A stretch of DNA of 64,000 nt from contig NZ_CP017755.1 in assembly GCF_001854325.1 (NCBI RefSeq), positions 1,550,001 through 1,614,000 of the forward strand. Direction: 5' to 3'. The DNA is from Cupriavidus malaysiensis. GTDB lineage: Bacteria > Pseudomonadota > Gammaproteobacteria > Burkholderiales > Burkholderiaceae. Made by a program: the position numbers and the translations under genes. Shown piece after piece: positions 1 through 64,000 of this stretch; within the stretch, counting starts at the first letter, position 1; each line of letters opens with the position of its first letter. Below the pieces are notes generated by a model. The model searched no databases. It was not told where the DNA came from and worked only from the letters and a program-made list of their open reading frames with translations.

Positions 1-1565
<1,565 letters not shown>

Positions 1566-1597
1566 GGTCGTCTCCAGATGGGTGCTTGCCGTTGAAT

Positions 1598-1614
1598 GTT
1601 GAGTGTGTCTCAAC
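1598..1614. promoter_or_regulatory. Inverted repeat in divergent promoter (candidate TetR operator)
   Basis: GTTGAG-TGTGT-CTCAAC is a perfect 6-bp inverted repeat with a 5-bp spacer. It lies 33 bp upstream of the synthetase start, in the 248-bp gap shared with the TetR gene. Its position suits an operator for the adjacent regulator. This is inferred from position and symmetry only. Confidence 0.4.
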
Positions 1615-1813
1615 TATGTTACGGCTATCTGACTGCCTGATTTTTTTGCTTTATTTCTGCTTTGAGCGACGATCGCTTCGCCGCCAACGGGGTAAAATTA
1701 CACCGGCATTGGCAAAATTGCAAATGCAAATTGAGTGACATTCAAGAAACTGCGGAGCACGGGCGGAGGCGGCAGCCGCCATCCCGGCCGGCCCACGCAA
1801 AGAGGATAGTTCC

Positions 1814-2512
1814 ATGGACGACACCCTGGCCAGGCGGCGCGTACCGGCGCGCGCCAAGGCGGAACAACGCATACGCGACATCCTGCGGATCAGCCGCGAG
1901 GTGTTCTCCGAGCTGGGGTACGAGCGCACCACCACGACCGAGATCGCCCAGCGCCTGGGGATCTCGGAAGGCACCATCTTCACTTACTTCCACAGCAAGC
2001 GCGAACTGTGCGCGCGCGTGATCCAGGACTGGTACGACGAGATCATCGCCGCCATCGAGAACGGCATGCCGCGCGGCCAGAGCACCCGGGCGCAGCTCGA
2101 GTTCTTCATCCATACGCACCTGCGGCTGTTCCTGATCCAGGGCACCGGCCTGTGCGCCCTGGTGCTCTCCGAAGGGCGCGCCAAGGGACAGGGCCTGGGC
2201 GAGGTCTTCCTGCCGCTGCAGCGCCGCTACACCGCGCCGCTGATGGACCTGCTGGCGCGCGCACGGGAAGCCGGCGAGATCCGCGCCGACCTGCCGCTCA
2301 GCCTGCTGCGCTCGGCCATCCTCGGTCCGATGGAGCACGTGCTGTGGGATGCGGTGGTGGGCGGGCGCCCGGTCGACATCGAGAAGACGGCGCAGCACCT
2401 GGTGGCCTTGCTGTGGCCGGCTTTGCTGCCGCCTGATCTGGAGGTGGCGGCGTTGAAGCGGTTTTATGGGGAGGTGGGGGTGGCGTTGAGGCGGGTGGAG
2501 GAGGGGAAGTAG
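1814..2512 (+). CDS. TetR/AcrR family transcriptional regulator
   Basis: A 232-aa DNA-binding regulator. The N-terminal helix-turn-helix spans residues ~22-66 (TTEIAQRLGISEGTIFTYF), and a long all-helical C-terminal ligand/dimer domain follows. The start ATG is preceded by AGAGGA at good spacing. It is divergent from the acyl-CoA synthetase at the left edge, so control of fatty-acyl-CoA metabolism by an acyl-CoA or similar ligand is plausible, but the ligand is not shown by the sequence. Its 3' end faces the hairpin repeat array. Confidence 0.93.
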   Translation: MDDTLARRRVPARAKAEQRIRDILRISREVFSELGYERTTTTEIAQRLGISEGTIFTYFHSKRELCARVIQDWYDEIIAAIENGMPRGQSTRAQLEFFIHTHLRLFLIQGTGLCALVLSEGRAKGQGLGEVFLPLQRRYTAPLMDLLARAREAGEIRADLPLSLLRSAILGPMEHVLWDAVVGGRPVDIEKTAQHLVALLWPALLPPDLEVAALKRFYGEVGVALRRVEEGK

Positions 2513-2550
2513 GTTTGCCTTGCTCTGGCGCTTGGGGTTGGGCGATGTCG

Positions 2551-2867
2551 GTATGCGAGGCAACGGCCTGTTTCGGCTCTCGTGACTCTGTGAAGGCGCG
2601 CCGGGTGCGGCTCAACCCCCCCTCGCGTGCTGGGGCAAAGAGCGGCCGGGCCCCAACTCGGATCGCCTTAAGGCGATCCTCAGACAGGGGGCCCTCTAAT
2701 CCGCTCTTTGCCTCAGCCCGCGAGGCGCCGCACACGGCAGGGAAAAGAAGTCACGCCTCGCTGCGCTTCGGGTGGGGGTGTTCGGCCAGCTCGCTGGCCG
2801 AACACCAATGCACGCGTGACTCGATGCCTTGTCGCTTGTTTTCGGGCGGTGTTCGTGTGCGGGGCAA
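2551..2867 (+). repeat. Hairpin repeat copy 1 (lacks H1)
   Basis: First direct copy. The sequence from ACGGCCTGTTTCG runs into CTCTCGTGACTCTG instead of the GGGGGAGCC/H1 hairpin part, so this copy has lost H1. H2 spans about 2605-2734, with stem bases GGGGCAAAGAGCGG pairing with CCGCTCTTTGCCTC (one G-T wobble). H3 is at 2778-2805 with a TC loop. The distance to the next unit start is 304 bp. Confidence 0.85.
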
Positions 2868-2960
2868 CGGCCTGTTTCGACTCCCCTGCGGGGAGCCGAC
2901 TGGCTTTCGTGACGCAAGGCTTTTGCGCGTGGATTCGAGTGGTATCGGTCAGTGTGACAA
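2868..2960 (+). repeat. Partial repeat (93 bp)
   Basis: A short unit beginning with the same CGGCCTGTTTCGACTCCCC hairpin, then a sequence around GTGACGCAAGGCTTTTGCGCG in place of H1-H3. The same partial unit recurs at 3653-3744, so the array has a higher-order period of partial unit plus full unit(s). Confidence 0.8.
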
Positions 2961-3306
2961 CGGCCTGTTTCGACTCCCCCTGCGGGGGAGCCGACCTACT
3001 TTCTTGGTCTTGCCCAAGAAAGTAGGCAAAGAAGGCGCGCCGGGTGCGGCTCAACCCCCCCTCGCGTGCGGGGGCAAAGAGCGGCCGGGCCCCAACTCGG
3101 ATCGCCTTAAGGCGATCCTCAGACAGGGGGCCCTCTTTTCCGCTCTTTGCCCCAGCCCGCGAGGCGCCGCACACGGCAGGGAAAAGAAGTCACGCCTCGC
3201 TGCGCTTCGGGTGGGGGTGTTCGGCCAGCTCGCTGGCCGAACACCAATGCACGCGTGACTCGATGCCTTGTCGCTTGTCTTCGGGCGGTGTTGGTTTGCG
3301 AGGCAA
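2961..3306 (+). repeat. Hairpin repeat copy 2 (complete, 346 bp)
   Basis: Complete unit. H1 has arms 2995-3007 and 3014-3026, perfectly paired. H2 runs 3044-3172: outer GTGCGGC/GCCGCAC; CTCGCG/CGCGAG; a perfect 14-bp stem 3071-3084 with 3140-3153; GGGCCCC/GGGGCCC at 3087-3093 and 3127-3133; and an apical 20-bp palindrome GGATCGCCTTAAGGCGATCC at 3099-3118. The unpaired AACTC and TCAGACAG flank that apical stem. H3 follows with 13-bp arms. Confidence 0.9.
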
Positions 3307-3652
3307 CGACCTGTTTCGACTCCCCCTGCGGGGGAGCCGACCTACTTTCTTGGTCTTGCCCAAGAAAGTAGGCAAAGAAGGCGCGCCGGGGGCGGCTCAA
3401 CCCCCCCTCGCGTGGTGGGGCAAAGAGCGGCCGGGCCCCAACTCGGATCGCCTTAAGGCGATCCTCAGACAGGGGGCCCTCTTTTCCGCTCTTTGCCCCA
3501 GCACGCGAGGCGCCGCACACGGCAGGGAACAGACGCCACGCCTCGCTTCGCTTCGGGTGGGCTGTGTTCGGCCAGCAGCTGGCCGAACACCAATGCACGC
3601 GTGATTCGATGCCTTGTCGCTTGTTTTCGGGCGGTGTTCGTGTGCGGGGCAA
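3307..3652 (+). repeat. Hairpin repeat copy 3 (complete, 346 bp)
   Basis: Complete unit, nearly identical to copy 2. H1 has arms 3341-3353 and 3360-3372. H2 starts GGGCGGC rather than GTGCGGC, weakening its outermost pair. H3 at 3564-3590 has a one-base loop (A), against the TC loop of copies 1 and 2, with both 13-base arms kept intact. Confidence 0.9.
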
Positions 3653-3744
3653 CGGCCTGTTTCGACCCCCTGCGGGGAGCCGACTCGCTTTCGTGACGCA
3701 CGGCTTTTGCGCGTGGATTCGAGTGGTATCGGTCAGTGTGACAA
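3653..3744 (+). repeat. Partial repeat (92 bp)
   Basis: Second copy of the short partial unit seen at 2868-2960, including the GTGACGCACGGCTTTTGCGCG stretch. It differs from the first by a few substitutions and a one-base deletion. Confidence 0.8.
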
Positions 3745-4028
3745 CGGCCTGTTTCGACTCCCCCTGCGGGGGAGCCGACCTACTTTCTTGGTCTTGCCCA
3801 AGAAAGTAGGCAAAGAAGGCGCGCCGGGTGCGGCTCAAAAACCCCTCGCGTGCTGAGGCAAAGAGCGGCCGGGCCCCAACTCGGATCGCCTTAGGGCGAT
3901 CCTCAGACAGGGGGCCCTCTAATCCGCTCTTTGCCCCAGCCCGCGAGGCGCCGCACACGGCAGGGAACAGACGCCACGCCTCGCTTCGCTTCGGGTGGGC
4001 TGTGTTCGGCCAGCTGCTGGCCGAACAC
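3745..4028 (+). repeat. Hairpin repeat copy 4 (ends at H3)
   Basis: Fourth direct copy, stopping at the H3 hairpin (4002-4028, loop T) and lacking the conserved tail. H1 has arms 3779-3791 and 3798-3810, unchanged. The apical H2 palindrome has TTAG instead of TTAA, a change confined to the loop. The left H2 stem carries GAGGC opposite GCCCC, one mismatch. Confidence 0.88.
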
Positions 4029-4088
4029 AAAGGCTTAGCAAACCTGGCTGTTATGCAAAAGTGAGCCCGCTCGCAGACCAACGGTTGG

Positions 4089-4350
4089 CCTTTCCCTCCC
4101 GTGTGCGGCGCCTCGCGAATGGGCCCCGGCCGCCGATGAAGCCCGTCCGCTGTCTGAGCGGCCGCAGGCCGCGAGTTCGGACGGGCGCGGCGGCCGGGGC
4201 CCATTCGCGAGGGGGGGTCGCCGCACCCGGGTCGCCTTTCTTTGCTTACTTTCTTTGGCGAGACAAAGAAAGTGAGTCGGCTCCCCGCAGGGGAGTCGAA
4301 ACAGGCTTTTGTCTCGCAGACCAACACCGCCCGAACCCAAACGGCAAGGT
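4089..4350 (-). repeat. Diverged hairpin repeat copy 5 (inverse orientation)
   Basis: Read on the minus strand this has the same order of elements with different stem sequences. The H1 equivalent (4245-4257 with 4264-4276) is CTTACTTTCTTTG with one G-U-type pair. H2 has a perfect 23-bp stem (4112-4134 with 4189-4211), a 9-bp stem (4141-4149 with 4178-4186) and an apical GCGGCC-GCA-GGCCGC. The unpaired AACTCG and CTCAGACAG and the outer GTGCGGC/GCCGCAC are conserved. Paired regions changed together while loops stayed. Confidence 0.85.
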
Positions 4351-4426
4351 ACCAAATCACCAGAGCAAGCCGTTGCCAAGCACACCGACAAGCCATCCCA
4401 AAACCAACCAACTCAAGCCCAAAAGA

Positions 4427-5629
4427 TCAAGCCATCTGACTCAACGCCCTACGAAACCGCCCCAGCGAAAACGCAAACAAGACACTGCCGATCACCAGCA
4501 GGAAAAGAAACGGCTTCCAGACCACGCCCATCCCAGCACCACGATAGAGAATGGCCTGCCCAAGCTCGACGAAGTGGGTGGTCGGCGCCGCCAGCATGAT
4601 GACCTGCACGAACTCCGGCATGCTCTCGCGCGGCGTGCTGCCGCCCGACAGCATCTGCAGCGGCAGCAGCACGAGCACCAGCAGCATGCCGAACTGTGGC
4701 ATGCTGCGCGCCAGCGTGGCCATGAAGATCCCCATCGAGGTGGTGGCGAACAGGTGCAGCGCGGCGCCGGCCAGGAACAGCCACATCGAACCCTCGATGG
4801 GAACGTGCAGCGCGCCGCGCACGACGAAGGTGAGCGAGAAGCCCGCCGCCAGCAACACCACCAGGCCCATCGACCACACCTTGGCCAGCATGATCTCGGT
4901 CGGCGTGACCGGCATCACCAGCAGGTGCTCGATGGTGCCGTGCTCGCGCTCGCGGATCAGCGCGGCGCCGGTCAGGATGATGGAGAGCATGGTGACGTTG
5001 TTGATGATCTCCATCATGGCGCCGAACCACGACTGGGTCAGGTTGGGGTTGAAGCGCATGCGCACGGCGAGGTCGACCGGCAGGTCGGCGGCGGCGCGGT
5101 AGCGGCGCACGAATTCGTTGATTTCGTCGTTGAGGATCTGCTGGACGTAGCCGCTGCCGGTGAAGGCCTGGCTCATGCGGGTGGCGTCGATGTTGAGCTG
5201 GATCTCGGCCGGACGCCCCGCCAGCACGTCGCGCTGCAGGTTGGGCGGGATGTCGAGCGCGAAGGTGTAGCGGCCGGCGTCCATGCCGGCGTCGGCCCCG
5301 GCCGGGCTGACCATGGCCGGGGCGGAGAAGTGCGGCGGGTAGAAGGCCGAGACGATGCGCGAGGACAGCGGCGAGCCGTCGTTGTCGGTGACGGCGATGG
5401 GGGCCATGTGCAGGGTTTCGGGAATCGCCGTGGCCGAGGTGTAGATCGTCACGGTGAAGGCGAACACGATCAGGATCAGCATCATGGGATCGCGCACCAG
5501 GCTCCACAGCTCCTTGACCCCCAGCCGGTAGATATTGGCCAGGTGGCGGGGCCGGGTGCGGGTGGTGGGCGCGGCCGGGCTGGCGTCTTGCCGGGCGGGC
5601 GCGGCGGCCCCGGTGTCGTTGGCGTTCAT
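4427..5629 (-). CDS. ABC-2 type permease of a drug/ion efflux system (YhhJ-like)
   Basis: A 400-aa inner-membrane permease. A positively charged N-terminus leads into one membrane helix (residues ~49-66). A periplasmic domain of ~170 residues follows, then a cluster of helices (~190-390), including the ALIREREHGTIEHLLVMP signature of ABC-2 exporters. It starts 1 bp after the stop of the upstream ATPase/permease fusion, so the two are translationally linked. With the HlyD and outer-membrane genes upstream it forms a tripartite exporter resembling E. coli YhiI-RbbA-YhhJ. The substrate is unknown. Its 3' end faces the hairpin array. Confidence 0.92.
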   Translation of the reverse strand: MNANDTGAAAPARQDASPAAPTTRTRPRHLANIYRLGVKELWSLVRDPMMLILIVFAFTVTIYTSATAIPETLHMAPIAVTDNDGSPLSSRIVSAFYPPHFSAPAMVSPAGADAGMDAGRYTFALDIPPNLQRDVLAGRPAEIQLNIDATRMSQAFTGSGYVQQILNDEINEFVRRYRAAADLPVDLAVRMRFNPNLTQSWFGAMMEIINNVTMLSIILTGAALIREREHGTIEHLLVMPVTPTEIMLAKVWSMGLVVLLAAGFSLTFVVRGALHVPIEGSMWLFLAGAALHLFATTSMGIFMATLARSMPQFGMLLVLVLLPLQMLSGGSTPRESMPEFVQVIMLAAPTTHFVELGQAILYRGAGMGVVWKPFLFLLVIGSVLFAFSLGRFRRALSQMA

Positions 5630-5630
5630 C

Positions 5631-8384
5631 TCAGCTCTCCTGCTTCTTCAGCAGCGCCACCGAGGCGCCCAGGATCACCGGTACCGCGAGCAGCAGCGGC
5701 CAGAAGGCGCTGCGCAGGTCGGCGAAGTCGAGCGCCTTGCTGAACACGCCGCGGCTGACGGTCAGCATATAGGTGGCGGGGTAGACCTGCCCGATCAGGT
5801 AGCCCGCTCCCTCCAGCGAGGCGACCGGGTTCAGCAGGCCGGCGAACTGCACCGCGGGCACCATGGTTCCCATCATGGTGAAGAAGAGGGCGGCGATCTG
5901 GCTGCGGGTGAAGGTGGAGGCCAGCAGGCCGATGGCGGTGGCGATCACGCAGTAGATGGCGGCCGCCAGCAGCAGGGTGGGGAAGCTGCCCTTGATCGGC
6001 ACGTCGAACAGCGTCACCGCCAGCAGTGTCATCAGCAGGAAGTTCAGCATGGCCAGCAGCACGTAGGGCGCCTGCTTGCCGAGCAGGAATTCCAGGCGCG
6101 TGACCGGGGTCACGTAGAGGTTGATGATCGAGCCCAGTTCCTTCTCGCGCACCACGGCGAGGGCGGTCAGCATGGCCGGCATCATCAGCAGCAGCAAGGG
6201 AATCACCGCCGGCACCATGGCCGGCAGGCTGCGCACGTCGGGGTTGTAGCGGAAGCGCGTTGCCACCGTGACCGCCGTGCCGACGCTGGTGCCGAGGCGC
6301 TGGCGCGCCTGCTCGGCCAGCCAGCCCTGGTGCATGCCCTGCACGTAGCCGCGCACGGTCTCGGCGCGCTGGGGCATGGCGCCGTCGATCCACACGCCGA
6401 TCTGCACCGCTTTGCCGCGCGCGGCGTCGCGCGCGAAGCCGGGCGGGATCTCGATGGCCAGGGATAGTTCGCCGCTGCGCATGCGCCGGTCCATCTGCGC
6501 GTAGTCGGTGATCGGGGCCTGCTCGATGAAGTAGCGCGAGCCGGCAAGGTTCAAGCGGTAGTTCTCGCTCAGCGCCGTCTGGTCGCGGTCGAGCACGGCA
6601 TAGTGCAGGTCTTCCACATCCATGCTGATGCCGAAGCCCATGACGAACATCAGCAGCAGGGAGCCGGCCAGCGCCAGGGTGGCGCGCACCGGGTCGCGGC
6701 GCAGTTCCAGCGCTTCGCGCCACATATAGCTGAGGGCGCGGCCCAGGCTGAAGCCGCGCGTGGGCGTGGGCGCGTGTCCACCACCGCTGTCGAGGATGGC
6801 GGCGGATTCCGATTCGGCGCCATCCGGCTGGCCGCCCTGCGTACCCGCGCCGGCGTCGACCAGGTAGGCGATGAAGGCCTCTTCCAGCGTGGCGGCGCCG
6901 CGCTGGCGCGTCAGCGCGTGCGGGGTGTCGCTGACCAGCACGCGGCCGGCGTGCATCAGCGAGATGCGGTCGCAGCGCTGGGCCTCGTTCATGAAGTGGG
7001 TGGAGATGAAGATGGTGACGTGATCCTCGCGCGCCAGCGCGATCAGCAGGCGCCAGAAGTTGTCGCGCGCGACCGGATCGACGCCCGAGGTCGGCTCGTC
7101 GAGGATCAGCAGTTCGGGCTTGTGCACCATCGCCACCGCCAGCGAGAGGCGCTGGCGCACCCCCAGCGGCAGGCTGTCCGGCAGCGTGTCGAGCACCTCC
7201 GCCAGGTGGAAGCGCGCCACCATCTCGTCGACGCGCGCCGGGATGTCCGCTTCCGGCACATGGAACAGGCGGGCGTGCAGCACCAGGTTCTGGCGCACGG
7301 TCAGCTCGCCATACAGCGAAAAGGCCTGCGACATGTAGCCGACGCGCCGGCGCGTGTCGAGGTCGCGCGGATCGACTGCCTTGCCGAACAGCCAGGCCGT
7401 GCCCTCGCTGGCCGGCAGCAGCCCGGTCAGCATCTTCATGGTGGTCGACTTGCCGCAGCCGTTGGAGCCGAGGAAGCCGAAGATCTCGCCGCGGCGGATG
7501 CGGAAGTTGACGTGGTCGACGGCGGTGAAGTCGCCGAAGCGCATGGTCAGGTCGCGCGCTTCGATGGCGATCCTGGCCTGCTCGTCCACGCGCAGCGGTG
7601 TGATCGCCACGGGCTGGTGGCCGCGCCGCTTCGCCTCCGGCAGCAGGGCGATGAAGGCGGCTTCCAGCGCATCGGTGCCGGTGCGCGCCAGCAGCTCGTC
7701 CGGTGTGCCGGTGGCGAGCACGCGGCCGCCGTCCATGGCGACCAGCCAGTCGAAGCGCTGCGCCTCGTCCATGTAGGCGGTGGCGACGATCACGCTCATG
7801 CCCGGGCGCTGGCGGCGGATGCCGTTGATCAGGTCCCAGAACTGGGCGCGCGCGAGCGGGTCCACGCCGGTGGTGGGCTCGTCCAGGATCAGCAGGTCGG
7901 GATCGTGGATCAGGGCGCAGCACAGTCCCAGCTTCTGCTTCATGCCGCCGGACAACTTGCCGGCCGGGCGGCCGAGGAAGGCGTGCATGCCGGTGGCGCG
8001 CGTCAGGGTATCGATGCGGCGGCGCCGTTCCTCGCGGTCGTGGCCGAACAGGCGGCCGAAGAACTGCAGGTTTTCCTCCACCGACAGGGTCGGGTAGAGG
8101 TTCTTGCCCAGGCCCTGCGGCATATAGGCAATGCGCGGACAGACCGCGTCGCGGTGGCGGGCGCTCGCCATGTCGCCACCGAGGACCGTCACCGTGCCTT
8201 CCTGCACCGCCCGCGAGCCCGCCGCCAGCGCCAGCAGGCTGGACTTGCCGACGCCGTCGGGGCCGATCAGGCCGACCATGCAGCCGGCGGGGATGTCCTG
8301 GGTGATGGCATCGAGCGCGAGCGTGCTGCCGTAGCGCAGCGTCACGCCCCGGACCTGGACGGCGGGCGGGGGCCGGTTCGCCAT
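5631..8384 (-). CDS. RbbA-type fusion: two ABC ATPase domains plus ABC-2 permease
   Basis: A 917-aa protein powering an export complex in the inner membrane. The first nucleotide-binding domain has Walker A GPDGVGKS (~41-48), signature LSGGMKQ (~144-150) and Walker B LLILDEP (~164-170). The second has Walker A GSNGCGKS (~306-313), Walker B LLILDEP (~425-431) and a degenerate signature LPLGVRQ where LSGGQ is expected. An ABC-2 membrane half follows from ~540. The chosen ATG shares one base with the stop of the HlyD gene (TGATG). An upstream in-frame ATG at 8417 would overlap that gene by 11 codons and is less likely. Confidence 0.93.
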
Positions 8385-9451
8385 CACGGTACCCGCACCT
8401 GCAGCTTGTCCGGCCACTGCGCCTTGGCGTCGAGCTTGAGCCAGGCGATGCCGGGCACGCCGGTCTTGACGTATTCCAGGTGGCGGCGCAGCAGCTCGGG
8501 CGGGATCTGCGCCTTGACGCGGAACATCAGCTTCTGGCGTTCGCTGGCGGTCTCCACGGTCTTGGGCGTGAACTGAGCCGTGCTGGCGACGAAGCTGACC
8601 TTGGCCGGGATCACGTACTGCGGCACGGCGTCGAGCACGATGCGCACGTCGTCGCCCATGGCGACCCGGCCGGCGACCTGCTCGGGCAGGAAGAAGGTCA
8701 TGTAGACGTCGGCCAGGTCGACCATGTTCAGCACCTTGCCGCCGGCGCCCAGCACTTCGCCGGCCTGGGCGACGCGGTACTGCACGCGGCCGTCGCGCGG
8801 GGCGCGCAGTTCGCTGTCGCGGATGTCGGCGTCGATGCGCGCGATGGTGGCCTCGGCGGCGGCCACCGAGGACTGGGTGCCGGTCTGCTCGGCGCGCGCG
8901 GCATCGATGGCCGCCGCCGCGGCGGTCACCTGCGCGCGGGCGGCGTTGACGGCGGCTTCGGCGCTGTGCACGCGGGCGCGGTCGTCGTCCAGTTCCTGCA
9001 TCGACGAGGCGCCTTCACGCGACAGCGTCTCGGAGCGCGCGAAGCGGCGCCGTGCCGCATCGAGTTCGCTCTCACGCTGCACCACCACGGCCTCGGCGGC
9101 GCGCCGGTCGCTTTCGCGCAGGGCCACCTGGGCCTTGGCGCTGGCCACGGCGTTGATGGCGCGCTGGCGCTGGGCGTCGGCTTCCTCACGCTGTGCCTGC
9201 AGCGTGTCGCTCTGCATGCGCGCCAGCGGCTGGCCGGCCTTGACGAAGTCGCCGTCGGTGACGAGCACCGCGGTGACGCGGCCGGCCAGCTTGGTGGCGA
9301 CGTCGATCTCGGTGGCTTCGATGCGGCCGTTGCCGCTGACGAATCCGTCGCCCGGTCCGTCGTGGCCGATCAGCTTCCAGCCGTAGTAGGCGGCGCCGGC
9401 GAGGGCCAGCACGACGAAGGCGGGGAGGAGTTTGCGGGCGGGCAGAGGCAT
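8384..9451 (-). CDS. HlyD-family membrane fusion protein of the exporter
   Basis: A 355-aa periplasmic adaptor. The N-terminal anchor helix spans residues ~9-27. The first half of the lipoyl domain ([18 protein letters not shown]) follows, then a long Ala/Arg/Glu-rich coiled coil (~80-205), the returning lipoyl half ([12 protein letters not shown]) and a beta-barrel domain. It connects the ABC permeases with the outer-membrane factor encoded just upstream. The TGATG overlap with the next gene indicates translational coupling. Confidence 0.93.
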
Positions 9452-9475
9452 GGGTTCGATCTGGTGGCCTGGTTG

Positions 9476-11005
9476 TCAGGGGGTGGCGTCCGCGTGTGGC
9501 GTGGCGGACAGGGTGCTCGCGACGTCCTCCGGGGCGGCATCGAGCGTGCCGATGCCACCGGCCAGCGCGGTGTAAAGCGCCACGCGGCTGGAGATGAGCG
9601 CGCGCCGTGTCTGCACGAACTGCTGCTGGGCGGAGAGCAGGTCGCGCTGGGCGTCGAGCACTTCGAGGAAGGGCGAGGCGCCGTGGTCGTAGCGCAGGCG
9701 CGCCAGGCGCTCGCGTTCGCCTTGCGCCTTGACGGTGGCGCCCAGCGTTGCGACCTGGCGCGCCAGCCAGTAGCGCGCGGCGAGCGCGTCGGAGACGTCG
9801 CGGAAGGCCGCCTGCACGGTGCGTTCGTAGGTGGCCACGGCCTGGTCGCGCCGGACTTCGGCCAGGTCCAGCCCGGCGCGCCGGCGTCCGGCGTCGAAGA
9901 TCGGCAGGCTGATGCTGGGCGCGAAGCTCCAGGCGCGGCTGGGGCCGGTGAACAGGCCATCCAGCTCGGCACTGGCGGTGCCGAAGGCGCCGGTCAGGGT
10001 CACCTGCGGGAAGAAGGCGGCACGCGCCGCGCCGATATTGGCGTTGGCGGCGCGCAGCTGGTGTTCGGCGGCGACGATGTCCGGCCGCTTGTCCAGCAGT
10101 TCGGCGGGCAGGCCGGCCGGCAGGTCGCGCTGCACGGCATCGTCGTCGAGGCGCTCGCTCGCCGGCGGCAGCGCCAGCGGCGTGCCCACCAGCAACTCCA
10201 GCGCATGGGCCTGCTGCGCGCGCGTCTGCTCGAGCTGGGCGCCGAGCGCCTGCGCCTGCTCGTACAGGGTCTCGACCTGGGTCAGGTCGAGCTTGGAGAT
10301 GGCGCCCACCTCGTAGCGCCGCCGGAAGATGCGCAGGGACTCGCCGCGGCTGGCGATGGTCTGGCGCGTCAGGGCCAGCCGCTCGTCATACTCGCGCAGG
10401 GTCAGGTAGGCATCGGCTACCTCGCCCACCAGGCTGAGCGTGAAGGCGCGGCGCGCGGCGTCGGTGGCCAGGTAGTTCTCCAGCGCCGCATCCTTCAGGT
10501 TGCGCACGCGGCCCCAGAAATCCAGCTCCCAGCCGGCGGCGCCCAGGCTGACCTGGTACTGGCTGGCGGTGAGCGGCCGGCCGCTCAGGTTGAGGTCGCC
10601 GGGAGTCCGGGCGCGCGTGCCGTCGGCCTGCAGGCCGACGGTGGGAAAGAGGTCGGCGCGCCGGATTGCGTAGGCGGCGCGTGCTTCCTCCACGCGCAGC
10701 ACGGCGACGCGCAGGTCGCGGTTGTTGGCCAGCGCGGTGCCGATCAGGCCGCGCATGGCGGGATCCTGGAAGTAGCTCTGCCAGGACACTTCGGCAGCCG
10801 GCGTCGTGCTGGTGCCCTGCGTCTCGGCCACGGCTGCGTCGTAGCGATCGGCGACCGGCAGCGGCGGTGCCTGGTAGGAGGGGGCCAGCGACATGCAGCC
10901 GGCCAGCAGGGGGCCGAGCAGCGAGCCGAGCAGGGCCGCGGGCAGCCAGTGCGGCGCCAGCGGCGCGTGCGCGGAGGAATGCGATCGAGCAGGGTGGCGC
11001 GGCAT
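9476..11005 (-). CDS. TolC/NodT-type outer-membrane factor lipoprotein
   Basis: A 509-aa outer-membrane channel of tripartite efflux systems. The signal peptide ends in a lipobox LAGC (Cys ~37), giving a lipid-anchored protein. Two OEP repeats follow, with the usual long helices rich in Ala, Arg and Glu. It begins 3 bp after the phaC stop codon, so it is in the same operon as the PHA synthase. With the downstream HlyD and ABC genes it completes an envelope-spanning pump of unknown substrate. Confidence 0.92.
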   Translation of the reverse strand: MPRHPARSHSSAHAPLAPHWLPAALLGSLLGPLLAGCMSLAPSYQAPPLPVADRYDAAVAETQGTSTTPAAEVSWQSYFQDPAMRGLIGTALANNRDLRVAVLRVEEARAAYAIRRADLFPTVGLQADGTRARTPGDLNLSGRPLTASQYQVSLGAAGWELDFWGRVRNLKDAALENYLATDAARRAFTLSLVGEVADAYLTLREYDERLALTRQTIASRGESLRIFRRRYEVGAISKLDLTQVETLYEQAQALGAQLEQTRAQQAHALELLVGTPLALPPASERLDDDAVQRDLPAGLPAELLDKRPDIVAAEHQLRAANANIGAARAAFFPQVTLTGAFGTASAELDGLFTGPSRAWSFAPSISLPIFDAGRRRAGLDLAEVRRDQAVATYERTVQAAFRDVSDALAARYWLARQVATLGATVKAQGERERLARLRYDHGASPFLEVLDAQRDLLSAQQQFVQTRRALISSRVALYTALAGGIGTLDAAPEDVASTLSATPHADATP

Positions 11006-11008
11006 GGT

Positions 11009-12763
11009 TCATGGCTCCAGCACGTAGCTGCCCGGCGCATCGCCCAGTGCGGCAGAACCGTGGCGCCGCGCGGCCATGCGCGGCGGCGCGCCCGGCGGGC
11101 CGGACAGGTTGTCCAGCCAGTCCACCCATTGCGGCCACCAGGAGCCGGCCTGCGCCGGCGCGGCCTGGAGCCACTCGTCGGGCGTCATGCTGGCCTGGCC
11201 CGCGGGGCGGCACAGCACGCGGTAGCTGCGATGCGGATGGCCCGGTTCGCTGACGATGCCGGCGTTGTGGCCGCCGCTGGTCAGCAGGAAGGTCAAGGGG
11301 GCCGGCGACAGGTAATGCAGCTTGTAGACCGAGCGCCATGGCGCCACGTGGTCGGTCTCGGTGCCCACGCAGAAGACCGGCAGGCGCAGGTCGCCGAGCA
11401 TCACCGGCTTGCCGCCGACCTGGTAGCGGTTTTCCGCCAGGTCATTGTCGAGGAACAGCCGGCGCAGGTATTCGGAATGCATGCGCGCGGGCATGCGCGT
11501 GGCATCGGTGTTCCAGGCCATCAGGTCGGACATCGGGCGGCGCTGCCCGAACAGGTAGTCGTTGACCATGCGCGACCACAGCAGGTCGTAGGGGCGCAGC
11601 ATCTGGAAGGCGCCCGCCATCTGCTGGGCGGTCAGGTAGCCGGTGCGCGCCATCTGGGCCTCCAGCAGGCTGACCTGGCTCTCGTCGATGAAGAGGCCGA
11701 GCTCGCCGGGCTCGCTGAAGTCGGTCTGCGCGCAGAACAGGGTCAGGCTGGCGAGGCGCGTGTCGCCGTCGCGCGCCATGGCCGCCGCCGCCAGGGACAG
11801 CAGCGTGCCGCCCAGGCAGTAGCCGGTGGCGTGGATGCGGGCCTTGGGCACGATGGCCTGGACCGCGTCGAGCGCGGCCTGCACGCCCTGCCTCAGGTAG
11901 TCGTCCATGCCGACGTTGCGGTAGGACGCATCGGGGTTCTTCCAGGAGATGCAGAAGACCGTGTAGCCCTGGCCGACCAGATAGCGGATCAGCGAGTTGT
12001 CCGGCGACAGGTCGAGGATGTAGTACTTCATGATCCAGGCAGGGACCACCAGGATCGGCTCGGGCCGTACCTTGCCGGTCGCCGGGCGGTATTGCAGCAG
12101 TTCGATCAGCTTGTTGCGGTACACCACCTTGCCCGGGGTGATGGCCACTTCCTGGCCGACGCGGAAGCGTTCGGTGCCGGCCGGGCCCTGGCCGGCGAGC
12201 TGGCGCAGCGAGTCATCCCAGGCATTGCGGGCCCCGCGCAGCAGGTTGGCGCCGCCTTCCTCGAGCGTGCGGCGCAGTGCCACCGGGTTGGTGGCGAGCT
12301 GGTTGCCGGGCGACAGCATGTCCAGCCACTGGCGGGCGGCGAAGGCCACCAGTTGCGCGTGGTGCGGTTCGACTCCGGGCACGTCGCGCGTGGCCTCGGT
12401 CCACCAGCTCTGCATCAGCAGGAAGCGCTGGTGCCACAGGTTGAAGGGCCATTGCCGCCACGCGGGATCGGCGAAGCGGCGGTCGGCGGCGGGCGGGTCG
12501 ATGCAGGTGTGTGCGCTGCCGGGGCCGGCGGCCAGGCACTCGGCGAGATAGCGGTTCAGTTCGGCGGCGCCGGTGGCGACGTGCTCGGCGAGTTCGATAC
12601 GCTTGCCGGGCGCCATGGCGAGATGGGAGGCCCAGTCCAGCCAGGCCAGCGCCCCCGCGGCGGGGGACAGCGAGCCGGTCCAGCGGGCGAGGGCGCCGCG
12701 CGCGGCCGTGTCGAGTGCAGCCGCGGCGGTGTCGCGGTGCGGCCGTTCGGGAGAAGTGCTCAT
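11009..12763 (-). CDS. phaC: Class I polyhydroxyalkanoate synthase
   Basis: Polymerises (R)-3-hydroxyacyl-CoA into storage polyester at granule surfaces. From ATG 12763 it is 584 aa, close to class I synthases (~589 aa). It shows the N-terminal PhaC domain, the lipase-like box GYCLGG with catalytic Cys ~316, Asp ~471 (GTETDHVAPW) and His ~499 (SGGHN). The frame extends 47 codons further upstream, but the extra residues are Pro/Ala/Arg-rich and unlike the family. It heads an operon of efflux genes, an unusual context for a synthase, with no phaA, phaB or phasin nearby. It is probably a second, accessory synthase. Confidence 0.95.
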   Translation of the reverse strand: MSTSPERPHRDTAAAALDTAARGALARWTGSLSPAAGALAWLDWASHLAMAPGKRIELAEHVATGAAELNRYLAECLAAGPGSAHTCIDPPAADRRFADPAWRQWPFNLWHQRFLLMQSWWTEATRDVPGVEPHHAQLVAFAARQWLDMLSPGNQLATNPVALRRTLEEGGANLLRGARNAWDDSLRQLAGQGPAGTERFRVGQEVAITPGKVVYRNKLIELLQYRPATGKVRPEPILVVPAWIMKYYILDLSPDNSLIRYLVGQGYTVFCISWKNPDASYRNVGMDDYLRQGVQAALDAVQAIVPKARIHATGYCLGGTLLSLAAAAMARDGDTRLASLTLFCAQTDFSEPGELGLFIDESQVSLLEAQMARTGYLTAQQMAGAFQMLRPYDLLWSRMVNDYLFGQRRPMSDLMAWNTDATRMPARMHSEYLRRLFLDNDLAENRYQVGGKPVMLGDLRLPVFCVGTETDHVAPWRSVYKLHYLSPAPLTFLLTSGGHNAGIVSEPGHPHRSYRVLCRPAGQASMTPDEWLQAAPAQAGSWWPQWVDWLDNLSGPPGAPPRMAARRHGSAALGDAPGSYVLEP

Positions 12764-12938
12764 GCGAAATCGGCTCCGTATCGGGGCCGGACGGGCGGCG
12801 GCGCGCCGCGCGTCCGGCAGGCATTGCGGCGCCGGCGGGGCTTCTGGCCCGGCCGGCGCGCCCGGGGCACGCGGTTTCGTGCCCATGGCGGCCATTCTGA
12901 ACAAAGTGACCGCGAAGGACCTTGATGCGTGTCAAGTT

Positions 12939-12956
12939 ACTGACCGGCCAGTCGGT
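12939..12956. promoter_or_regulatory. Candidate TetR operator between phaC-efflux operon and TetR gene
   Basis: ACTGACCGG-CCAGTCGGT is an uninterrupted inverted repeat matching at 7 of 9 positions. It lies between the divergent phaC operon and a TetR gene. Palindromes of this type are common TetR-family sites, so autorepression and repression of the pump/synthase operon is likely. No binding data can be read here. Confidence 0.5.
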
Positions 12957-13012
12957 TTCTAATGGGGCTCCGAAGTCGACCGCTGCCGCGCGACCCGCGG
13001 CGCCGTGCTGCC

Positions 13013-13747
13013 ATGCCGTTGCCTCGTCGCAACCCGCCGTCCGAGCCACCGCCCGACTTGCTACCTTCCGCCGCATCCGCCGCCAACCCGGTGACGGGGA
13101 CCGGGCGCCGACGCCTGCCACCCGCCTTGCGCGTCGAGCAGATCCTGGGCGCCGCGTTGTGCGAATTCTCGGCGCGGGGCTATGCCGACACCCGCATGGA
13201 GGACATCGCGCGCCGCGCCGGCCTGTCCAAGGGCGGCCTCTATGTGCATTTCGCCAGCAAGGACGAGGTGCTGGAGGCGCTGCTGGCCGGCAAGCTGACG
13301 CCGCGCCCGCTCGATAGGGAAGCCATGCTCGCCGGCGTGGCGAGCGCGCGTGAACTGGCCGAGCGCTTGGTCGGCCATCTCCACACCAACCTGGCCGATC
13401 CGGCCATGGTCGGCACCATGCGCCTATTGTGCGCCGAGAGCGCGCGCGTGCCGCGCCTGGTCGAGCGCTGGCGCCGTGCCGCGCTCGACGGTATGCATGC
13501 GGAGATCGCCGGCCTGCTGCGCGAAGCGGTGCGGCGCGGACTGTGCCGCGAAGGCGTGGCCCTGGACCATCCCTGGCTGCTGGTATCGCCCTTCGTCCAC
13601 ATCCTGCTGACGGCGATCGTCGGCGGCGCGCCGGACGAGGCCGAACTGGCGCAGCGACGCGCGGCCCATGTCGAGATGTGCTGCGCGCTGTTCGGCGGAC
13701 GCGCTGCCGGCGCGGCGCTTGATCCACATCAAGACATGTGCGCTTAA
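13013..13747 (+). CDS. TetR/AcrR family transcriptional regulator (phaC-efflux operon)
   Basis: A DNA-binding regulator of ~244 aa. The helix-turn-helix (MEDIARRAGLSKGGLYVHFASKDEV) follows an unusually long Pro-rich leader. An ATG at 12962 is also in frame but lies only 5 bp past the candidate operator, so the later ATG is preferred; neither has a clear Shine-Dalgarno sequence. The C-terminal domain is helical and ends with a His/Cys-containing tail (DPHQDMCA). The divergent arrangement with the exporter operon suggests it represses the pump until a ligand is bound. Confidence 0.88.
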   Translation: MPLPRRNPPSEPPPDLLPSAASAANPVTGTGRRRLPPALRVEQILGAALCEFSARGYADTRMEDIARRAGLSKGGLYVHFASKDEVLEALLAGKLTPRPLDREAMLAGVASARELAERLVGHLHTNLADPAMVGTMRLLCAESARVPRLVERWRRAALDGMHAEIAGLLREAVRRGLCREGVALDHPWLLVSPFVHILLTAIVGGAPDEAELAQRRAAHVEMCCALFGGRAAGAALDPHQDMCA

Positions 13748-13911
13748 GCGGCGGGAAAGGCAGTCTGCGCCGGCGCGGCGGCTGCCGGGCTGCGGCCGCC
13801 GTTGCTACACTGGCCTGCCCCGCGGGCGGTGTCGCCGCCGCGGGGCCAGCAGCAAGACTCCAGCCTTGAAGAAATGAAGATGACAACAGCTTCCGCCCCA
13901 GGAGGCGATCG

Positions 13912-14763
13912 ATGACGGTCGACGGCGCCCCCCCAGATCCGCGCGGCCACGACGCGCCGCATGCCGGCCCGGCCCTGGCAACCCACCCGGGCACCACGCC
14001 CGCCGGCCGCCGCGCCGGCGCCGCGGCAAGCTGCGGCGGTGAGCACCGCGCCATGGTCACGCTGGCCAGCCTGACCATGGCCGGCTGCGCACGCTATCCC
14101 GGCGCGGCCGGCCACCTGATCCGCACCGCCCATATCGCGGCCTGCCTGGCCGACCTGATGGCCCTGGATGCCACCCTGCAGCAGCGTATCCGCCTGGTTA
14201 CCCCCGTGCATGATGTCGGCAAGCTGGCGATTCCAGATGAGATCCTGCTCAAGCCCGGCCGGTTGGCGCCGGACGAATGGCGCACCATGGAGCGGCATAC
14301 CGAGATCGGTGCCGAGGCGCTGGCCTCGGGCAGCCACGAATTGCTGCAGTTCGCGGCAATGATCGCGCGCCATCACCACGAACGCTTCGATGGCAGCGGC
14401 TATCCGGCGCGGCTGGCGGGCCACGGCATTCCCCTGGCGGCGCGCGTGGTGGCGGTGGCCGATGCCTTCGACGCCATGACCGAGACGCGCTGCTACCGCC
14501 CCCGCATGACGGATGACGATGCCTGCTCGATCATCGCCGGCGGCAGCGGCACGCATTTCGATCCCGAGGCGGTGCGCGCCTTCCTCGATGGCTTCGCCCA
14601 GGTGCGGCGCGCACGCGCGACGGCCGATGCCTTGCTGGCGCGGGGCAGCGATACCCAGGCGGTCTCCGACTTCTACCGCCTGGCGCCACAGGACTTCCGC
14701 CTGGCGGCGCGCGTTGCCTCGCGGCTGGCGCAGCACGCGCTGCGCTTGTCCGTGCCGGCCTGA
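13912..14763 (+). CDS. HD-GYP domain protein, probable cyclic-di-GMP phosphodiesterase
   Basis: A 283-aa cytoplasmic protein. The first ~45 residues are low-complexity Pro/Ala/Gly/His-rich. The HD-GYP domain follows with HDVGK (residues ~100-104), HHHERFDGSGYP (~154-165) and ADAFDAMT (~183-190), the metal-binding and GYP signatures of phosphodiesterases that hydrolyse cyclic-di-GMP. There is no receiver or sensor domain, so the input is unclear. It stands alone, with no partner gene in the same direction. Confidence 0.88.
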   Translation: MTVDGAPPDPRGHDAPHAGPALATHPGTTPAGRRAGAAASCGGEHRAMVTLASLTMAGCARYPGAAGHLIRTAHIAACLADLMALDATLQQRIRLVTPVHDVGKLAIPDEILLKPGRLAPDEWRTMERHTEIGAEALASGSHELLQFAAMIARHHHERFDGSGYPARLAGHGIPLAARVVAVADAFDAMTETRCYRPRMTDDDACSIIAGGSGTHFDPEAVRAFLDGFAQVRRARATADALLARGSDTQAVSDFYRLAPQDFRLAARVASRLAQHALRLSVPA

Positions 14764-14783
14764 GGCGGCCACGGCGTTCCCGC

Positions 14784-14807
14784 GGCACCGGCACCGGCAC
14801 CGGCACC
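14784..14807. repeat. Hexanucleotide tandem repeat (GGCACC)x4
   Basis: Four perfect GGCACC units lie just after the HD-GYP stop and upstream of the sulfate-binding protein gene. They are non-coding. Copy number could vary by slippage, but no effect is evident. Confidence 0.6.
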
Positions 14808-14988
14808 AGGAGGCAGCAGCTGTCCGTGCGAGGCTTTGTATCAATGGAGATACGTATAAGTAAATGCACATTGCTTCGTTCTAAGTACAAGGCGAGGCCG
14901 GGACAATCGGCGCAGGCGCGATGGAGCGCCCCCCGCAGGCGGGTGGCGCCGCGCGCGCCGACGCCCTTTCTGGTTCCTGTCCGAAGCC

Positions 14989-15996
14989 ATGTCCACGATC
15001 CCGATCCGCCTCGTTTCCCTGCTCGCCAGCGCCACGCTGGCCGCCGCCGCGCTGCCTGCGCGCGCCGACACCGCCATCCTCAACGCCGGCTATGACGTCA
15101 CGCGCGAGCTGTACCGCGAACTCAATCCCGGCTTCGTCGCCAGCTGGAAGCAGGCCAGCGGCGAGACCGTGACCGTCAACCAGTCGCACGGCGGCTCCAG
15201 CAAGCAGGCCCGCGCGGTCGCCGATGGCCTCGACGCGGACGTGGTGACGATGAACCAGGAAACCGATATCGACATCCTGGTGCACAAGGGCGTGGTGGCG
15301 CAGGACTGGAAGAAGCGCCTGCCGGACAACGCCGCGCCGTACTATTCCACCATCGTGTTCCTGGTGCGCAAGGGCAACCCGAAGCGCATCGCCGACTGGG
15401 ACGACCTGGGCCGCGCCGGGGTGCAGGTGATCGTGCCCAATCCCAAGACCTCGGGCAACGGCCGCTACACCTACCTGGCGGCCTGGGGCGCGGCCCTGCG
15501 CAAGGGCGGCGGCGAGGCCCAGGCGCGCGAGGCGGTCGCGCGCCTGTTCCGCAACGTGCCGGTGCTCGACACCGGCGGACGCGGCGCCACCACCACCTTC
15601 ACGCAGCGCCAGCTCGGCGACGTGCTGGCCACCTTCGAAAGCGAGGTGCTGCAGATCCGCAAGGAGCTGGGCGACGGCTTCGACGTGGTCTACCCGAGCC
15701 AGTCGATCGTGGCAGAGGCGCCGGTGGCCGTGGTCGACAAGGTGGTGGACAAGCGCGGCACGCGCAAGGTAGCCACCGCCTACCTGCAATACCTGTGGTC
15801 CGATGCCGGCCAGGACGTGATCGCGCGGCAGTTCTACCGCCCGCGCTCCGCCGCCGTACTCAGGGCGCATGCGGCGCAGTTCCGCCCGCTCCAGCTCTTC
15901 ACCGTCAGCGAGGTGTTCGGCAGCTGGGCCCAGGCGCAGGCGCGCCATTTCGCCGACGGCGGCGAGTTCGACAAGATCTACCAGGCGCGCCAGTAG
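14989..15996 (+). CDS. Sulfate ABC transporter periplasmic substrate-binding protein
   Basis: A 335-aa secreted protein that binds sulfate or thiosulfate for the CysTWA importer. The signal peptide ends at ARA (~25). The mature protein starts DTAILNAGYDVTRELY and carries QSHGGSSKQARAV and MNQETDID, typical of the Sbp/CysP family, whose anion is held by uncharged main-chain and Ser contacts. The permease and ATPase genes are not adjacent, so this is a solitary copy. An AT-rich stretch at ~14830-14890 upstream probably holds its promoter. Confidence 0.93.
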   Translation: MSTIPIRLVSLLASATLAAAALPARADTAILNAGYDVTRELYRELNPGFVASWKQASGETVTVNQSHGGSSKQARAVADGLDADVVTMNQETDIDILVHKGVVAQDWKKRLPDNAAPYYSTIVFLVRKGNPKRIADWDDLGRAGVQVIVPNPKTSGNGRYTYLAAWGAALRKGGGEAQAREAVARLFRNVPVLDTGGRGATTTFTQRQLGDVLATFESEVLQIRKELGDGFDVVYPSQSIVAEAPVAVVDKVVDKRGTRKVATAYLQYLWSDAGQDVIARQFYRPRSAAVLRAHAAQFRPLQLFTVSEVFGSWAQAQARHFADGGEFDKIYQARQ

Positions 15997-16068
15997 CCGC
16001 TGGCATCATCCGCCGGTACCGCGCGGCGGCCGTTGGCGGCAGGGTTCCGCCGCCGCTGGTGTCCTGGC

Positions 16069-16668
16069 TCAATCCATGGGCGAGGCAGGGCCCTCGGCGC
16101 CGGGGGCGAAGCTGTCGCCAAGATAGGCCCGCACCGTCGCCAGGATCTCGTCCGACAGCGGATCCCCGGCGCAGGCGCGCGCCAGGCCGAGCGCGCCCAC
16201 CATGGCGCTGAAGGCGACCATGGCGCGGACCTCGGCCTGCGCCCGGGCCGCTCCCTCCGTGCCGCCAAGCAGTCCGGCGAGCGTCCCTAGCGACTGGCGC
16301 AGTTGCTGCGCGTAACGGGCGCGTGCCGCATCGTCGGCGCGTCCGACATCGCCTGCCAGTGCCGCCACCGCGCAGCCGCTGCCCGGCGCGTCGCGGTGCG
16401 CCGGGCTGAGATAGGCCTCGACGCGCTGGCGGAAGCCGGCGCCGTCCGTGCCCGCCTGGGCCGACGCTGACAGCGCGCAGTCGAGCGCTTCCTTCACCAG
16501 CGCGCCGCGCGAATCGAAATGCTTGTAGAAGCCGCCGTGCGTGAGCCCGGCTTCCTGCATCAGGCCGGCGATGCTCAGGCCTTCGATGCCTCGCTCGCGA
16601 AAGCGCCGGGCCGCCGCCTGCACGATGCGGGCGTGGCTTTCCCGTTTGTCTTCCCTTGAGTGGCCCAT
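16069..16668 (-). CDS. TetR/AcrR family transcriptional regulator (next to SDR)
   Basis: A 199-aa regulator with the helix-turn-helix near residues 25-50 (LSIAGLMQEAGLTHGGFYKHF), a form common in TetR proteins next to oxidoreductases. ATG 16668 is chosen because AGGGA precedes it and the length fits the family. An open extension reaches 16791 but would run through the palindromic operator region. It is divergent from the SDR gene, which it likely represses together with itself. Confidence 0.9.
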   Translation of the reverse strand: MGHSREDKRESHARIVQAAARRFRERGIEGLSIAGLMQEAGLTHGGFYKHFDSRGALVKEALDCALSASAQAGTDGAGFRQRVEAYLSPAHRDAPGSGCAVAALAGDVGRADDAARARYAQQLRQSLGTLAGLLGGTEGAARAQAEVRAMVAFSAMVGALGLARACAGDPLSDEILATVRAYLGDSFAPGAEGPASPMD

Positions 16669-16760
16669 GGTGTCCCTGTGGTTGCACATGTTGATGCACA
16701 TGTGCGGCGTGCGGGCTCGGCCGCTGCCGGATGGCCTGTCGCCGATTGCCCCGCCTTTCT

Positions 16761-16780
16761 GGATGTTATTTGACATCCAG
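16761..16780. promoter_or_regulatory. Candidate TetR operator in the 310-bp TetR/SDR intergenic region
   Basis: TGGATGT-TATTTG-ACATCCA is a perfect 7-bp inverted repeat with a 6-bp spacer, followed by a further half-site AACATCCA at 16794-16801. It sits in the AT-richer centre of the divergent promoter region (16669-16978). A second near-repeat, GCACATG twice, lies at ~16684-16702. The rest of this gap shows nothing recognisable. Confidence 0.5.
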
Positions 16781-16978
16781 ATACATGACAACTAACATCC
16801 AAAAACCGCCGGCACCGGCCACCGGGAGCGGCGGGGGCAAGTGCCTTGCCGAGCGGCGGCGCCGTGTCCTGCCTGCTCCATCCGGTCCGCTCCGGTCCGT
16901 CCTGACCGCTCGATCGATTCGATACGCTTCATCCACCCGATGCATTGCATCCGGCCCGTTGCCGGAAAGGAATCCACT

Positions 16979-17686
16979 GTGCAGATCCAGAATGCCGTCG
17001 CCCTCGTCACGGGTGCCAATCGCGGCCTCGGCCGTGCCATCGCCGAGGCCCTGCTCGCGCGGGGCGCGCGCAAGGTCTACGCCGGCGTGCGCCAGCCGGA
17101 GCGCCTCGACCTGCCCGGCGTCGAGCCGGTGCGCCTCGATGTCACCGATCCCGCTGCCGCCGCGGCGGCAGCCGCGCAGTGCGGTGACGTCAACCTGCTG
17201 GTCAACAATGCGGGCATCGCGCGCGTGATCGGTTTCCTCGATGCGCAGGCCGCCGACGCCACGCGCGAGATCTTCGAGACCAACCTGTACGGATTGATCC
17301 ACATGAGCCAGGCCTTCGCGCCGGTGCTGGCAGCGAACGGCGGTGGGGCCATCGCCAACGTGCTGTCGGTGGCGAGCTGGATCAATGCCGGCCGGCTCAG
17401 TGTCTACGCGGCCTCCAAGTCGGCGGCCTGGGGCTTCACCAACGGCCTGCGCAATGAACTGCGCGGGCAGGGCACCCAGGTGGTGGGCCTGCACGTCGGC
17501 TTCATCGACACCGATCTCACCAAGGGCTTCGACGTGCCCAAGGCGGATGCGCGCGACGTCGCGGCGCAACTGCTGGATGGCATCACTGAGGGCCAGGAAG
17601 AGGTGCTCGCCGACGACATCACGCGCGCGGTCAAGCAGGGACTGTCGCAGCAGCCCGGCATCTACCTGGACCCGCCGCAGCGCTGA
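16979..17686 (+). CDS. Short-chain dehydrogenase/reductase (SDR)
   Basis: A 235-aa NAD(P)-dependent oxidoreductase of the classical SDR family. It has the cofactor motif TGANRGLG (11-18), NNAG (~76-79), a catalytic Ser ~130-133, and Y-x3-K at 143/147. The start is GTG with AAGGAA upstream; an ATG at 16841 in the same frame adds 46 residues of non-SDR sequence and is rejected. The substrate cannot be told. It is divergent from and probably controlled by the TetR gene. Confidence 0.92.
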   Translation: MQIQNAVALVTGANRGLGRAIAEALLARGARKVYAGVRQPERLDLPGVEPVRLDVTDPAAAAAAAAQCGDVNLLVNNAGIARVIGFLDAQAADATREIFETNLYGLIHMSQAFAPVLAANGGGAIANVLSVASWINAGRLSVYAASKSAAWGFTNGLRNELRGQGTQVVGLHVGFIDTDLTKGFDVPKADARDVAAQLLDGITEGQEEVLADDITRAVKQGLSQQPGIYLDPPQR

Positions 17687-17733
17687 GGCGGGTGCCGGAG
17701 GGCGCCGCCGGACGCTGCCGGGCGCGCGCGGGA

Positions 17734-18504
17734 TCAGAGTGTCAGCAGTTCGCGCAGGACCATGTGCAGGCCCAGCAGCGCCAGCGTGCCGAGGAAGCAG
17801 CGCTTGAACAGCAGCGGCGACAGCCTCTGGCGCAGCCATTGGCCGGCAGCCATGCCGGCCAGCGCGGGCGCCAGCATCAGCGCGGACTCGCCCAGCAGCC
17901 GGCCCGAATAGCTGGTGCTGAGGGCGAGGCCCGCCGCCAGCGCCAGCGTGGACACCGTGAAGGACAGGCCCATGGCCTGGATCAGTTCGTCGCGCCGCAG
18001 GCCGAGGGCTTGCAGGTAGGGCACGGCAGGGATGACGAAGACGCCGGTGGCGGCCGTCACCAGCCCGGTGGCGGCGCCGAGGGCGGGGCCCAGCCAGCGC
18101 TCGGCCCGTGGCGGCACCGTCCAGTGGGCGCCGGCCAGGCCCCAGGCGGCGTAGGCAAGCAGCGCCAGGCCGAGCGCCACCCCGGCCCAGGCGCCGGCGG
18201 GCGCGCCCAGCAGCCAGGCGCCGGCCAGCGTGCCGGCACAGGCGCCGCACTGCATCGGCGCCAGCCGACGCGCCACCGGCCCCAGCGCGGCCCAGGGCCG
18301 CACCTGCCAGACATTGGTGAAGAAGGACGGCAGGATCAGCAGCGCGGCGGCCTGCGCGGGCGGCATGAACAGGGCCAGCATGGCCATCGAGAAGGTCGGC
18401 AGTCCCAGCCCGACCACGCCTTTGGCGACGCCGGCAGCGGCGAACACGGCGGTGGCCGCCAGCAGCGGCGCGGCGTCGGGCAGGGAGAAGGCTTCGGCAG
18501 GCAT
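17734..18504 (-). CDS. TSUP (TauE/SafE) family membrane transporter
   Basis: An inner-membrane permease of ~256 aa with about eight helices in two related halves, the layout of the sulfite exporter/TauE/SafE family, which moves sulfur-containing or organic anions. The start is uncertain: ATG 18504 gives the usual length, while an in-frame ATG at 18582 would add 26 hydrophilic residues. Neither has a strong ribosome-binding site. It is divergent from a LysR gene that is its likely regulator. Confidence 0.87.
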   Translation of the reverse strand: MPAEAFSLPDAAPLLAATAVFAAAGVAKGVVGLGLPTFSMAMLALFMPPAQAAALLILPSFFTNVWQVRPWAALGPVARRLAPMQCGACAGTLAGAWLLGAPAGAWAGVALGLALLAYAAWGLAGAHWTVPPRAERWLGPALGAATGLVTAATGVFVIPAVPYLQALGLRRDELIQAMGLSFTVSTLALAAGLALSTSYSGRLLGESALMLAPALAGMAAGQWLRQRLSPLLFKRCFLGTLALLGLHMVLRELLTL

Positions 18505-18614
18505 GTCGGCAGGGCGGTGGATACCGCATCGGGTCTCGGGACGGGCAGCGTTGCGGAACGCATTGTGGGCGCCTTCCGGCACCTCGCAAATTTGGAAGTC
18601 ACGAAGCGAGCCTC

Positions 18615-18635
18615 AGGCAGGACCAGAGGCAGGAC
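18615..18635. promoter_or_regulatory. Direct repeat upstream of LysR gene
   Basis: AGGCAGGAC occurs twice with a 12-bp period just before the LysR start, in the divergent promoter region shared with the TSUP gene. It may be part of a regulator site. The evidence is only repetition and position. Confidence 0.25.
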
Positions 18636-18651
18636 GTGCTAAGGTGGCGGC

Positions 18652-19548
18652 ATGCGTTTCGACCTGACCGACCTGCGGCTTTTCCTCAACGTCCTCGAGG
18701 CGGGCACCATCACGGGCGGGGCAGAGGCGACGCACATGACGCTGGCATCGGCCAGCGAGCGCGTGCGCGCCATGGAGGACACGCTCGGCGCCGCGCTGCT
18801 GTTGCGCGAGCGGCGTGGCGTGCGCCCGACCGCCGCCGGCCACACGCTGGCCCAGCATGCCCGCCTGGTGCTGCATCAGGTAGAACGCCTGCAAGGCGAG
18901 CTGGGCGGCTACGGTCGCGGGCTGCAGGGCCATATCCGCCTGCTGTGCAATACCTCCGCGCTGAGCGAGCATCTGCCGCAGGCCCTCAGCGGCTTCCTCG
19001 CGGAGCACCCGCTGATCTCGGTGGAGCTGGAGGAGCGGGTCAGCTACGAGATCGTCGACGCGGTGCGCAACGACCTGTGCGATATCGGCGTGGTATCCGA
19101 CGCGGCCGATCTCGCCGGCCTGCAGTCTTTCGTATTCCGTGCCGACCCGCTCGCGCTGATCGTGCCGCGCGGCCATGCGCTGGCCCAGCGCGCCGGCGCC
19201 AGCCTGGCCGACGTGGTCGACCAGCCCTTCGTCGGCCTGTCCGAAGGCAGCGCGCTGCAGGAGCACGTCGAACACCACGCGCGGCGCCAGGGCCGGCGCC
19301 TGGCCTACCGGGTCCGGCTGCGCAGCCTGGAGGCGATCTGCCGCATGGTCGGCGCGGGGATCGGCGTCGGCATCGTGCCACAGGCAGTGGCGGTGCGCTG
19401 CGCCCGCGCCGCCGGCATCAAGCGCATCGCCCTGAGCGACGCCTGGGCGGCGCGCAGCCTGATGCTCTGCGTGCGCGAGCTCGAGGCTCTGCCGGTGCCG
19501 ACGCGGCAACTGGTGCGGCATCTGCTGCAAGGAGCGCCAGGACAGTAG
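18652..19548 (+). CDS. LysR family transcriptional regulator
   Basis: A 298-aa regulator. The winged helix-turn-helix occupies residues ~1-60 (LRLFLNVLEAGTITGGAEATHMT, ASERVRAMED, LLLRERRGVRPTAAG), followed by a periplasmic-binding-protein-like effector domain (~90-295). It is divergent from the TSUP transporter, the usual arrangement for activation of a transporter by its own substrate. The effector is unknown. Confidence 0.92.
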   Translation: MRFDLTDLRLFLNVLEAGTITGGAEATHMTLASASERVRAMEDTLGAALLLRERRGVRPTAAGHTLAQHARLVLHQVERLQGELGGYGRGLQGHIRLLCNTSALSEHLPQALSGFLAEHPLISVELEERVSYEIVDAVRNDLCDIGVVSDAADLAGLQSFVFRADPLALIVPRGHALAQRAGASLADVVDQPFVGLSEGSALQEHVEHHARRQGRRLAYRVRLRSLEAICRMVGAGIGVGIVPQAVAVRCARAAGIKRIALSDAWAARSLMLCVRELEALPVPTRQLVRHLLQGAPGQ

Positions 19549-19555
19549 TGTCCTG
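19538..19555 (+). terminator. Hairpin over the LysR stop codon (weak terminator candidate)
   Basis: CAGGACA-GTAG-TGTCCTG forms a 7-bp stem whose loop holds the TAG stop. No T-run follows, so intrinsic termination is doubtful. The rest of the 19549-19811 gap holds only a short open frame (19563-19763, 66 codons) with no family resemblance. Confidence 0.3.
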
Positions 19556-19811
19556 AATCACAATGAGGCCGTTGTCCACGCTGGAGAGCGGCCTGGCCCT
19601 GGCCAAGCAGATGCCTGGGCTGCAGTACGATGCAGCCGGTGACGCCTTTGCGCTGTGTGACAGCGAATGCGGCTATGGCCTCTTGCGCATTGAAGCGGTT
19701 TTGACCGTCCTGTGCGCGCTTGACGCCGCTTGTGCGATGGCGCAGGCCTCTTCCGACGCGTAGCGCGGATCCGATGTGATGCGCAAAGGCGAAATCGAGC
19801 AGGTTCCATGG

Positions 19812-19848
19812 GCCGCTGGCTTCGCCCAGGCCGGGCGAAGCCAGCGGC
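19812..19848 (-). terminator. Terminator-like hairpin after the porin gene
   Basis: A perfect 16-bp stem (19812-19827 with 19833-19848) with loop AGGCC lies directly after the porin stop on the minus strand. There is no T-run, so it may act as a 3' stabiliser or a non-canonical terminator. It marks the end of the minus-strand catabolic operon. Confidence 0.6.
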
Positions 19849-19854
19849 GCAGGC

Positions 19855-20928
19855 TCAGAACTTGTGGCGAAGGCCTACCGCCACGCCAAGCTGGTCCTTT
19901 TCGTTGGGCGCGATCTGGTACGCCGCGATTGCGCCGTTCAGGTTCTCGAAGTTGAGTGCGGCGTTCTTCGTGTAGGCTGTGCTGAGATAGACGTCGGTTC
20001 GCTTCGAAAGCGAATAGTCGGCGATCAAGGTGACTTGCCAGGGCTTCCTCGGAGAGGTCACGCCCGTCGCGGTGTAGAGCCTCTTCACGTTGTCGTAGTA
20101 GAACGCGCCGGTCAGTTGCAGGGCGCCGCTTGCCTGATAGTTCAAGGCGAACCACCACATGTCGTCACGTGCGGCCGTGTTGGTGGCGACGATGCCGTTG
20201 TTGTTGTAGCGATAGGCGGCTTGCATCAGCAGGTCGGGCGTGATCTGGTAACGCAGGCCCACGGCTGCCTTCTGCGTGCGGCTGAAATTGCCGGCCGTCT
20301 TGGCGCTATTGATGCTATCGTAGGCACCCGCGATGCCGAGCTGACCGATGCGGTAGTCGAAGCCGGCACCGTATCCAGCCGAGCCTTGCACCGTGCCTGG
20401 CTGCTCGCCGAAGCTCCAGTGCATTTCCGCTGCCAGGGGGCCGAGGTCGAGATGGTATTTCACCATATTGTCCTCGCGCAGATTTGCCCCGGCGATGCCG
20501 ACCACGGGTTCATAGGTGGTGGCATAGGCCGTCGGCGAATAGTTGGCCATCATCAGAAACAGCGATGTGTATTGACGCCCCAACGTTACCTGATGACCGC
20601 CCGCACCGAGGCCAACCCATGCCTGGCGGCCGAATAACCTCCCGCCTTGCGTCGAACTGCCCGTGTCCAGGCTGAAGCCACTCTCCAAGGCAAAAATGGC
20701 CCGCTTGCCTCCGCCCAAGTCTTCTGTGCCACGCAGGCCCCACCGGCTGGGCGACAGGCCACCGGAGTTCAGGGCGACTCTGGATTGTCCGCCTGAACCG
20801 CTGCCCAGGTTGTGATTGGTGTACTCCACGTTGGCGTCGACGACCCCATAGAGCGTGACCCCGGATGTTTGGGCTGCCGCGGCGGCACTGGCCAGTGCAC
20901 AGGCGAGCCCGAAAAGACGCGTCTTCAT
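19855..20928 (-). CDS. Gram-negative general porin (OmpC/burkholderial type)
   Basis: A 357-aa outer-membrane beta-barrel. The signal peptide ends in AAAAA before QTSGVTLYGVVDANVEY, a typical mature start of betaproteobacterial porins. SRWGLRGTEDLGGG and RLFGRQAWVGL are family signatures, and the terminal Phe (GLRHKF) is the barrel-assembly signal. It lies last in the minus-strand catabolic set, suggesting it admits the pathway substrate across the outer membrane. It is separated from the dehydrogenase gene by 178 bp of AT-rich DNA, so it may have its own promoter. Confidence 0.94.
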   Translation of the reverse strand: MKTRLFGLACALASAAAAAQTSGVTLYGVVDANVEYTNHNLGSGSGGQSRVALNSGGLSPSRWGLRGTEDLGGGKRAIFALESGFSLDTGSSTQGGRLFGRQAWVGLGAGGHQVTLGRQYTSLFLMMANYSPTAYATTYEPVVGIAGANLREDNMVKYHLDLGPLAAEMHWSFGEQPGTVQGSAGYGAGFDYRIGQLGIAGAYDSINSAKTAGNFSRTQKAAVGLRYQITPDLLMQAAYRYNNNGIVATNTAARDDMWWFALNYQASGALQLTGAFYYDNVKRLYTATGVTSPRKPWQVTLIADYSLSKRTDVYLSTAYTKNAALNFENLNGAIAAYQIAPNEKDQLGVAVGLRHKF

Positions 20929-21012
20929 CTAGTTTCCTCCTTCTTCGTCTCGGTTGTTCTCAGTACGCTGATTGATGACCGATCATCGCATACTGGTATT
21001 TGTAAAATAATT

Positions 21013-21047
21013 AGTGGTATACGTTATGTTGGTGAAAAAATACAACA
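21013..21047. promoter_or_regulatory. AT-rich porin promoter region with GntR-like half-sites
   Basis: The 178-bp gap upstream of the porin is AT-rich. It contains AGTGGTAT (21013-21020) and ATACAACA (21040-21047), which match the arms of the full sites near the GntR genes but point away from each other. TATGTTG/CAACATA forms a further inverted repeat there. Regulation by the same GntR proteins is possible but weaker than at the full sites. Confidence 0.3.
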
Positions 21048-21106
21048 TATGAAATTATTTCTACCTGCGCGGCGCTACGTTTGACAGTGATGTGTCGGAC
21101 AGCGAA

Positions 21107-22453
21107 TCAAGCTGCGGCGGACCAGTCGGAGAAGCGCCGGCCGTTGCGAGCGAGTTCCGCCAGCAGGGGGGAGGGTTGCCACCAGTAACCGTGCTCATCG
21201 TGGAAGCGTTGGATATCGGCGTACACGCTGGCCAGCCCGATCTGGTCTGCGTAGTACATCGGTCCGCCGCGGTAGGCCGGGAAGCCGTACCCGGTGACGT
21301 AGACGATGTCGATGTCACTCGGACGCAGCGCGATACCTTGTTCGAGCAGCCTGGCCCCTTCGTTGACCATGCCGTACAGGCAACGCTTGAGAATCTCTTC
21401 TTCGCTGATGGGGCGCCGCTTGAAGCCGAGCCGCGCAGACTCTTCGACGATGAATTGCTCCAGCTGCGGGTCTCGATGCGGCGTGCGGCTCCCGGGCTCG
21501 TAGCGGTACCATCCAGCGCCGCTCTTCTGTCCGAGGCGGCCCTGCTCCGTCAGTTTGAGGATCATGTCGTTCCAGCGCCTGTCCTGCGGCCGTGTCGCCA
21601 TTTGCGCCTTGCGCGTCTGGTAGCCGACGTCGTTTCCCGCCATGTCGTGCACGGCAAAGATGCCCATGGCGTAGCCAAAACTCATCAGTGCCTGGTCTAC
21701 CTCGTGCGGTAGCGCGCCTTCTTCGAGGAGGAAGTGTGCTTCGCGCGTGTAGTTGCGAAACAGCGCATTGCCGATGAAGCCTGGGTAGATGCGCGCCAGC
21801 ACGGATGTCTTTCCCATCTTCCGGCCCAGCCCCATCAGTGTGGCGATCACGTCCGGCGCGGTCTCCCGGGCGCGGACCACTTCGAGAAGGCGCATCACGT
21901 GGGCGGGGCTGAAGAAGTGGGCGCCAATCACGTCCTGCGGGCGCCGCGTGGCGTCGGCGATTGCGTCGACGTCCAGCCCCGAGGTGTTGGTGGCGAGAAT
22001 TGCGCCTGGCTTACAGAGTGCATCGAGCTGGCGGAAGATCTGCTGCTTGAGCGCCAGGTCTTCGAAGACAGCTTCGATCACGAGATCTGCTGAAGCCGCA
22101 TCGGCCAAGTCGACCGAGCCGCGGATTCGGGCAAGCCGCTCCTCCATGGCTGCCGCATCGAGCCTGCCGCGCGCGACGCTGCCGGCATAGTTGTCACGCA
22201 CGCGTTGAAGTCCGGATGCGAGTCCTTGCGCACTGCTGTCGATCAAGGTGACGGGAATGCCGATATTGGCGAGGGCCATGGCAATGCCACCCCCCATGGT
22301 ACCGGCGCCGACAACGGCAACTTCGTGGATCGGGCGTGTCGTCGTGTCGACCGGGATGCCCGGGATGTTTGCGGCCTCGGCCTGGGCAATGCGCACGTAT
22401 TCGGCGGCGTCCTGCGCTGCCTGGGATTGCGGCGTGATGGGGAGCGTGGTCAT
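21107..22453 (-). CDS. 3-hydroxyacyl-CoA dehydrogenase
   Basis: A 448-aa NAD-dependent enzyme oxidising L-3-hydroxyacyl-CoA to 3-ketoacyl-CoA in beta-oxidation. The Rossmann motif GAGTMGGGIA is at ~49-58 and GAHFFSPAHVMRLLEVV at mid-protein. Both the NAD-binding and the C-terminal dimerisation domains are present, the latter duplicated (YPGFIGNALF; second part with GFPAYRGGPM). It equals the C-terminal half of FadB-type fusions without the hydratase, which is encoded separately 8 bp upstream. It probably serves side-chain oxidation in the catabolic island. Confidence 0.93.
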   Translation of the reverse strand: MTTLPITPQSQAAQDAAEYVRIAQAEAANIPGIPVDTTTRPIHEVAVVGAGTMGGGIAMALANIGIPVTLIDSSAQGLASGLQRVRDNYAGSVARGRLDAAAMEERLARIRGSVDLADAASADLVIEAVFEDLALKQQIFRQLDALCKPGAILATNTSGLDVDAIADATRRPQDVIGAHFFSPAHVMRLLEVVRARETAPDVIATLMGLGRKMGKTSVLARIYPGFIGNALFRNYTREAHFLLEEGALPHEVDQALMSFGYAMGIFAVHDMAGNDVGYQTRKAQMATRPQDRRWNDMILKLTEQGRLGQKSGAGWYRYEPGSRTPHRDPQLEQFIVEESARLGFKRRPISEEEILKRCLYGMVNEGARLLEQGIALRPSDIDIVYVTGYGFPAYRGGPMYYADQIGLASVYADIQRFHDEHGYWWQPSPLLAELARNGRRFSDWSAAA

Positions 22454-22461
22454 GATCGGGT

Positions 22462-23259
22462 TCAGTTCGACTGGTTGCCAGGGGTGGCCAACGGCTTGGC
22501 GCGGCCTTCGACGAAGTCGCGCAGGCGTTCCGAGGCTTCCGGTGGGCGCGGGATATTGGAGGTCAGGTATTCGACGAATAGCCCATCGTCGTGCGACAGG
22601 TCGTTGATGCGTGGCAGTACGTTGGTGATGCGCCAGTTGGTGTCGGCGGTGTTGCGGGCGATCAGCGCCGCCAGTTCGCGTGCTTTGTCCAGTGCTTTGC
22701 CGGCTGGCACCACGTAGCGCACGATGTGCTCGCGCTCGCCCTCGGCTGCATTGAGCAGGCGTCCGGTCAGCATCATGTCGGCCATCACCGTGTAGCCGAC
22801 CACGCGCTGGATGCGTACCGTTCCGCCACCGCCGACGAAGATGCCGCGCTGTCCCTCGGGCAGGCCGAAGAAGGCCGACTCGTCAGCCACGCGTATATGT
22901 GCCGCGGTGGCCAGCTCCAGCCCGCCGCCGACCACTGCTCCATGCAGCGCAGCCACGAAGGGGATGGGGCCGCGCGCGATGATGTCGAACACGGTGTGCC
23001 AGGAATGGCGCTGGCGCTTGCGCGGGCGCGGCATGTCGCCAGAAGCGCGAGCCAGTGCTTCCTTCAGGTCCAGGCCCGCGCAGAAGTTGCTGCCGTGGCC
23101 GAACAGTACGCCGACGTCTGCCTCCTCGCCGGCGCGAACGACGGCATCGCGCAGCGCCCACACCACGTCCTCGTTGATCGCGTTGCGTTTTTCGGGCCGG
23201 TTCAGGCCAATCAGCGCGACATTGCCGTCGAGCGCGTAGGTCACCAGTTCATTGCTCAT
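22462..23259 (-). CDS. Enoyl-CoA hydratase/isomerase (crotonase family)
   Basis: A 265-aa cytoplasmic enzyme with the crotonase fold. GSNFCAGLDLKE supplies the oxyanion hole, and HGAVVGGGLELATAAHIRVADE is the second signature. ESAFFGLPEGQRGIFVGGGG lies where catalytic Glu residues normally occur. It probably hydrates an enoyl-CoA for the dehydrogenase encoded next. It is in the minus-strand operon, downstream of the reductase gene. Confidence 0.92.
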   Translation of the reverse strand: MSNELVTYALDGNVALIGLNRPEKRNAINEDVVWALRDAVVRAGEEADVGVLFGHGSNFCAGLDLKEALARASGDMPRPRKRQRHSWHTVFDIIARGPIPFVAALHGAVVGGGLELATAAHIRVADESAFFGLPEGQRGIFVGGGGTVRIQRVVGYTVMADMMLTGRLLNAAEGEREHIVRYVVPAGKALDKARELAALIARNTADTNWRITNVLPRINDLSHDDGLFVEYLTSNIPRPPEASERLRDFVEGRAKPLATPGNQSN

Positions 23260-23299
23260 GGTCTTGTTTCCTTGTAGGGATTTCGGGGGAGCGCTGAGC

Positions 23300-24268
23300 T
23301 CAAAGATCGAGGATGAGCTTGCGGCTCTTCGCTCCGGAGCAGCAGATCATCATGCGCTTGTTCGTCGCGCGTTCCGCTTCGCTCAGCACGAGATCGCGGT
23401 GGTCGGGCACGCCTTCCAGCACGCGTACTTCGCAGGTGCCGCACACACCTTCCTGGCAGGAATAGGGCGGCTCGATGCCCTCGCTGAGCAGGCAGTCAAG
23501 GATGGTCTTGCCGCTGGGCACCTCGAGGCTGCGTCCCGTGCGCGCCAGTTGCACGACGAAGCCACCTTCGGTTGCGGCCGCTTCGCGCGCCGCGAAGTAC
23601 TCGCGGTGGACCCTGTCCGGCGGCAGCGCCGCGGTGGCGGTCTCAAAGGCCTCCAGCATCTGCACAGGGCCGCAGCAGTAGATATGGGCGCCGTCCGGCA
23701 GTGTGGCGGCGATGGCGGGGATGTCGAGCATGCGAGCGCCCGCCTCACGGTCGAAGGTCATGTGTACCTCCGCGCCATCCAGGCCATGCATGGCTTCGAG
23801 TGCGTCGACAAAGGCGGCCTGCCTGCGCGTGCGTGCCGCGTAATGCAGGTGCCAGGGACGGCCAAGCGCACGCAGGCGCTGAATCATGCCGAAGATCGGT
23901 GTGATGCCGATGCCGCCGGCGATGAATACACTGAGCGGTGCGTTTTCGTCGAGAGGGAAATTGTTGCGAGGTGGCGCGACGGTGACGGTGTCGCCCGGGC
24001 GCAGTATTTCATGCAGGTAGCGCGAGCCGCCACGGCTGCGGGCGTCCTTGTTGACGCCGATGACATAGCGCCGGCGTTCGCCAGGCGCATTCAGGAGGGA
24101 ATAGCTGCGGATCAGCCCGTTGGGCAGGTGCAGGTCGATGTGCGCGCCGGCGCCGAAGGCAGGCAGATCCTTGAGCGGTGGCTCCGGATGCAGCTCGTAG
24201 CTCAGGATGCCATCGGCTTCCCAGGTGATGGACTTGACGCGCAATTGCAGGGTTTCAGTATGATTCAA
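23300..24268 (-). CDS. Oxygenase reductase, FMN/NAD plus plant-type [2Fe-2S] (phthalate dioxygenase reductase/VanB type)
   Basis: A 322-aa electron-transfer protein moving electrons from NAD(P)H to the Rieske oxygenases. An N-terminal flavin domain (RSYSLLNAP) is followed by an NAD domain (FIAGGIGITPIFGM; CGPVQMLEAF) and a C-terminal ferredoxin with CQEGVCGTC plus a fourth Cys near the end. The start is TTG 24268, preceded by GGAG at good spacing; the in-frame ATG at 24322 adds 18 unlikely residues. It is the only reductase in the island, so it probably serves both oxygenases. Confidence 0.92.
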   Translation of the reverse strand: MNHTETLQLRVKSITWEADGILSYELHPEPPLKDLPAFGAGAHIDLHLPNGLIRSYSLLNAPGERRRYVIGVNKDARSRGGSRYLHEILRPGDTVTVAPPRNNFPLDENAPLSVFIAGGIGITPIFGMIQRLRALGRPWHLHYAARTRRQAAFVDALEAMHGLDGAEVHMTFDREAGARMLDIPAIAATLPDGAHIYCCGPVQMLEAFETATAALPPDRVHREYFAAREAAATEGGFVVQLARTGRSLEVPSGKTILDCLLSEGIEPPYSCQEGVCGTCEVRVLEGVPDHRDLVLSEAERATNKRMMICCSGAKSRKLILDL

Positions 24269-24349
24269 TTTTTGTCTCCAGGCTGGGCGACGTACCGCGT
24301 ACCGCGGGCCGCGGCTGTGCAAGCCGATGCAGAGGCAATGGCCTCCCGC

Positions 24350-25633
24350 TCAGACATCCACGACATCGATGTCCTCGATGGCAACGCCGGTGGCTGCCTC
24401 GCAGGCACGGCGGACGGCCTCGGGCTGGCCGGCGTGGAAGATGAAGTGGCGCAGCAGTTTGTTCCACTTCGGATGGCGTTCGTACTCGGCGCGCGGCAGG
24501 CCGTCGAGAAAAAAGTCACGCGAATCGCTCGGTAGAATCAGGCGCCGGTTGGCGTGCGCGTCGCGGATCACGCCTTTGGGGTCGCGCCCTTGCGCGACGG
24601 CGTCGATGTCGTCAAACAAGCGCCGGCGGATCATGGCGATGCCTTTGTCGCTGGCACCCAGGTTCTCGCGCGTGCGGTCGGTGACCGGGCCTTGTCCGAC
24701 CCAGGCGATGATGTCCTGGTTGATCACATGGCTGGAGATCCAGCGGCCCGTGGCGGGATCGCGCGTGGGGCTCTTCCAGCTCGGGATCGTGCGCTGCACG
24801 AAAGGCTCGGCCTCGCGCGGGACGCGGATGAACGACCAGGTGACGCTCAGCGTGTTGGTGTCGTCCACCGGCACCCGCCACTCGAAGTGATCGCCGAGGA
24901 AGAAGCCGTTCGGCCACAGGCAGACCCGGCCGATGGTCCACAGGGGATGCCGCTCGTCGGTATCTTCGCTGATGCGCTTGTAGAGGAAGCCGTGTTCGAA
25001 TTCTTCGAAGCCGAGCCGCAGGTGGCGCGGCGCGCGCCGCCCGGCTTCGCCGCGCAGTTGTCGCCCCCAGTTGGCGTGCATCCATTCAAAGTGTACCGGG
25101 TCGATCGAGTTCTCCTGTGCTTGCAGCCAGTTGCAGGGAACATCGGCGAACACCACCTGGACGAAGCCATTGCCCCAGCTGAAGGGCTCCCAGTCCGGCA
25201 GTTGTGGCACAGGATCCGGTCCCAGGTAAGCCCACAGCATGCCGGCCTTGGCTGCGACGTGGTAGGCCTTGAGGCGAACACGCTCGCGCAGCCTGGCGGC
25301 CGGATCGGCGACTTCCTCGAATGGTTGCTCGATGCAGCGGCCACGCGCGTCATAGCACCATCCGTGGTAATTGCAGCGCAGGCCGTGCTGTTCCACATAG
25401 CCGTAGGCGAGATCGGCGCGTCGGTGGGCGCAGTGTCGGGCCACCAGGCCGTAGTCGCCGCTCAGATCCTTGTAGAGGACCAGGTCCTCACCCATCAGGC
25501 GGACGGGCTTGATGGCCTCGCGTTCCAGTTCGTCGACGCCTGCGATCGGATGCCAGTGGCGGCGCAGTACCTCACCCATCGGCGTGCCGGCTCCGACGCT
25601 GGTCAGCAGTCGGTTCTTGTCTTCGCTCAACAT
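24350..25633 (-). CDS. Rieske aromatic ring-hydroxylating oxygenase, alpha subunit (phthalate 4,5-dioxygenase type) 1
   Basis: A 427-aa oxygenase catalysing O2-dependent hydroxylation or demethylation of an aromatic acid. The Rieske [2Fe-2S] ligands are C68-x-H70 and C87-x2-H90. The mononuclear iron site shows D178-x2-H181-x4-H186 in NSIDPVHFEWMH. The opening LLTSVGAGTPMGEVLRRHW matches the homo-oligomeric phthalate dioxygenase/vanillate demethylase group, which needs no beta subunit. It follows the Bug gene in the operon. The substrate is not deducible. Confidence 0.93.
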   Translation of the reverse strand: MLSEDKNRLLTSVGAGTPMGEVLRRHWHPIAGVDELEREAIKPVRLMGEDLVLYKDLSGDYGLVARHCAHRRADLAYGYVEQHGLRCNYHGWCYDARGRCIEQPFEEVADPAARLRERVRLKAYHVAAKAGMLWAYLGPDPVPQLPDWEPFSWGNGFVQVVFADVPCNWLQAQENSIDPVHFEWMHANWGRQLRGEAGRRAPRHLRLGFEEFEHGFLYKRISEDTDERHPLWTIGRVCLWPNGFFLGDHFEWRVPVDDTNTLSVTWSFIRVPREAEPFVQRTIPSWKSPTRDPATGRWISSHVINQDIIAWVGQGPVTDRTRENLGASDKGIAMIRRRLFDDIDAVAQGRDPKGVIRDAHANRRLILPSDSRDFFLDGLPRAEYERHPKWNKLLRHFIFHAGQPEAVRRACEAATGVAIEDIDVVDV

Positions 25634-25651
25634 ACGATATTCCTGCCAGGG

Positions 25652-26638
25652 TCAGAGCTCGGCTCGGAAGCCGGATGCCTTGATGATCGGCGCCCAGGTT
25701 TCAAGCTCGGCGCGCTGGCGGCGCGCCATCTGCTGGTCGTCGAGGTAGTCTGGAACGACGGCGAGATCCTTCATCAGGAAGTCGCGCGACCTTGGCGTCG
25801 AGAGGATCGTGCGCAAGGCCTGCTGCATGCGTGCGATCTCGCGTACGGGCGTGCGGGCCGGCGCCCACATCGCGGTCCAGCCGTCGCCATGCGTGACATC
25901 GATGCCCTGCTCGGCCATGGTCGGCATCTCCGGTGCGAGCACGGAGCGCTTCTCGCTAAAGATGCCGAGCAATTGGATCCGGCCCGCCTGGTGGTATCTG
26001 CGCAGGTCCTCGAGCAGCGTGACGGCGCTGGCGATATGTCCGCCGAGCAGGTCGGTGATCATCGGCGGCGTTCCCTTGTAGGGGGCGACGGCCAGGTCGA
26101 TGCCGGCTGCCTTGGCGAACTGCAGGCCGAGGAAGTGATTCTGACCGCCCAGGCCCGGTGTGCCGAACGTGGCCTGACCCGGATTGGCCTTGGCCCACCG
26201 GGCGAAGTCGCGAGCGTTGCCGGCCCGCGTGGCAGCGCCGGCAGCCATCCCGCAGGGAAAGGAAACCAGGCCGGCAACCGGCTCGAAGTCCCGCCAGATA
26301 TCCCATTTGAGCTGATTGCCGAACACGAGCGTCTGGAAGGTCGGCGTGGCGTTGGGAGCGATCATGTAAGTGAGACCGTCCGGTGCGGCGGACTTCAGCG
26401 CATCTGCTGCGAGCCTGCCGCCAACACCGACACGGTTCTCGATAATCACCGGCTGCTCGAGCAATGAGGACAGCGCGTCGGAGAAGTAGCGCGCGATGGC
26501 GTCTGTGCCACCACCAGGCGGCAGGCCCAGCAAGATCCGGATCAATGGTTTGCCGCGCATGTCGGCAAAGGACGCGGCCGGCATGCAGAGGCCCGCACAG
26601 GCGGCCTTCAGCAGCCTGCGGCGGCGGAGGCTGGTCAT
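25652..26638 (-). CDS. Bug/TctC family periplasmic solute-binding protein 1
   Basis: A 328-aa secreted protein of the large burkholderial Bug family, which binds carboxylates, often aromatic. The N-terminus TSLRRRRLLKAA followed by a hydrophobic stretch resembles a Tat-type signal. IRILLGLPPGGGTDAIAR, GGRLAADALKSAAPDG and YKGTPPMITDLLGG are family signatures. No TctA/TctB membrane genes are nearby, so it may sense or present the substrate rather than feed a dedicated tripartite transporter. It lies between the two Rieske oxygenase genes, supporting a pathway substrate as ligand. Confidence 0.93.
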   Translation of the reverse strand: MTSLRRRRLLKAACAGLCMPAASFADMRGKPLIRILLGLPPGGGTDAIARYFSDALSSLLEQPVIIENRVGVGGRLAADALKSAAPDGLTYMIAPNATPTFQTLVFGNQLKWDIWRDFEPVAGLVSFPCGMAAGAATRAGNARDFARWAKANPGQATFGTPGLGGQNHFLGLQFAKAAGIDLAVAPYKGTPPMITDLLGGHIASAVTLLEDLRRYHQAGRIQLLGIFSEKRSVLAPEMPTMAEQGIDVTHGDGWTAMWAPARTPVREIARMQQALRTILSTPRSRDFLMKDLAVVPDYLDDQQMARRQRAELETWAPIIKASGFRAEL

Positions 26639-26700
26639 GGTTGTCTCCGGGTTTGTTTTTATTGGGGAATCGGGGGCGCTGCTTGTCCTGGCGGCGGTGC

Positions 26701-27939
26701 TCAGGCGGCGCTTGAGAGGTCGCGCCAGTCGCTGCCGGCCGGCAGCACACCGCCGACCGATACCGCCTGGCGGTAGTCCAGCTCAGGGCTGTCGGCCAGC
26801 GTTGGTGTGCGTCCGGCCTGGAACTCGCGCACGGATTTCAGCAAGGCCTGGCGTACGCGCAGCACCGCGCCGTCGGCTGAGCAGAGTTGCTCCGTGGTGC
26901 GGTCGGCGATCGGCCCCTGGCCGAGGAACATGGCGAAGTCCTCGGTGCCGAGGTGCTGCGGGAAGCCGGTGGCGTGGCCGCGCTTCATCAGATCCCGGTT
27001 CTGGCCCCAGTTGTCCTCCGGGCCGCCGGGCGGCAGCGGCGGGAACGCCCATACATCCGGCGTGGCCGACATCACGGTCATACCGAGCGGACGGTGTGGA
27101 TTGAAGTGGACGAACCAGGCGCGGTGCGTGACGTCGTCGACGGGGGTGGAGAAGAACACGGTACTCGGGCCGTTCGCATCGGGCGCGCAGATGATGCCGT
27201 ACCAGGGCATCACGAAGTTATTGAGGCGCACGTAGACCTGGTCATCGCTGAGCGGGCGGATTGCCGCGTAGCGGTAGCCGTAGGGACGATCCTCGAACTC
27301 CAGTCGCGGCGCCAGCGCCTTTGTCATGTGCAAGCGCTGGTTGCCCGATCCGGCGGTGATCTGCGTGGTCGACTCATGCAGCACACCGACGTGCGATGAA
27401 TCCATCGAAGCTTCCACGCCCTGGACCCAGTTGGTCGGCACTTCCTGGCTGGTGACCGAACGCTGGCTCTCGGGCAGGGAGACGAAGGGCAGCTCGGGGA
27501 ACTTCGGTGGCGTGTCGCCGCGGCCCAGCCACACCCAGACGATGCCGCCCCGATCTTCCACCCGGTAGCGATTGACGCGCACGTGCTTGCAGAACTGCTG
27601 CTGGTCGCCGACGTGGTTCGGCGCCTCGACCACCTCGCCATGCGCGTTGAGCTTCCATCCGTGAAAGATACAGCGCAAGCCGTTGTTCTCGTTGCGCCCC
27701 ATCAGCAGCGAGGTCTTGCGGTGCGGACACAGTTCGTCGAGCACGCCCACGCTGCCATCGGTGGTGCGGAACGCGACGTAATTGGCGCCAAGCAGGCGCA
27801 CCCGCACCGGCGCGCCGTCAGCTACCAGCTTGGAGGACGGCACGGCCGGAATCCAGTAGTGCTGGCGGATCATCTCGCCCATCGGTGCGCCGTCATCGAC
27901 CCGCGTCAACAGCTCATTGTCTTCCTTTGTCATCGGCAT
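26701..27939 (-). CDS. Rieske aromatic ring-hydroxylating oxygenase, alpha subunit 2
   Basis: A 412-aa paralogue of the other oxygenase, with Rieske ligands C71-x-H73 and C90-x2-H93 and the iron triad D180-x2-H183-x4-H188 in ASMDSSHVGVLH. The start resembles phthalate 4,5-dioxygenases (LLTRVDDGAPMGEMIRQHYW). Divergence between the two suggests different substrates or successive steps. It starts 6 bp after the amidohydrolase stop, in the same operon. Confidence 0.93.
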   Translation of the reverse strand: MPMTKEDNELLTRVDDGAPMGEMIRQHYWIPAVPSSKLVADGAPVRVRLLGANYVAFRTTDGSVGVLDELCPHRKTSLLMGRNENNGLRCIFHGWKLNAHGEVVEAPNHVGDQQQFCKHVRVNRYRVEDRGGIVWVWLGRGDTPPKFPELPFVSLPESQRSVTSQEVPTNWVQGVEASMDSSHVGVLHESTTQITAGSGNQRLHMTKALAPRLEFEDRPYGYRYAAIRPLSDDQVYVRLNNFVMPWYGIICAPDANGPSTVFFSTPVDDVTHRAWFVHFNPHRPLGMTVMSATPDVWAFPPLPPGGPEDNWGQNRDLMKRGHATGFPQHLGTEDFAMFLGQGPIADRTTEQLCSADGAVLRVRQALLKSVREFQAGRTPTLADSPELDYRQAVSVGGVLPAGSDWRDLSSAA

Positions 27940-27945
27940 GGTGTC

Positions 27946-28947
27946 TCACTCCCCGTCTTGATAAAAGGCGCGCGTATAGACGCGTCTGCAATTGCATTCA
28001 AAGATGTTGCGGCGCTGCGCTTCGCTCAGCCACTCGATGCCTTCGATCACGGGCTTCATGTCGTCGTAGTCGCGCCCGGTCAGCGGGTTGCGCGCGCTGC
28101 CGGTACCCGGCTTCTCAGTGCCGAACAGCACGTTGTCTGTGCCCGCCACCTTGAGCAGCAGATCGATGGCCTCCGGCGAGTAGTTGCAGGTGTCGAAGTA
28201 GAGGCGCTTGAGCTGCTCATCGAAGCCGGTGGTCTCGCCCTTGCGCGCGGACCATGCGCGGAACCGGCCCATCTGGTAGGGAATGGCGCCGCCGCCGTGA
28301 GCGACGACGATCTTCAAGTCCGGAAACTGCTCGAATACCTTGGAACCGAGCAGAGAGACGATGGCAATGCTCTCTTCATTGATGAACTTGAGTGTGTAGG
28401 ACTCGCGCGCGCTGCAGCTTCCCGCCGAATGAATCAGGCCGGGTACGTCGAGCCGGGTCATGGCCTCGTACAGCGGATACCAGAACGGGTCACCCAGCCC
28501 GGGCGGGGTAGGGCCTTCGCCTTCCGTAGGGTCCGGATTGATCAGGCAGCCGACGAAGCCCAGTTCGTTGACGCAGCGCTCCAGTTCCGGCACGGCGCGC
28601 TCGGCGGGCGATTCGAGCATGAACTGCGGCAGGCCGGCCACGCCGCGGAAACGGTCGGGGAACAACGCGACGTAGCGGGCGATGAGGTCGTTGCAATGGC
28701 GCGACCAGAGCTCCGTGACGCGCCCTGGCTTGACCGAGTGCATCTGCAGGTAAGGCCGTGGCGAGATGAACTGCACGTCGGTGCCGACGGCGTCCATGCT
28801 GCGGACCAGCTCTTCCGCTACCTTGCGCACGGAGTCGTCCGCGATTTTCGGCGTGGTGGAGGGGTTGGCACGGCCGCCGACAAGTTCCGCCATATAGCGG
28901 AAGCTCTCGGCGGGCATGACGACGTGGGCGTGGGAATCGATGATCAT
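27946..28947 (-). CDS. Amidohydrolase-2 family protein, LigJ-like (4-oxalomesaconate hydratase type)
   Basis: A 333-aa metal-dependent TIM-barrel protein. H6-x-H8 (SHAHVV), SPRPYLQMHSVKP, LGDPFWYPLYEAM, FINEESIAIV and HGGGAIPYQMGRF correspond closely to what I recall of LigJ, which hydrates 4-oxalomesaconate in the protocatechuate 4,5-cleavage and gallate pathways. A decarboxylase of the gamma-resorcylate type is the main alternative. The LigB-like dioxygenase and three RraA/LigK-like proteins in the divergent operon support the hydratase role. Confidence 0.85.
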   Translation of the reverse strand: MIIDSHAHVVMPAESFRYMAELVGGRANPSTTPKIADDSVRKVAEELVRSMDAVGTDVQFISPRPYLQMHSVKPGRVTELWSRHCNDLIARYVALFPDRFRGVAGLPQFMLESPAERAVPELERCVNELGFVGCLINPDPTEGEGPTPPGLGDPFWYPLYEAMTRLDVPGLIHSAGSCSARESYTLKFINEESIAIVSLLGSKVFEQFPDLKIVVAHGGGAIPYQMGRFRAWSARKGETTGFDEQLKRLYFDTCNYSPEAIDLLLKVAGTDNVLFGTEKPGTGSARNPLTGRDYDDMKPVIEGIEWLSEAQRRNIFECNCRRVYTRAFYQDGE

Positions 28948-28953
28948 GGGGTT

Positions 28954-29355
28954 TCAGCCTTGGTTCGCGTCGGCCACGACGGCCAGACACTCGAGTTGCA
29001 ACTGCATGCCGTGCTGCAGGTCGTGCACGACGATATGGCGCGCGGGACGGTCGCGCGGATCGGGAAAACAGGCCAGCCACTGTGTGTTGACGGGCTCGCG
29101 CACGCTGTCGTCCTTGACGTAGACGGTGAGCTTGACCACATCGGCCAGCGTGGCGCCGCCGGCCTCCAGTACGCGCCTCAAATTGACAAAGGCCTGCACG
29201 GCCTGTCCCGATGCCGTCGGTGCGAGCTTGCTGGTGGCGGGATCCTTGCCGGACACGGCAGAAGTGCAGAGCACGTTTCCCACACGCGCCGCGGCCGGGA
29301 TCGGCGCCTGATGGGCAAGGTCGGGGATATCGATGGAACGCAGCGGTCGGGTCAT
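28954..29355 (-). CDS. RidA/YjgF family protein
   Basis: A 133-aa protein of the Rid superfamily, whose members hydrolyse reactive enamine/imine intermediates or act as specific deaminases. VLCTSAVSGKDP, QAVQAFVNLRRVLEAGGATLADVVKLTVYVKD and HDLQHGMQLQLECLAV follow the family pattern, although the C-terminal catalytic Arg-containing segment (usually IEIEAVA) is changed. Its ATG overlaps the GntR stop (ATGA), so it is the first enzyme gene after the regulator. Its role in an aromatic pathway could be tautomerisation or deamination of a ring-cleavage product; this is unproven. Confidence 0.87.
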   Translation of the reverse strand: MTRPLRSIDIPDLAHQAPIPAAARVGNVLCTSAVSGKDPATSKLAPTASGQAVQAFVNLRRVLEAGGATLADVVKLTVYVKDDSVREPVNTQWLACFPDPRDRPARHIVVHDLQHGMQLQLECLAVVADANQG

Positions 29356-30149
29356 GGAGTCCTCGTGGGGCCAGTCGGTGTGATCGGATGACGGTGGAAG
29401 CCGGTCTCGGTTTCGAAGAAATGCGGCGGGACCATGGCCAGGAATTCGGCGAAGCCTGTCGTGCCAGCCGGAACGTGCAGCGTCATGGCATCGGCGGCGT
29501 GTCCTTCGTCACCGCTGACAATCGCTTGCGCGATGCGCTCGTGGTCCTGCAGCGAATGCATGATCTGCGCTTGGGTGACGAAGTCGCGCGGCCGGTAGCG
29601 CTGCACGCGGCGGCGGGCATAGCGGATCTGGCTGGCAAGGTAGTCGTTGCGGCAGCCGGCGTAGATAGCCTCGTGAAATGCGGTGTTGGCTGCGGCGTAT
29701 CCCGCCGCATCCGCCTGTTCGGCGGCTTGCCGGCATTGGCGTAAGCCGTCTTCAAGCGCCCCGTGCAGCGTGGAGTCACCCCGGCGCGCGGCGAGCTTGG
29801 CCGCCAATGCCTCCAGTTCGCCCACATATTCGAGCATCGAACGCACTTCACTGATCGACATGCGCGTAACGGATACACCATGGCGCGCAACAATGCATAC
29901 CAGATCGCTTGCCAACAACTGTTGTATCGCCTCGCGAACCGGCGTCCGCGAGACGTTGAAACGCTGTGCCAGCGCCCGTTCGTCCAGCGGGGTGCCCGGC
30001 GGCAGGATGCCGTTCTCGATCTCTGCGGCCAGCGTCGAGCGTATGTCGCCGGCGAGGCTGGCACGACCGCCAGGCTCGCCGGCGGCGGACGCGGAGCCCG
30101 CTGCCATCGGGGCCGCGGATGCGACAGGTCTTGTTTGAGTAGCGGTCAT
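29352..30149 (-). CDS. GntR family regulator, FCD (FadR) subfamily 1
   Basis: A regulator of ~265 aa. The winged helix-turn-helix is at ~residues 45-105 (LDERALAQRFNVSRTPVREAIQQL), followed by an FCD ligand domain with metal-binding His (AFHEAIYAG; HERI). ATG 30149 is chosen; an upstream TTG start would overlap the operator. It is the first gene of the minus-strand catabolic set and divergent from the plus-strand set. Its C-terminal tail GTTGFAEFLAMVP is shared with the second GntR at 45.5 kb, so the two are paralogues. Confidence 0.9.
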   Translation of the reverse strand: MTATQTRPVASAAPMAAGSASAAGEPGGRASLAGDIRSTLAAEIENGILPPGTPLDERALAQRFNVSRTPVREAIQQLLASDLVCIVARHGVSVTRMSISEVRSMLEYVGELEALAAKLAARRGDSTLHGALEDGLRQCRQAAEQADAAGYAAANTAFHEAIYAGCRNDYLASQIRYARRRVQRYRPRDFVTQAQIMHSLQDHERIAQAIVSGDEGHAADAMTLHVPAGTTGFAEFLAMVPPHFFETETGFHRHPITPTGPTRTP

Positions 30150-30201
30150 GATGCGTGCGCGCTGGGCCAGCAGGGAGCTTGCAGTTTTCCTGCCAGAAAA
30201 T

Positions 30202-30224
30202 ATACAACACAACTATTGTGGTAT
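30202..30224. promoter_or_regulatory. GntR operator candidate A
   Basis: ATACAACA-CAACTAT-TGTGGTAT: 8-bp arms matching at 7 of 8 positions across a 7-bp spacer. It lies 52 bp upstream of the first GntR gene in AT-rich DNA. The same architecture recurs at 30458-30480 and 46351-46373. This supports autoregulation by the FCD regulator. Confidence 0.6.
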
Positions 30225-30457
30225 GCAAATAGGAAGAAGAATGATGCGCGGATGTTGGCTGCTGGGCTCGATCTTTGTATCGGCGTATGCCAGTTGCAGC
30301 GTTATGTTGCAGCGTCATGTGGCGAACTATCCGCGTGCGGCGCGCTGCGGGAAGCATCCGGCGCTGTACTGCTACGTGCCCGGCCTTGGCCCAAGGGGCC
30401 TCACCATCCGGCGTGCTGCGGCTGTCGGGATCCTTGCGGGTAAACACTTATGATTGG

Positions 30458-30480
30458 ATGCCAATAATTTTATCTGGTGT
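30458..30480. promoter_or_regulatory. GntR operator candidate B (plus-strand operon)
   Basis: ATGCCAAT-AATTTTA-TCTGGTGT has the same 8-7-8 layout as the other two sites, with weaker symmetry. It lies 126 bp before the ADP-forming synthetase gene. A further half-site ATGCCAGA is at 30501-30508. The remaining 30150-30605 intergenic DNA is AT-rich and shows no convincing gene. Confidence 0.5.
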
Positions 30481-30605
30481 ATTGAAATTGCTTTTTGTGT
30501 ATGCCAGAATTCTCAAAAATACAGGAGATGTCGTGCGGCTCACCCCTGGTTCGCACGTGTTCCTGTGCTTCTTCTTCCATCGCAAGGTTGCAAGGCGTAC
30601 TTCCC

Positions 30606-32759
30606 ATGAATCCTTCCATCGCTTCCCCCGCTTCACCGGAGCAGGCGTTGCTGCCGCTGGGCCGCATCCTTGCGCCAGCATCGATCGCTATCGTCGGGGC
30701 GTCGGCCGACCCCCGCTCGTTCGGCGGATTCGTCTTGGACAACCTGGAGCGTTTCGGCTACGCCGGCGCCGTACACCTGGTCAGCCGCAGCAGCACCGAA
30801 ATCAACGGCCGGCCCTGCGTCAAAACGGTGGACGCGCTGCCGCAAGGGATAGACCTGGCAGTACTGGCGATTCCCGAGGCCGGTGTGCTGGACGCCGTGC
30901 GTGGTCTGGCGGCGCGCGGCACCCATGCTGCCGTGTTGTTCGCCTCCGGCTACGCGGAGGCGGGCGAGACGGGGCGCGTCAAGCAGGAAGAGCTGGCGCG
31001 GGTGGCGCGTGACAGCGGGATCCTGCTGCTGGGCCCGAATTGCATGGGCTTTACCAATTTCGAAGTGGGTGTGCCGGTGACCTTCGAGCCGCTTGCTCCG
31101 CAGCCGGCCGCGGGCCGGGCCGGCGTGGGCGTGGTGGCGCAGAGCGGCGCCATGGCGGCCAATGTGCGCGATGCGCTGAGCGGCCGGGGTCTGCCGCTGA
31201 CTGCGGTGGTGTCGACGGGTAACGAGGCAGTGCTGGGGCTGGAAGATGTGCTGGCGCACTACATCGCCGATGCGCAGACGCGCGTGATCGCCGTCTATGC
31301 GGAACAGGTGCGCCGCCCGCAGACGTTTCTGCGCCTGGCGCGGCAGGCGCGCGAGGCGGGCAAGCCTGTGGTGATGCTGATGCCGGGGCGCAGTGCGCGG
31401 GCACGCGAGGCCGCGCAGTCGCATACCGGTGCGCTCGCTGGCGATCACGCCACCGCCTCGGCGGCGCTGGCGCGCGAAGCCGTGGTGCTGGTGGATTCGC
31501 TGGACGAGTTGTTCGATGCCGCTGCGATCCTGCTGCGGTTTCCGGTGCCGCCGAGCGGCGGCCCGGCTTTCATGACCGGGTCTGGCGCGATGAAGAACAT
31601 CGCGCTGGATTTCTGCGATGCGCTGGACCTGGACCTGCCTGCGCTGGGCGAGCAGACGACGGCGCGCCTGCAGGCCATGCTGCCGGCCTACGCGGTGGCC
31701 GAGAACCCGCTCGACTACACCACCATCAGCGTGCGCCAGCCTGGGCTGGTGGGCGAACTGCTGCTGGCCATGTTGGCCGACGACAACATCGGCAGCATCG
31801 TGCTCAGCATCCCGGCAGGTCCGACGGTAGCCCAGCGCGACAAGGCCGAGCACATCGTGCCGGCGCTGGCGCGCGCGGAGAAGCCTGCGGTCTTGGTGGT
31901 CACCGGCGACGCAGGTCCGATCGAGCCGTTTTTCGTCGACGCCATCCGCGCCAGCGGCGTGCCGTTCTTCCGCTCCCCCGACCGCGCGCTGCGTGCGCTC
32001 CGGCGCGTGACCGCCTACGGCGAGGCGCTGCAGCGAGCCCGGCGTGCCAACCAGGTCGATCCGGTCGCGGTGGCGTTGCCGGCGCCGCGGCCTCCTTCCG
32101 GTGTGTTTGCCGAGTATCAGGGCAAGGCATGGCTGGCTGCCGCCGGCGTGGCAGTGCCAGCCGGTGGGCTGGCGCAGAGCGTAGAGGATGCGGCCACGAT
32201 CGCCGCGAGCCTTGGCTATCCGGTGGTGATCAAGGCCCAGGCCAGCGAACTGCCGCACAAGAGCGATGTCGGCGGCGTGATCATCGGGCTGGGAGACGAG
32301 GCCGCTTTGCGCGCGGGCTGGCAGCAGTTGCAGGACAACGTCGCCAGGCATCGCCCCGGCCTGCGCCTGGATGGTGTGCTGGTGGAGAAGATGGGCGAGC
32401 GCGGGCTCGAACTGGTGGTCGGGGCGCGCCGCGACGCCGGCTGGGGGCCGGTTGTGCTGGTCGGCCTGGGTGGCATCTGGATCGAGGCACTCGAGGACGT
32501 GCGCCTGTTGCCGGCCGATCTGGCCGAAGAGGACATTGTGACCGAACTCGGACGGCTCAAGGCCGCCTCGCTGCTGCGCGGCATCCGCGGTGCGGCGGCG
32601 GTCGACGTGCGGGCGATCGCACGCGTGGTGGCGCTGATCGGAACGCAGATGCGTGCCAATCCGGCCATCCTGGAGATCGACGTCAATCCTCTGCTGGCCT
32701 ATCCCGACCGTGTGCTCGCCCTCGACGCGCTGGTCGTGTGCGCTGCGCCGCAAGCCTGA
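30606..32759 (+). CDS. ADP-forming acyl-CoA synthetase (acetate-CoA ligase family)
   Basis: A 717-aa fusion of a CoA-binding domain (IAIVGASADPRSFGGFV, ~25-120), a succinyl-CoA-ligase-like domain and a C-terminal ATP-grasp domain (from ~500; ELPHKSDVGGVIIGL, NPLLAYP). SHTGALAGDH around residue 270 holds the His that is phosphorylated in this family. It reversibly makes acyl-CoA from acid, CoA and ATP, giving ADP. ATG 30606 starts just before the family-like sequence; the open frame reaches back to 30495. As first gene of the plus-strand operon it could activate the pathway acid. Confidence 0.9.
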   Translation: MNPSIASPASPEQALLPLGRILAPASIAIVGASADPRSFGGFVLDNLERFGYAGAVHLVSRSSTEINGRPCVKTVDALPQGIDLAVLAIPEAGVLDAVRGLAARGTHAAVLFASGYAEAGETGRVKQEELARVARDSGILLLGPNCMGFTNFEVGVPVTFEPLAPQPAAGRAGVGVVAQSGAMAANVRDALSGRGLPLTAVVSTGNEAVLGLEDVLAHYIADAQTRVIAVYAEQVRRPQTFLRLARQAREAGKPVVMLMPGRSARAREAAQSHTGALAGDHATASAALAREAVVLVDSLDELFDAAAILLRFPVPPSGGPAFMTGSGAMKNIALDFCDALDLDLPALGEQTTARLQAMLPAYAVAENPLDYTTISVRQPGLVGELLLAMLADDNIGSIVLSIPAGPTVAQRDKAEHIVPALARAEKPAVLVVTGDAGPIEPFFVDAIRASGVPFFRSPDRALRALRRVTAYGEALQRARRANQVDPVAVALPAPRPPSGVFAEYQGKAWLAAAGVAVPAGGLAQSVEDAATIAASLGYPVVIKAQASELPHKSDVGGVIIGLGDEAALRAGWQQLQDNVARHRPGLRLDGVLVEKMGERGLELVVGARRDAGWGPVVLVGLGGIWIEALEDVRLLPADLAEEDIVTELGRLKAASLLRGIRGAAAVDVRAIARVVALIGTQMRANPAILEIDVNPLLAYPDRVLALDALVVCAAPQA

Positions 32760-32768
32760 GACAACGCA

Positions 32769-33971
32769 ATGAAGCTCGAATTTTCCGCCGCCGACGAGGC
32801 ATTCCGCCAGGAAGTGCGCGCCTTCGTGCGCGAGAACCTGCCCGCCGATATCAAGCGAAAGGTCGAACTGGGCCTGCGCCTGGAGCATCTGGACTATGTG
32901 ACGTGGTTCCGCATCCTGGAGTCGCGCGGCTGGCTCACGCCGGGCTGGCCGGTCGAGCACGGCGGTCCCGGTTGGAACCACGTGCAGCGCTACATCTTCG
33001 ATGAGGAAACCATGCTCGGCAACGCGCCGCGCATCATCGCCAGTGGTATCCAAATGCTGGGGCCGGTACTGATCGCCTTCGGCACCCCGGAGCAGAAGGC
33101 AAAGTACCTGCCCGATATCCGCCGCAGCAATACCTGGTGGGCGCAGGGATTCTCCGAACCGGGGGCGGGATCCGACCTGGCAACGCTGCGGACCACTGCC
33201 GTGCTGGAGCCGGACGGCAAGCACTTCGTCGTCAACGGCCACAAGGTATGGACCTCGTACGCGCACTGGTGCTCGATGATGTTCGCCCTGGTGCGCACCG
33301 ATCCCGACGCGGCCAAGCCACAGGAAGGCATCTCTTTCCTGCTGATCGACATGGCCTCGCCCGGCGTGACGGTGCGTCCGATCCGCATGCTGGAGGGGGG
33401 TACCGACCTCAACGAGTGTTTTCTCGACAACGTGCGCGTGCCGGTGGAGAACCTCGTCGGCGAACGCAACAAGGGCTGGTCGTATGGCAAGTACCTGCTC
33501 GGCCACGAGCGTACCGGCATTGCCGGCATCGGCTCGTGCAAGCAGCAACTGGCGCGGGCGCGCCGGCTCGCGCAAGCACAGGGGCTGGGCCATGACGCGG
33601 TGCTGGCATCGAAGCTGGCCCAGTTCGAGATCGAGGTGATGGCGCTGGAGTTCACCGCGCTGCGCCTGCTCAGCGCCAACCAGAGCAGTCGGGTGCCGGC
33701 GGTCGAGGCCTCGATGCTGAAGGTGCGTGGCACTGAGTTGCGCCAGGGCATCCATGCGCTGCTGGTGGACATCGCCGGCCCGGGCGCGGTGCCGTTCGAT
33801 CGCGAGGGCAACCTGCTCGAGGCCGCCGGCCTGGAGCGGGAGGGCGCGCCGGTGCCGCCGGAACTGGCCGCGTTGGCGGCCAACTACCTGGACGCGCGCA
33901 AGCTGTCGATCTACGGCGGCGTCAATGAAGTGCAGCGCAACCTGATCAGCAAGGCCTTCCTTGCAGCCTGA
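32769..33971 (+). CDS. Acyl-CoA dehydrogenase 1
   Basis: A 400-aa FAD enzyme introducing a 2,3-double bond in an acyl-CoA. WWAQGFSEPGAGSDLATLRTTA is the FAD/substrate signature, and the C-terminal helical domain has MLKVRGTELRQGIHAL and YGGVNEVQRNLISK. The C-terminal end does not allow the catalytic Glu to be placed with certainty. It is 9 bp from the synthetase and 13 bp from a second, shorter dehydrogenase. Such unequal pairs often form heteromers in steroid and aromatic side-chain degradation. Confidence 0.92.
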   Translation: MKLEFSAADEAFRQEVRAFVRENLPADIKRKVELGLRLEHLDYVTWFRILESRGWLTPGWPVEHGGPGWNHVQRYIFDEETMLGNAPRIIASGIQMLGPVLIAFGTPEQKAKYLPDIRRSNTWWAQGFSEPGAGSDLATLRTTAVLEPDGKHFVVNGHKVWTSYAHWCSMMFALVRTDPDAAKPQEGISFLLIDMASPGVTVRPIRMLEGGTDLNECFLDNVRVPVENLVGERNKGWSYGKYLLGHERTGIAGIGSCKQQLARARRLAQAQGLGHDAVLASKLAQFEIEVMALEFTALRLLSANQSSRVPAVEASMLKVRGTELRQGIHALLVDIAGPGAVPFDREGNLLEAAGLEREGAPVPPELAALAANYLDARKLSIYGGVNEVQRNLISKAFLAA

Positions 33972-33984
33972 CCACTGACCGAAC

Positions 33985-35097
33985 ATGGACTTTTCTCTGA
34001 ACGACGAACACATTGCCCTGCAGGACGCCGTGCGGCGCTTTTGCGACGGCGAGTATCCCGCGCACCAGCGCGGCGACGACGAGCCCGCCGAGGTGGCCGC
34101 GCGGCGCTGGCAAGGCATGGCGGAGCTGGGTCTGCTCGGGCTTCCGCTGGGTACCGACGTGGGTGGCAGCGGTCTGGGCGCGGTGGAATCGATGCTGGTG
34201 GCGCAGGAACTCGGGCGGGCGCTTGGCGGTATCGGCTGGCTCTCCAGTGTGGTGGCCGCCGGCCAATTGCTGGACCAGCTCGGCAGTGCGGCGCAGCGCC
34301 AGCGCTGGCTGCCTGCGCTGGCCAGCGGCGGGGCGCGCGCCGCGCTGGCCCTGCACGAGGCCGGCGCACGCTACGACTACCGCCGCCCCGCCACACAGGC
34401 CCGCCGCCAGGGTTCGGGCTGGGTGCTCGAAGGCGGCAAGACACTGGTCCTGGATGGCGCCGCGGCGCAACTGCTGATCGTGTCGGCGCAGGTGGAGGGC
34501 GGCGGCCCGACCTTGTTCGTGGTCGAGGCCGGAGCGCCGGGTGTCGAAGTGCAGGACTTTGCCACGCTGGATGGCCGCCGCGCGGCCAGCGTGACGCTGC
34601 GAGGCGTGGCGCTGACGGCCGGAGATGTACTGGGCGAGGTGGGCGGGGCATTGCCTGGCATCGAAGCCACGGCCGACCGAGTCAACGCCGCGCTGTGCGC
34701 GGAAGCCGCTGGCGCGCTGCAAGCGCTGATCGACCTGAGCGCCGAGCAACTCAGGACACGCAAGCAGTTCGGCGCTCTACTGGCCAGGTTCCAGGTGTTG
34801 CAGCATCGCGTCGCCGACATGCTGATCGCGCTCGAACAGTGCAAGTCGATGGCTTGCGCCGCGGCCATGGCGGTGGATGCCGGTGAGCCGGCGCTGCGCC
34901 GCCGCCTGGTCTCCGCCGCCAAGGTGGTGGCCGGCCAGGCTGGACGTCAGGTCGGCGAGTGGGCGATCCAGATGCATGGCGCCATGGGCATGACCGACGA
35001 ATGCCGCGTCGGCCACTACGCCAAGCGACTGCTGGTGATCGGCCAACTGTTCGGCGATGCCTCATATCACCTGGACCGCTTCGCCGCGGCGTCCTAG
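33985..35097 (+). CDS. Acyl-CoA dehydrogenase 2
   Basis: A 370-aa acyl-CoA dehydrogenase-like protein with DFSLNDEHIALQDAVRRFCDGEYP at the N-terminus and QTRKQFGALLARFQ-type and QMHGAMGMTDECRVGHYAKRL motifs near the C-terminus. The middle beta domain is poorly conserved (the usual WITN/SEPxAGSD is replaced by LHEAGARYDYR). It may therefore be the non-canonical partner of the preceding dehydrogenase in a heteromer. It is co-transcribed in the plus-strand operon. Confidence 0.9.
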   Translation: MDFSLNDEHIALQDAVRRFCDGEYPAHQRGDDEPAEVAARRWQGMAELGLLGLPLGTDVGGSGLGAVESMLVAQELGRALGGIGWLSSVVAAGQLLDQLGSAAQRQRWLPALASGGARAALALHEAGARYDYRRPATQARRQGSGWVLEGGKTLVLDGAAAQLLIVSAQVEGGGPTLFVVEAGAPGVEVQDFATLDGRRAASVTLRGVALTAGDVLGEVGGALPGIEATADRVNAALCAEAAGALQALIDLSAEQLRTRKQFGALLARFQVLQHRVADMLIALEQCKSMACAAAMAVDAGEPALRRRLVSAAKVVAGQAGRQVGEWAIQMHGAMGMTDECRVGHYAKRLLVIGQLFGDASYHLDRFAAAS

Positions 35098-35181
35098 GTT
35101 CCGCTGCATCGCTGGGCGCGCGCGGAAAGACAAGATCGACAACAGCCAAAGCGTCGAGAGACAGACGCAAGGAGACAGCAG

Positions 35182-36174
35182 ATGGCCATTTTCAGCAAGC
35201 TACGCCGCACCGGGATCGTCCTCGCGGCCGGACTGGGCATCGGGTGGGCCGCGATGACAGCCGCTCAGGAGCGGCAGCCGATCCGGCTGTTGGTGGGATT
35301 CCCGCCGGGCGGCTCGACCGACACGGTGGCGCGCATCCTGGCCGACAAGCTGCGCATCGTCCTCGACCAGCCCGTGGTGGTCGACAACCGACCGGGCGCG
35401 GGCGGCCGGCTGGCTACCGGCATGCTGAAGAACAGTACGCCCGACGGCTCGACCTACATGGTCGCACCCAACGCCACGGCGATCTTCCCGACCCTGCTCT
35501 ACCCGCCGGCTGCGCTGCGCTACGACCTGCTGACCGATCTGGCACCGGTCGCGATGGTCGTGTCTTATCCGCTGGCGTTGGTCGTCAGCACGCGGGTGGG
35601 CGTCAGCAATGTCAATGAGTACGTGGCCTGGGTCAAGGCTCACCCGAAGGAGGCTGTGTTCGGCACCGCGGGACTGGGTGGACAGACGCACTTCACCGGG
35701 CTGCAGTTCGGCAAGGCGGCGGGTGTGGCGCTCAATGTCGTCCCCTACAAAGGCAATGGACCGCTCACCACGGATCTGCTCGGCGGCCAGCTTGCCGCGG
35801 CGGTGATGACGGCGGGCGACATTCTCCCGCACCAGCGCAGCGGCAGGGTCAAGGTAATCGGCGTGTTCGCCGCTAAGCGCTCGCCGCTGATGCCGGAGGT
35901 ACCGACTGTGGCCGAGCAGGGGGTCAAGGTCGACGCTGCTGAGGCGTGGGCGGCCGTCTGGGCACCGGCGCGTACGCCGAAGGCCGAGATCGAGCGCATG
36001 CAGGCGGCACTAGGCAAGGTGCTGGCAATGCCGGAAGTCCAGCACACCCTGACGCAGAACGCCACGCAGCACCCTGATTTCCGTCCCGCTGCCGAACTCG
36101 ATCGGCTCCAGCGTAGTGAGCTGGCCTACTGGGGCCCTGTGATCAAGGCGAGTGGATTCACGCCCGAGCAATGA
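35182..36174 (+). CDS. Bug/TctC family periplasmic solute-binding protein 2
   Basis: A 330-aa secreted binding protein with a classical signal peptide (cleavage about TAAQ~29). RLLVGFPPGGSTDTVARILADKL, VVVDNRPGAGGRLATG and YKGNGPLTTDLLGGQ identify the Bug family. It is preceded by AAGGAGA. It is related to the Bug protein of the divergent operon (shared FGTxGLGGQ.HF.GLQFGKAAG segment), suggesting duplicated binding proteins for one or two related carboxylates. No TctAB is nearby. Confidence 0.93.
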   Translation: MAIFSKLRRTGIVLAAGLGIGWAAMTAAQERQPIRLLVGFPPGGSTDTVARILADKLRIVLDQPVVVDNRPGAGGRLATGMLKNSTPDGSTYMVAPNATAIFPTLLYPPAALRYDLLTDLAPVAMVVSYPLALVVSTRVGVSNVNEYVAWVKAHPKEAVFGTAGLGGQTHFTGLQFGKAAGVALNVVPYKGNGPLTTDLLGGQLAAAVMTAGDILPHQRSGRVKVIGVFAAKRSPLMPEVPTVAEQGVKVDAAEAWAAVWAPARTPKAEIERMQAALGKVLAMPEVQHTLTQNATQHPDFRPAAELDRLQRSELAYWGPVIKASGFTPEQ

Positions 36175-36329
36175 AACCGAGGCGCGCTTGCGCGCCGCCA
36201 GGTCCGCCGAATCGTTGGTGATGCAGGTCGAAGCCTTGCCCTGCGGGTGACATCGGGTCGTCCGCGGCAGGCACCGATCGACTTCACCGCGGTGGCTGGC
36301 CTGCCTGTCCCCCGACCTCTGCAATCATC

Positions 36330-37493
36330 ATGAGTCTGAACGGATCCGCATACATCGTGGGTGCCTACGAGCACCCGACCCGCAAGGCCGACGAGCTTTC
36401 GGTCGCACGCCTGCACGCCGACGTCGCCAAGGGGGCGCTGGCCGACGCCGGCTTGTCTGCCAGCGACATCGACGGCTACTTCTGCGCCGGCGACGCACCC
36501 GGCCTCGGCACTACCACCATGGTCGAGTACCTCGGCTTGAAAGTGCGCCACGTCGATTCCACCGAATGCGGTGGCTCAGCGCCGATCCTGCATGTGGCGC
36601 ATGCCGCGGAGGCGATTGCCGCCGGCCGCTGCAACGTGGCGCTGATCACGCTGGCAGGGCGCCCGCGCGCGGCGGGCGCGGCGCTGGCCCTGAAGGCGCC
36701 GGATTCGGACGCACCCGACGTGGCATTCGAACTGCCGTTCGGTCCTGCCACCCAGAATCTGTATGGCATGGTGGCCCGGCGCCACATGCATGAGTTCGGC
36801 ACCACCAGCGAGCAGCTGGCATGGATCAAGGTGGCAGCCTCCCACCACGCCCAGCACAACCCTGACGCCATGCTGCGCAATGTGGTGACGGTGGAGGACG
36901 TGGTCAACTCGCCGATGATCGCCGATCCGCTGCACCGCCTCGACTGTTGCGTGATGTCGGACGGCGGAGGCGCGCTGATCGTCGCGCGGCCGGAGATCGC
37001 CCGGCAGCTCAAGCGTCCGCTGGTGAAGATCAAGGGCACCGGCGAGGCGCCGAAGCACGCCAGGGGCGGCGACATCGACCTGACCTGGTCGGCGGCCGCC
37101 TGGGCCGGGCCGGCGGCTTTCGCCGAGGCGGGCGTCACGCCGGCCGACATCAAGTATGCGTCGCTGTACGACAGCTTCACCATCACGGTACTGATGCAAC
37201 TAGAGGACCTCGGCTTCTGCAAGAAGGGCGAGGGCGGCAGGTTCGTCGCGGACGGTGGCCTGATCTCGGGCGTGGGACGGCTGCCCTTCAATACCGACGG
37301 CGGCGGGCTGTGCAACAACCATCCGGCCAACCGGGGTGGCGTCACCAAGGTGATCGAGGCCGTGCGGCAGTTGCGCGGCGAGGCGCACCCCGCGGTGCAG
37401 GTGAAGGACTGCGACCTGGCGCTGGCAAGTGGCATCGGTGGCGCGCTCGCATCGCGCCACACCGCCGCGACGCTGATTCTGGAGAGGATCTGA
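36330..37493 (+). CDS. Thiolase-like protein (SCP-x/lipid-transfer type), probable retro-aldolase or thiolase subunit
   Basis: A 387-aa thiolase-fold protein. A Cys is present in the nucleophile region (STECGGSAP) and the His-containing loop is NNHPANRGG, but the C-terminal CxG cysteine of true thiolases is absent (ALASGIGGALAS). This pattern belongs to the non-decarboxylating/Ltp-like group, members of which pair with DUF35 proteins to split hydroxyacyl-CoA by retro-aldol reaction, for example Ltp2-ChsH2 in steroid degradation. The DUF35 gene follows after 2 bp, supporting such a complex. Confidence 0.88.
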   Translation: MSLNGSAYIVGAYEHPTRKADELSVARLHADVAKGALADAGLSASDIDGYFCAGDAPGLGTTTMVEYLGLKVRHVDSTECGGSAPILHVAHAAEAIAAGRCNVALITLAGRPRAAGAALALKAPDSDAPDVAFELPFGPATQNLYGMVARRHMHEFGTTSEQLAWIKVAASHHAQHNPDAMLRNVVTVEDVVNSPMIADPLHRLDCCVMSDGGGALIVARPEIARQLKRPLVKIKGTGEAPKHARGGDIDLTWSAAAWAGPAAFAEAGVTPADIKYASLYDSFTITVLMQLEDLGFCKKGEGGRFVADGGLISGVGRLPFNTDGGGLCNNHPANRGGVTKVIEAVRQLRGEAHPAVQVKDCDLALASGIGGALASRHTAATLILERI

Positions 37494-37495
37494 AC

Positions 37496-37945
37496 ATGAC
37501 GAGCACGACGAACGCACAATCCGAAAAGTCCGCCAAGCCAGCCGCCCCGGGCGGCCCGCGCAGGATCCCCGCCCCGCGCACGCTGCCCGAGAGCCAGGCT
37601 TTCTGGGACGCGGCCGACGCCGGCCGCCTGCTGCTCAAGCATTGCCTGGATTGCGGCAAGCCGCACCACTACCCGCGCGACATCTGTCCGCACTGCCTGT
37701 CCGAGCGCACCGTATGGCAGGAGGCCAGCGGGTTCGGCACGGTCTACTCGTACAGCACGATGGGGCGCGCCGAGGCGGCATACACATTGGCCTTCGTCAC
37801 GCTGGACGAGGGCGTGACCATGATGACCAACCTGGTCGACTGCGATCCGCGCGGGATCGCTATCGGCCAACGTGTGTGCGTGGTGTTCCGGCAGAGCGAG
37901 GGCGGGCACGCGGTACCGATGTTCGCGCCCGCCGGCGCTGCCTGA
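37496..37945 (+). CDS. DUF35/OB-fold Zn-ribbon protein, partner of the thiolase-like protein
   Basis: A 149-aa protein. A rubredoxin-like zinc ribbon C-x2-C...C-x2-C (CLDCGKPHHYPRDICPHC, ~residues 50-67) is followed by an OB fold (SGFGTVYSYSTM onwards). Such proteins bind acyl-CoA and form obligate complexes with thiolase-like enzymes. The ATG lies 2 bp after the thiolase stop. A low-complexity Ala/Pro leader of ~25 residues precedes the fold. Confidence 0.9.
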   Translation: MTSTTNAQSEKSAKPAAPGGPRRIPAPRTLPESQAFWDAADAGRLLLKHCLDCGKPHHYPRDICPHCLSERTVWQEASGFGTVYSYSTMGRAEAAYTLAFVTLDEGVTMMTNLVDCDPRGIAIGQRVCVVFRQSEGGHAVPMFAPAGAA

Positions 37946-38005
37946 GGCCAGTGCCGGGCGCACGTAGCGGCCCGGCGCGGCGACAACGAAAGACGGAGTT
38001 ACCCA

Positions 38006-39250
38006 ATGCAGGACGACAACAGCGCTGCAGGAGAAGCAGGCCAGGCGGGCCAGGCAGGCCCGCGCCGAGGCGCGCTCTCGCGTTTCACCATCATCGACGC
38101 CTCGCGCGTGCGCGCCGGTCCCACCGCGATGCGTTTGTTCGCCGACATGGGCGCGCGCGTGATCAAGCTGGAGATCCCGCCCGGAGCGCCGGGTGGCGAC
38201 GACATGATCGGCGGGCGCGACCACAATCGCGCTGACTACGAGAACCTGCACCGTAACAAGGAAAGCCTGACGCTGAACATGAAGACGGCAGCGGGGCGCG
38301 AGATTCTGCATGAGCTGGTCAAGCGCGCCGACGTTTTCATCGAGAATTTCCGCCCGGACGTCAAGGACCGCCTCGGCATCGGCCCCGACGCTTTGCGCGC
38401 GGTCAATCCTCGCCTGGTCTATGCCAGCATCTCCGGCTTCGGCCAAGACGGTCCCTGCGCACGCTGGCCCGGCTTCGACTCCATTGCCCAAGGCATGGGG
38501 GGGCTGATGAGCGTGACCGGCAAGCCTGGCGAGGGGCCGATGCGGGTGGGCATCCCCCTGGCTGACCTGTGCGCGGGGCACTTCTGCGCCATGGGCATCT
38601 TGACGGCATTGCTGGAGCGGGAGGCGTCGGGCGAAGGGCAGTGGGTGCAGACCTCGCTGCTGGAGGCACAGGTGGCAATGCTGGACTTCCAGGCGGCGCA
38701 ATGGCTGGTCGACGGCAATGTACCGGAGCAGACCGGCAATGAGCACCCGCTGACCGTGCCTACCGGCGTGTTCGCCACCAGCGATGGATACCTGAATATC
38801 GCCGCCATCGGCCAGACCATGTGGCGGCGCCTGTGCGAAGCGCTTGGCGTGCCGCAGCTGGTGGCGGAGCCGGGCATGGGATCGGATCCCGAGCGGGTCA
38901 AGAACCGCGAGCGGGTCAACGCTGCCGTCGAGGCGGCGCTGCGGCAGCGCACCACCGCCGAGTGGACCGAACGGTTGCTCGCGGCCGGTGTTCCATGCGG
39001 TCCGATCCATCGCGTCGACCAGGTGTTCGCCGATCCGCAGGTGAGGCACCTGGGTATCGCCTGGCCGATGATGCATCCGGAACTAGGCGACATCTCGCTG
39101 GTGGGCCAGCCGATGCGGCTGTCGCGTTACCAGCGCGAAGCTCCGCCGCGCCCGGCGCCGCGGCAGGGCGAGCACACCGACGGCATTCTCACCGAGCTGG
39201 GCTACAGCGCCGAGCGCATCGCCGAGCTGCGCGCAGGCTTCATCGTTTGA
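38006..39250 (+). CDS. Family III CoA-transferase (CaiB/BaiF)
   Basis: A 414-aa enzyme that moves CoA between acids, with IIDASRVRAGPTAMRLFADMGARVIKLE at the start (DxSxxxAGP), HRNKESLTLNMKTAAGRE and a catalytic Asp in IGDLCAG-like sequence (IPLADLCAGHFCAMGIL). GEGQWVQTSLLEAQVAML is a family signature. A 30-residue Gln/Ala/Gly-rich leader is unusual. It is a second way, besides the ADP-forming ligase, to form the CoA thioester of a pathway acid. Confidence 0.93.
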   Translation: MQDDNSAAGEAGQAGQAGPRRGALSRFTIIDASRVRAGPTAMRLFADMGARVIKLEIPPGAPGGDDMIGGRDHNRADYENLHRNKESLTLNMKTAAGREILHELVKRADVFIENFRPDVKDRLGIGPDALRAVNPRLVYASISGFGQDGPCARWPGFDSIAQGMGGLMSVTGKPGEGPMRVGIPLADLCAGHFCAMGILTALLEREASGEGQWVQTSLLEAQVAMLDFQAAQWLVDGNVPEQTGNEHPLTVPTGVFATSDGYLNIAAIGQTMWRRLCEALGVPQLVAEPGMGSDPERVKNRERVNAAVEAALRQRTTAEWTERLLAAGVPCGPIHRVDQVFADPQVRHLGIAWPMMHPELGDISLVGQPMRLSRYQREAPPRPAPRQGEHTDGILTELGYSAERIAELRAGFIV

Positions 39251-39266
39251 CTCCAAGGACATTGAC

Positions 39267-40265
39267 ATGGCAAGACTGGTCGCCGCATTCGGCTCGTCGC
39301 ACAGCATCATGCTGGTATCCCAGCGCGAGGACTGGCAGCATGGCTTTCGCCAGGTAGACCCGAAGAACCCCCACTATTACGACAGCGAGGGCAACGCCAC
39401 CACTTACGAAAAGCTGCTGGCCATCGCGCCACCGGACGCCGAGGCGATGGTGACGCCGGAACGCATGGGCGAGCGCTTCGACCAGGCGGAAGCCGCGATG
39501 GATACCTTGCGCGACCGCATTCACGCTGCGAGGCTGGACGTGCTGCTCGTGGTCGGCGATGACCAGACCGAATTGTTCCGCACTACCAACAACCCGGCCT
39601 TCGCCATCTACTACGGCGAGACCATCCGCAACGCGAAGCGCGAGGAGGGCTTGTCGGACGGTTGGTACAAGAAGGCGCGCATGGCGCGCCAGGAGCCGGA
39701 TGCCGACCGCGAATATCCGGTGGCAGCCGGCATGGCGCGCTGGCTGATCCGCGAACTCTGCGACCGCGACTTCGACATTGCCGCCATGGACGGGCTCGAA
39801 CGCGGGCAGTTCGAGGGCCACGCCTTCTCCTTCATTCACCGCCGCTACCTGCAGGGCATTGATCTGCCCGTGGTGCCGGTCATCGTCAACACCTTCGACC
39901 CGCCCAATCAGCCCACGCCGCGGCGATGTATCCAGCTCGGCGCCACGTTGCGCGAGTTGATCGCGGGCTATCCGGAAGACCTGCGCGTGGGGGTGCTGGC
40001 ATCCGGCGGGTTGAGTCATTTTGTCGTCGACGAAGCGCTGGACGAGGGCATCATCGACGCCATCCGCCGCAAGGACACTGCCTACCTGGCCGCGCTCGAC
40101 CCCAAGCAACTGCAGGCGGGCAGTTCGGAGATCCGCAACTGGCTGATTGCGGTCGAGGCAGTCAAGGACCTGGACCTCGAGTGGGTGTCTTACACGCCAG
40201 GCTACCGCAGCCCGGCCCTGACCGGCACCGGACTGTGCTTTGCCGCCTGGCGCACGCTCGATTGA
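39267..40265 (+). CDS. LigB-superfamily extradiol ring-cleavage dioxygenase (protocatechuate 4,5-dioxygenase beta type)
   Basis: A 332-aa class III extradiol dioxygenase-like protein. His-13 (GSSHS) fits the first iron ligand, GHAFSFIH carries the catalytic His, and SGGLSHFVVDE and NWLIAVEA follow the family. Where LigB has NDH as second iron ligand this sequence has DDQ (GDDQTELF), which by eye alignment replaces a His by Gln. No LigA-like alpha subunit is adjacent. The LigJ-like and RraA/LigK-like genes nearby support meta-cleavage of a dihydroxylated aromatic acid. Confidence 0.87.
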   Translation: MARLVAAFGSSHSIMLVSQREDWQHGFRQVDPKNPHYYDSEGNATTYEKLLAIAPPDAEAMVTPERMGERFDQAEAAMDTLRDRIHAARLDVLLVVGDDQTELFRTTNNPAFAIYYGETIRNAKREEGLSDGWYKKARMARQEPDADREYPVAAGMARWLIRELCDRDFDIAAMDGLERGQFEGHAFSFIHRRYLQGIDLPVVPVIVNTFDPPNQPTPRRCIQLGATLRELIAGYPEDLRVGVLASGGLSHFVVDEALDEGIIDAIRRKDTAYLAALDPKQLQAGSSEIRNWLIAVEAVKDLDLEWVSYTPGYRSPALTGTGLCFAAWRTLD

Positions 40266-40318
40266 GCGCCGGCCGCGCCAATCATCGAAAAGAACACGGA
40301 GAACACGGAGAACACATC

Positions 40319-40981
40319 ATGACTCAATACGATTCCCACGTGCAGCGGCTGCGCCGGCTTGACTGCTGCGCGGTTTCCGATGCGCTCGACAAATTGCGCC
40401 TTCCCGGTGTGGTGACAGGGCTGCCGCAGCGCTCCGGCGCCGGACGCATCGCCGGACGCGCCGTTACCGTCAAGCTCGGCACCGGCGCGCCACCGGAAGG
40501 CCCGGCGCGCCATCTGGGTTGCACCGCGATCGAGGCGGCCGGTCCCGACAACGTGATCGTGGTCGAGCAGCGCAGCGGCGTCGAGGCCGGCAGCTGGGGT
40601 GGCTTACTGTCGCTGGGCGCCAAGGTGCGCGGCGTGGCTGGCGTGGTCGCCGACGGCCCGGTGCGCGATATCGACGAAGCCATCGGCTTCGACTTCCCGG
40701 TGTTCAGCCGCGGGTTGACGTCGCTGACGGCGCGTGGGCGCGTGGTCGAGAAAGGTACCAACGTGGCCGTCGAGGTAGGCCACGTGACGGTTCATGCCGG
40801 CGATTACGTGCTGGCGGACCGTAGCGCGGTGATCTTCATCTCGTCCCAGGACATCGAGCGCGTGCTCGAAACGGCGGAGGCCATCGTGCTCAAGGAAGCT
40901 GCAATGTCCAAGGCGATCCTGGCCGGGACGCCGATTGGCGAGGTCATGGGCGGCAACTACGAACACATGCTGCAGAGCTGA
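40319..40981 (+). CDS. RraA/LigK-family aldolase-like protein 1
   Basis: A 220-aa member of the RraA-like superfamily. In aromatic pathways, members (LigK, ProA, HMG aldolase) split 4-carboxy-4-hydroxy-2-oxoadipate or 4-hydroxy-4-methyl-2-oxoglutarate to pyruvate and an oxoacid using a divalent metal. The metal/substrate motif appears as VVADGPVRD. It follows the LigB-like dioxygenase after 53 bp and is first of three tandem homologues. The start is an ATG after a short AC-rich stretch (AACACGGAG repeated). Confidence 0.88.
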   Translation: MTQYDSHVQRLRRLDCCAVSDALDKLRLPGVVTGLPQRSGAGRIAGRAVTVKLGTGAPPEGPARHLGCTAIEAAGPDNVIVVEQRSGVEAGSWGGLLSLGAKVRGVAGVVADGPVRDIDEAIGFDFPVFSRGLTSLTARGRVVEKGTNVAVEVGHVTVHAGDYVLADRSAVIFISSQDIERVLETAEAIVLKEAAMSKAILAGTPIGEVMGGNYEHMLQS

Positions 40982-40997
40982 GGAGGAGCAGGACATC

Positions 40998-41660
40998 ATG
41001 AGCCAGAAAGAAGACATCAACATTGAACGGGCCGGCAGGCTGGATACCGCCACACTGAGCGACGCGCTCGACAAGCTCGGGATCGCCGGGCAGTGCTACC
41101 GCATCCAGGCGCGCGGCGAAGGCTTCGCCATGGCGGGCCGCGCCTTTACGCTCCAGTACGGCCCGGCGGCCAATCCGCCCGGCACGGTGGGCGACTACAT
41201 CGACGACGTGCCGCCCGGCAGCGTGCTGGTGCTGGACAACGGCGGGCGCGACAACGCCACCGTATGGGGTGACATCCTGACCGAGATCGCCCACCGCCGC
41301 GGCATCGCAGGCACGGTGATCGACGGTGTCTGCCGCGACGTGGCGCTGTGCCGCAAGCTGGGCTATCCGGTGTTCAGCAAAGGCCATTGGATGCGCACCG
41401 GTAAGGATCGCGTGCAGGTGGAAGCGACCAACGTCCCGGTCAACATCGGTGACGCGCGGGTGCAGCCCGGCGACATCGTGCGGGGTGATGCGGATGGCGT
41501 GGTGGTCATTCCACGTGAACACGAGGCCGCGGTGCTGGATACCGCCGAAGCGGTGGAGCGCGCCGAGGAATCGATCCGCGAGGCTGTGCGTGGTGGCATG
41601 CGCCTCGACGAGGCGCGCCGGCAGTTCCGTTATCACCAACTGCAGACCAAGGGAGCCTGA
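40998..41660 (+). CDS. RraA/LigK-family aldolase-like protein 2
   Basis: Also 220 aa, with TVIDGVCRD as the metal/substrate motif and HWMRTGKDRVQVEA later in the chain. The start ATG has AGGAGGAG upstream. It is clearly diverged from its neighbours, so the three copies are not a recent triplication. It may act on a different hydroxy-oxo acid or form a hetero-oligomer with them. Confidence 0.88.
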   Translation: MSQKEDINIERAGRLDTATLSDALDKLGIAGQCYRIQARGEGFAMAGRAFTLQYGPAANPPGTVGDYIDDVPPGSVLVLDNGGRDNATVWGDILTEIAHRRGIAGTVIDGVCRDVALCRKLGYPVFSKGHWMRTGKDRVQVEATNVPVNIGDARVQPGDIVRGDADGVVVIPREHEAAVLDTAEAVERAEESIREAVRGGMRLDEARRQFRYHQLQTKGA

Positions 41661-41662
41661 GC

Positions 41663-42325
41663 ATGAAGGAACACGACGCCGCGTCCACCACGCGGACAGC
41701 ATTCGAGCGGGTGGCGCCGGCGCTGGTGGAGGCGGCGCGTGCGCTGCCGACCGCCACGCTGCATGAGGCCGGCGGCAAGGCCGGGGCCCTGCCGAGTGCC
41801 ATCAAGCCGGTGGCCCCGTCCTTCCGGCTGAGCGGCCCGGCCCTGACCGTGCACTCACCGGGCGGCGACAACCTGTGGCTGCACCGCGCGCTGGAGATCG
41901 CCCGGCCCGGCGATGTGCTGGTGGTACATGCCAGCGGCGTCTTCGAGCATGGTTACTGGGGCGAGATCATGACTACCGCCGCCAAGGTGAAAGGCCTCGG
42001 CGGCCTGGTCATCGACGGCTGCGTGCGCGATGGTGTGCTGCTCGAGGAAATCGGTTTTCCGGTGTTCGCGCGTGGCTTGTGCATCCGCGGGACCGGCAAG
42101 GACTATGGCGCCATCGGCTGGCTCAATGAGCCGGTGCTGATCGGCGATGTGAGCGTGGCCGCGGGCGACCTGGTGGTCGGCGATGCCGATGGCGTAGTCG
42201 TGCTGGCGCGCGAGCGTGCCGAGGCAGTGGTGGCGAAGGCGCGCCAGCGCGAACTGGACGAGGCGGCCATCCTCGCGCGCGTGCAGGCGGGTGAGTCGAC
42301 CATGCAGATTTATGGCTTTCACTGA
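41663..42325 (+). CDS. RraA/LigK-family aldolase-like protein 3
   Basis: Third 220-aa homologue, starting 2 bp after the second. LVIDGCVRD keeps the Arg-Asp pair, GDNLWLHRALEIARPGDVLVV and GYWGEIMTTAAK match characterised CHA/HMG aldolases best of the three, and FARGLCIRGTGKDYG is typical of that group. This copy is my best candidate for the actual LigK-type aldolase releasing pyruvate and oxaloacetate. Confidence 0.9.
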   Translation: MKEHDAASTTRTAFERVAPALVEAARALPTATLHEAGGKAGALPSAIKPVAPSFRLSGPALTVHSPGGDNLWLHRALEIARPGDVLVVHASGVFEHGYWGEIMTTAAKVKGLGGLVIDGCVRDGVLLEEIGFPVFARGLCIRGTGKDYGAIGWLNEPVLIGDVSVAAGDLVVGDADGVVVLARERAEAVVAKARQRELDEAAILARVQAGESTMQIYGFH

Positions 42326-42346
42326 TTCCACCGACGGCGGACAAAG

Positions 42347-43120
42347 ATGACGACGGACTCTCCCCGCGGCCTGCCGCCGCAGCTCGACATCGATGGTGCG
42401 ATCGCCACCATCACCCTGCGCCGACCTGATGTGGCCAACCGCCTCGAACTGTCGGATCTCGAACAGCTGCGCCAGCAGCTCGCTGAGGTCGATGCCGCGC
42501 CTGGCGTGCTGGTGCTGCGATTGCGCGGCACGGGACGCCATTTCTGCAGCGGCTTCAATATCGGGGAGGTCGGCGGCAGCGAGGCCGGTGCGCGCTTCGA
42601 GGCGCTCGCTGCGGCGCTGGAGGCGGCCCGCCCTGTGACGATTGCCATACTCAACGGCGGTGTCTACGGCGGGGCGACCGATCTCGCGCTGGCCTGCGAT
42701 TTCCGCCTCGGAGCACCAGGCTGCGAGATGTTTGTGCCGGCGGCTCGGCTCGGCCTGCTGTTCTACCGTGGGGGGCTCGAGCGCTATGTGTCCCGCCTGG
42801 GGCTTGGCATGGCCAAGCGAGTGCTGCTCGCCGCCGACAAGCTCGACGCGCAGCAGATGCTGGACTGCGGCTTCCTCGACAAGCTCCTGCCCGATAGCGC
42901 GGCGCTGGAAGCCGAGGCCGGGCGCCTTGGCGGGGAACTGGCCGGCATGGCACCGCTGGCGTTGCTGGGCATGAAAAAACACTTGAATCGCATCGCGGCC
43001 GGCCAGCTCGATGCGGGGGACATCGCACGGGATATCGCGCTGGCGGACGCCTCGGAGGATCTGGCCGAGGGCGCGCAGGCTTGGCGGGAAAGGCGCGCGC
43101 CGCGTTTTCACGGCCGCTGA
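42347..43120 (+). CDS. Enoyl-CoA hydratase/isomerase (crotonase family)
   Basis: A 257-aa crotonase. GTGRHFCSGFNIGEV supplies the oxyanion hole, and LNGGVYGGATDLALACDFRLG is the second signature. The usual acidic catalytic residues are not obvious (FVPAARLGLLFYRGG), so reactions such as isomerisation, C-C hydrolysis or dehydratase activity are possible. It lies 21 bp after the third RraA gene in the plus-strand operon. Confidence 0.9.
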   Translation: MTTDSPRGLPPQLDIDGAIATITLRRPDVANRLELSDLEQLRQQLAEVDAAPGVLVLRLRGTGRHFCSGFNIGEVGGSEAGARFEALAAALEAARPVTIAILNGGVYGGATDLALACDFRLGAPGCEMFVPAARLGLLFYRGGLERYVSRLGLGMAKRVLLAADKLDAQQMLDCGFLDKLLPDSAALEAEAGRLGGELAGMAPLALLGMKKHLNRIAAGQLDAGDIARDIALADASEDLAEGAQAWRERRAPRFHGR

Positions 43121-43142
43121 AACCGATGGCGGGAGATTGGAT

Positions 43143-43604
43143 ATGAATCGGGAAGGTATCGGCCAGGACGGCTATTTCAAGCGATTGCAGCGCGGCGATG
43201 CGGCACCGCCGCCCGTGGCGACGCTGCTGGGCGGGAAGATCGGGACGGTGGATCTGGAGGCGGGCGCGCTCACCTCCGCCTACCAGGCGACGGAATCCTT
43301 CCTCAACCCGGCAGGCCAGGTTCAGGGGGGCATGCTGAGCGCCATGCTGGACGACGTGACGGCGATGCTGGTGACCGCCACGCTCGGGGAAGGCGAGGCC
43401 TGCGCCACCCTGAACCTGAACGTGACCTTCTTGCGCGCGGCGCAGGCGGGGCCTCTGCAGGGGCGTGCCACACTTGTACGCCGCGGCAGGGATATCTGTA
43501 ACGTCGCCGGCGAGTTGCTGCAGGAGGGCCGCGTGGTGGCGTCGGCCGTCGCGACCTGCATGATCGTGCGCGGCGGCGATAGCCGTCGCGCGGCAGCGGC
43601 GTGA
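43143..43604 (+). CDS. PaaI-type hotdog-fold thioesterase
   Basis: A 153-aa hotdog protein hydrolysing acyl- or aryl-CoA thioesters. The NPAGQVQGGMLSAMLDDVTAML segment carries the family motif with the catalytic Asp/Glu position, and NLNVTFLRAAQAGPLQGRATLVRRGR follows. It probably releases trapped CoA from pathway intermediates. Its TGA stop overlaps the GTG start of the next gene. Confidence 0.9.
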   Translation: MNREGIGQDGYFKRLQRGDAAPPPVATLLGGKIGTVDLEAGALTSAYQATESFLNPAGQVQGGMLSAMLDDVTAMLVTATLGEGEACATLNLNVTFLRAAQAGPLQGRATLVRRGRDICNVAGELLQEGRVVASAVATCMIVRGGDSRRAAAA

Positions 43605-43945
43605 ACGGTCGTCAAGAGCCTACGCCCGCCGGGGCGCGGGCCCACGTGCGCCGGGACGTGCGCAACACGACGCGCCGTGCGCTGTTGGCCGCGCGGAAGC
43701 TTGCCGCCTCCGCGCCGGTGACTGATGCGGCGGCGCTGTCGGGCTTGTTCGATGCCTGGATGGCGGCGGCCGACGGGCGGGGCCGACTGGTTTGCATGGC
43801 GTCGGCGGTGGAACTCGGCCTGCCCGTGGTGCGCTATCTGGCACCGTGCCGGCAGGCGGTCGCTGACGTGGATGACACGGCGCTACGGGCGCTGTTCTGG
43901 GCTGCCTGCCGGCGCTTGCAGGATACTTTGCAGGCCGCCGGGTGA
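43601..43945 (+). CDS. Hypothetical 114-aa helical protein
   Basis: I do not recognise this protein. It starts with a GTG overlapping the thioesterase stop, and ends just before the MFS gene. It is Ala/Arg-rich and appears all-helical, with a cationic N-terminus (HVRRDVRNTTRRALLAARKLA) and CMASAVELGLPVVRYLAPC in the middle containing two Cys. No signal peptide or clear membrane helix is seen. The tight overlap indicates translation with the catabolic operon, so it may be a small accessory or regulatory factor. Confidence 0.6.
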   Translation: MNGRQEPTPAGARAHVRRDVRNTTRRALLAARKLAASAPVTDAAALSGLFDAWMAAADGRGRLVCMASAVELGLPVVRYLAPCRQAVADVDDTALRALFWAACRRLQDTLQAAG

Positions 43946-44037
43946 GCGAAGCAACGCGCGTGGGTGGCAAGAGTGGTTCCGTCGGCAACGGCAGCAGACC
44001 GGCGCCTGGCGTTGGAAGAATGCAAGGAGACAAGGAA

Positions 44038-45414
44038 ATGAAAGAACTGGCCGGGGTGGTGGCGGGTACAAGATCGTCGAAGCGCGGCCTGTACTCCACG
44101 TGGTTTCTGTTGCTGCTGACCCTCATCTATGCGTCGAGCTTCGTCGACCGCATCTTCCTGTCGGTGGTAGGGCAGGCCGTCAAGCTGGAGATGAACCTGT
44201 CGGATGCCGAGTTGGGCGTGCTCGGCGGGCTGGCGTTCTCGGTCTTCTACTCAGCATTGGGCATTCCCATGGCGCGCCTCGCCGAGCGCTACAGCCGCGT
44301 CATGCTCATTTCCCTCTCGATCGCGGCCTGGTCGGCCATGACCGCCCTGTGCGGCACCGCCGGGGGGTTCTGGCACTTGCTCGTTTACCGGCTGGGGGTC
44401 GGCATCGGCGAGGCCGGCAGCACCCCGACCGCTCATGCGCTGATTGCCGACCAGTTCCCAGAGGGGAGACGGGCGACGGCGCTGGCTTTGTACGCCTTCG
44501 GTCCGCCTATCGGTGTTCTGGCAGGGGCGATAGGCGGTGGTTGGGCGGCGCAGCACTTCGGCTGGCGCCACGCTTTTTTCGCCGTAGGCCTGCCGGGGAT
44601 CGCGCTCGCCGTCCTCGCCTGGTTGACGCTGCGTGAACCTCGGCATGCGCAGGTCGACGCCGCACCACCCACTGCAGTTCCTCCGTTGCGCAGCGTGGTC
44701 CATCTGTTGATGTCGAGCCGCACCTTCGTGCAGATGCTGCTCGGCACCGTGATCGGCGCATTTGCGCAATATGGCATCAACCTGTTCCTGCCGGTCTATC
44801 TCGCTCGTGTCTACGGCATGGGGCTGGCTCAGGCCGGCATGGTATTCGGTCTGATCGTCGGGGTCGGCGGTATTGCTGGCAATGCGCTGGGCGGATATCT
44901 CTCCGATGCGCTGGGCGCGCGCGACAAGCGATGGTATGCCTGGGTACCGGCCATCGGGACGCTGCTCGGATTCCCCTTGGCCGCGATGGCGTTCACCCTG
45001 TCCGACTGGCGTCTGGCGGTGCCCCTGCTGCTGGGCTGCACCATCATGTTGAACGTGTGGAACGGGCCGACCTTCTCGATCGTGCAGGGGCTGGTGACGC
45101 CGCGTATGCGCGCGACCGCATCGGCCTTCGTGTTCCTGTTGATGAACCTGGTCGGGCAAGGCCTGGGCCCGACCACCGTCGGACTGCTGAGCGACCGCTT
45201 TGCCGCCAGCCTGGTCAAGGGAGGGGGCTACCAGGCCACTTGCCACGCCAGTGCGGCCGGGGCACAGGGACACGCTGCGGCGGGGGCGGTGTCTCAGGCT
45301 TGCACACAGGCTGCTGCCAGCGGCCTGCGCTACGCCTTGCTGCTTATGAGCGTCGTCCTTGTCTGGTCCGCATGGCACTACTTTTCAGCGGCGCGCCACA
45401 TCGATCGCCGCTGA
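44038..45414 (+). CDS. Major facilitator superfamily transporter (spinster/aromatic acid type)
   Basis: A 458-aa inner-membrane transporter with twelve predicted helices. LGVLGGLAFSVFYSALGIPMARLAERYSRVMLIS is the MFS signature-2/3 loop region, and RLGVGIGEAGSTP is typical of the spinster-like subgroup. ATG 44038 has AAGGAGA at ideal spacing. The open frame begins at GTG 43942, overlapping the preceding gene, but the extra 32 residues are not membrane-like. As last gene of the plus-strand set it likely imports the pathway substrate. Confidence 0.93.
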   Translation: MKELAGVVAGTRSSKRGLYSTWFLLLLTLIYASSFVDRIFLSVVGQAVKLEMNLSDAELGVLGGLAFSVFYSALGIPMARLAERYSRVMLISLSIAAWSAMTALCGTAGGFWHLLVYRLGVGIGEAGSTPTAHALIADQFPEGRRATALALYAFGPPIGVLAGAIGGGWAAQHFGWRHAFFAVGLPGIALAVLAWLTLREPRHAQVDAAPPTAVPPLRSVVHLLMSSRTFVQMLLGTVIGAFAQYGINLFLPVYLARVYGMGLAQAGMVFGLIVGVGGIAGNALGGYLSDALGARDKRWYAWVPAIGTLLGFPLAAMAFTLSDWRLAVPLLLGCTIMLNVWNGPTFSIVQGLVTPRMRATASAFVFLLMNLVGQGLGPTTVGLLSDRFAASLVKGGGYQATCHASAAGAQGHAAAGAVSQACTQAAASGLRYALLLMSVVLVWSAWHYFSAARHIDRR

Positions 45415-45514
45415 ACGCCGCACCCGCCGGACCGGCAGTTCGGCGCGGTCCCGCAAGCGCTCGGCGATGCGCTCCCGCTCCCGTGTGGCCGTTCCGGGAA
45501 ACTCAGCGAACGGC

Positions 45515-46288
45515 TTACGCTTCGACCACGGGGTTGGCCGGCTTGCGCCCGCGCCGGGCGCGCGGGCGCTCCGCAGCGGCAGTCGTCGTGGCTGCTGCCA
45601 TGCCCGATGCTGTCTCCCCCTCCAGGTAGCTGGAGGGGAGCATCGAGAGGAACTCCGAGAAGCCCGTGGTGCCAATGGGGGCGTGATGCAGCATGGCTTC
45701 CTGCGCCGCGGCTTCGTCGCCGCGCAGAATGGCGTCGACCAGCGTCTGGTGCTCGCCCAGCACGCGCTGGCGCTGTGCCTGGGAGCCGAAGATCTTGGGC
45801 CGGTAGCGCTGCATTAGCCGCCGCATGCTCTTGATCTGTTCCGACAGGTATTCGTTGCGGCTGGCGTCGTAAATCAACTCGTGAAATGCCGCGTTGGCCT
45901 TGCCGAACTGCTTGCCGTCGTCCGCTGCGGACGCTTGCTCACACGACCGGGCCAGCGCCTGGAGTTCGGCGCGCTGGGAGTCATCCATCCGACGGGCCGC
46001 GAACTTGGCCGCGATGGCCTCGAGTTCGGCAAGGAGCTCCAGGGTTTCGCGCAATTGGGGGATGGAGAGGCGAGAGACGAATACTCCGACTCGCGGAGCA
46101 ATCCTGACAAGATTCTGGACAGCCAGTTGCTGCAGCGCCTCCCGGACCGGGGTCCGCGACACGCTGAATCGTTCTGCCAGCGTGCGCTCGTCCAGAAGCG
46201 CGCCGGGCGGGAAGGCCCCGCTCTCGATCTCGGCCTGAATAGTGCTCTTGATTTCACTTGCCATGCTCGGCTTTTTCGACAAGGTCAT
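45515..46288 (-). CDS. GntR family regulator, FCD (FadR) subfamily 2
   Basis: A 257-aa paralogue of the GntR protein at 29-30 kb. The winged helix is LDERTLAERFSVSRTPVREALQQL, the FCD domain has AFHELIYDASRNEYLSEQI and EHQTL, and GTTGFSEFLSMLP near the end is shared with the first copy. A basic, Ala/Arg-rich tail (RPRARRGRK) is extra. It is convergent with the MFS gene and closes the catabolic island. It has its own copy of the 8-7-8 operator upstream. Confidence 0.92.
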   Translation of the reverse strand: MTLSKKPSMASEIKSTIQAEIESGAFPPGALLDERTLAERFSVSRTPVREALQQLAVQNLVRIAPRVGVFVSRLSIPQLRETLELLAELEAIAAKFAARRMDDSQRAELQALARSCEQASAADDGKQFGKANAAFHELIYDASRNEYLSEQIKSMRRLMQRYRPKIFGSQAQRQRVLGEHQTLVDAILRGDEAAAQEAMLHHAPIGTTGFSEFLSMLPSSYLEGETASGMAAATTTAAAERPRARRGRKPANPVVEA

Positions 46289-46350
46289 TGAGTGCTATGC
46301 CAGTGATGTCGTTGATGGGCATTTCGCCGTATGCACGGCCGGGTTCGAGT

Positions 46351-46373
46351 ATACCAAATCAATCTTTTGGCAT
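46351..46373. promoter_or_regulatory. GntR operator candidate C
   Basis: ATACCAAA-TCAATCT-TTTGGCAT: 8-bp arms matching at 7 of 8 positions across a 7-bp spacer, 62 bp upstream of the second GntR gene. Same layout and similar bases as the sites at 30202 and 30458, so both regulators may bind the same set. Confidence 0.6.
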
Positions 46374-46954
46374 TCACCGCCAGGCAGGATGGCGCGGTGA
46401 GCGGCGCAGATCCGCTACCCTGACGGCCCATGTGGCGTATTGCCTCGGATTGCGCGCACGCCCGGCCCGGGCCGCCCCGGGCGGTCTCCCAGGCAGGCTT
46501 TGCTGGCGGCGGAAGCGGTTCGATCGGTGCCCACCATCCGTCGTCGGTGATCGGCTTGCCCATCCCCTCTGTCCTGTTCTCACAACGGATGAGGTTAACA
46601 GGTCCGCAGGCCCGCAGGCCCGCCTTGCAGGTTCGCCTTGAGTACCCAGCAACTCTTTTTGAAACGGCTTCCTGGTTCTCCACGAATTCAAGACTCAGGA
46701 CACTAGCGCCCTGTATCGCGATGTCGTCGACATGCGTCGATCAGGTAGGCGCGCGGCGCGCGCCTTGGCTACAATGGCGACCCGTCGCGGCGCAGGGGCG
46801 GAGGCCGGCGCGGCCGCTGCACCGGATTGGCGCATGACGGCATGTCCGGTGCGCTCCGGGCGCGCCCGCCGACCGCGGACAGCCGCGCACCGCCATTGGC
46901 CGGCGCTCGGCCATGCCCGCCTCTCACTCCGAACCCGCCTGCAGGCGCGATCCC
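46374..46954. other. 580-bp intergenic region with promoter candidate
   Basis: This region separates the GntR gene from the ExbB-like gene. It holds the transposase-like remnant described separately, the sequence CAGGACACTAG at ~46697, and a possible extended -10 element TGGCTACAAT at 46766-46775. That element could drive the ExbB/DUF2149/CobN-like operon. No cobalamin riboswitch consensus is seen here. Confidence 0.4.
46470..46563 (-). pseudogene. Possible remnant of an IS5-family transposase N-terminus
   Basis: The minus strand encodes MGKPITDDGWWAPIEPLPPP, resembling the conserved DEQWALIEPLLPPP start of IS5-family transposases, after which resemblance is lost. No terminal inverted repeats or target duplications were found. 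It may be a short leftover of an old insertion. Confidence 0.3.
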
Positions 46955-47611
46955 ATGGAAAGCATCGTCATCGAGATCTTCTACCGCCTGTCGACGGCAT
47001 TCTTCTGGCCGGTGGCGGTGGCGCTGCTGGTGTTGTTCGCGCTGTCGCTGGCCGACCTCGGCGCGCTGCTGGTGCAGGCGCGGCGGCGCGCGCACACCGC
47101 CGCCACCGACCTGCCGGCGGTGGCGAACGCGCTGGCGGCGCGCTTGCCGGCGCCCGGCAGCGGCCGCTCGGCCAGCCTCGACGACGTCGCGCTGTCTCCC
47201 TCGCTGGCACGCTTCTGGGCCCTGCTGCAGCAACGGCTGGCCCAGCTCGATTCGCACGAGCACCTCGACCTGTGGCTGGACGAGACGCTGCAGCGCGAGG
47301 AGATCCGCATCGCCAACCGCCTCGACCTGTCGCGCACCCTGGTGCGCATCGCGCCCATGCTGGGGCTGGCCGGCACCATCATCCCGCTCGGGCCGGCGCT
47401 GCAGTCGCTGCTGTCGGGCGACATGGGCAGCATGGTCAGCCATCTGGTGGTCGGCTTCGGCGCCGTCGTGTGCGGGCTGGTGCTGGGTGGCATCGCCTAC
47501 GTGCTGACGCTGACGCGCGAGCGCTGGGCACGCGCCGACCTGAAGGAGATGGAGAACCTCAGCGAACTGGTGCTGCGGGCCCTGCCGGCCGGCGCGGGGG
47601 CGGCCGCCTGA
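46955..47611 (+). CDS. MotA/TolQ/ExbB proton-channel family protein (HmuU-like)
   Basis: A 218-aa inner-membrane protein with three predicted helices: ~12-32, ~130-150 (APMLGLAGTIIPLGPAL) and ~165-188. The middle helix carries the conserved TolQ/ExbB pattern. Such proteins form proton-driven motors with an ExbD/TolR-like partner. The following gene (DUF2149, one helix) could be that partner; it overlaps by TGATG. The order ExbB-like, DUF2149, membrane-anchored CobN-like matches the hmuU-hmuV-hmuS order I know from Bacteroidetes heme-uptake operons. Confidence 0.85.
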   Translation: MESIVIEIFYRLSTAFFWPVAVALLVLFALSLADLGALLVQARRRAHTAATDLPAVANALAARLPAPGSGRSASLDDVALSPSLARFWALLQQRLAQLDSHEHLDLWLDETLQREEIRIANRLDLSRTLVRIAPMLGLAGTIIPLGPALQSLLSGDMGSMVSHLVVGFGAVVCGLVLGGIAYVLTLTRERWARADLKEMENLSELVLRALPAGAGAAA

Positions 47612-48045
47612 TGGCGCGGCCGCTGCAACGCCGCTTCGTGCGGCGCCGCCGCGTGCTGGGCGAGCTGACTTCCATCCACCGCGAGGATCCGCTGGCCGGC
47701 GTCGCCAACCTGTTCGACGCCTCCATCGTCTTTGCCGTGGGCCTGATGGTGGCGCTGATGCAGGCCTTCAGCCTCGCCCAGCTGTTCAACCCCGAGGCGC
47801 AGTTCACCCTGGTCCAGCGCGACCCCCGCACCGGCGAACTGCATTTGACCGAGAAGAACCGCAAGGAGATCAAGGTCAGCCGCATCACGCCCGAGCAGAA
47901 GGCGGGCGAGGGCACGCGGCTGGGCGTGGCGTACCGCCTGCCCGACGGCAGCGTGGTGTACGTGCCCGAGGCCGGCGCTTCGCCTGCCGCCGCCGCCTCT
48001 GCCGCCGCCGCGCCGCTGCAGGCGGCACCTGCCGGCCCGCGCTGA
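47611..48045 (+). CDS. DUF2149 family single-pass membrane protein (HmuV-like)
   Basis: A 144-aa protein. The basic N-terminus is followed by DPLAGVANLFDASIVFAVGLMVALM, which contains the single membrane helix (~36-56), then a periplasmic part (LTEKNRKEIKVSRITPEQKAGEGTRLGVAY) and a Pro/Ala-rich tail. The topology resembles ExbD/TolR, with an Asp at the membrane entry. It is known to me only as DUF2149, commonly next to an ExbB-like gene and a CobN homologue. Confidence 0.85.
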   Translation: MARPLQRRFVRRRRVLGELTSIHREDPLAGVANLFDASIVFAVGLMVALMQAFSLAQLFNPEAQFTLVQRDPRTGELHLTEKNRKEIKVSRITPEQKAGEGTRLGVAYRLPDGSVVYVPEAGASPAAAASAAAAPLQAAPAGPR

Positions 48046-48048
48046 ACC

Positions 48049-51000
48049 GTGCCGCAGGGGCTTCCTCCATACCGCCATCCTGCGGCCGGCCCGGGCCGGT
48101 GGCTGGCATGGCTGGCCTGCCTGCTCTGGCTGGCGTGGCTGCCCGCCGCCTTCGCGGCGCCGGTGCGCGTGCTGGTGGTGACACCGAACACTCACCTGCT
48201 GCCCGCCGCCCTGGCGGCCTTCCAGCGCGCCCATGGCGGGCAGGTGGCCAGCCTTGACTTCACTACCGAGGCACCGGACGCGGCCCGCCTGCAGGCGGCC
48301 GACGTGGTCTACACCTATTACGCGCCGGTCGACGTGCTGCGCCGCATGGCGGACGGCGTGCGGCGCGCGCGCCAGCGTGGCGCGCTGGTGCTGGCGGCGC
48401 CGGCGCAGAGCGCGCAGGCCGCCTGGGGCATCGAACTGGACAGCGCCGCCGGCACGGCCGCGCAGGCGTACTGGGAGGCCGGCGGCAGCGACAACCTGGC
48501 GGGCTTCCTGGCTTATGTGGCGGCCGCGCGCCAGCCGCCGGGCGCGGCAGCCGCGCTGGTGGTGCCGCCGGTGCGGCCGGCGCCGGCGGCGGGTATCTAT
48601 CACCCGCGCGCACCGGGACCGTTCGACAGCCTCGATGCCTACCTGCGCTGGTACCGCCAGGCGGGTCCGGGGCCGGGCGCGCCGCTGGTGGGCATCGCCT
48701 TCTATGCCACCAACTTCCGCCAGGGCGACCTGGCCCAGATCGACACCCTGGTCGACGCGCTCGAACGCGCCGGCATCGGCGCCGTGCCGGTGTTCGGCTG
48801 GCCGCTGTCCAGCCTCGACCGCTGGCTCGCGCAGGACGGCCGCACGCCGCTGCGCCTGCTGCTGGCGCTCAACCTGACCATCAGCCGCGACCCGGACAAG
48901 GCCTGGCTGGAGCGCCAGGGCCTGCACACGCTCAACCTGATCGCCACGCGCGACAGCCGGGCGGCCTGGCAGGCCGACGTGCGCGGCATCGCCGGCGAAC
49001 GCTTGCCGATGCTGCTGAATACGCCGGAGCGCAACGGCGCCAGCGAACCCATCCTGTTCTCCACCCAGGAGGAGGTGGGCGGGGCCCGCGCCAGCGCCGC
49101 CGTGCCCGAGCGCGTCGACGCGGCGGTGGCGCGCGTGCGGCGCTGGCTGGCGCTGCAGGACAAGCCCGCGGCGGACAAGCACATCGCCATCCTGTACTAC
49201 AACAACCCGCCCGGGCGCGGCAATATCGGCGCCAGTTACCTGGCCACGCTGCCTTCCCTGCGCGCCATCCTGCAACGCCTGCACGAGGCCGGCTACGACA
49301 GTGGCGACAACCTGCCGGACACGGCGACGCTGACCGCGCTGCTGGAGGCGAGCGGGCGCAATGTCGAGACGTGGTCGCCCGGCGAGCTGGCGCGCATGCA
49401 GGGGCAGGGCCGGCTCACGGTGCTGCCGCTGGCACAGTACCGCGCCTGGTTCGCGCAACTGCCGCCGGCCTTCCGCGCCGCGGTGCTGCGCGCCTGGGGG
49501 CCGCCCGAACGCAACCCGCTGATGCTGGCGGACGACGGGCGGGGCGGGCTGGGCTTCGTCATCCCGGGGGTGCGCTTCGGCAAGCTTTTCCTCGGCCCGC
49601 AGCCGCTGCGCTCCACCTTCGAACGGGCGATGGACACCACCCACGATACGGTGACGCCGCCGCCGCACTCCTATATCGCCGCCTATCTCTGGTACCGCCA
49701 TGCCTTCGGTGCGGATGCGATGGTGCACGTGGGCCGCCACGGCACGCTGGAGTGGCTGCCGGGCAAGCAGGTGGCGCAGGCGGGCGATGACAGCGCGGAA
49801 GTGCTGCTGGGCGACCTGCCCAATGCCTACTACTACATCCAGGATGGCGGTGGCGAGGCGATCCAGGCCAAGCGGCGCGGCGCGGCGGTGCTGGTGAGCC
49901 ACCTGGCGCCGTTGCTGGCCCGCGCCGGCTGGCCTGCGGCGCTGGCCGGGCTGGACCAGGCCATCGAGCAGGAGGAGGCGACCCGCGAGACCTCGCCGGA
50001 GCTGGCGCGGGTGTACCGCGAGCAGGCGCTGGCGCAGGTGCGCGCGCTCGGGCTCGAGCGCCAGCTCGGACTCGGCAGCGAGGCGCCCTGGGAGGAGATC
50101 GAGCCCGCCGTCCATGCCTTCCTGCACCGTGTCGAGGCGGAGCCGATTCCGCTCGGCATCCACGCGCTCGGCGAGCTGCCGGACGAGGCCGCGCAGCGCG
50201 ATGGACTGGCCACCATGCTGGCCGGACGCTTCAGCAGCCAGGAAGCCGAGGCCATCGGGCCGTCCGCCTTCGCGCGCTGGGCGGCCGACCTGGTGGCCGG
50301 GCGCGAGCCGGCGGCACCGGCCGAGGCAGTGCCGCCGCCGCTGGAAGCCAAGGCCGCCGAGGCCTTGGCGGCGGGCCGGCAGTGGCTGGCCGCGCTGCGC
50401 GCTTCGCCGCGCGACGAACTCGACGGGCTGGTCACGGTGCTGTCGGGACGCTACCTGCCCAGCGCGCCGCTGGGCGATCCGGTGCGCACGCCGCAGAGCC
50501 TGCCGAGCGGGCGCAACCTGCACGCCTTCGATGGCGCCCTGATTCCCACCCCCGCCGCGTGGGAACTGGGCAAGACGCTGGCGGGGCAGACCCTGGGGCG
50601 CTACCAGCGCGAACATGGCAGGCTGCCGGAGTCGGTCTCGATGGTGCTGTGGTACGGCGAGACCGAGCGCCACCAGGGCGCGCTGGAAAGCGAGGCGCTC
50701 TACCTGATGGGAGTGGAGCCGGTGTGGAATGCGCGCGGCGTGGTCGACGACGTGCGCCTGATCCCCGACGCCGAACTGGGGCGGCCGCGCGTCAACGTGC
50801 TGTTCACCATCTCCGGCATCTACCGCGACGGCTTCGGCGACAAGGTCGCCCTGCTCGACAAGGCGGCGCGCCTGGCCGCCGCCGCCGGCGACAACGCGCT
50901 GAGCCGGCACGACCGGGCCGTGACGGCCGCTCTGCTTGCCGCCGGCACCGAGGCCGGCCTGGCCGGCAGCCTGGCGCGCGCGCGGGTGTTCGCCGCCAAG

Positions 51001-52167
51001 CCCGGCAACTATGCCATCGGCGTGTCGCAGATGGTGGAGCAGAGCCGCGACACCGAGGCGCCCGATGCGGTGGCGGCGCAGTACCTGCGCTACATGAACT
51101 TCGCCTATTCGGCCGAGGGCTGGGGCACCAGCGCGCCGCAGGCGCTGGCCAGCCACCTCAAGGACAACCAGGCGGTGCTGTTTTCGCGCGCCAGCACCTT
51201 GTACGGCGCGCTCGACAACGACGACACCTACCAGTACGCGGGCGGGCTGGCAGCCGCCACCCGCGCCGCCGGCGGGCAGGCGCCGGCCTTCTGGCTGCAC
51301 AACCTGCGCACGGCCGGCGAGGCGCGCACCCTCGATGCCCGCGCCTGGCTGGCCACCGAGCTGAACGCGCGCAACTGGAACCCGAAGTGGATCGCCGCCA
51401 TGCAGGCCTCCGGCTATGCCGGCGCGCGCGAGATGTTCAAGGAGATCGAGCACCTGTACGGCTTCCAGGCGGCCACGCCGGAACAGATGTCGGGCCAGTT
51501 CTGGCAGCGCACCTATGACGTCTACGTGGCCGACAGCGAAGGCCTGGGCATGGAGGCCTTCTTCCGCGCCAGCAATCCGCACGCCCAGCAGTGGATCCTG
51601 TCGCGGCTGCTGGAAGTCGACCGCCAGGGCAGCTACCGCTTCAGCGCGGCGCAGCGCGCCGACATGGTGCGCCGCTATGTGGCATCGGTGGCGCGCGACG
51701 GGCTCTCGTGCTCGGCCAACACCTGCGGCAATCCGGCGCTGATGCGCTACATCGAGGGGCTCGGGCGCGCGGCGGACACCGATGCGCAGGCCATGCGCCG
51801 CTTTGCCGGTGCGCTGGCGCAGGCGACCGCGGCGGGACCTGCCGCCGCGCCCGCGGGCACCGGGGCGGCGCGGGGCGGGCAGGCCGTGCCGGCGCGGCAG
51901 GCGAGGGACACACGGCAGGCGCTGCGCCGGCAGTCCGCCGCGCCGCCGCGCTCCGCGGCGAAGGCGGCCGATCCGCCGCGGCCGGCCGCGCGCGGCACGC
52001 CGGTGCGCGGGCAGGTGATGGAGACGCGCGTGCTGCGGCTCGACGCGCCGGCCCGGCCTGTGGCCGGCGGCGCGGCAGGCGCGCTCGGCGTCGGCGCGCT
52101 GATGCTGCTGGCGATCGGCGCCGGGGCCCTGGCCGAGTGGCGGCGCGGCCGGCGCCGGCGCCCGTGA
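48049..52167 (+). CDS. CobN-like chelatase, exported and membrane-anchored (HmuS-like)
   Basis: A 1372-aa protein of the CobN/BchH large-subunit family. It starts at GTG 3 bp after the DUF2149 stop. Residues ~1-36 are a clear signal peptide (WLAWLACLLWLAWLPAAFAA), and the C-terminus has a membrane helix (~1338-1358) then RRGRRRRP, so the catalytic body should face the periplasm. VHVGRHGTLEWLPGK (~557-571) is the CobN signature. A cytosolic cobaltochelatase would not be secreted. The topology instead fits HmuS-type proteins implicated in removing iron from heme. The direction of metal transfer and the tetrapyrrole are not shown. Confidence 0.88.
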   Translation: MPQGLPPYRHPAAGPGRWLAWLACLLWLAWLPAAFAAPVRVLVVTPNTHLLPAALAAFQRAHGGQVASLDFTTEAPDAARLQAADVVYTYYAPVDVLRRMADGVRRARQRGALVLAAPAQSAQAAWGIELDSAAGTAAQAYWEAGGSDNLAGFLAYVAAARQPPGAAAALVVPPVRPAPAAGIYHPRAPGPFDSLDAYLRWYRQAGPGPGAPLVGIAFYATNFRQGDLAQIDTLVDALERAGIGAVPVFGWPLSSLDRWLAQDGRTPLRLLLALNLTISRDPDKAWLERQGLHTLNLIATRDSRAAWQADVRGIAGERLPMLLNTPERNGASEPILFSTQEEVGGARASAAVPERVDAAVARVRRWLALQDKPAADKHIAILYYNNPPGRGNIGASYLATLPSLRAILQRLHEAGYDSGDNLPDTATLTALLEASGRNVETWSPGELARMQGQGRLTVLPLAQYRAWFAQLPPAFRAAVLRAWGPPERNPLMLADDGRGGLGFVIPGVRFGKLFLGPQPLRSTFERAMDTTHDTVTPPPHSYIAAYLWYRHAFGADAMVHVGRHGTLEWLPGKQVAQAGDDSAEVLLGDLPNAYYYIQDGGGEAIQAKRRGAAVLVSHLAPLLARAGWPAALAGLDQAIEQEEATRETSPELARVYREQALAQVRALGLERQLGLGSEAPWEEIEPAVHAFLHRVEAEPIPLGIHALGELPDEAAQRDGLATMLAGRFSSQEAEAIGPSAFARWAADLVAGREPAAPAEAVPPPLEAKAAEALAAGRQWLAALRASPRDELDGLVTVLSGRYLPSAPLGDPVRTPQSLPSGRNLHAFDGALIPTPAAWELGKTLAGQTLGRYQREHGRLPESVSMVLWYGETERHQGALESEALYLMGVEPVWNARGVVDDVRLIPDAELGRPRVNVLFTISGIYRDGFGDKVALLDKAARLAAAAGDNALSRHDRAVTAALLAAGTEAGLAGSLARARVFAAKPGNYAIGVSQMVEQSRDTEAPDAVAAQYLRYMNFAYSAEGWGTSAPQALASHLKDNQAVLFSRASTLYGALDNDDTYQYAGGLAAATRAAGGQAPAFWLHNLRTAGEARTLDARAWLATELNARNWNPKWIAAMQASGYAGAREMFKEIEHLYGFQAATPEQMSGQFWQRTYDVYVADSEGLGMEAFFRASNPHAQQWILSRLLEVDRQGSYRFSAAQRADMVRRYVASVARDGLSCSANTCGNPALMRYIEGLGRAADTDAQAMRRFAGALAQATAAGPAAAPAGTGAARGGQAVPARQARDTRQALRRQSAAPPRSAAKAADPPRPAARGTPVRGQVMETRVLRLDAPARPVAGGAAGALGVGALMLLAIGAGALAEWRRGRRRRP

Positions 52168-52356
52168 GCGGCGCGCCGCCGCGCCCATGCCGCAGGCGGG
52201 GTGGACAGTCCGCGGCGATGTCATTATTCTGGTCGCCTTCGCCGGCCGGCGGCACCCCGCGTTCCCGCGCCGCGCGCCCCTTCCCCTGATCCATTCGATC
52301 CGATCGATCCATTCCCCGCCTTCGGGCCCGTGTGTCGGCGCCCGTGGAGTCCCAGC

Positions 52357-53451
<1,095 letters not shown>

Positions 53452-53461
53452 GGGCACCCGC

Positions 53462-56400
53462 ATGCACCTGCTGTCGACCCGGCCCGGCGGCTTCGTCGAG
53501 GACGGGGCCGGCGTGCTGCGCATCGAGCAGACGCCGGCGCAGATCGTCATCCTGAGCGCGGCCGATACGACACTGTCGCTGCTGGCCGGTGTCTATCCGC
53601 GCCTGGGGCCCGGCTACCCGAGCGTGCGGCTGGCCAACCAGATGTACCTGCGCCAGCCGGCCTCGCTCGACCTGTACGTCGACGAGGTGCTGCAGCACGC
53701 GCGCGTGGTGGTGGTCGACCACCTGGTCGGCGGCAGCGACTGGTCATATGGCCTGGAGCGGCTGCCCGAACTGGCGCGTGCGCGCGGCCAGTTGCTGGTG
53801 ATGCTGTCGGGCGACCTGGCCGAGGACGCCAACCTCGCGCGCCGCGGCAATGCGCCGGCGGCGCTGTCGCATGCGCTCTGGCAATACCTGCGCGAGGGCG
53901 GTGCCGCCAACGCCGAGCAGTTCTACCGCTGCCTGGCCCACCACGCCTTCGGCCTGGGCGCGCCGGCGCTGCCGCCGCAGGCGCTGCCGGAGGCTGCGCT
54001 CTACCATCCGGCGCACGGCGTGGCGACCGCGGCCGACTGGCAGCGCACCTGGCGGGAGCGCGGCGTGGCCGGCGCGCCGGTGGTGGCGCTGCTGTTCTAC
54101 CGCGCCCACCTGCAGGCGGGCAATACCGAGGTGTTCGAGGCCCTGGCCGAGGCCCTGCTGGCAGCCGGGCTGTGCCCGCTGCCGCTGGCGGTCACATCGC
54201 TCAAGGCACCGCTGGCGCGCGAGGTCCTGCAATACCTGTGCGCGGAACATGCGGTCGCGCTGGTGCTGAACACCACGGCCTTCTCGGTGGCCTCGCTGGA
54301 TGGTGGCGCCGAGGCGGAAGCGCCGCTGGCCGGCGACGCACCGGTGCTGCAATTGATCCTGAGCGGCGGCAATCGCGAGGACTGGCTTGCCGACGAGCAG
54401 GGCCTGGGTACGCGCGACGTGGCCATGCAGGTGGCGCTGCCCGAGGTGGACGGCCGCATCATCACGCGCGCGGTCAGCTTCAAGGGCCTGGCCTGGCGCT
54501 GCCCGCACACCGAGGTGGACGTGGTGCGCTACCAGCCGGACGCCGAGCGGGTGCGTTTCGTCGCCGAGCTGGCGCGGCGCTGGTGCCGGCTGCGCAGCTT
54601 GCCCAATGCCGACAAGCGGGTGGCGCTGGTGCTGGCCAACTACCCCGCCAGCGAAGGCCGCATCGGCAACGGCGTCGGGCTGGACACGCCGGCCTCGATG
54701 GTGCGCATCCTGGCCATGCTGCGCGAGCAGGGCTACACCACCGGCGCCTTGCCCGCCGACGGCGCCGCGCTGCTGTGCGGCCTTACCGCCGGCATCACCA
54801 ACGACCCCGCGCAGCACGCGCTGCGCCCCGCCTTCCAGAGCCTGGCGCTGGACGACTACGAGGCGTGGCTGGCCACCTTGCCGGAAGGCAGCCGTGCCGC
54901 CATCTCGGCGCGCTGGGGCGAACCGGCGGCCGATCCGATGGTGCGGCAGGGCCGTTTCATGATCGCGGGCGTGCGCAGCGGCCGGCTCTTCATCGGCATC
55001 CAGCCCGCGCGCGCCTACGGTGTCGACGACTACGCCAGCTACCACGATGCCGAACTGGTGCCGCCGCACGGCTACCTGGCCTTCTACTGCTGGCTGCGCC
55101 AGGTGTTCGGCTGCGATGCCGTGGTGCACGTGGGCAAGCATGGCAACCTGGAGTGGCTGCCCGGCAAGAGCGTGGCGCTGTCGCCTTCCTGCTGGCCCGA
55201 TGCCATCCTCGGGCCGCTGCCCCATCTCTACCCCTTCATCGTCAACGATCCCGGCGAAGGCGCGCAGGCCAAGCGGCGCACGCAGGCCGTCATCATCGAC
55301 CACCTGATGCCGCCGCTGACGCGCGCGGAGAACTATGGCCCGCTGCAGGACCTGGAACGGCTGGTGGACGAGTACTACGAAGCGCTGGCGGTCGATCCGC
55401 GGCGCGCGCGGCTGCTGCGCAAGGAGATCCTGGCGGGCATCGTCGGCCAGCAGCTGCACCGCGAGCTGGGCTTCGACGGACAGCCGGCCGCCGCCGACGA
55501 GGATGAACTGCTGCGGCGTACCGATGCCTACCTGTGCGAGCTGAAGGAGTCGCAGATCCGCGACGGCCTGCACGTCTTCGGCCAGTCGCCGCAGGGCCGC
55601 CAGCGGCGCGACACGCTGGCCGCGCTGGCGCGCTTCCCGGCCGGCGACGGCAAGGGCGCGCAGGCCGGCCTGCTGACCGCGCTGGCCGCCGACCTCGGCC
55701 TGGGCGCGGGCTTCGACCCGCTCGACGCCGATTGGGCGGCGCCGTGGCAGGGCCCGCGCCCGGCGGCCCTGCAGGCGGTCAGCGGCGAGCCATGGCGCCA
55801 CCATGGCGACACGCGCGAGCGTCTCGAAGCGCTTGCGCTGGAACTGCTGGCGGGGCTCGACGCCGAGGACAGGGGCGCGCCGGCGGCGCTGCCCTGGACC
55901 GCGCAGGTGCTGGCGCGGCTGGGCGGCGACGTGCTGCCGCGCCTGGACGCCTGCGGCGAACAGGAGCTGACGCAGCTCGCGCGCGGGCTGGCCGGCCGCT
56001 TCGTGCCGCCGGGCCCGAGCGGCGCGCCGTCGCGCGGCCGTCCCGACGTGCTGCCGACGGGGCGCAACTTCTATTCCGTGGACACGCGCGCCGTGCCCAC
56101 CCGCATGGCGTGGACACTGGGTTTGCGCGCCGCCGACCAGCTCATCGAACGGCATCTGCAGGAACACGGCGACTACCCGCGCGCCATCGGCCTGTCGATC
56201 TGGGGCACCGCCACCATGCGCACCGGCGGCGACGACTTCGGCCAGGCCCTGGCGCTGATGGGGGTGCGCCCGCGCTGGGCGCCGGGCAGCCACCGCGTGG
56301 TGGATTTCGAGATCCTGCCGGCCACCGTGCTGGGGCGCCCGCGCGTGGACGTCACGCTGCGCGTGTCGGGATTCTTCCGCGATGCCTTCGCCAATCTCGT

Positions 56401-57262
56401 CAAGCTGTTCGACGCGGCGGTACGCGCCGTGGCCGCGCTGGACGAGCCCCCCGAGGTCAATCCGCTCGGCGCGCGCGTGCGCGCCGAGCAGGCCCGCCTC
56501 GAGGCGCAGGGCCTGGACGGCGCGGAGGCGGCCGAGCGGGCGGCTTGGCGCGTGTTCAGCGCGCGCCCCGGCGGCTATGGCACCGGCCTGCAGGAACTGG
56601 TCGATGCGCGCCGCTGGCAGGACGATGCCGATCTCGCCCATGCCTACCTGCAGGCCGGCGGCTACGCCTACGGGCAGCGCGCCGACGGCATCGAGGCCCG
56701 CGCGGATTTCGGCGCGCGCCTGGCCGGGCTCGACGCCGTGGTGCAGAACCAGGACAACCGCGAGCACGACCTGCTGGATGCCAACGACTACTACCAGTTC
56801 CAGGGCGGCATGGCGGCCGCCGTGCGGCACCTCGGCGGCGCGCAGCCGGCGCTCTACCATGGCGACTTCAGCTATCCCGCGGCGCCGCGCGTGCGCACGC
56901 TGGGCGAGGAGATCGCCCGCGTGATCCGTGCGCGCGTGGTCAATCCCAAGTGGCTGGCGGGCGTGCGCCGGCACGGCTACAAGGGCGCCTTCGAGATGGC
57001 CGCCACCGTCGACTACCTGTTCGGCTACGACGCCACCACGCGCGTGGTGGCCGACCACCAGTACGCGCTGGTGGCCGACGCCTACCTCAACGATCCCGTC
57101 AACCGCGCCTTCCTGGCGCAACACAATGCGCGCGCGCTGCACGCGATCTGCGAGCGCCTGCTCGAAGCCATGCAGCGTGGCCTCTGGCAGGAGCCCGGCG
57201 CCTACCGCGCGCAGCTCGAGGCGCACCTGCTCGATGCCGAGCAGCGCCTGGAAGGAAGCTGA
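53462..57262 (+). CDS. cobN: Cobaltochelatase large subunit CobN
   Basis: A 1266-aa cytosolic protein that binds the corrin ring and inserts cobalt into hydrogenobyrinate a,c-diamide in aerobic cobalamin synthesis, powered by an AAA+/VWA partner pair. It has no signal peptide or membrane helix. VHVGKHGNLEWLPGK (~555-569) and NDPGEGAQAKRRTQAVIIDH are CobN signatures. The partner genes (ChlI-type ATPase and VWA) follow after 6 bp, and CobW lies 10 bp upstream, so this is one operon. It is ~35% alike by eye to the secreted CobN-like protein. Confidence 0.94.
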   Translation: MHLLSTRPGGFVEDGAGVLRIEQTPAQIVILSAADTTLSLLAGVYPRLGPGYPSVRLANQMYLRQPASLDLYVDEVLQHARVVVVDHLVGGSDWSYGLERLPELARARGQLLVMLSGDLAEDANLARRGNAPAALSHALWQYLREGGAANAEQFYRCLAHHAFGLGAPALPPQALPEAALYHPAHGVATAADWQRTWRERGVAGAPVVALLFYRAHLQAGNTEVFEALAEALLAAGLCPLPLAVTSLKAPLAREVLQYLCAEHAVALVLNTTAFSVASLDGGAEAEAPLAGDAPVLQLILSGGNREDWLADEQGLGTRDVAMQVALPEVDGRIITRAVSFKGLAWRCPHTEVDVVRYQPDAERVRFVAELARRWCRLRSLPNADKRVALVLANYPASEGRIGNGVGLDTPASMVRILAMLREQGYTTGALPADGAALLCGLTAGITNDPAQHALRPAFQSLALDDYEAWLATLPEGSRAAISARWGEPAADPMVRQGRFMIAGVRSGRLFIGIQPARAYGVDDYASYHDAELVPPHGYLAFYCWLRQVFGCDAVVHVGKHGNLEWLPGKSVALSPSCWPDAILGPLPHLYPFIVNDPGEGAQAKRRTQAVIIDHLMPPLTRAENYGPLQDLERLVDEYYEALAVDPRRARLLRKEILAGIVGQQLHRELGFDGQPAAADEDELLRRTDAYLCELKESQIRDGLHVFGQSPQGRQRRDTLAALARFPAGDGKGAQAGLLTALAADLGLGAGFDPLDADWAAPWQGPRPAALQAVSGEPWRHHGDTRERLEALALELLAGLDAEDRGAPAALPWTAQVLARLGGDVLPRLDACGEQELTQLARGLAGRFVPPGPSGAPSRGRPDVLPTGRNFYSVDTRAVPTRMAWTLGLRAADQLIERHLQEHGDYPRAIGLSIWGTATMRTGGDDFGQALALMGVRPRWAPGSHRVVDFEILPATVLGRPRVDVTLRVSGFFRDAFANLVKLFDAAVRAVAALDEPPEVNPLGARVRAEQARLEAQGLDGAEAAERAAWRVFSARPGGYGTGLQELVDARRWQDDADLAHAYLQAGGYAYGQRADGIEARADFGARLAGLDAVVQNQDNREHDLLDANDYYQFQGGMAAAVRHLGGAQPALYHGDFSYPAAPRVRTLGEEIARVIRARVVNPKWLAGVRRHGYKGAFEMAATVDYLFGYDATTRVVADHQYALVADAYLNDPVNRAFLAQHNARALHAICERLLEAMQRGLWQEPGAYRAQLEAHLLDAEQRLEGS

Positions 57263-57268
57263 GTCACC

Positions 57269-58456
57269 ATGAGCCTGCCCCAACCCTTTCCATTCAGCGC
57301 CCTGGTAGGCCAGGCGCGGCTGCAGCGCGCGCTGATGCTGGCGGCGGTCGATGCCGGCATCGGCGGCGTGCTGGTCGGCGGCCCGCGCGGCACGGCCAAG
57401 TCCACCGCCGCGCGCGCGCTCGCGGAGCTGCTGCCGCAGGGGCGCTTCGTGCCCCTGCCGCTCGGCGCCAGCGAAGAGCAACTGGTCGGCAGCCTCGACC
57501 TCGACCACGCCCTGCGCGGCGGTGAGGTGCGCTTTGCGCCCGGCCTGCTGGCGCGCGCCCACGAAGGCGTGCTGTACGTGGACGAGGTCAACCTGCTGCC
57601 CGACCACCTGGTCGACCTGCTGCTCGACGCCGCCGCCAGCGGCGTCAACGTGGTGGAGCGCGACGGGGTCTCGCACCAGCATGCGGCGCGCTTCGTGCTG
57701 GTCGGCACCATGAATCCGGAAGAGGGCGAGCTGCGACCCCAGTTGCTGGACCGCTTCGGGCTGGCGCTGATGCTGGAGAACCTCACCGACGCCGCGCAGC
57801 GCCAGGCCGTGGTCAAGGCGCGCCTGGCCTTCGATGCCGATCCGGCGGCGTTCCGCGCCGCGGTGGCGGGGCGCCAGGCGGCGCTGGTGGCGCAGATCGC
57901 GCGTGCCCGCGCAGGGCTGGCGGCGCTGCGCTTCGACGATGCCGTGCATGGGCGGGTCAGTGCCTTGTGCCTGGCGGCAGGCGTCGACGGGCTGCGCGCC
58001 GACCTCGTCATGCTGCGCGCGGCGCGCGCGCTGGCGGCTCTGCAGGGCGATGCCGCCATCTCCACGGCACATGTCGACAGCGTGGCCGAGCTGGTGCTGC
58101 ATCACCGGCGCCAGGCCGGCGCGCCGGCTCCGGCCGGTGATGGGGAGGATGACGGGCAGGGTGACGGGCAGGGGAGCGGACGCGATCGCGGGCAAGACGG
58201 CCATCCGGCCGCAGCGGCCGCAGCGGCCGCAGCGGCCGCAGCGGCCGTTCCTGGCCGCCCGGCGCCAGGGCAGGGCGAAGCCCCCGCGGGCGCTGCCGGC
58301 GGCTGGCAGCCCGATCCAGAGGGCAATCCCTGGGGCGCCATGCCGCCGCCGGCCGGCGGCACGGCCGTGGCGCCGGCGGCGGTCGCGCCGGTGGCGCCCT
58401 TCACCCGCCTGAAGGACCCGGCCTACGCCAAGGACGCCCCGCCAAAAAAAGCCTGA
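57269..58456 (+). CDS. ChlI-type AAA+ ATPase subunit of the cobaltochelatase (zero-frame product)
   Basis: A 395-aa product with Walker A GGPRGTAKST (~38-47), Walker B VLYVDEVN (~104-111) and sensor motif GTMNPEEGELRPQLLDR, as in magnesium/cobalt chelatase I subunits. From ~280 onwards a long Gly/Asp/Gln/Ala linker follows with an in-frame 9-bp repeat. The frame ends at TGA 58454-58456, directly after a run of seven A residues. A -1 shift there continues into the VWA domain, so one gene can make both the short ATPase (CobS/ChlI role) and the long ChlD-like fusion of ~615 aa. Confidence 0.92.
   Translation: MSLPQPFPFSALVGQARLQRALMLAAVDAGIGGVLVGGPRGTAKSTAARALAELLPQGRFVPLPLGASEEQLVGSLDLDHALRGGEVRFAPGLLARAHEGVLYVDEVNLLPDHLVDLLLDAAASGVNVVERDGVSHQHAARFVLVGTMNPEEGELRPQLLDRFGLALMLENLTDAAQRQAVVKARLAFDADPAAFRAAVAGRQAALVAQIARARAGLAALRFDDAVHGRVSALCLAAGVDGLRADLVMLRAARALAALQGDAAISTAHVDSVAELVLHHRRQAGAPAPAGDGEDDGQGDGQGSGRDRGQDGHPAAAAAAAAAAAAAVPGRPAPGQGEAPAGAAGGWQPDPEGNPWGAMPPPAGGTAVAPAAVAPVAPFTRLKDPAYAKDAPPKKA
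58207..58242 (+). repeat. In-frame 9-bp tandem repeat (GGCCGCAGC)x4 coding poly-Ala
   Basis: Four perfect 9-bp units encode a run of Ala in the linker of the chelatase ATPase. Being a multiple of three, copy changes alter only linker length. It also contains overlapping GCGGCCGC sites. Confidence 0.75.
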
Positions 58457-58503
58457 GCCACCAGGCCGCCGACGCCGGGATCCGGCGCAGCGGCCACCGG
58501 TGG
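58444..58503 (+). promoter_or_regulatory. Probable programmed -1 ribosomal frameshift site
   Basis: Zero frame reads CCA-AAA-AAA-GCC-TGA, giving the slippery heptamer A-AAA-AAA (58444-58450) and an immediate stop. After a 7-nt spacer a nested hairpin begins: CCACC (58458-58462) with GGTGG (58499-58503), GGCCGC (58464-58469) with GCGGCC (58490-58495), and CGCCGG (58473-58478) with CCGGCG (58482-58487). A -1 slip joins the ATPase to SLSHQAADAGIRR... and the VWA domain. Frameshifting in chlD-type chelatase genes has been reported to my knowledge. Confidence 0.8.
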
Positions 58504-59115
58504 CAAGCTCCCCGCCTGCCCGCGCCCGGCATCCTGCCCGGCTCCCGCGTGCACTGGCCGCGCACGCTCGCGGCCAAGGGCACGCAGCCGCTCGCGCGCG
58601 GCCACCTGCGCTGGCGTCCAGCCGCCTCGCGCGGCGGCGTGCTGCACTGCTTCCTGCTGGACTGCTCGGCATCGATGCTGCCGGGCGAACGGCTGGCGCT
58701 GGCCAAGGGTGTGCTGCTGCGCCTGCTGGAGCGTGCCTACCAGGCACGCGCCGAGGTGGCGCTGGTGTGCTTCGGCGGCGGCAGCGCGGAAGTCCGCCTG
58801 CAGCCGGCGCGGGCCCGCCCGTGGAGCGATGCCTGGATCCGCCCCATCGCCGGCGGCGGTGGCACGCCGCTGGCGCTCGGCACGGAGCGCGCCGGCCGGT
58901 TGCTGGCACAGGCCGCGCGCCGCCATCCGGCACAGCAGCGCTGGCTGTGGCTGCTCAGCGATGGCCGCAGCAGCGAGCAGCCGGCGCGTCCGCGCTGGGC
59001 GGATGCGGTGATGGTGGTGGACTTCGAACGGCAGGCGGTGCCGCTGGGGCGCTGCCGGCGGCTGGCGGAGGATTGGGAGGGGGAGTACCTGGTGGCGGAT
59101 CGGCTGATCGGCTGA
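58450..59115 (+). CDS. chlD: VWA-domain half of ChlD-like cobaltochelatase subunit (reached by -1 frameshift)
   Basis: 221 codons in the -1 frame. The sequence SLSHQAADAGIRRSGHRWQAPRLP is open from the slippery site and looks like the usual linker before the VWA domain. The MIDAS motif DCSAS is in FLLDCSASMLPG, with a conserved Gly/Thr loop (GGGGTPL) and DGRSS later. The domain ends VADRLIG. No ATG with a ribosome-binding site exists near the start; GTG 58549 is the only plausible independent start and would remove ~32 conserved-looking residues. VWA-AAA+ pairs drive metal insertion by CobN. Confidence 0.82.
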   Translation, partial: SLSHQAADAGIRRSGHRWQAPRLPAPGILPGSRVHWPRTLAAKGTQPLARGHLRWRPAASRGGVLHCFLLDCSASMLPGERLALAKGVLLRLLERAYQARAEVALVCFGGGSAEVRLQPARARPWSDAWIRPIAGGGGTPLALGTERAGRLLAQAARRHPAQQRWLWLLSDGRSSEQPARPRWADAVMVVDFERQAVPLGRCRRLAEDWEGEYLVADRLIG

Positions 59116-59160
59116 CCGGCTGATCGGCTGATCGGCTGATCGGCTGATCGGCTGATCGGC
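59103..59160 (+). repeat. Octanucleotide tandem repeat (GCTGATCG, ~7 copies) at the chlD end
   Basis: About seven units of an 8-bp repeat, one with a T-to-C change, begin in the last codons of the VWA frame and run through its TGA stop into non-coding DNA. As the period is not a multiple of three, slippage could alter the last few residues, but a stop occurs in each of the possible frames soon after. Confidence 0.75.
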
Positions 59161-59298
59161 CGCTAGGACTGCCGCCCTGGGGTCTTGCGGCAAGTGCTTC
59201 TTAGAGCCTTTCTTGCGGGTTGACGCAGGCACCATCCAGCGCTGTTCCTGCCTCGAACCTGATAGGCTAGACCAGTCTGTAGACCAGATGAGGTCAGC

Positions 59299-59541
59299 AT
59301 GTTTGTCGAAGTCGGTTCCTACGATGCCAAGACCAGGCTCCCCGAGTTGCTTCGGAAGGTGGAGCAAGGCGAGCGATTCACCAATGCCCAGCGTGGGCGC
59401 CCGATTGCGGATCTGGTGCCGAGCGCTGACAACGCACGCCACAGCCGTGAGGAGGCCGTGGCGGCAATGCGCTCGATGAAGCGCCTAGTCGATGTCGCTC
59501 CCGACACGCTCGAACAATGGGTCGAGGAAGGCCGCCGATGA
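59299..59541 (+). CDS. Phd/YefM-family antitoxin
   Basis: An 80-aa protein: FVEVGSYDAKTRLPELLRKVEQGERFTNAQRGRPIADLVP is the typical Phd fold that binds DNA and neutralises a PIN-domain toxin via its C-terminal helix (LEQWVEEGRR). GAGG precedes the ATG. Its stop overlaps the start of a truncated toxin gene (ATGA). It is probably an orphaned antitoxin now. Confidence 0.85.
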   Translation: MFVEVGSYDAKTRLPELLRKVEQGERFTNAQRGRPIADLVPSADNARHSREEAVAAMRSMKRLVDVAPDTLEQWVEEGRR

Positions 59542-59654
59542 CCTTGGTGCTCGATGCCTCCATGGCCCTTGCCTGGCTGTTCCAGAGCGCGGATCCGGCC
59601 CAGGTGGCATTGGCAGAGGCGATGCGCAATGCCGGTGGCGCAGTGTTCGAATGA
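59538..59654 (+). pseudogene. Truncated VapC-type PIN-domain toxin
   Basis: Thirty-eight codons encode MTLVLDASMALAWLFQSAD, the canonical start of VapC toxins with its first metal-binding Asp, and stop after GGAVFE. The remaining ~95 residues with the other acidic active-site residues are absent; the following DNA is the 3' side of a hydrolase gene. A deletion probably removed the toxin body. Confidence 0.75.
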
Positions 59655-59723
59655 TCGGCATGCCGATCCCGCGCGGTGGCCCGGAGTCGTGAACGCCCGG
59701 GCCGGATGTATTGACCTTCGGCA

Positions 59724-60686
59724 TCACGGCACGATGCCCGCGTCCTGCAGCCACGCGGCCATGTCGTCCACCACCTCGGCCATGTGAGATTGTCCATCGG
59801 GCCCGCGCAAGCGGTGGTCCAGCGACGCATAGGTCTTGTAGGTGATGTTGCGCTTGCCCGCCTGATGGAGCCGGGCAACCATGGCCAGCACGGCCTCGGG
59901 GGACACGGAATCGTCGGCGCCGGCCTGGATGATCAAGGCCGGAGAGCGGCTCGCCTGCAACACGGCCAGCTGATCCGTGTCGAGCGCGTCGCGCCACCAG
60001 CGGTAGCCGTGGCCGCTGGCCGCGATTGCCGCCCGCGCCGCGGGCGTGGCGGTGCGGACATGGCGGGCGAAGGCACGCATGCCCCGCTTCGATTCGGCCT
60101 TCTCGCGCGGGGTGCCGGGCGCGCTGGCGATGCTGTGCAGCACGTCGTCGAGGAACCATCGGCCGCCGCCATTGAAGGCGATGGTGGCCGAGATGCGATC
60201 CGAGCGCGCCGCCAGCAGGTGCGCGACCACTGCCCCTTCGCTGCCGCCGAGGGCCACCACCTGGCGATAGCCGTGCCGGCGCAGCACGTCGGCGATGACG
60301 GCGTCCAGGTCCGCGGCGCGTTGTGCGAGGCTGTCGTGCCGAACATAGGCAAGCGGGCAATCCGCGCGTGCGGGATCGTCGCTGTAGGGCAGGCTGGCAT
60401 CGATACCGTACTTCTCCACCGTCAGGATGTCGGCTGCCGGCATCACCCGCGCAATGTAGGCGCGGATCGCCTCGACCCGGGTCACGCTGTTGCAATCCGA
60501 GCCCTGGATCACCACCAGCAGTTGGTCCGCCTGCGCGGAGGCATCGCGCTGGTCGAGGTAGAAGCGGATCCGCGAGCCGTCCGCACGGGCCAGGTCCTGG
60601 CTCCGGTCCGCTTCCTCCGCCTGTGCCCATGCGGACTGCAGCAGGCAGGCCAGCGCGCAGGCAAGTATCCGCAGCTTGGATTTCAC
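59724..60686 (-). CDS. Secreted alpha/beta-hydrolase
   Basis: A 320-aa periplasmic hydrolase. The start is GTG with GGGAG five bases upstream; the in-frame ATG 180 bp earlier precedes non-family sequence. The signal peptide ends AWAQA (~25). VALGGSEGAVVAHLLA carries the nucleophile in G-x-S-x-G, ALIIQAGADDSVSPEA fits the acid position and SLDHRL the His. Cys pairs (SDCNSV, RADCPL) suit a periplasmic disulfide. The substrate may be an ester or peptide; nothing around it suggests which. Confidence 0.85.
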   Translation of the reverse strand: MKSKLRILACALACLLQSAWAQAEEADRSQDLARADGSRIRFYLDQRDASAQADQLLVVIQGSDCNSVTRVEAIRAYIARVMPAADILTVEKYGIDASLPYSDDPARADCPLAYVRHDSLAQRAADLDAVIADVLRRHGYRQVVALGGSEGAVVAHLLAARSDRISATIAFNGGGRWFLDDVLHSIASAPGTPREKAESKRGMRAFARHVRTATPAARAAIAASGHGYRWWRDALDTDQLAVLQASRSPALIIQAGADDSVSPEAVLAMVARLHQAGKRNITYKTYASLDHRLRGPDGQSHMAEVVDDMAAWLQDAGIVP

Positions 60687-60885
60687 CGGTTCTCCCAGGG
60701 CATGGAACTGTCGTCGAAGGGGGAGACTATAGGCCGCCGCGGAGCGGGAGCCGCGGACATTGCCGCGGTTTGGGAGGTATCCCGCGTCATCTTGAGATGG
60801 TTCCGCACCATGCCGCAGGCGGCATCGCACCGGCTCCGGGAGCGGCCGCTTCCTCTCCACCTGCACGCCGGCTTTGTCATGGCAC

Positions 60886-61956
60886 TCACCCCAGCTTCAC
60901 CTCGATCTCGTCATAGCGCTGCACGCGGTACACCACCATCGAGACCAGCCAGCTCAGCACGAACACGCCGATGATCACATAGCCCAGCATGCCGAAATGT
61001 GCGTTGAGCGCGCCGACCACGTCCCACAGGCCGCCTTCCAGGCCGAGCTTGTCGGCGATCAGGCCGAGTGCTTCGATGCCGCCGATGACCACCGCGACGA
61101 TCACCGAGACCAGCGTGATGGTCATGTTGTAGTAGAGCTTGCGGATCGGCTTGGTGAAGGCCCAGCCGTAGGCGCCGAGCATGAGGATGCCATCGGTGGT
61201 GTCGACCAGCGACATGCCGGCGGTGAACAGCGCCGGGAACACCATGATGGTCCAGAACGGCACGCCCTTGGCGGCTTCCGCGGCGGAGAGGCCGAACAGG
61301 GCCACCTCGGTGGCGGTGTCGAAGCCCAGGCCGAACAGCAGGCCCATCGGGAACAGGTGCCAGCTGCGGCTGGCCAGGCGGAACAGCGGGCGGAACCAGC
61401 GCGCCAGCACGCCGCGCTCGTTGAGCAGCAGGTCGAGGTCCTGGGCGCGCAGCGTCTCGCCGCGCTTGACGGCGCGGAAGGCACGCCAGACCGAGACCAG
61501 GATCAGCAGGTTGAAGAAGGCCAGCAGGAACAGGAACAGCGCCGAGACGCTGGTGCCGATCAGGCCGCCGACCGCCTTCATCTCGCCGAAATGCGATTGC
61601 AGGGCGGCCGCCGCGATGGCGATGCCGATCGACATCAGCGTGACCACGGTGGAATGGCCGAGCGAGAAGAAGAAGCCCACCGCGACCGGCCGCTTGCCTT
61701 CGGCCATCAGTTTGCGCGTGACATTGTCGATGGCCGCGATATGGTCGGCGTCGACGGCGTGGCGCAGCCCCAGCGTATAGGCCAGCACGGCGGATGCCAG
61801 CAGCACCGGGTGGTCGCGGAAGGCGGCCAGGGCCCAGATCCAGGCCCCGGCATTGGCGGCGATCAGGATCGCGTAGAGCGCCACGGTCTTGCGGCGCACG
61901 TCGGTGGCTTCGTCATTGAAGATGCTGGCGATCAGGCGGAACGGGTGGGCTGGCAT
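60886..61956 (-). CDS. NiCoT-family cobalt/nickel permease (HoxN/NixA type)
   Basis: A 356-aa inner-membrane transporter with about eight helices. RHAVDADHIAAIDN is the HX4DH metal-selectivity motif in helix II. LGHSTVV, LGFDTATE and the LFTAGMSLVDTTDG stretch are further NiCoT signatures. Because a cobalamin riboswitch precedes it, cobalt import for B12 synthesis is the likely role and is shut off when cobalamin is plentiful. ATG 61956 gives the family length; the open frame reaches 62235 through the riboswitch 3' leader and is not credible. Confidence 0.93.
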   Translation of the reverse strand: MPAHPFRLIASIFNDEATDVRRKTVALYAILIAANAGAWIWALAAFRDHPVLLASAVLAYTLGLRHAVDADHIAAIDNVTRKLMAEGKRPVAVGFFFSLGHSTVVTLMSIGIAIAAAALQSHFGEMKAVGGLIGTSVSALFLFLLAFFNLLILVSVWRAFRAVKRGETLRAQDLDLLLNERGVLARWFRPLFRLASRSWHLFPMGLLFGLGFDTATEVALFGLSAAEAAKGVPFWTIMVFPALFTAGMSLVDTTDGILMLGAYGWAFTKPIRKLYYNMTITLVSVIVAVVIGGIEALGLIADKLGLEGGLWDVVGALNAHFGMLGYVIIGVFVLSWLVSMVVYRVQRYDEIEVKLG

Positions 61957-62177
61957 GGGGCGCAGGGCAGATGCGGGGTCAGGGAGCGAAGAGACGGTGC
62001 CGAAGCGGGGCGGGCATGCCTGCCCAGGCAGGGAGGCCATGAGAAGCGCCGCGACGGCGGCGGGGTGTGCTGGGCGCGCGGGCGGCGCGCCGAAGGGGCT
62101 GGCTTGCGGTCTGTCTTCATCGTGTCGTGCCCGGGCATCCCCGCCCGGGCGTGGCAACTGGTGCCGGAAAGGACGAT

Positions 62178-62262
62178 GAAGCCGCGGCCGTGCGCGGGGC
62201 ATGCCCCGGGGCTGCCCCGCGGCAGGGCCCGGCACGACACCCGGCCGCCCGTCCGCGGCTTC
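62178..62262 (-). promoter_or_regulatory. Long GC-rich helix downstream of riboswitch (candidate expression platform)
   Basis: GAAGCCGCGG (62178-62187) is complementary to CCGCGGCTTC (62253-62262), enclosing further palindromes such as GGGGCATGCCCC. It begins 11 nt after the riboswitch core on the minus strand, where a terminator or alternative helix would lie. About 220 nt of leader still separate it from the permease ATG. The switching mechanism is inferred. Confidence 0.45.
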
Positions 62263-62272
62263 GGTGGTCGAA

Positions 62273-62534
62273 GTCAGGCCGGTATCCGGGCTGGCAGGCG
62301 ATGCGCGCGGTGGGCGCCGCGTGCGCGTGGGGGATGGCCGCCTTCCCGCGCTGGCGCGCAGTGGCTGCCGGCACCAGGCCGGCGTGGCGATCCCTTGACC
62401 TGCTTACCGTTGCGGGGGCAGCACAGGCATTGCCGCCAGCGTCCCGAGTCCGCGCATGCAAGACTCAAGCCATTGGCGTTGGCGCACCTGTTTCCCGTTT
62501 AACCCGCGCCGCTGGCGTGGCGCGGGCACCTGTC
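62273..62534 (-). promoter_or_regulatory. Cobalamin (adenosylcobalamin-class) riboswitch
   Basis: On the minus strand the conserved elements occur in the right order: ACAGGTGCC at the 5' edge, GGGTTAAACGGGAA-CAGGTGC, TGCCCCCGCAACGGTAAG (62420-62403), GCCACTG (62365-62359), CGGGAAGG (62348-62341) and GCCCGGATACCGGCC (62291-62277). These are the P3-P6 core, the L5-type loop and the closing strand of the cobalamin aptamer. It controls the cobalt permease gene. Cobalamin binding should reduce expression. Confidence 0.93.
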
Positions 62535-62557
62535 ATCGTGATCGGTAAATCACGCGC

Positions 62558-62563
62558 ATTGTA
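62558..62563 (-). promoter_or_regulatory. Likely -10 element for the riboswitch transcript
   Basis: TACAAT on the minus strand lies ~24 nt upstream of the riboswitch core, in an AT-richer patch. No clear -35 box is visible. The rest of 62535-62916, between the divergent permease and crotonase units, shows nothing else recognisable. Confidence 0.4.
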
Positions 62564-62916
62564 ATGGCGGGTGGCGCATGCCGCCAGCGCCGTGCCACGC
62601 GCTCCGGTGCGCCATGGCGGGCCGGGCGGCGCCGGCCTTGCCGGCCATGTGTTCTTGCAGGGTGGGGCGGGCGCGGCCCGGTTCGTGTTCCCCCGAGCCG
62701 CCAAATCGTCGTTTCGGACGACGCCCGGCGCCGGGGCGCTGCCGAGAATCGTCGTAACCGGCCAGGGCCGGCAGACAGACCGCCGGCGCCAGGCCAGGCG
62801 GCGGGATCCACCAGGAGACAGGCATGCGGGCGCCCGCGGGCGCAGGACTTCGTGCGCCGGCGAACGGCGGCACGCCGTCGCGCATGCCCGCTTCCGTCTT
62901 CGGCGAGGCAGGCATC

Positions 62917-63735
62917 GTGACGCAAACGCATTCCACAGACCCCGGGCAGCACAGCGAGGCGGCTTCCGTGCTGGTCGAGATCGATCCGGCCGGCTATGCG
63001 GTGCTGACCCTGAACCGGCCGCAGGCGATGAACGCATTGTCGGTGGCGCTGTGCCGGGCGCTGGCCGAGGCGGTGGCGGCGCTGCGCGACGATCCGCGTG
63101 TGCGCGTGCTGATCCTGACCGGCAGCGGGCGTGCCTTCTGCGCCGGGCTGGATCTCAAGGAACTGGCGGCCGGGCGCGAACTGTCGGCCTTCGTCAGCAC
63201 CAGCGATCCGGTGCGCGTGCTCGGCACCTTCCGGGGGCCGGTGATCGGTGCCATCAATGGCGCGGCCATCACCGGCGGCTTCGAGCTGGCGCTGGCCTGC
63301 GACATGCTCATCGCCTCCACCGAAGCACGCTTCGCCGACACGCACGCACGCGTGGGCATCGTGCCGGGCTGGGGTTTGTCGCAGAAGCTGAGCCGGCTGG
63401 TCGGCCTGGCCCGGGCCAAGGAGATCTCGCTGACCGGCAACTTCGTCGGCGCGCAGGAGGCGGAACGCATCGGCCTGGTCAACCGCGTGGTGGCGCCGGA
63501 GACGCTGCTGCCGGCCGCCCGGCGGCTCGCCGAAGACCTGTTGTCGGCGGTGCCGGAGATGCTGCCGGAGATGAAGCAGCTGATCGACGAGGGCTATGCG
63601 CTGCCGCTGGGCGAGGCGCTGGCGCTGGAGCGCCGGCGCTCCAGCGCGTGGAGCCAGGCCATGCCGCGCGAGGAGATCGCGCGGCGGCGCGAGGCCGTGC
63701 AGCAGCGCGGCCGCGCGCAGGCGGCGGGCGGCTGA
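62917..63735 (+). CDS. Enoyl-CoA hydratase (crotonase family)
   Basis: A 272-aa crotonase with LNRPQAMNALS, TGSGRAFCAGLDLKEL (oxyanion hole) and NGAAITGGFELALACDMLIAS. DTHARVGIVPGWGLSQKLSRLVG holds the region of the catalytic Glu. The start is taken at GTG 62917, preceded by GAGGCAGG; in-frame ATGs at 62824 and 62884 give Pro/Ala-rich leaders. The next gene encodes a LivK-type binding protein. Confidence 0.9.
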   Translation: MTQTHSTDPGQHSEAASVLVEIDPAGYAVLTLNRPQAMNALSVALCRALAEAVAALRDDPRVRVLILTGSGRAFCAGLDLKELAAGRELSAFVSTSDPVRVLGTFRGPVIGAINGAAITGGFELALACDMLIASTEARFADTHARVGIVPGWGLSQKLSRLVGLARAKEISLTGNFVGAQEAERIGLVNRVVAPETLLPAARRLAEDLLSAVPEMLPEMKQLIDEGYALPLGEALALERRRSSAWSQAMPREEIARRREAVQQRGRAQAAGG

Positions 63736-63856
63736 GCGGAGGCCCTGGCGGTGGGGCCGGCAGCGCGCAGGGACGGGACGGCAGGCGATGGCAGGCGCCG
63801 GCAACAGGCGCCGCAACCAATGCAGCGGGCAACGCAACAACCACGAGGAGGAAGGC

Positions 63857-64000
63857 ATGGCGAAGCGGAAGATGGCGGCAGTGGGCAGGTGGCTGGCGGC
63901 GGCGGGACTGGCCGGCCTGGCTTGCCTGGCGCAGGCGCAGAAGGCCTACGATACGGGCGCGAGCGACAGCGAGATCAAGATCGGCAACACGGTGCCGTAC
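63857..64000 (+). CDS. LivK-type ABC transporter substrate-binding protein (partial, 5' end only)
   Basis: Forty-eight codons are in the window. A basic start and hydrophobic core form a signal peptide ending AQAQ (~27), followed by YDTGASDSEIKIGNTVPY. This is the typical mature start of branched-chain amino acid-type (Peripla_BP_6) binding proteins. GAGGAGGAAGG precedes the ATG. The ligand cannot be judged from this fragment. Confidence 0.85.
   Translation, partial: MAKRKMAAVGRWLAAAGLAGLACLAQAQKAYDTGASDSEIKIGNTVPY

Follow-up and report, generated by a model that had tools for sequence, protein, structure and literature searches.

A predicted programmed −1 frameshift in an fs-chlD-type chelatase gene next to cobN in Cupriavidus malaysiensis

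The ChlI-like ATPase gene that begins 6 nt past the end of cobN in Cupriavidus malaysiensis is very probably an fs-chlD gene, in which −1 slippage would give rise to two chelatase subunits, of 395 aa and 615 aa, that would work with CobN. It is found in a 64-kb window, by which is meant the whole stretch of 64,000 nucleotides that was analysed, with a GC content of 69%; the features of the locus are listed in Table 1. The earlier note on this DNA stated that frameshifting had been reported for chlD genes, and this is indeed the case in the available text of two papers (PMC3711429, PMC9227772). As the fs-chlD mechanism is already published, the gene in the window is a further member of a known family, and its mechanism is ordinary for chlD genes. 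The additions made here are modest, being the strictness of the run of seven As, the covariation of the basal stem in Burkholderiales-type loci, and the finding of fs-chlD and cobN in the same genomes.

Table 1. Positions of the features at the fs-chlD locus, numbered from the first nucleotide of the window
Feature	Position	Strand	Basis
cobW, upstream of cobN, start picked inside a longer ORF	52294..53451	+	TIGR02475 501.2 bits, cut-off 332.1
cobN, cobaltochelatase large subunit	53402..57262	+	TIGR02257 1574.4 bits, cut-off 822.05
Frame-0 ORF, ChlI-like AAA+ ATPase, short product of 395 aa	57269..58456	+	Pfam Mg_chelatase and AAA_lid_2
Slippery heptamer A_AAA_AAA	58444..58450	+	Present in all 93 distinct −1 loci, the window being one
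Frame-0 stop TGA, one codon past the heptamer	58454..58456	+	Same place in 93/93
Hairpin of 19 predicted pairs, putatively stimulatory, 6 nt past the heptamer	58457..58504	+	RNAfold; basal stem covaries (62 sequences)
−1 frame past the slip, encoding the 221 C-terminal residues of the 615-aa product, with the VWA domain	58450..59115	+	VWA_2, E 1e-7

The ATPase ORF ends CCA AAA AAA GCC TGA, and the seven As are therefore in phase as A_AAA_AAA, with three nucleotides (GCC) separating the heptamer from the stop, as the earlier note had described. From 58450 the −1 frame stays open until a stop at 59113–59115 and takes in the VWA domain, which had also been recognized. The fused product computed from these frames has 394+221 = 615 aa, with the junction PPKK-SLSHQ, so that the lengths originally predicted, 395 aa and about 615 aa, are both recovered. 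When compared with TIGR02442 (putative cobaltochelatase), the fused product gives a single unbroken alignment over positions 1–638 of 641; its score of 474.2 bits falls short of the curated cut-off, 779.45. The best stretch for the ATPase ORF is positions 88–324. The in-frame ChlD-type fusions of TIGR02442 share their domain order with the 615-aa product, but there is no frame change in them. Within the VWA part, the motifs DCSAS, GGGGT, and SDGRS are taken to be a MIDAS-type site.

Only two A or T runs of seven or more are present in the whole window. In the five frames between 48049 and 59115, AAA makes up 3 of 43 Lys codons, two of these three being at the slippery site, and there is no further in-frame A_AAA_AAR in the same five frames. 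Tandem repeats are present in both parts of the gene: a 9-bp unit at 58206–58247, in 4.7 copies with zero mismatches, encodes an Ala-rich linker of the ATPase frame, and an 8-bp unit, GGCTGATC, is present in 8.4 tandem copies at 59094–59160, extending over the stop that ends the VWA frame.

For this gene we infer slippage and its rate, both products, and a chelatase function, in the following form. Ribosomes would translate the ChlI-like ATPase, and those staying in frame would stop at the TGA at 58454, giving the 395-aa product as a small (I/S-type) subunit. The hairpin directly behind the stop may hold a fraction of the ribosomes at A_AAA_AAA, where these, together with both tRNA-Lys, would move back by one base and read SLSHQ onwards in the −1 frame; reading through the VWA domain would then give the 615-aa product as a medium (D/T-type) subunit. 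Together with CobN, both subunits would form the ATP-driven chelatase that inserts cobalt in the aerobic pathway to B12, and the roles proposed to be equivalent to those of CobS and CobT in the CobNST cobaltochelatase would here both be supplied from one ChlI/ChlD-type gene. In dnaX-type −1 frameshifting there is likewise an A-rich heptamer with a downstream hairpin, and a short and a long product, but in dnaX it is the short product that is made by the frameshift, while in fs-chlD here it would be the long one.

Relatives of the gene were chosen by similarity to the VWA part rather than by the A-run. Matches to the VWA part are present in 30 of 119 genomes, source genome included, and the best 80 of 106 loci kept from a scan of named genomes are from Cupriavidus, Paraburkholderia, Burkholderia, Caballeronia, Trinickia, Variovorax, and Andreprevotia. 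The resulting set of 110 loci (the window, L005–L033, and L038–L117) includes these best 80 of 106; tblastn recovered 109 of the 110, L033 not being found at E 1e-4. A shared layout, with exactly seven As in phase, a stop one codon on, and the VWA domain in the −1 frame, is present in 102 of the 110 loci, and removal of nine duplicates leaves 93 distinct −1 loci. All 93, the window included, have the exact in-phase A7 and the stop one codon later, this being TGA in 86, TAG in 6, and TAA in 1, with the base preceding the A-run being C in 76 and T in 17. Elsewhere in these 93 fs-chlD genes AAA accounts for 198 of 661 Lys codons, and there are no other in-frame A-type or T-type slippery heptamers in their ATPase ORFs.

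The fact that the relatives keep the A7, its phase, the stop, and the VWA domain in the −1 frame favours programmed frameshifting. Relatives that lack the A-run and have separate, well-initiated VWA genes, which the earlier note named as the case that would speak against it, are not seen among the 93 distinct loci, and both the layout and the relatives point to the programmed −1 frameshift that the note proposed. L026–L031 and L033 are distant (34–39% identity) and have the VWA domain within open frames of 585–688 aa; L031, which was scored as −1 by script on a weak ATPase match near the end of the locus, was excluded by hand. In the case of L032, one of the 102 −1 loci, there is a stop inside the VWA frame. 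None of nine pattern matches in viral contigs was confirmed as a relative.

Locus L012 has six As, with its linker in yet another frame, and comes from a 97%-complete assembly; this is taken to be an assembly error or decay. Homopolymers are error-prone and L012 may be such a case, which raises the question of whether the arrangement in the window itself reflects an error in sequencing or a frameshift that arose recently by mutation in the homopolymer. The chance of this is, however, vanishingly small, as many different assemblies, contributing 93 distinct loci, show the identical arrangement and the source assembly is 99.99% complete in 3 contigs, and a sequencing error or pseudogene is rejected on the basis of these loci.

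A further possibility is that the VWA part forms a gene in its own right, whose translation would begin past the ATPase stop, either by reinitiation or at a start of its own. The last upstream stop in the VWA frame is at 58162 and the first ATG, GTG, or TTG after it is the GTG at 58549, 33 codons past the shift, in keeping with the original observation that the VWA domain is without a good start of its own. While this GTG is in the VWA frame, and a downstream start lies behind an SD-like 4-mer in 16 of the 93 loci, the commonest SD-backed start position is common to only 4 loci. In 10 of the 93 there is no ATG, GTG, or TTG between the junction and the VWA domain, the start of which is approximate, and 7 of those 10 are also without a start codon within 150 nt upstream. 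A separate gene would, in addition, leave the fixed A7 unexplained, and this explanation is extremely improbable. Under the frameshift reading, a VWA ORF beside cobN is not to be annotated as a separate or a broken gene.

The hairpin predicted by RNAfold begins flush with the stop and its 19 pairs fall into segments of 6+6+1+6. The nested hairpin of the earlier note was found, but its 7-nt spacer and 17 pairs were not, RNAfold giving 6 nt and 19 pairs. A folding energy of −36.5 kcal/mol (z = −4.63) is predicted for the 54 nt past the heptamer, a stability reached by 0 of 200 shuffles. In a wider control, 26 of 5658 segments of 48 nt over cobN-chlID fold at least as stably as the hairpin, the hairpin itself being counted, and the other 25 all start at 58199–58352, in the GC-rich, repeat-rich linker. 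A search of Rfam with 58000–59200 returned 6 matches with E values up to 1, all below the gathering score and none over 58444–58504.

Eight consecutive basal pairs are present in 89 of the 92 distinct loci with a readable hairpin, with seven in two loci and six in the window, so that the check suggested at the outset, conservation of the A-run and the hairpin in relatives, gives a positive outcome for both. The stem starts directly behind the stop in 83 of the 89 eight-pair stems and one base later in the other six (L076, L080, L081, L091, L107, L117). L094 has Ns in the hairpin and was left out of both the hairpin counts and the alignment used for covariation, which contains 62 distinct hairpins, identical ones having been collapsed. 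In this alignment, standard pairing is seen in 97.6% of the 496 cells of the eight basal pairs, compared to 88.3% in shuffles, both-sided changes in the basal stem are seen in 55 cells compared to 9.2, and the covariation score of the basal stem is 0.338 compared to 0.161. None of 500 shuffles reaches the observed value for any of these three, while the other two of the five covariation measures are reached by 8 and 11 of 500, but as kinship alone can lift sequences above shuffles these counts are not probabilities. Versions of the basal stem slid out of register are at most 52.5% paired. Compensation can be seen at pair 17-82, which is A-U in 49 hairpins and U-A in 12, and at pair 18-81, which is C-G in 30, U-A in 29, and U-G in 3. 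As expected for an fs-chlD gene, there appears to be a stimulatory structure downstream of the slippery site, modelled here as a covarying stem.

The stem also bears on transcriptional slippage, in which RNA polymerase would alter the number of As in the mRNA and so join the frames without a ribosomal shift. There is an A homopolymer for this to act upon, but all 93 loci have exactly seven As and none has more, the run is locked in the X_XXY_YYZ phase, and it is accompanied by a covarying stem and a stop at a set distance, which are requirements of a ribosomal signal. A run of this length is also short for efficient polymerase slippage. Slippage of the polymerase is therefore a highly improbable source of the longer product, and slippage of the ribosome is the preferred explanation.

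One further reading goes beyond ribosomal slippage and regards the Burkholderiales stem as a control knob: with the A7 frozen, the stop-flush, compensated stem would set the ratio of ATPase to fusion, and this ratio would possibly respond to metal, polyamine, or corrinoid state. According to this reading, A7 is presumably the weakest A-run length tested in the fs-chlD family. This reading is speculative and rather unlikely to be correct. The locus does in any event offer a compact, strongly conserved cassette in which the boost given by a hairpin to slippage at a short A-run could be tested.

In the named loci (the best 80 of 106), a same-strand cobN match precedes fs-chlD in all 80. Among 60 same-genus genomes, an inferred count that includes the source genome, the VWA part, the ATPase (E 1e-20), and the canonical cobN are present in the same 20; PF02514 scores above 1300 bits in those 20 and below 991 bits in all of the others. 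Within the same family, G064, G067, and G069 have the VWA part, the ATPase, and cobN, while in G066 an in-frame fusion of 680 aa comes after cobN. The source genome contains one VWA of this kind, one close ATPase, and two CobN-type proteins, and a search of it for a second ChlI-like ATPase gave no match stronger than E 3.3e-4.

The earlier note regarded the two products as needed with CobN, of which the co-occurrence is strong and the necessity unproven, there being a CobS/CobT-like pair in the source genome. These genes (L146) are side by side on contig 2 of G000, at about 2613030–2615803, approximately 1 Mb from fs-chlD, and both are below threshold (CobS-like, 518.2 bits with a cut-off of 558.55; CobT-like, 229.8 bits with a cut-off of 759.05). 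The presence of this sub-threshold pair means that exclusive use of fs-chlD in the source genome is unproven, and the pair might serve CobN there. CobS-like matches (E 1e-60) are present in 40 of the 60 same-genus genomes, one of which, G053, has a fragment, and CobT-like matches (E 1e-20) in 39. The pair does not track cobN, since 7 of the 20 genomes carrying both cobN and fs-chlD have CobS-like matches, compared to 33 of the 40 lacking them; CobT-like matches are likewise found in 7 of these 20, and 13 of the 20 are without the pair. The CobS/CobT-like pair as the real partner of CobN is disfavoured, being commoner in the same-genus genomes without cobN and fs-chlD.

In the available text of PMC3711429 (Antonov 2013), the magnesium chelatase cluster contains 23 −1 frameshift genes from six genera, including Burkholderia, and reporter frameshifting is 63, 40, and 10% for three cassettes of the fs-chlD family. 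The 10% cassette is A_AAA_AAA, assayed in E. coli, and its genus is not given in that text. It has been reported that fs-chlD yields both Co-chelatase subunits (PMC9227772, Kuznetsov 2022, available text). The published genes, as far as the accessible text of these two papers goes, and the gene described here share an ATPase and a VWA domain in overlapping frames, a −1 shift at an A-run, a downstream structure, and two chelatase subunits per gene, and there is no difference in kind between them. Among the 110 loci considered here, those retaining the −1 layout all have a run of exactly seven As and show conservation and covariation of the basal stem, whereas in the accessible text of PMC5009743 the A_AAA_AAR site is strongly selected and the sequence of the structure is not strongly conserved in the family. 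The word "frameshift" is absent from the available text of PMC7689651. No paper on this gene in Cupriavidus was found by title or start of abstract, and this instance is not claimed to be unreported. The supply of two chelatase subunits from one gene by recoding is supported here by many more sequences from one order.

Several other genes are present in the window. At 46913–52167 there are, in a row, a MotA/TolQ/ExbB-like gene, a DUF2149 gene, and a second CobN-like protein of 1372 aa, which by eye has a hydrophobic stretch near each end. In Bacteroidetes, hmu operons for heme uptake combine the same three gene types (PMC10434189, available text), which by analogy suggests a role for this trio in tetrapyrrole uptake or metal removal rather than in B12 synthesis. 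A NicO family nickel/cobalt transporter, a plausible supplier of cobalt, is encoded on the minus strand at 60886–62235; such a transporter is near fs-chlD in only 3 of the 80 named loci (best 80 of 106). At 59299–59654 there is a weak Phd/YefM-like antitoxin (20.2 bits, cut-off 29.8) followed by a 38-aa ORF, which has no Pfam match and on visual inspection is similar to the beginning of a PIN-type toxin. Three consecutive RraA/aldolase-like genes, of 220 codons each, are present at 40319–42325.
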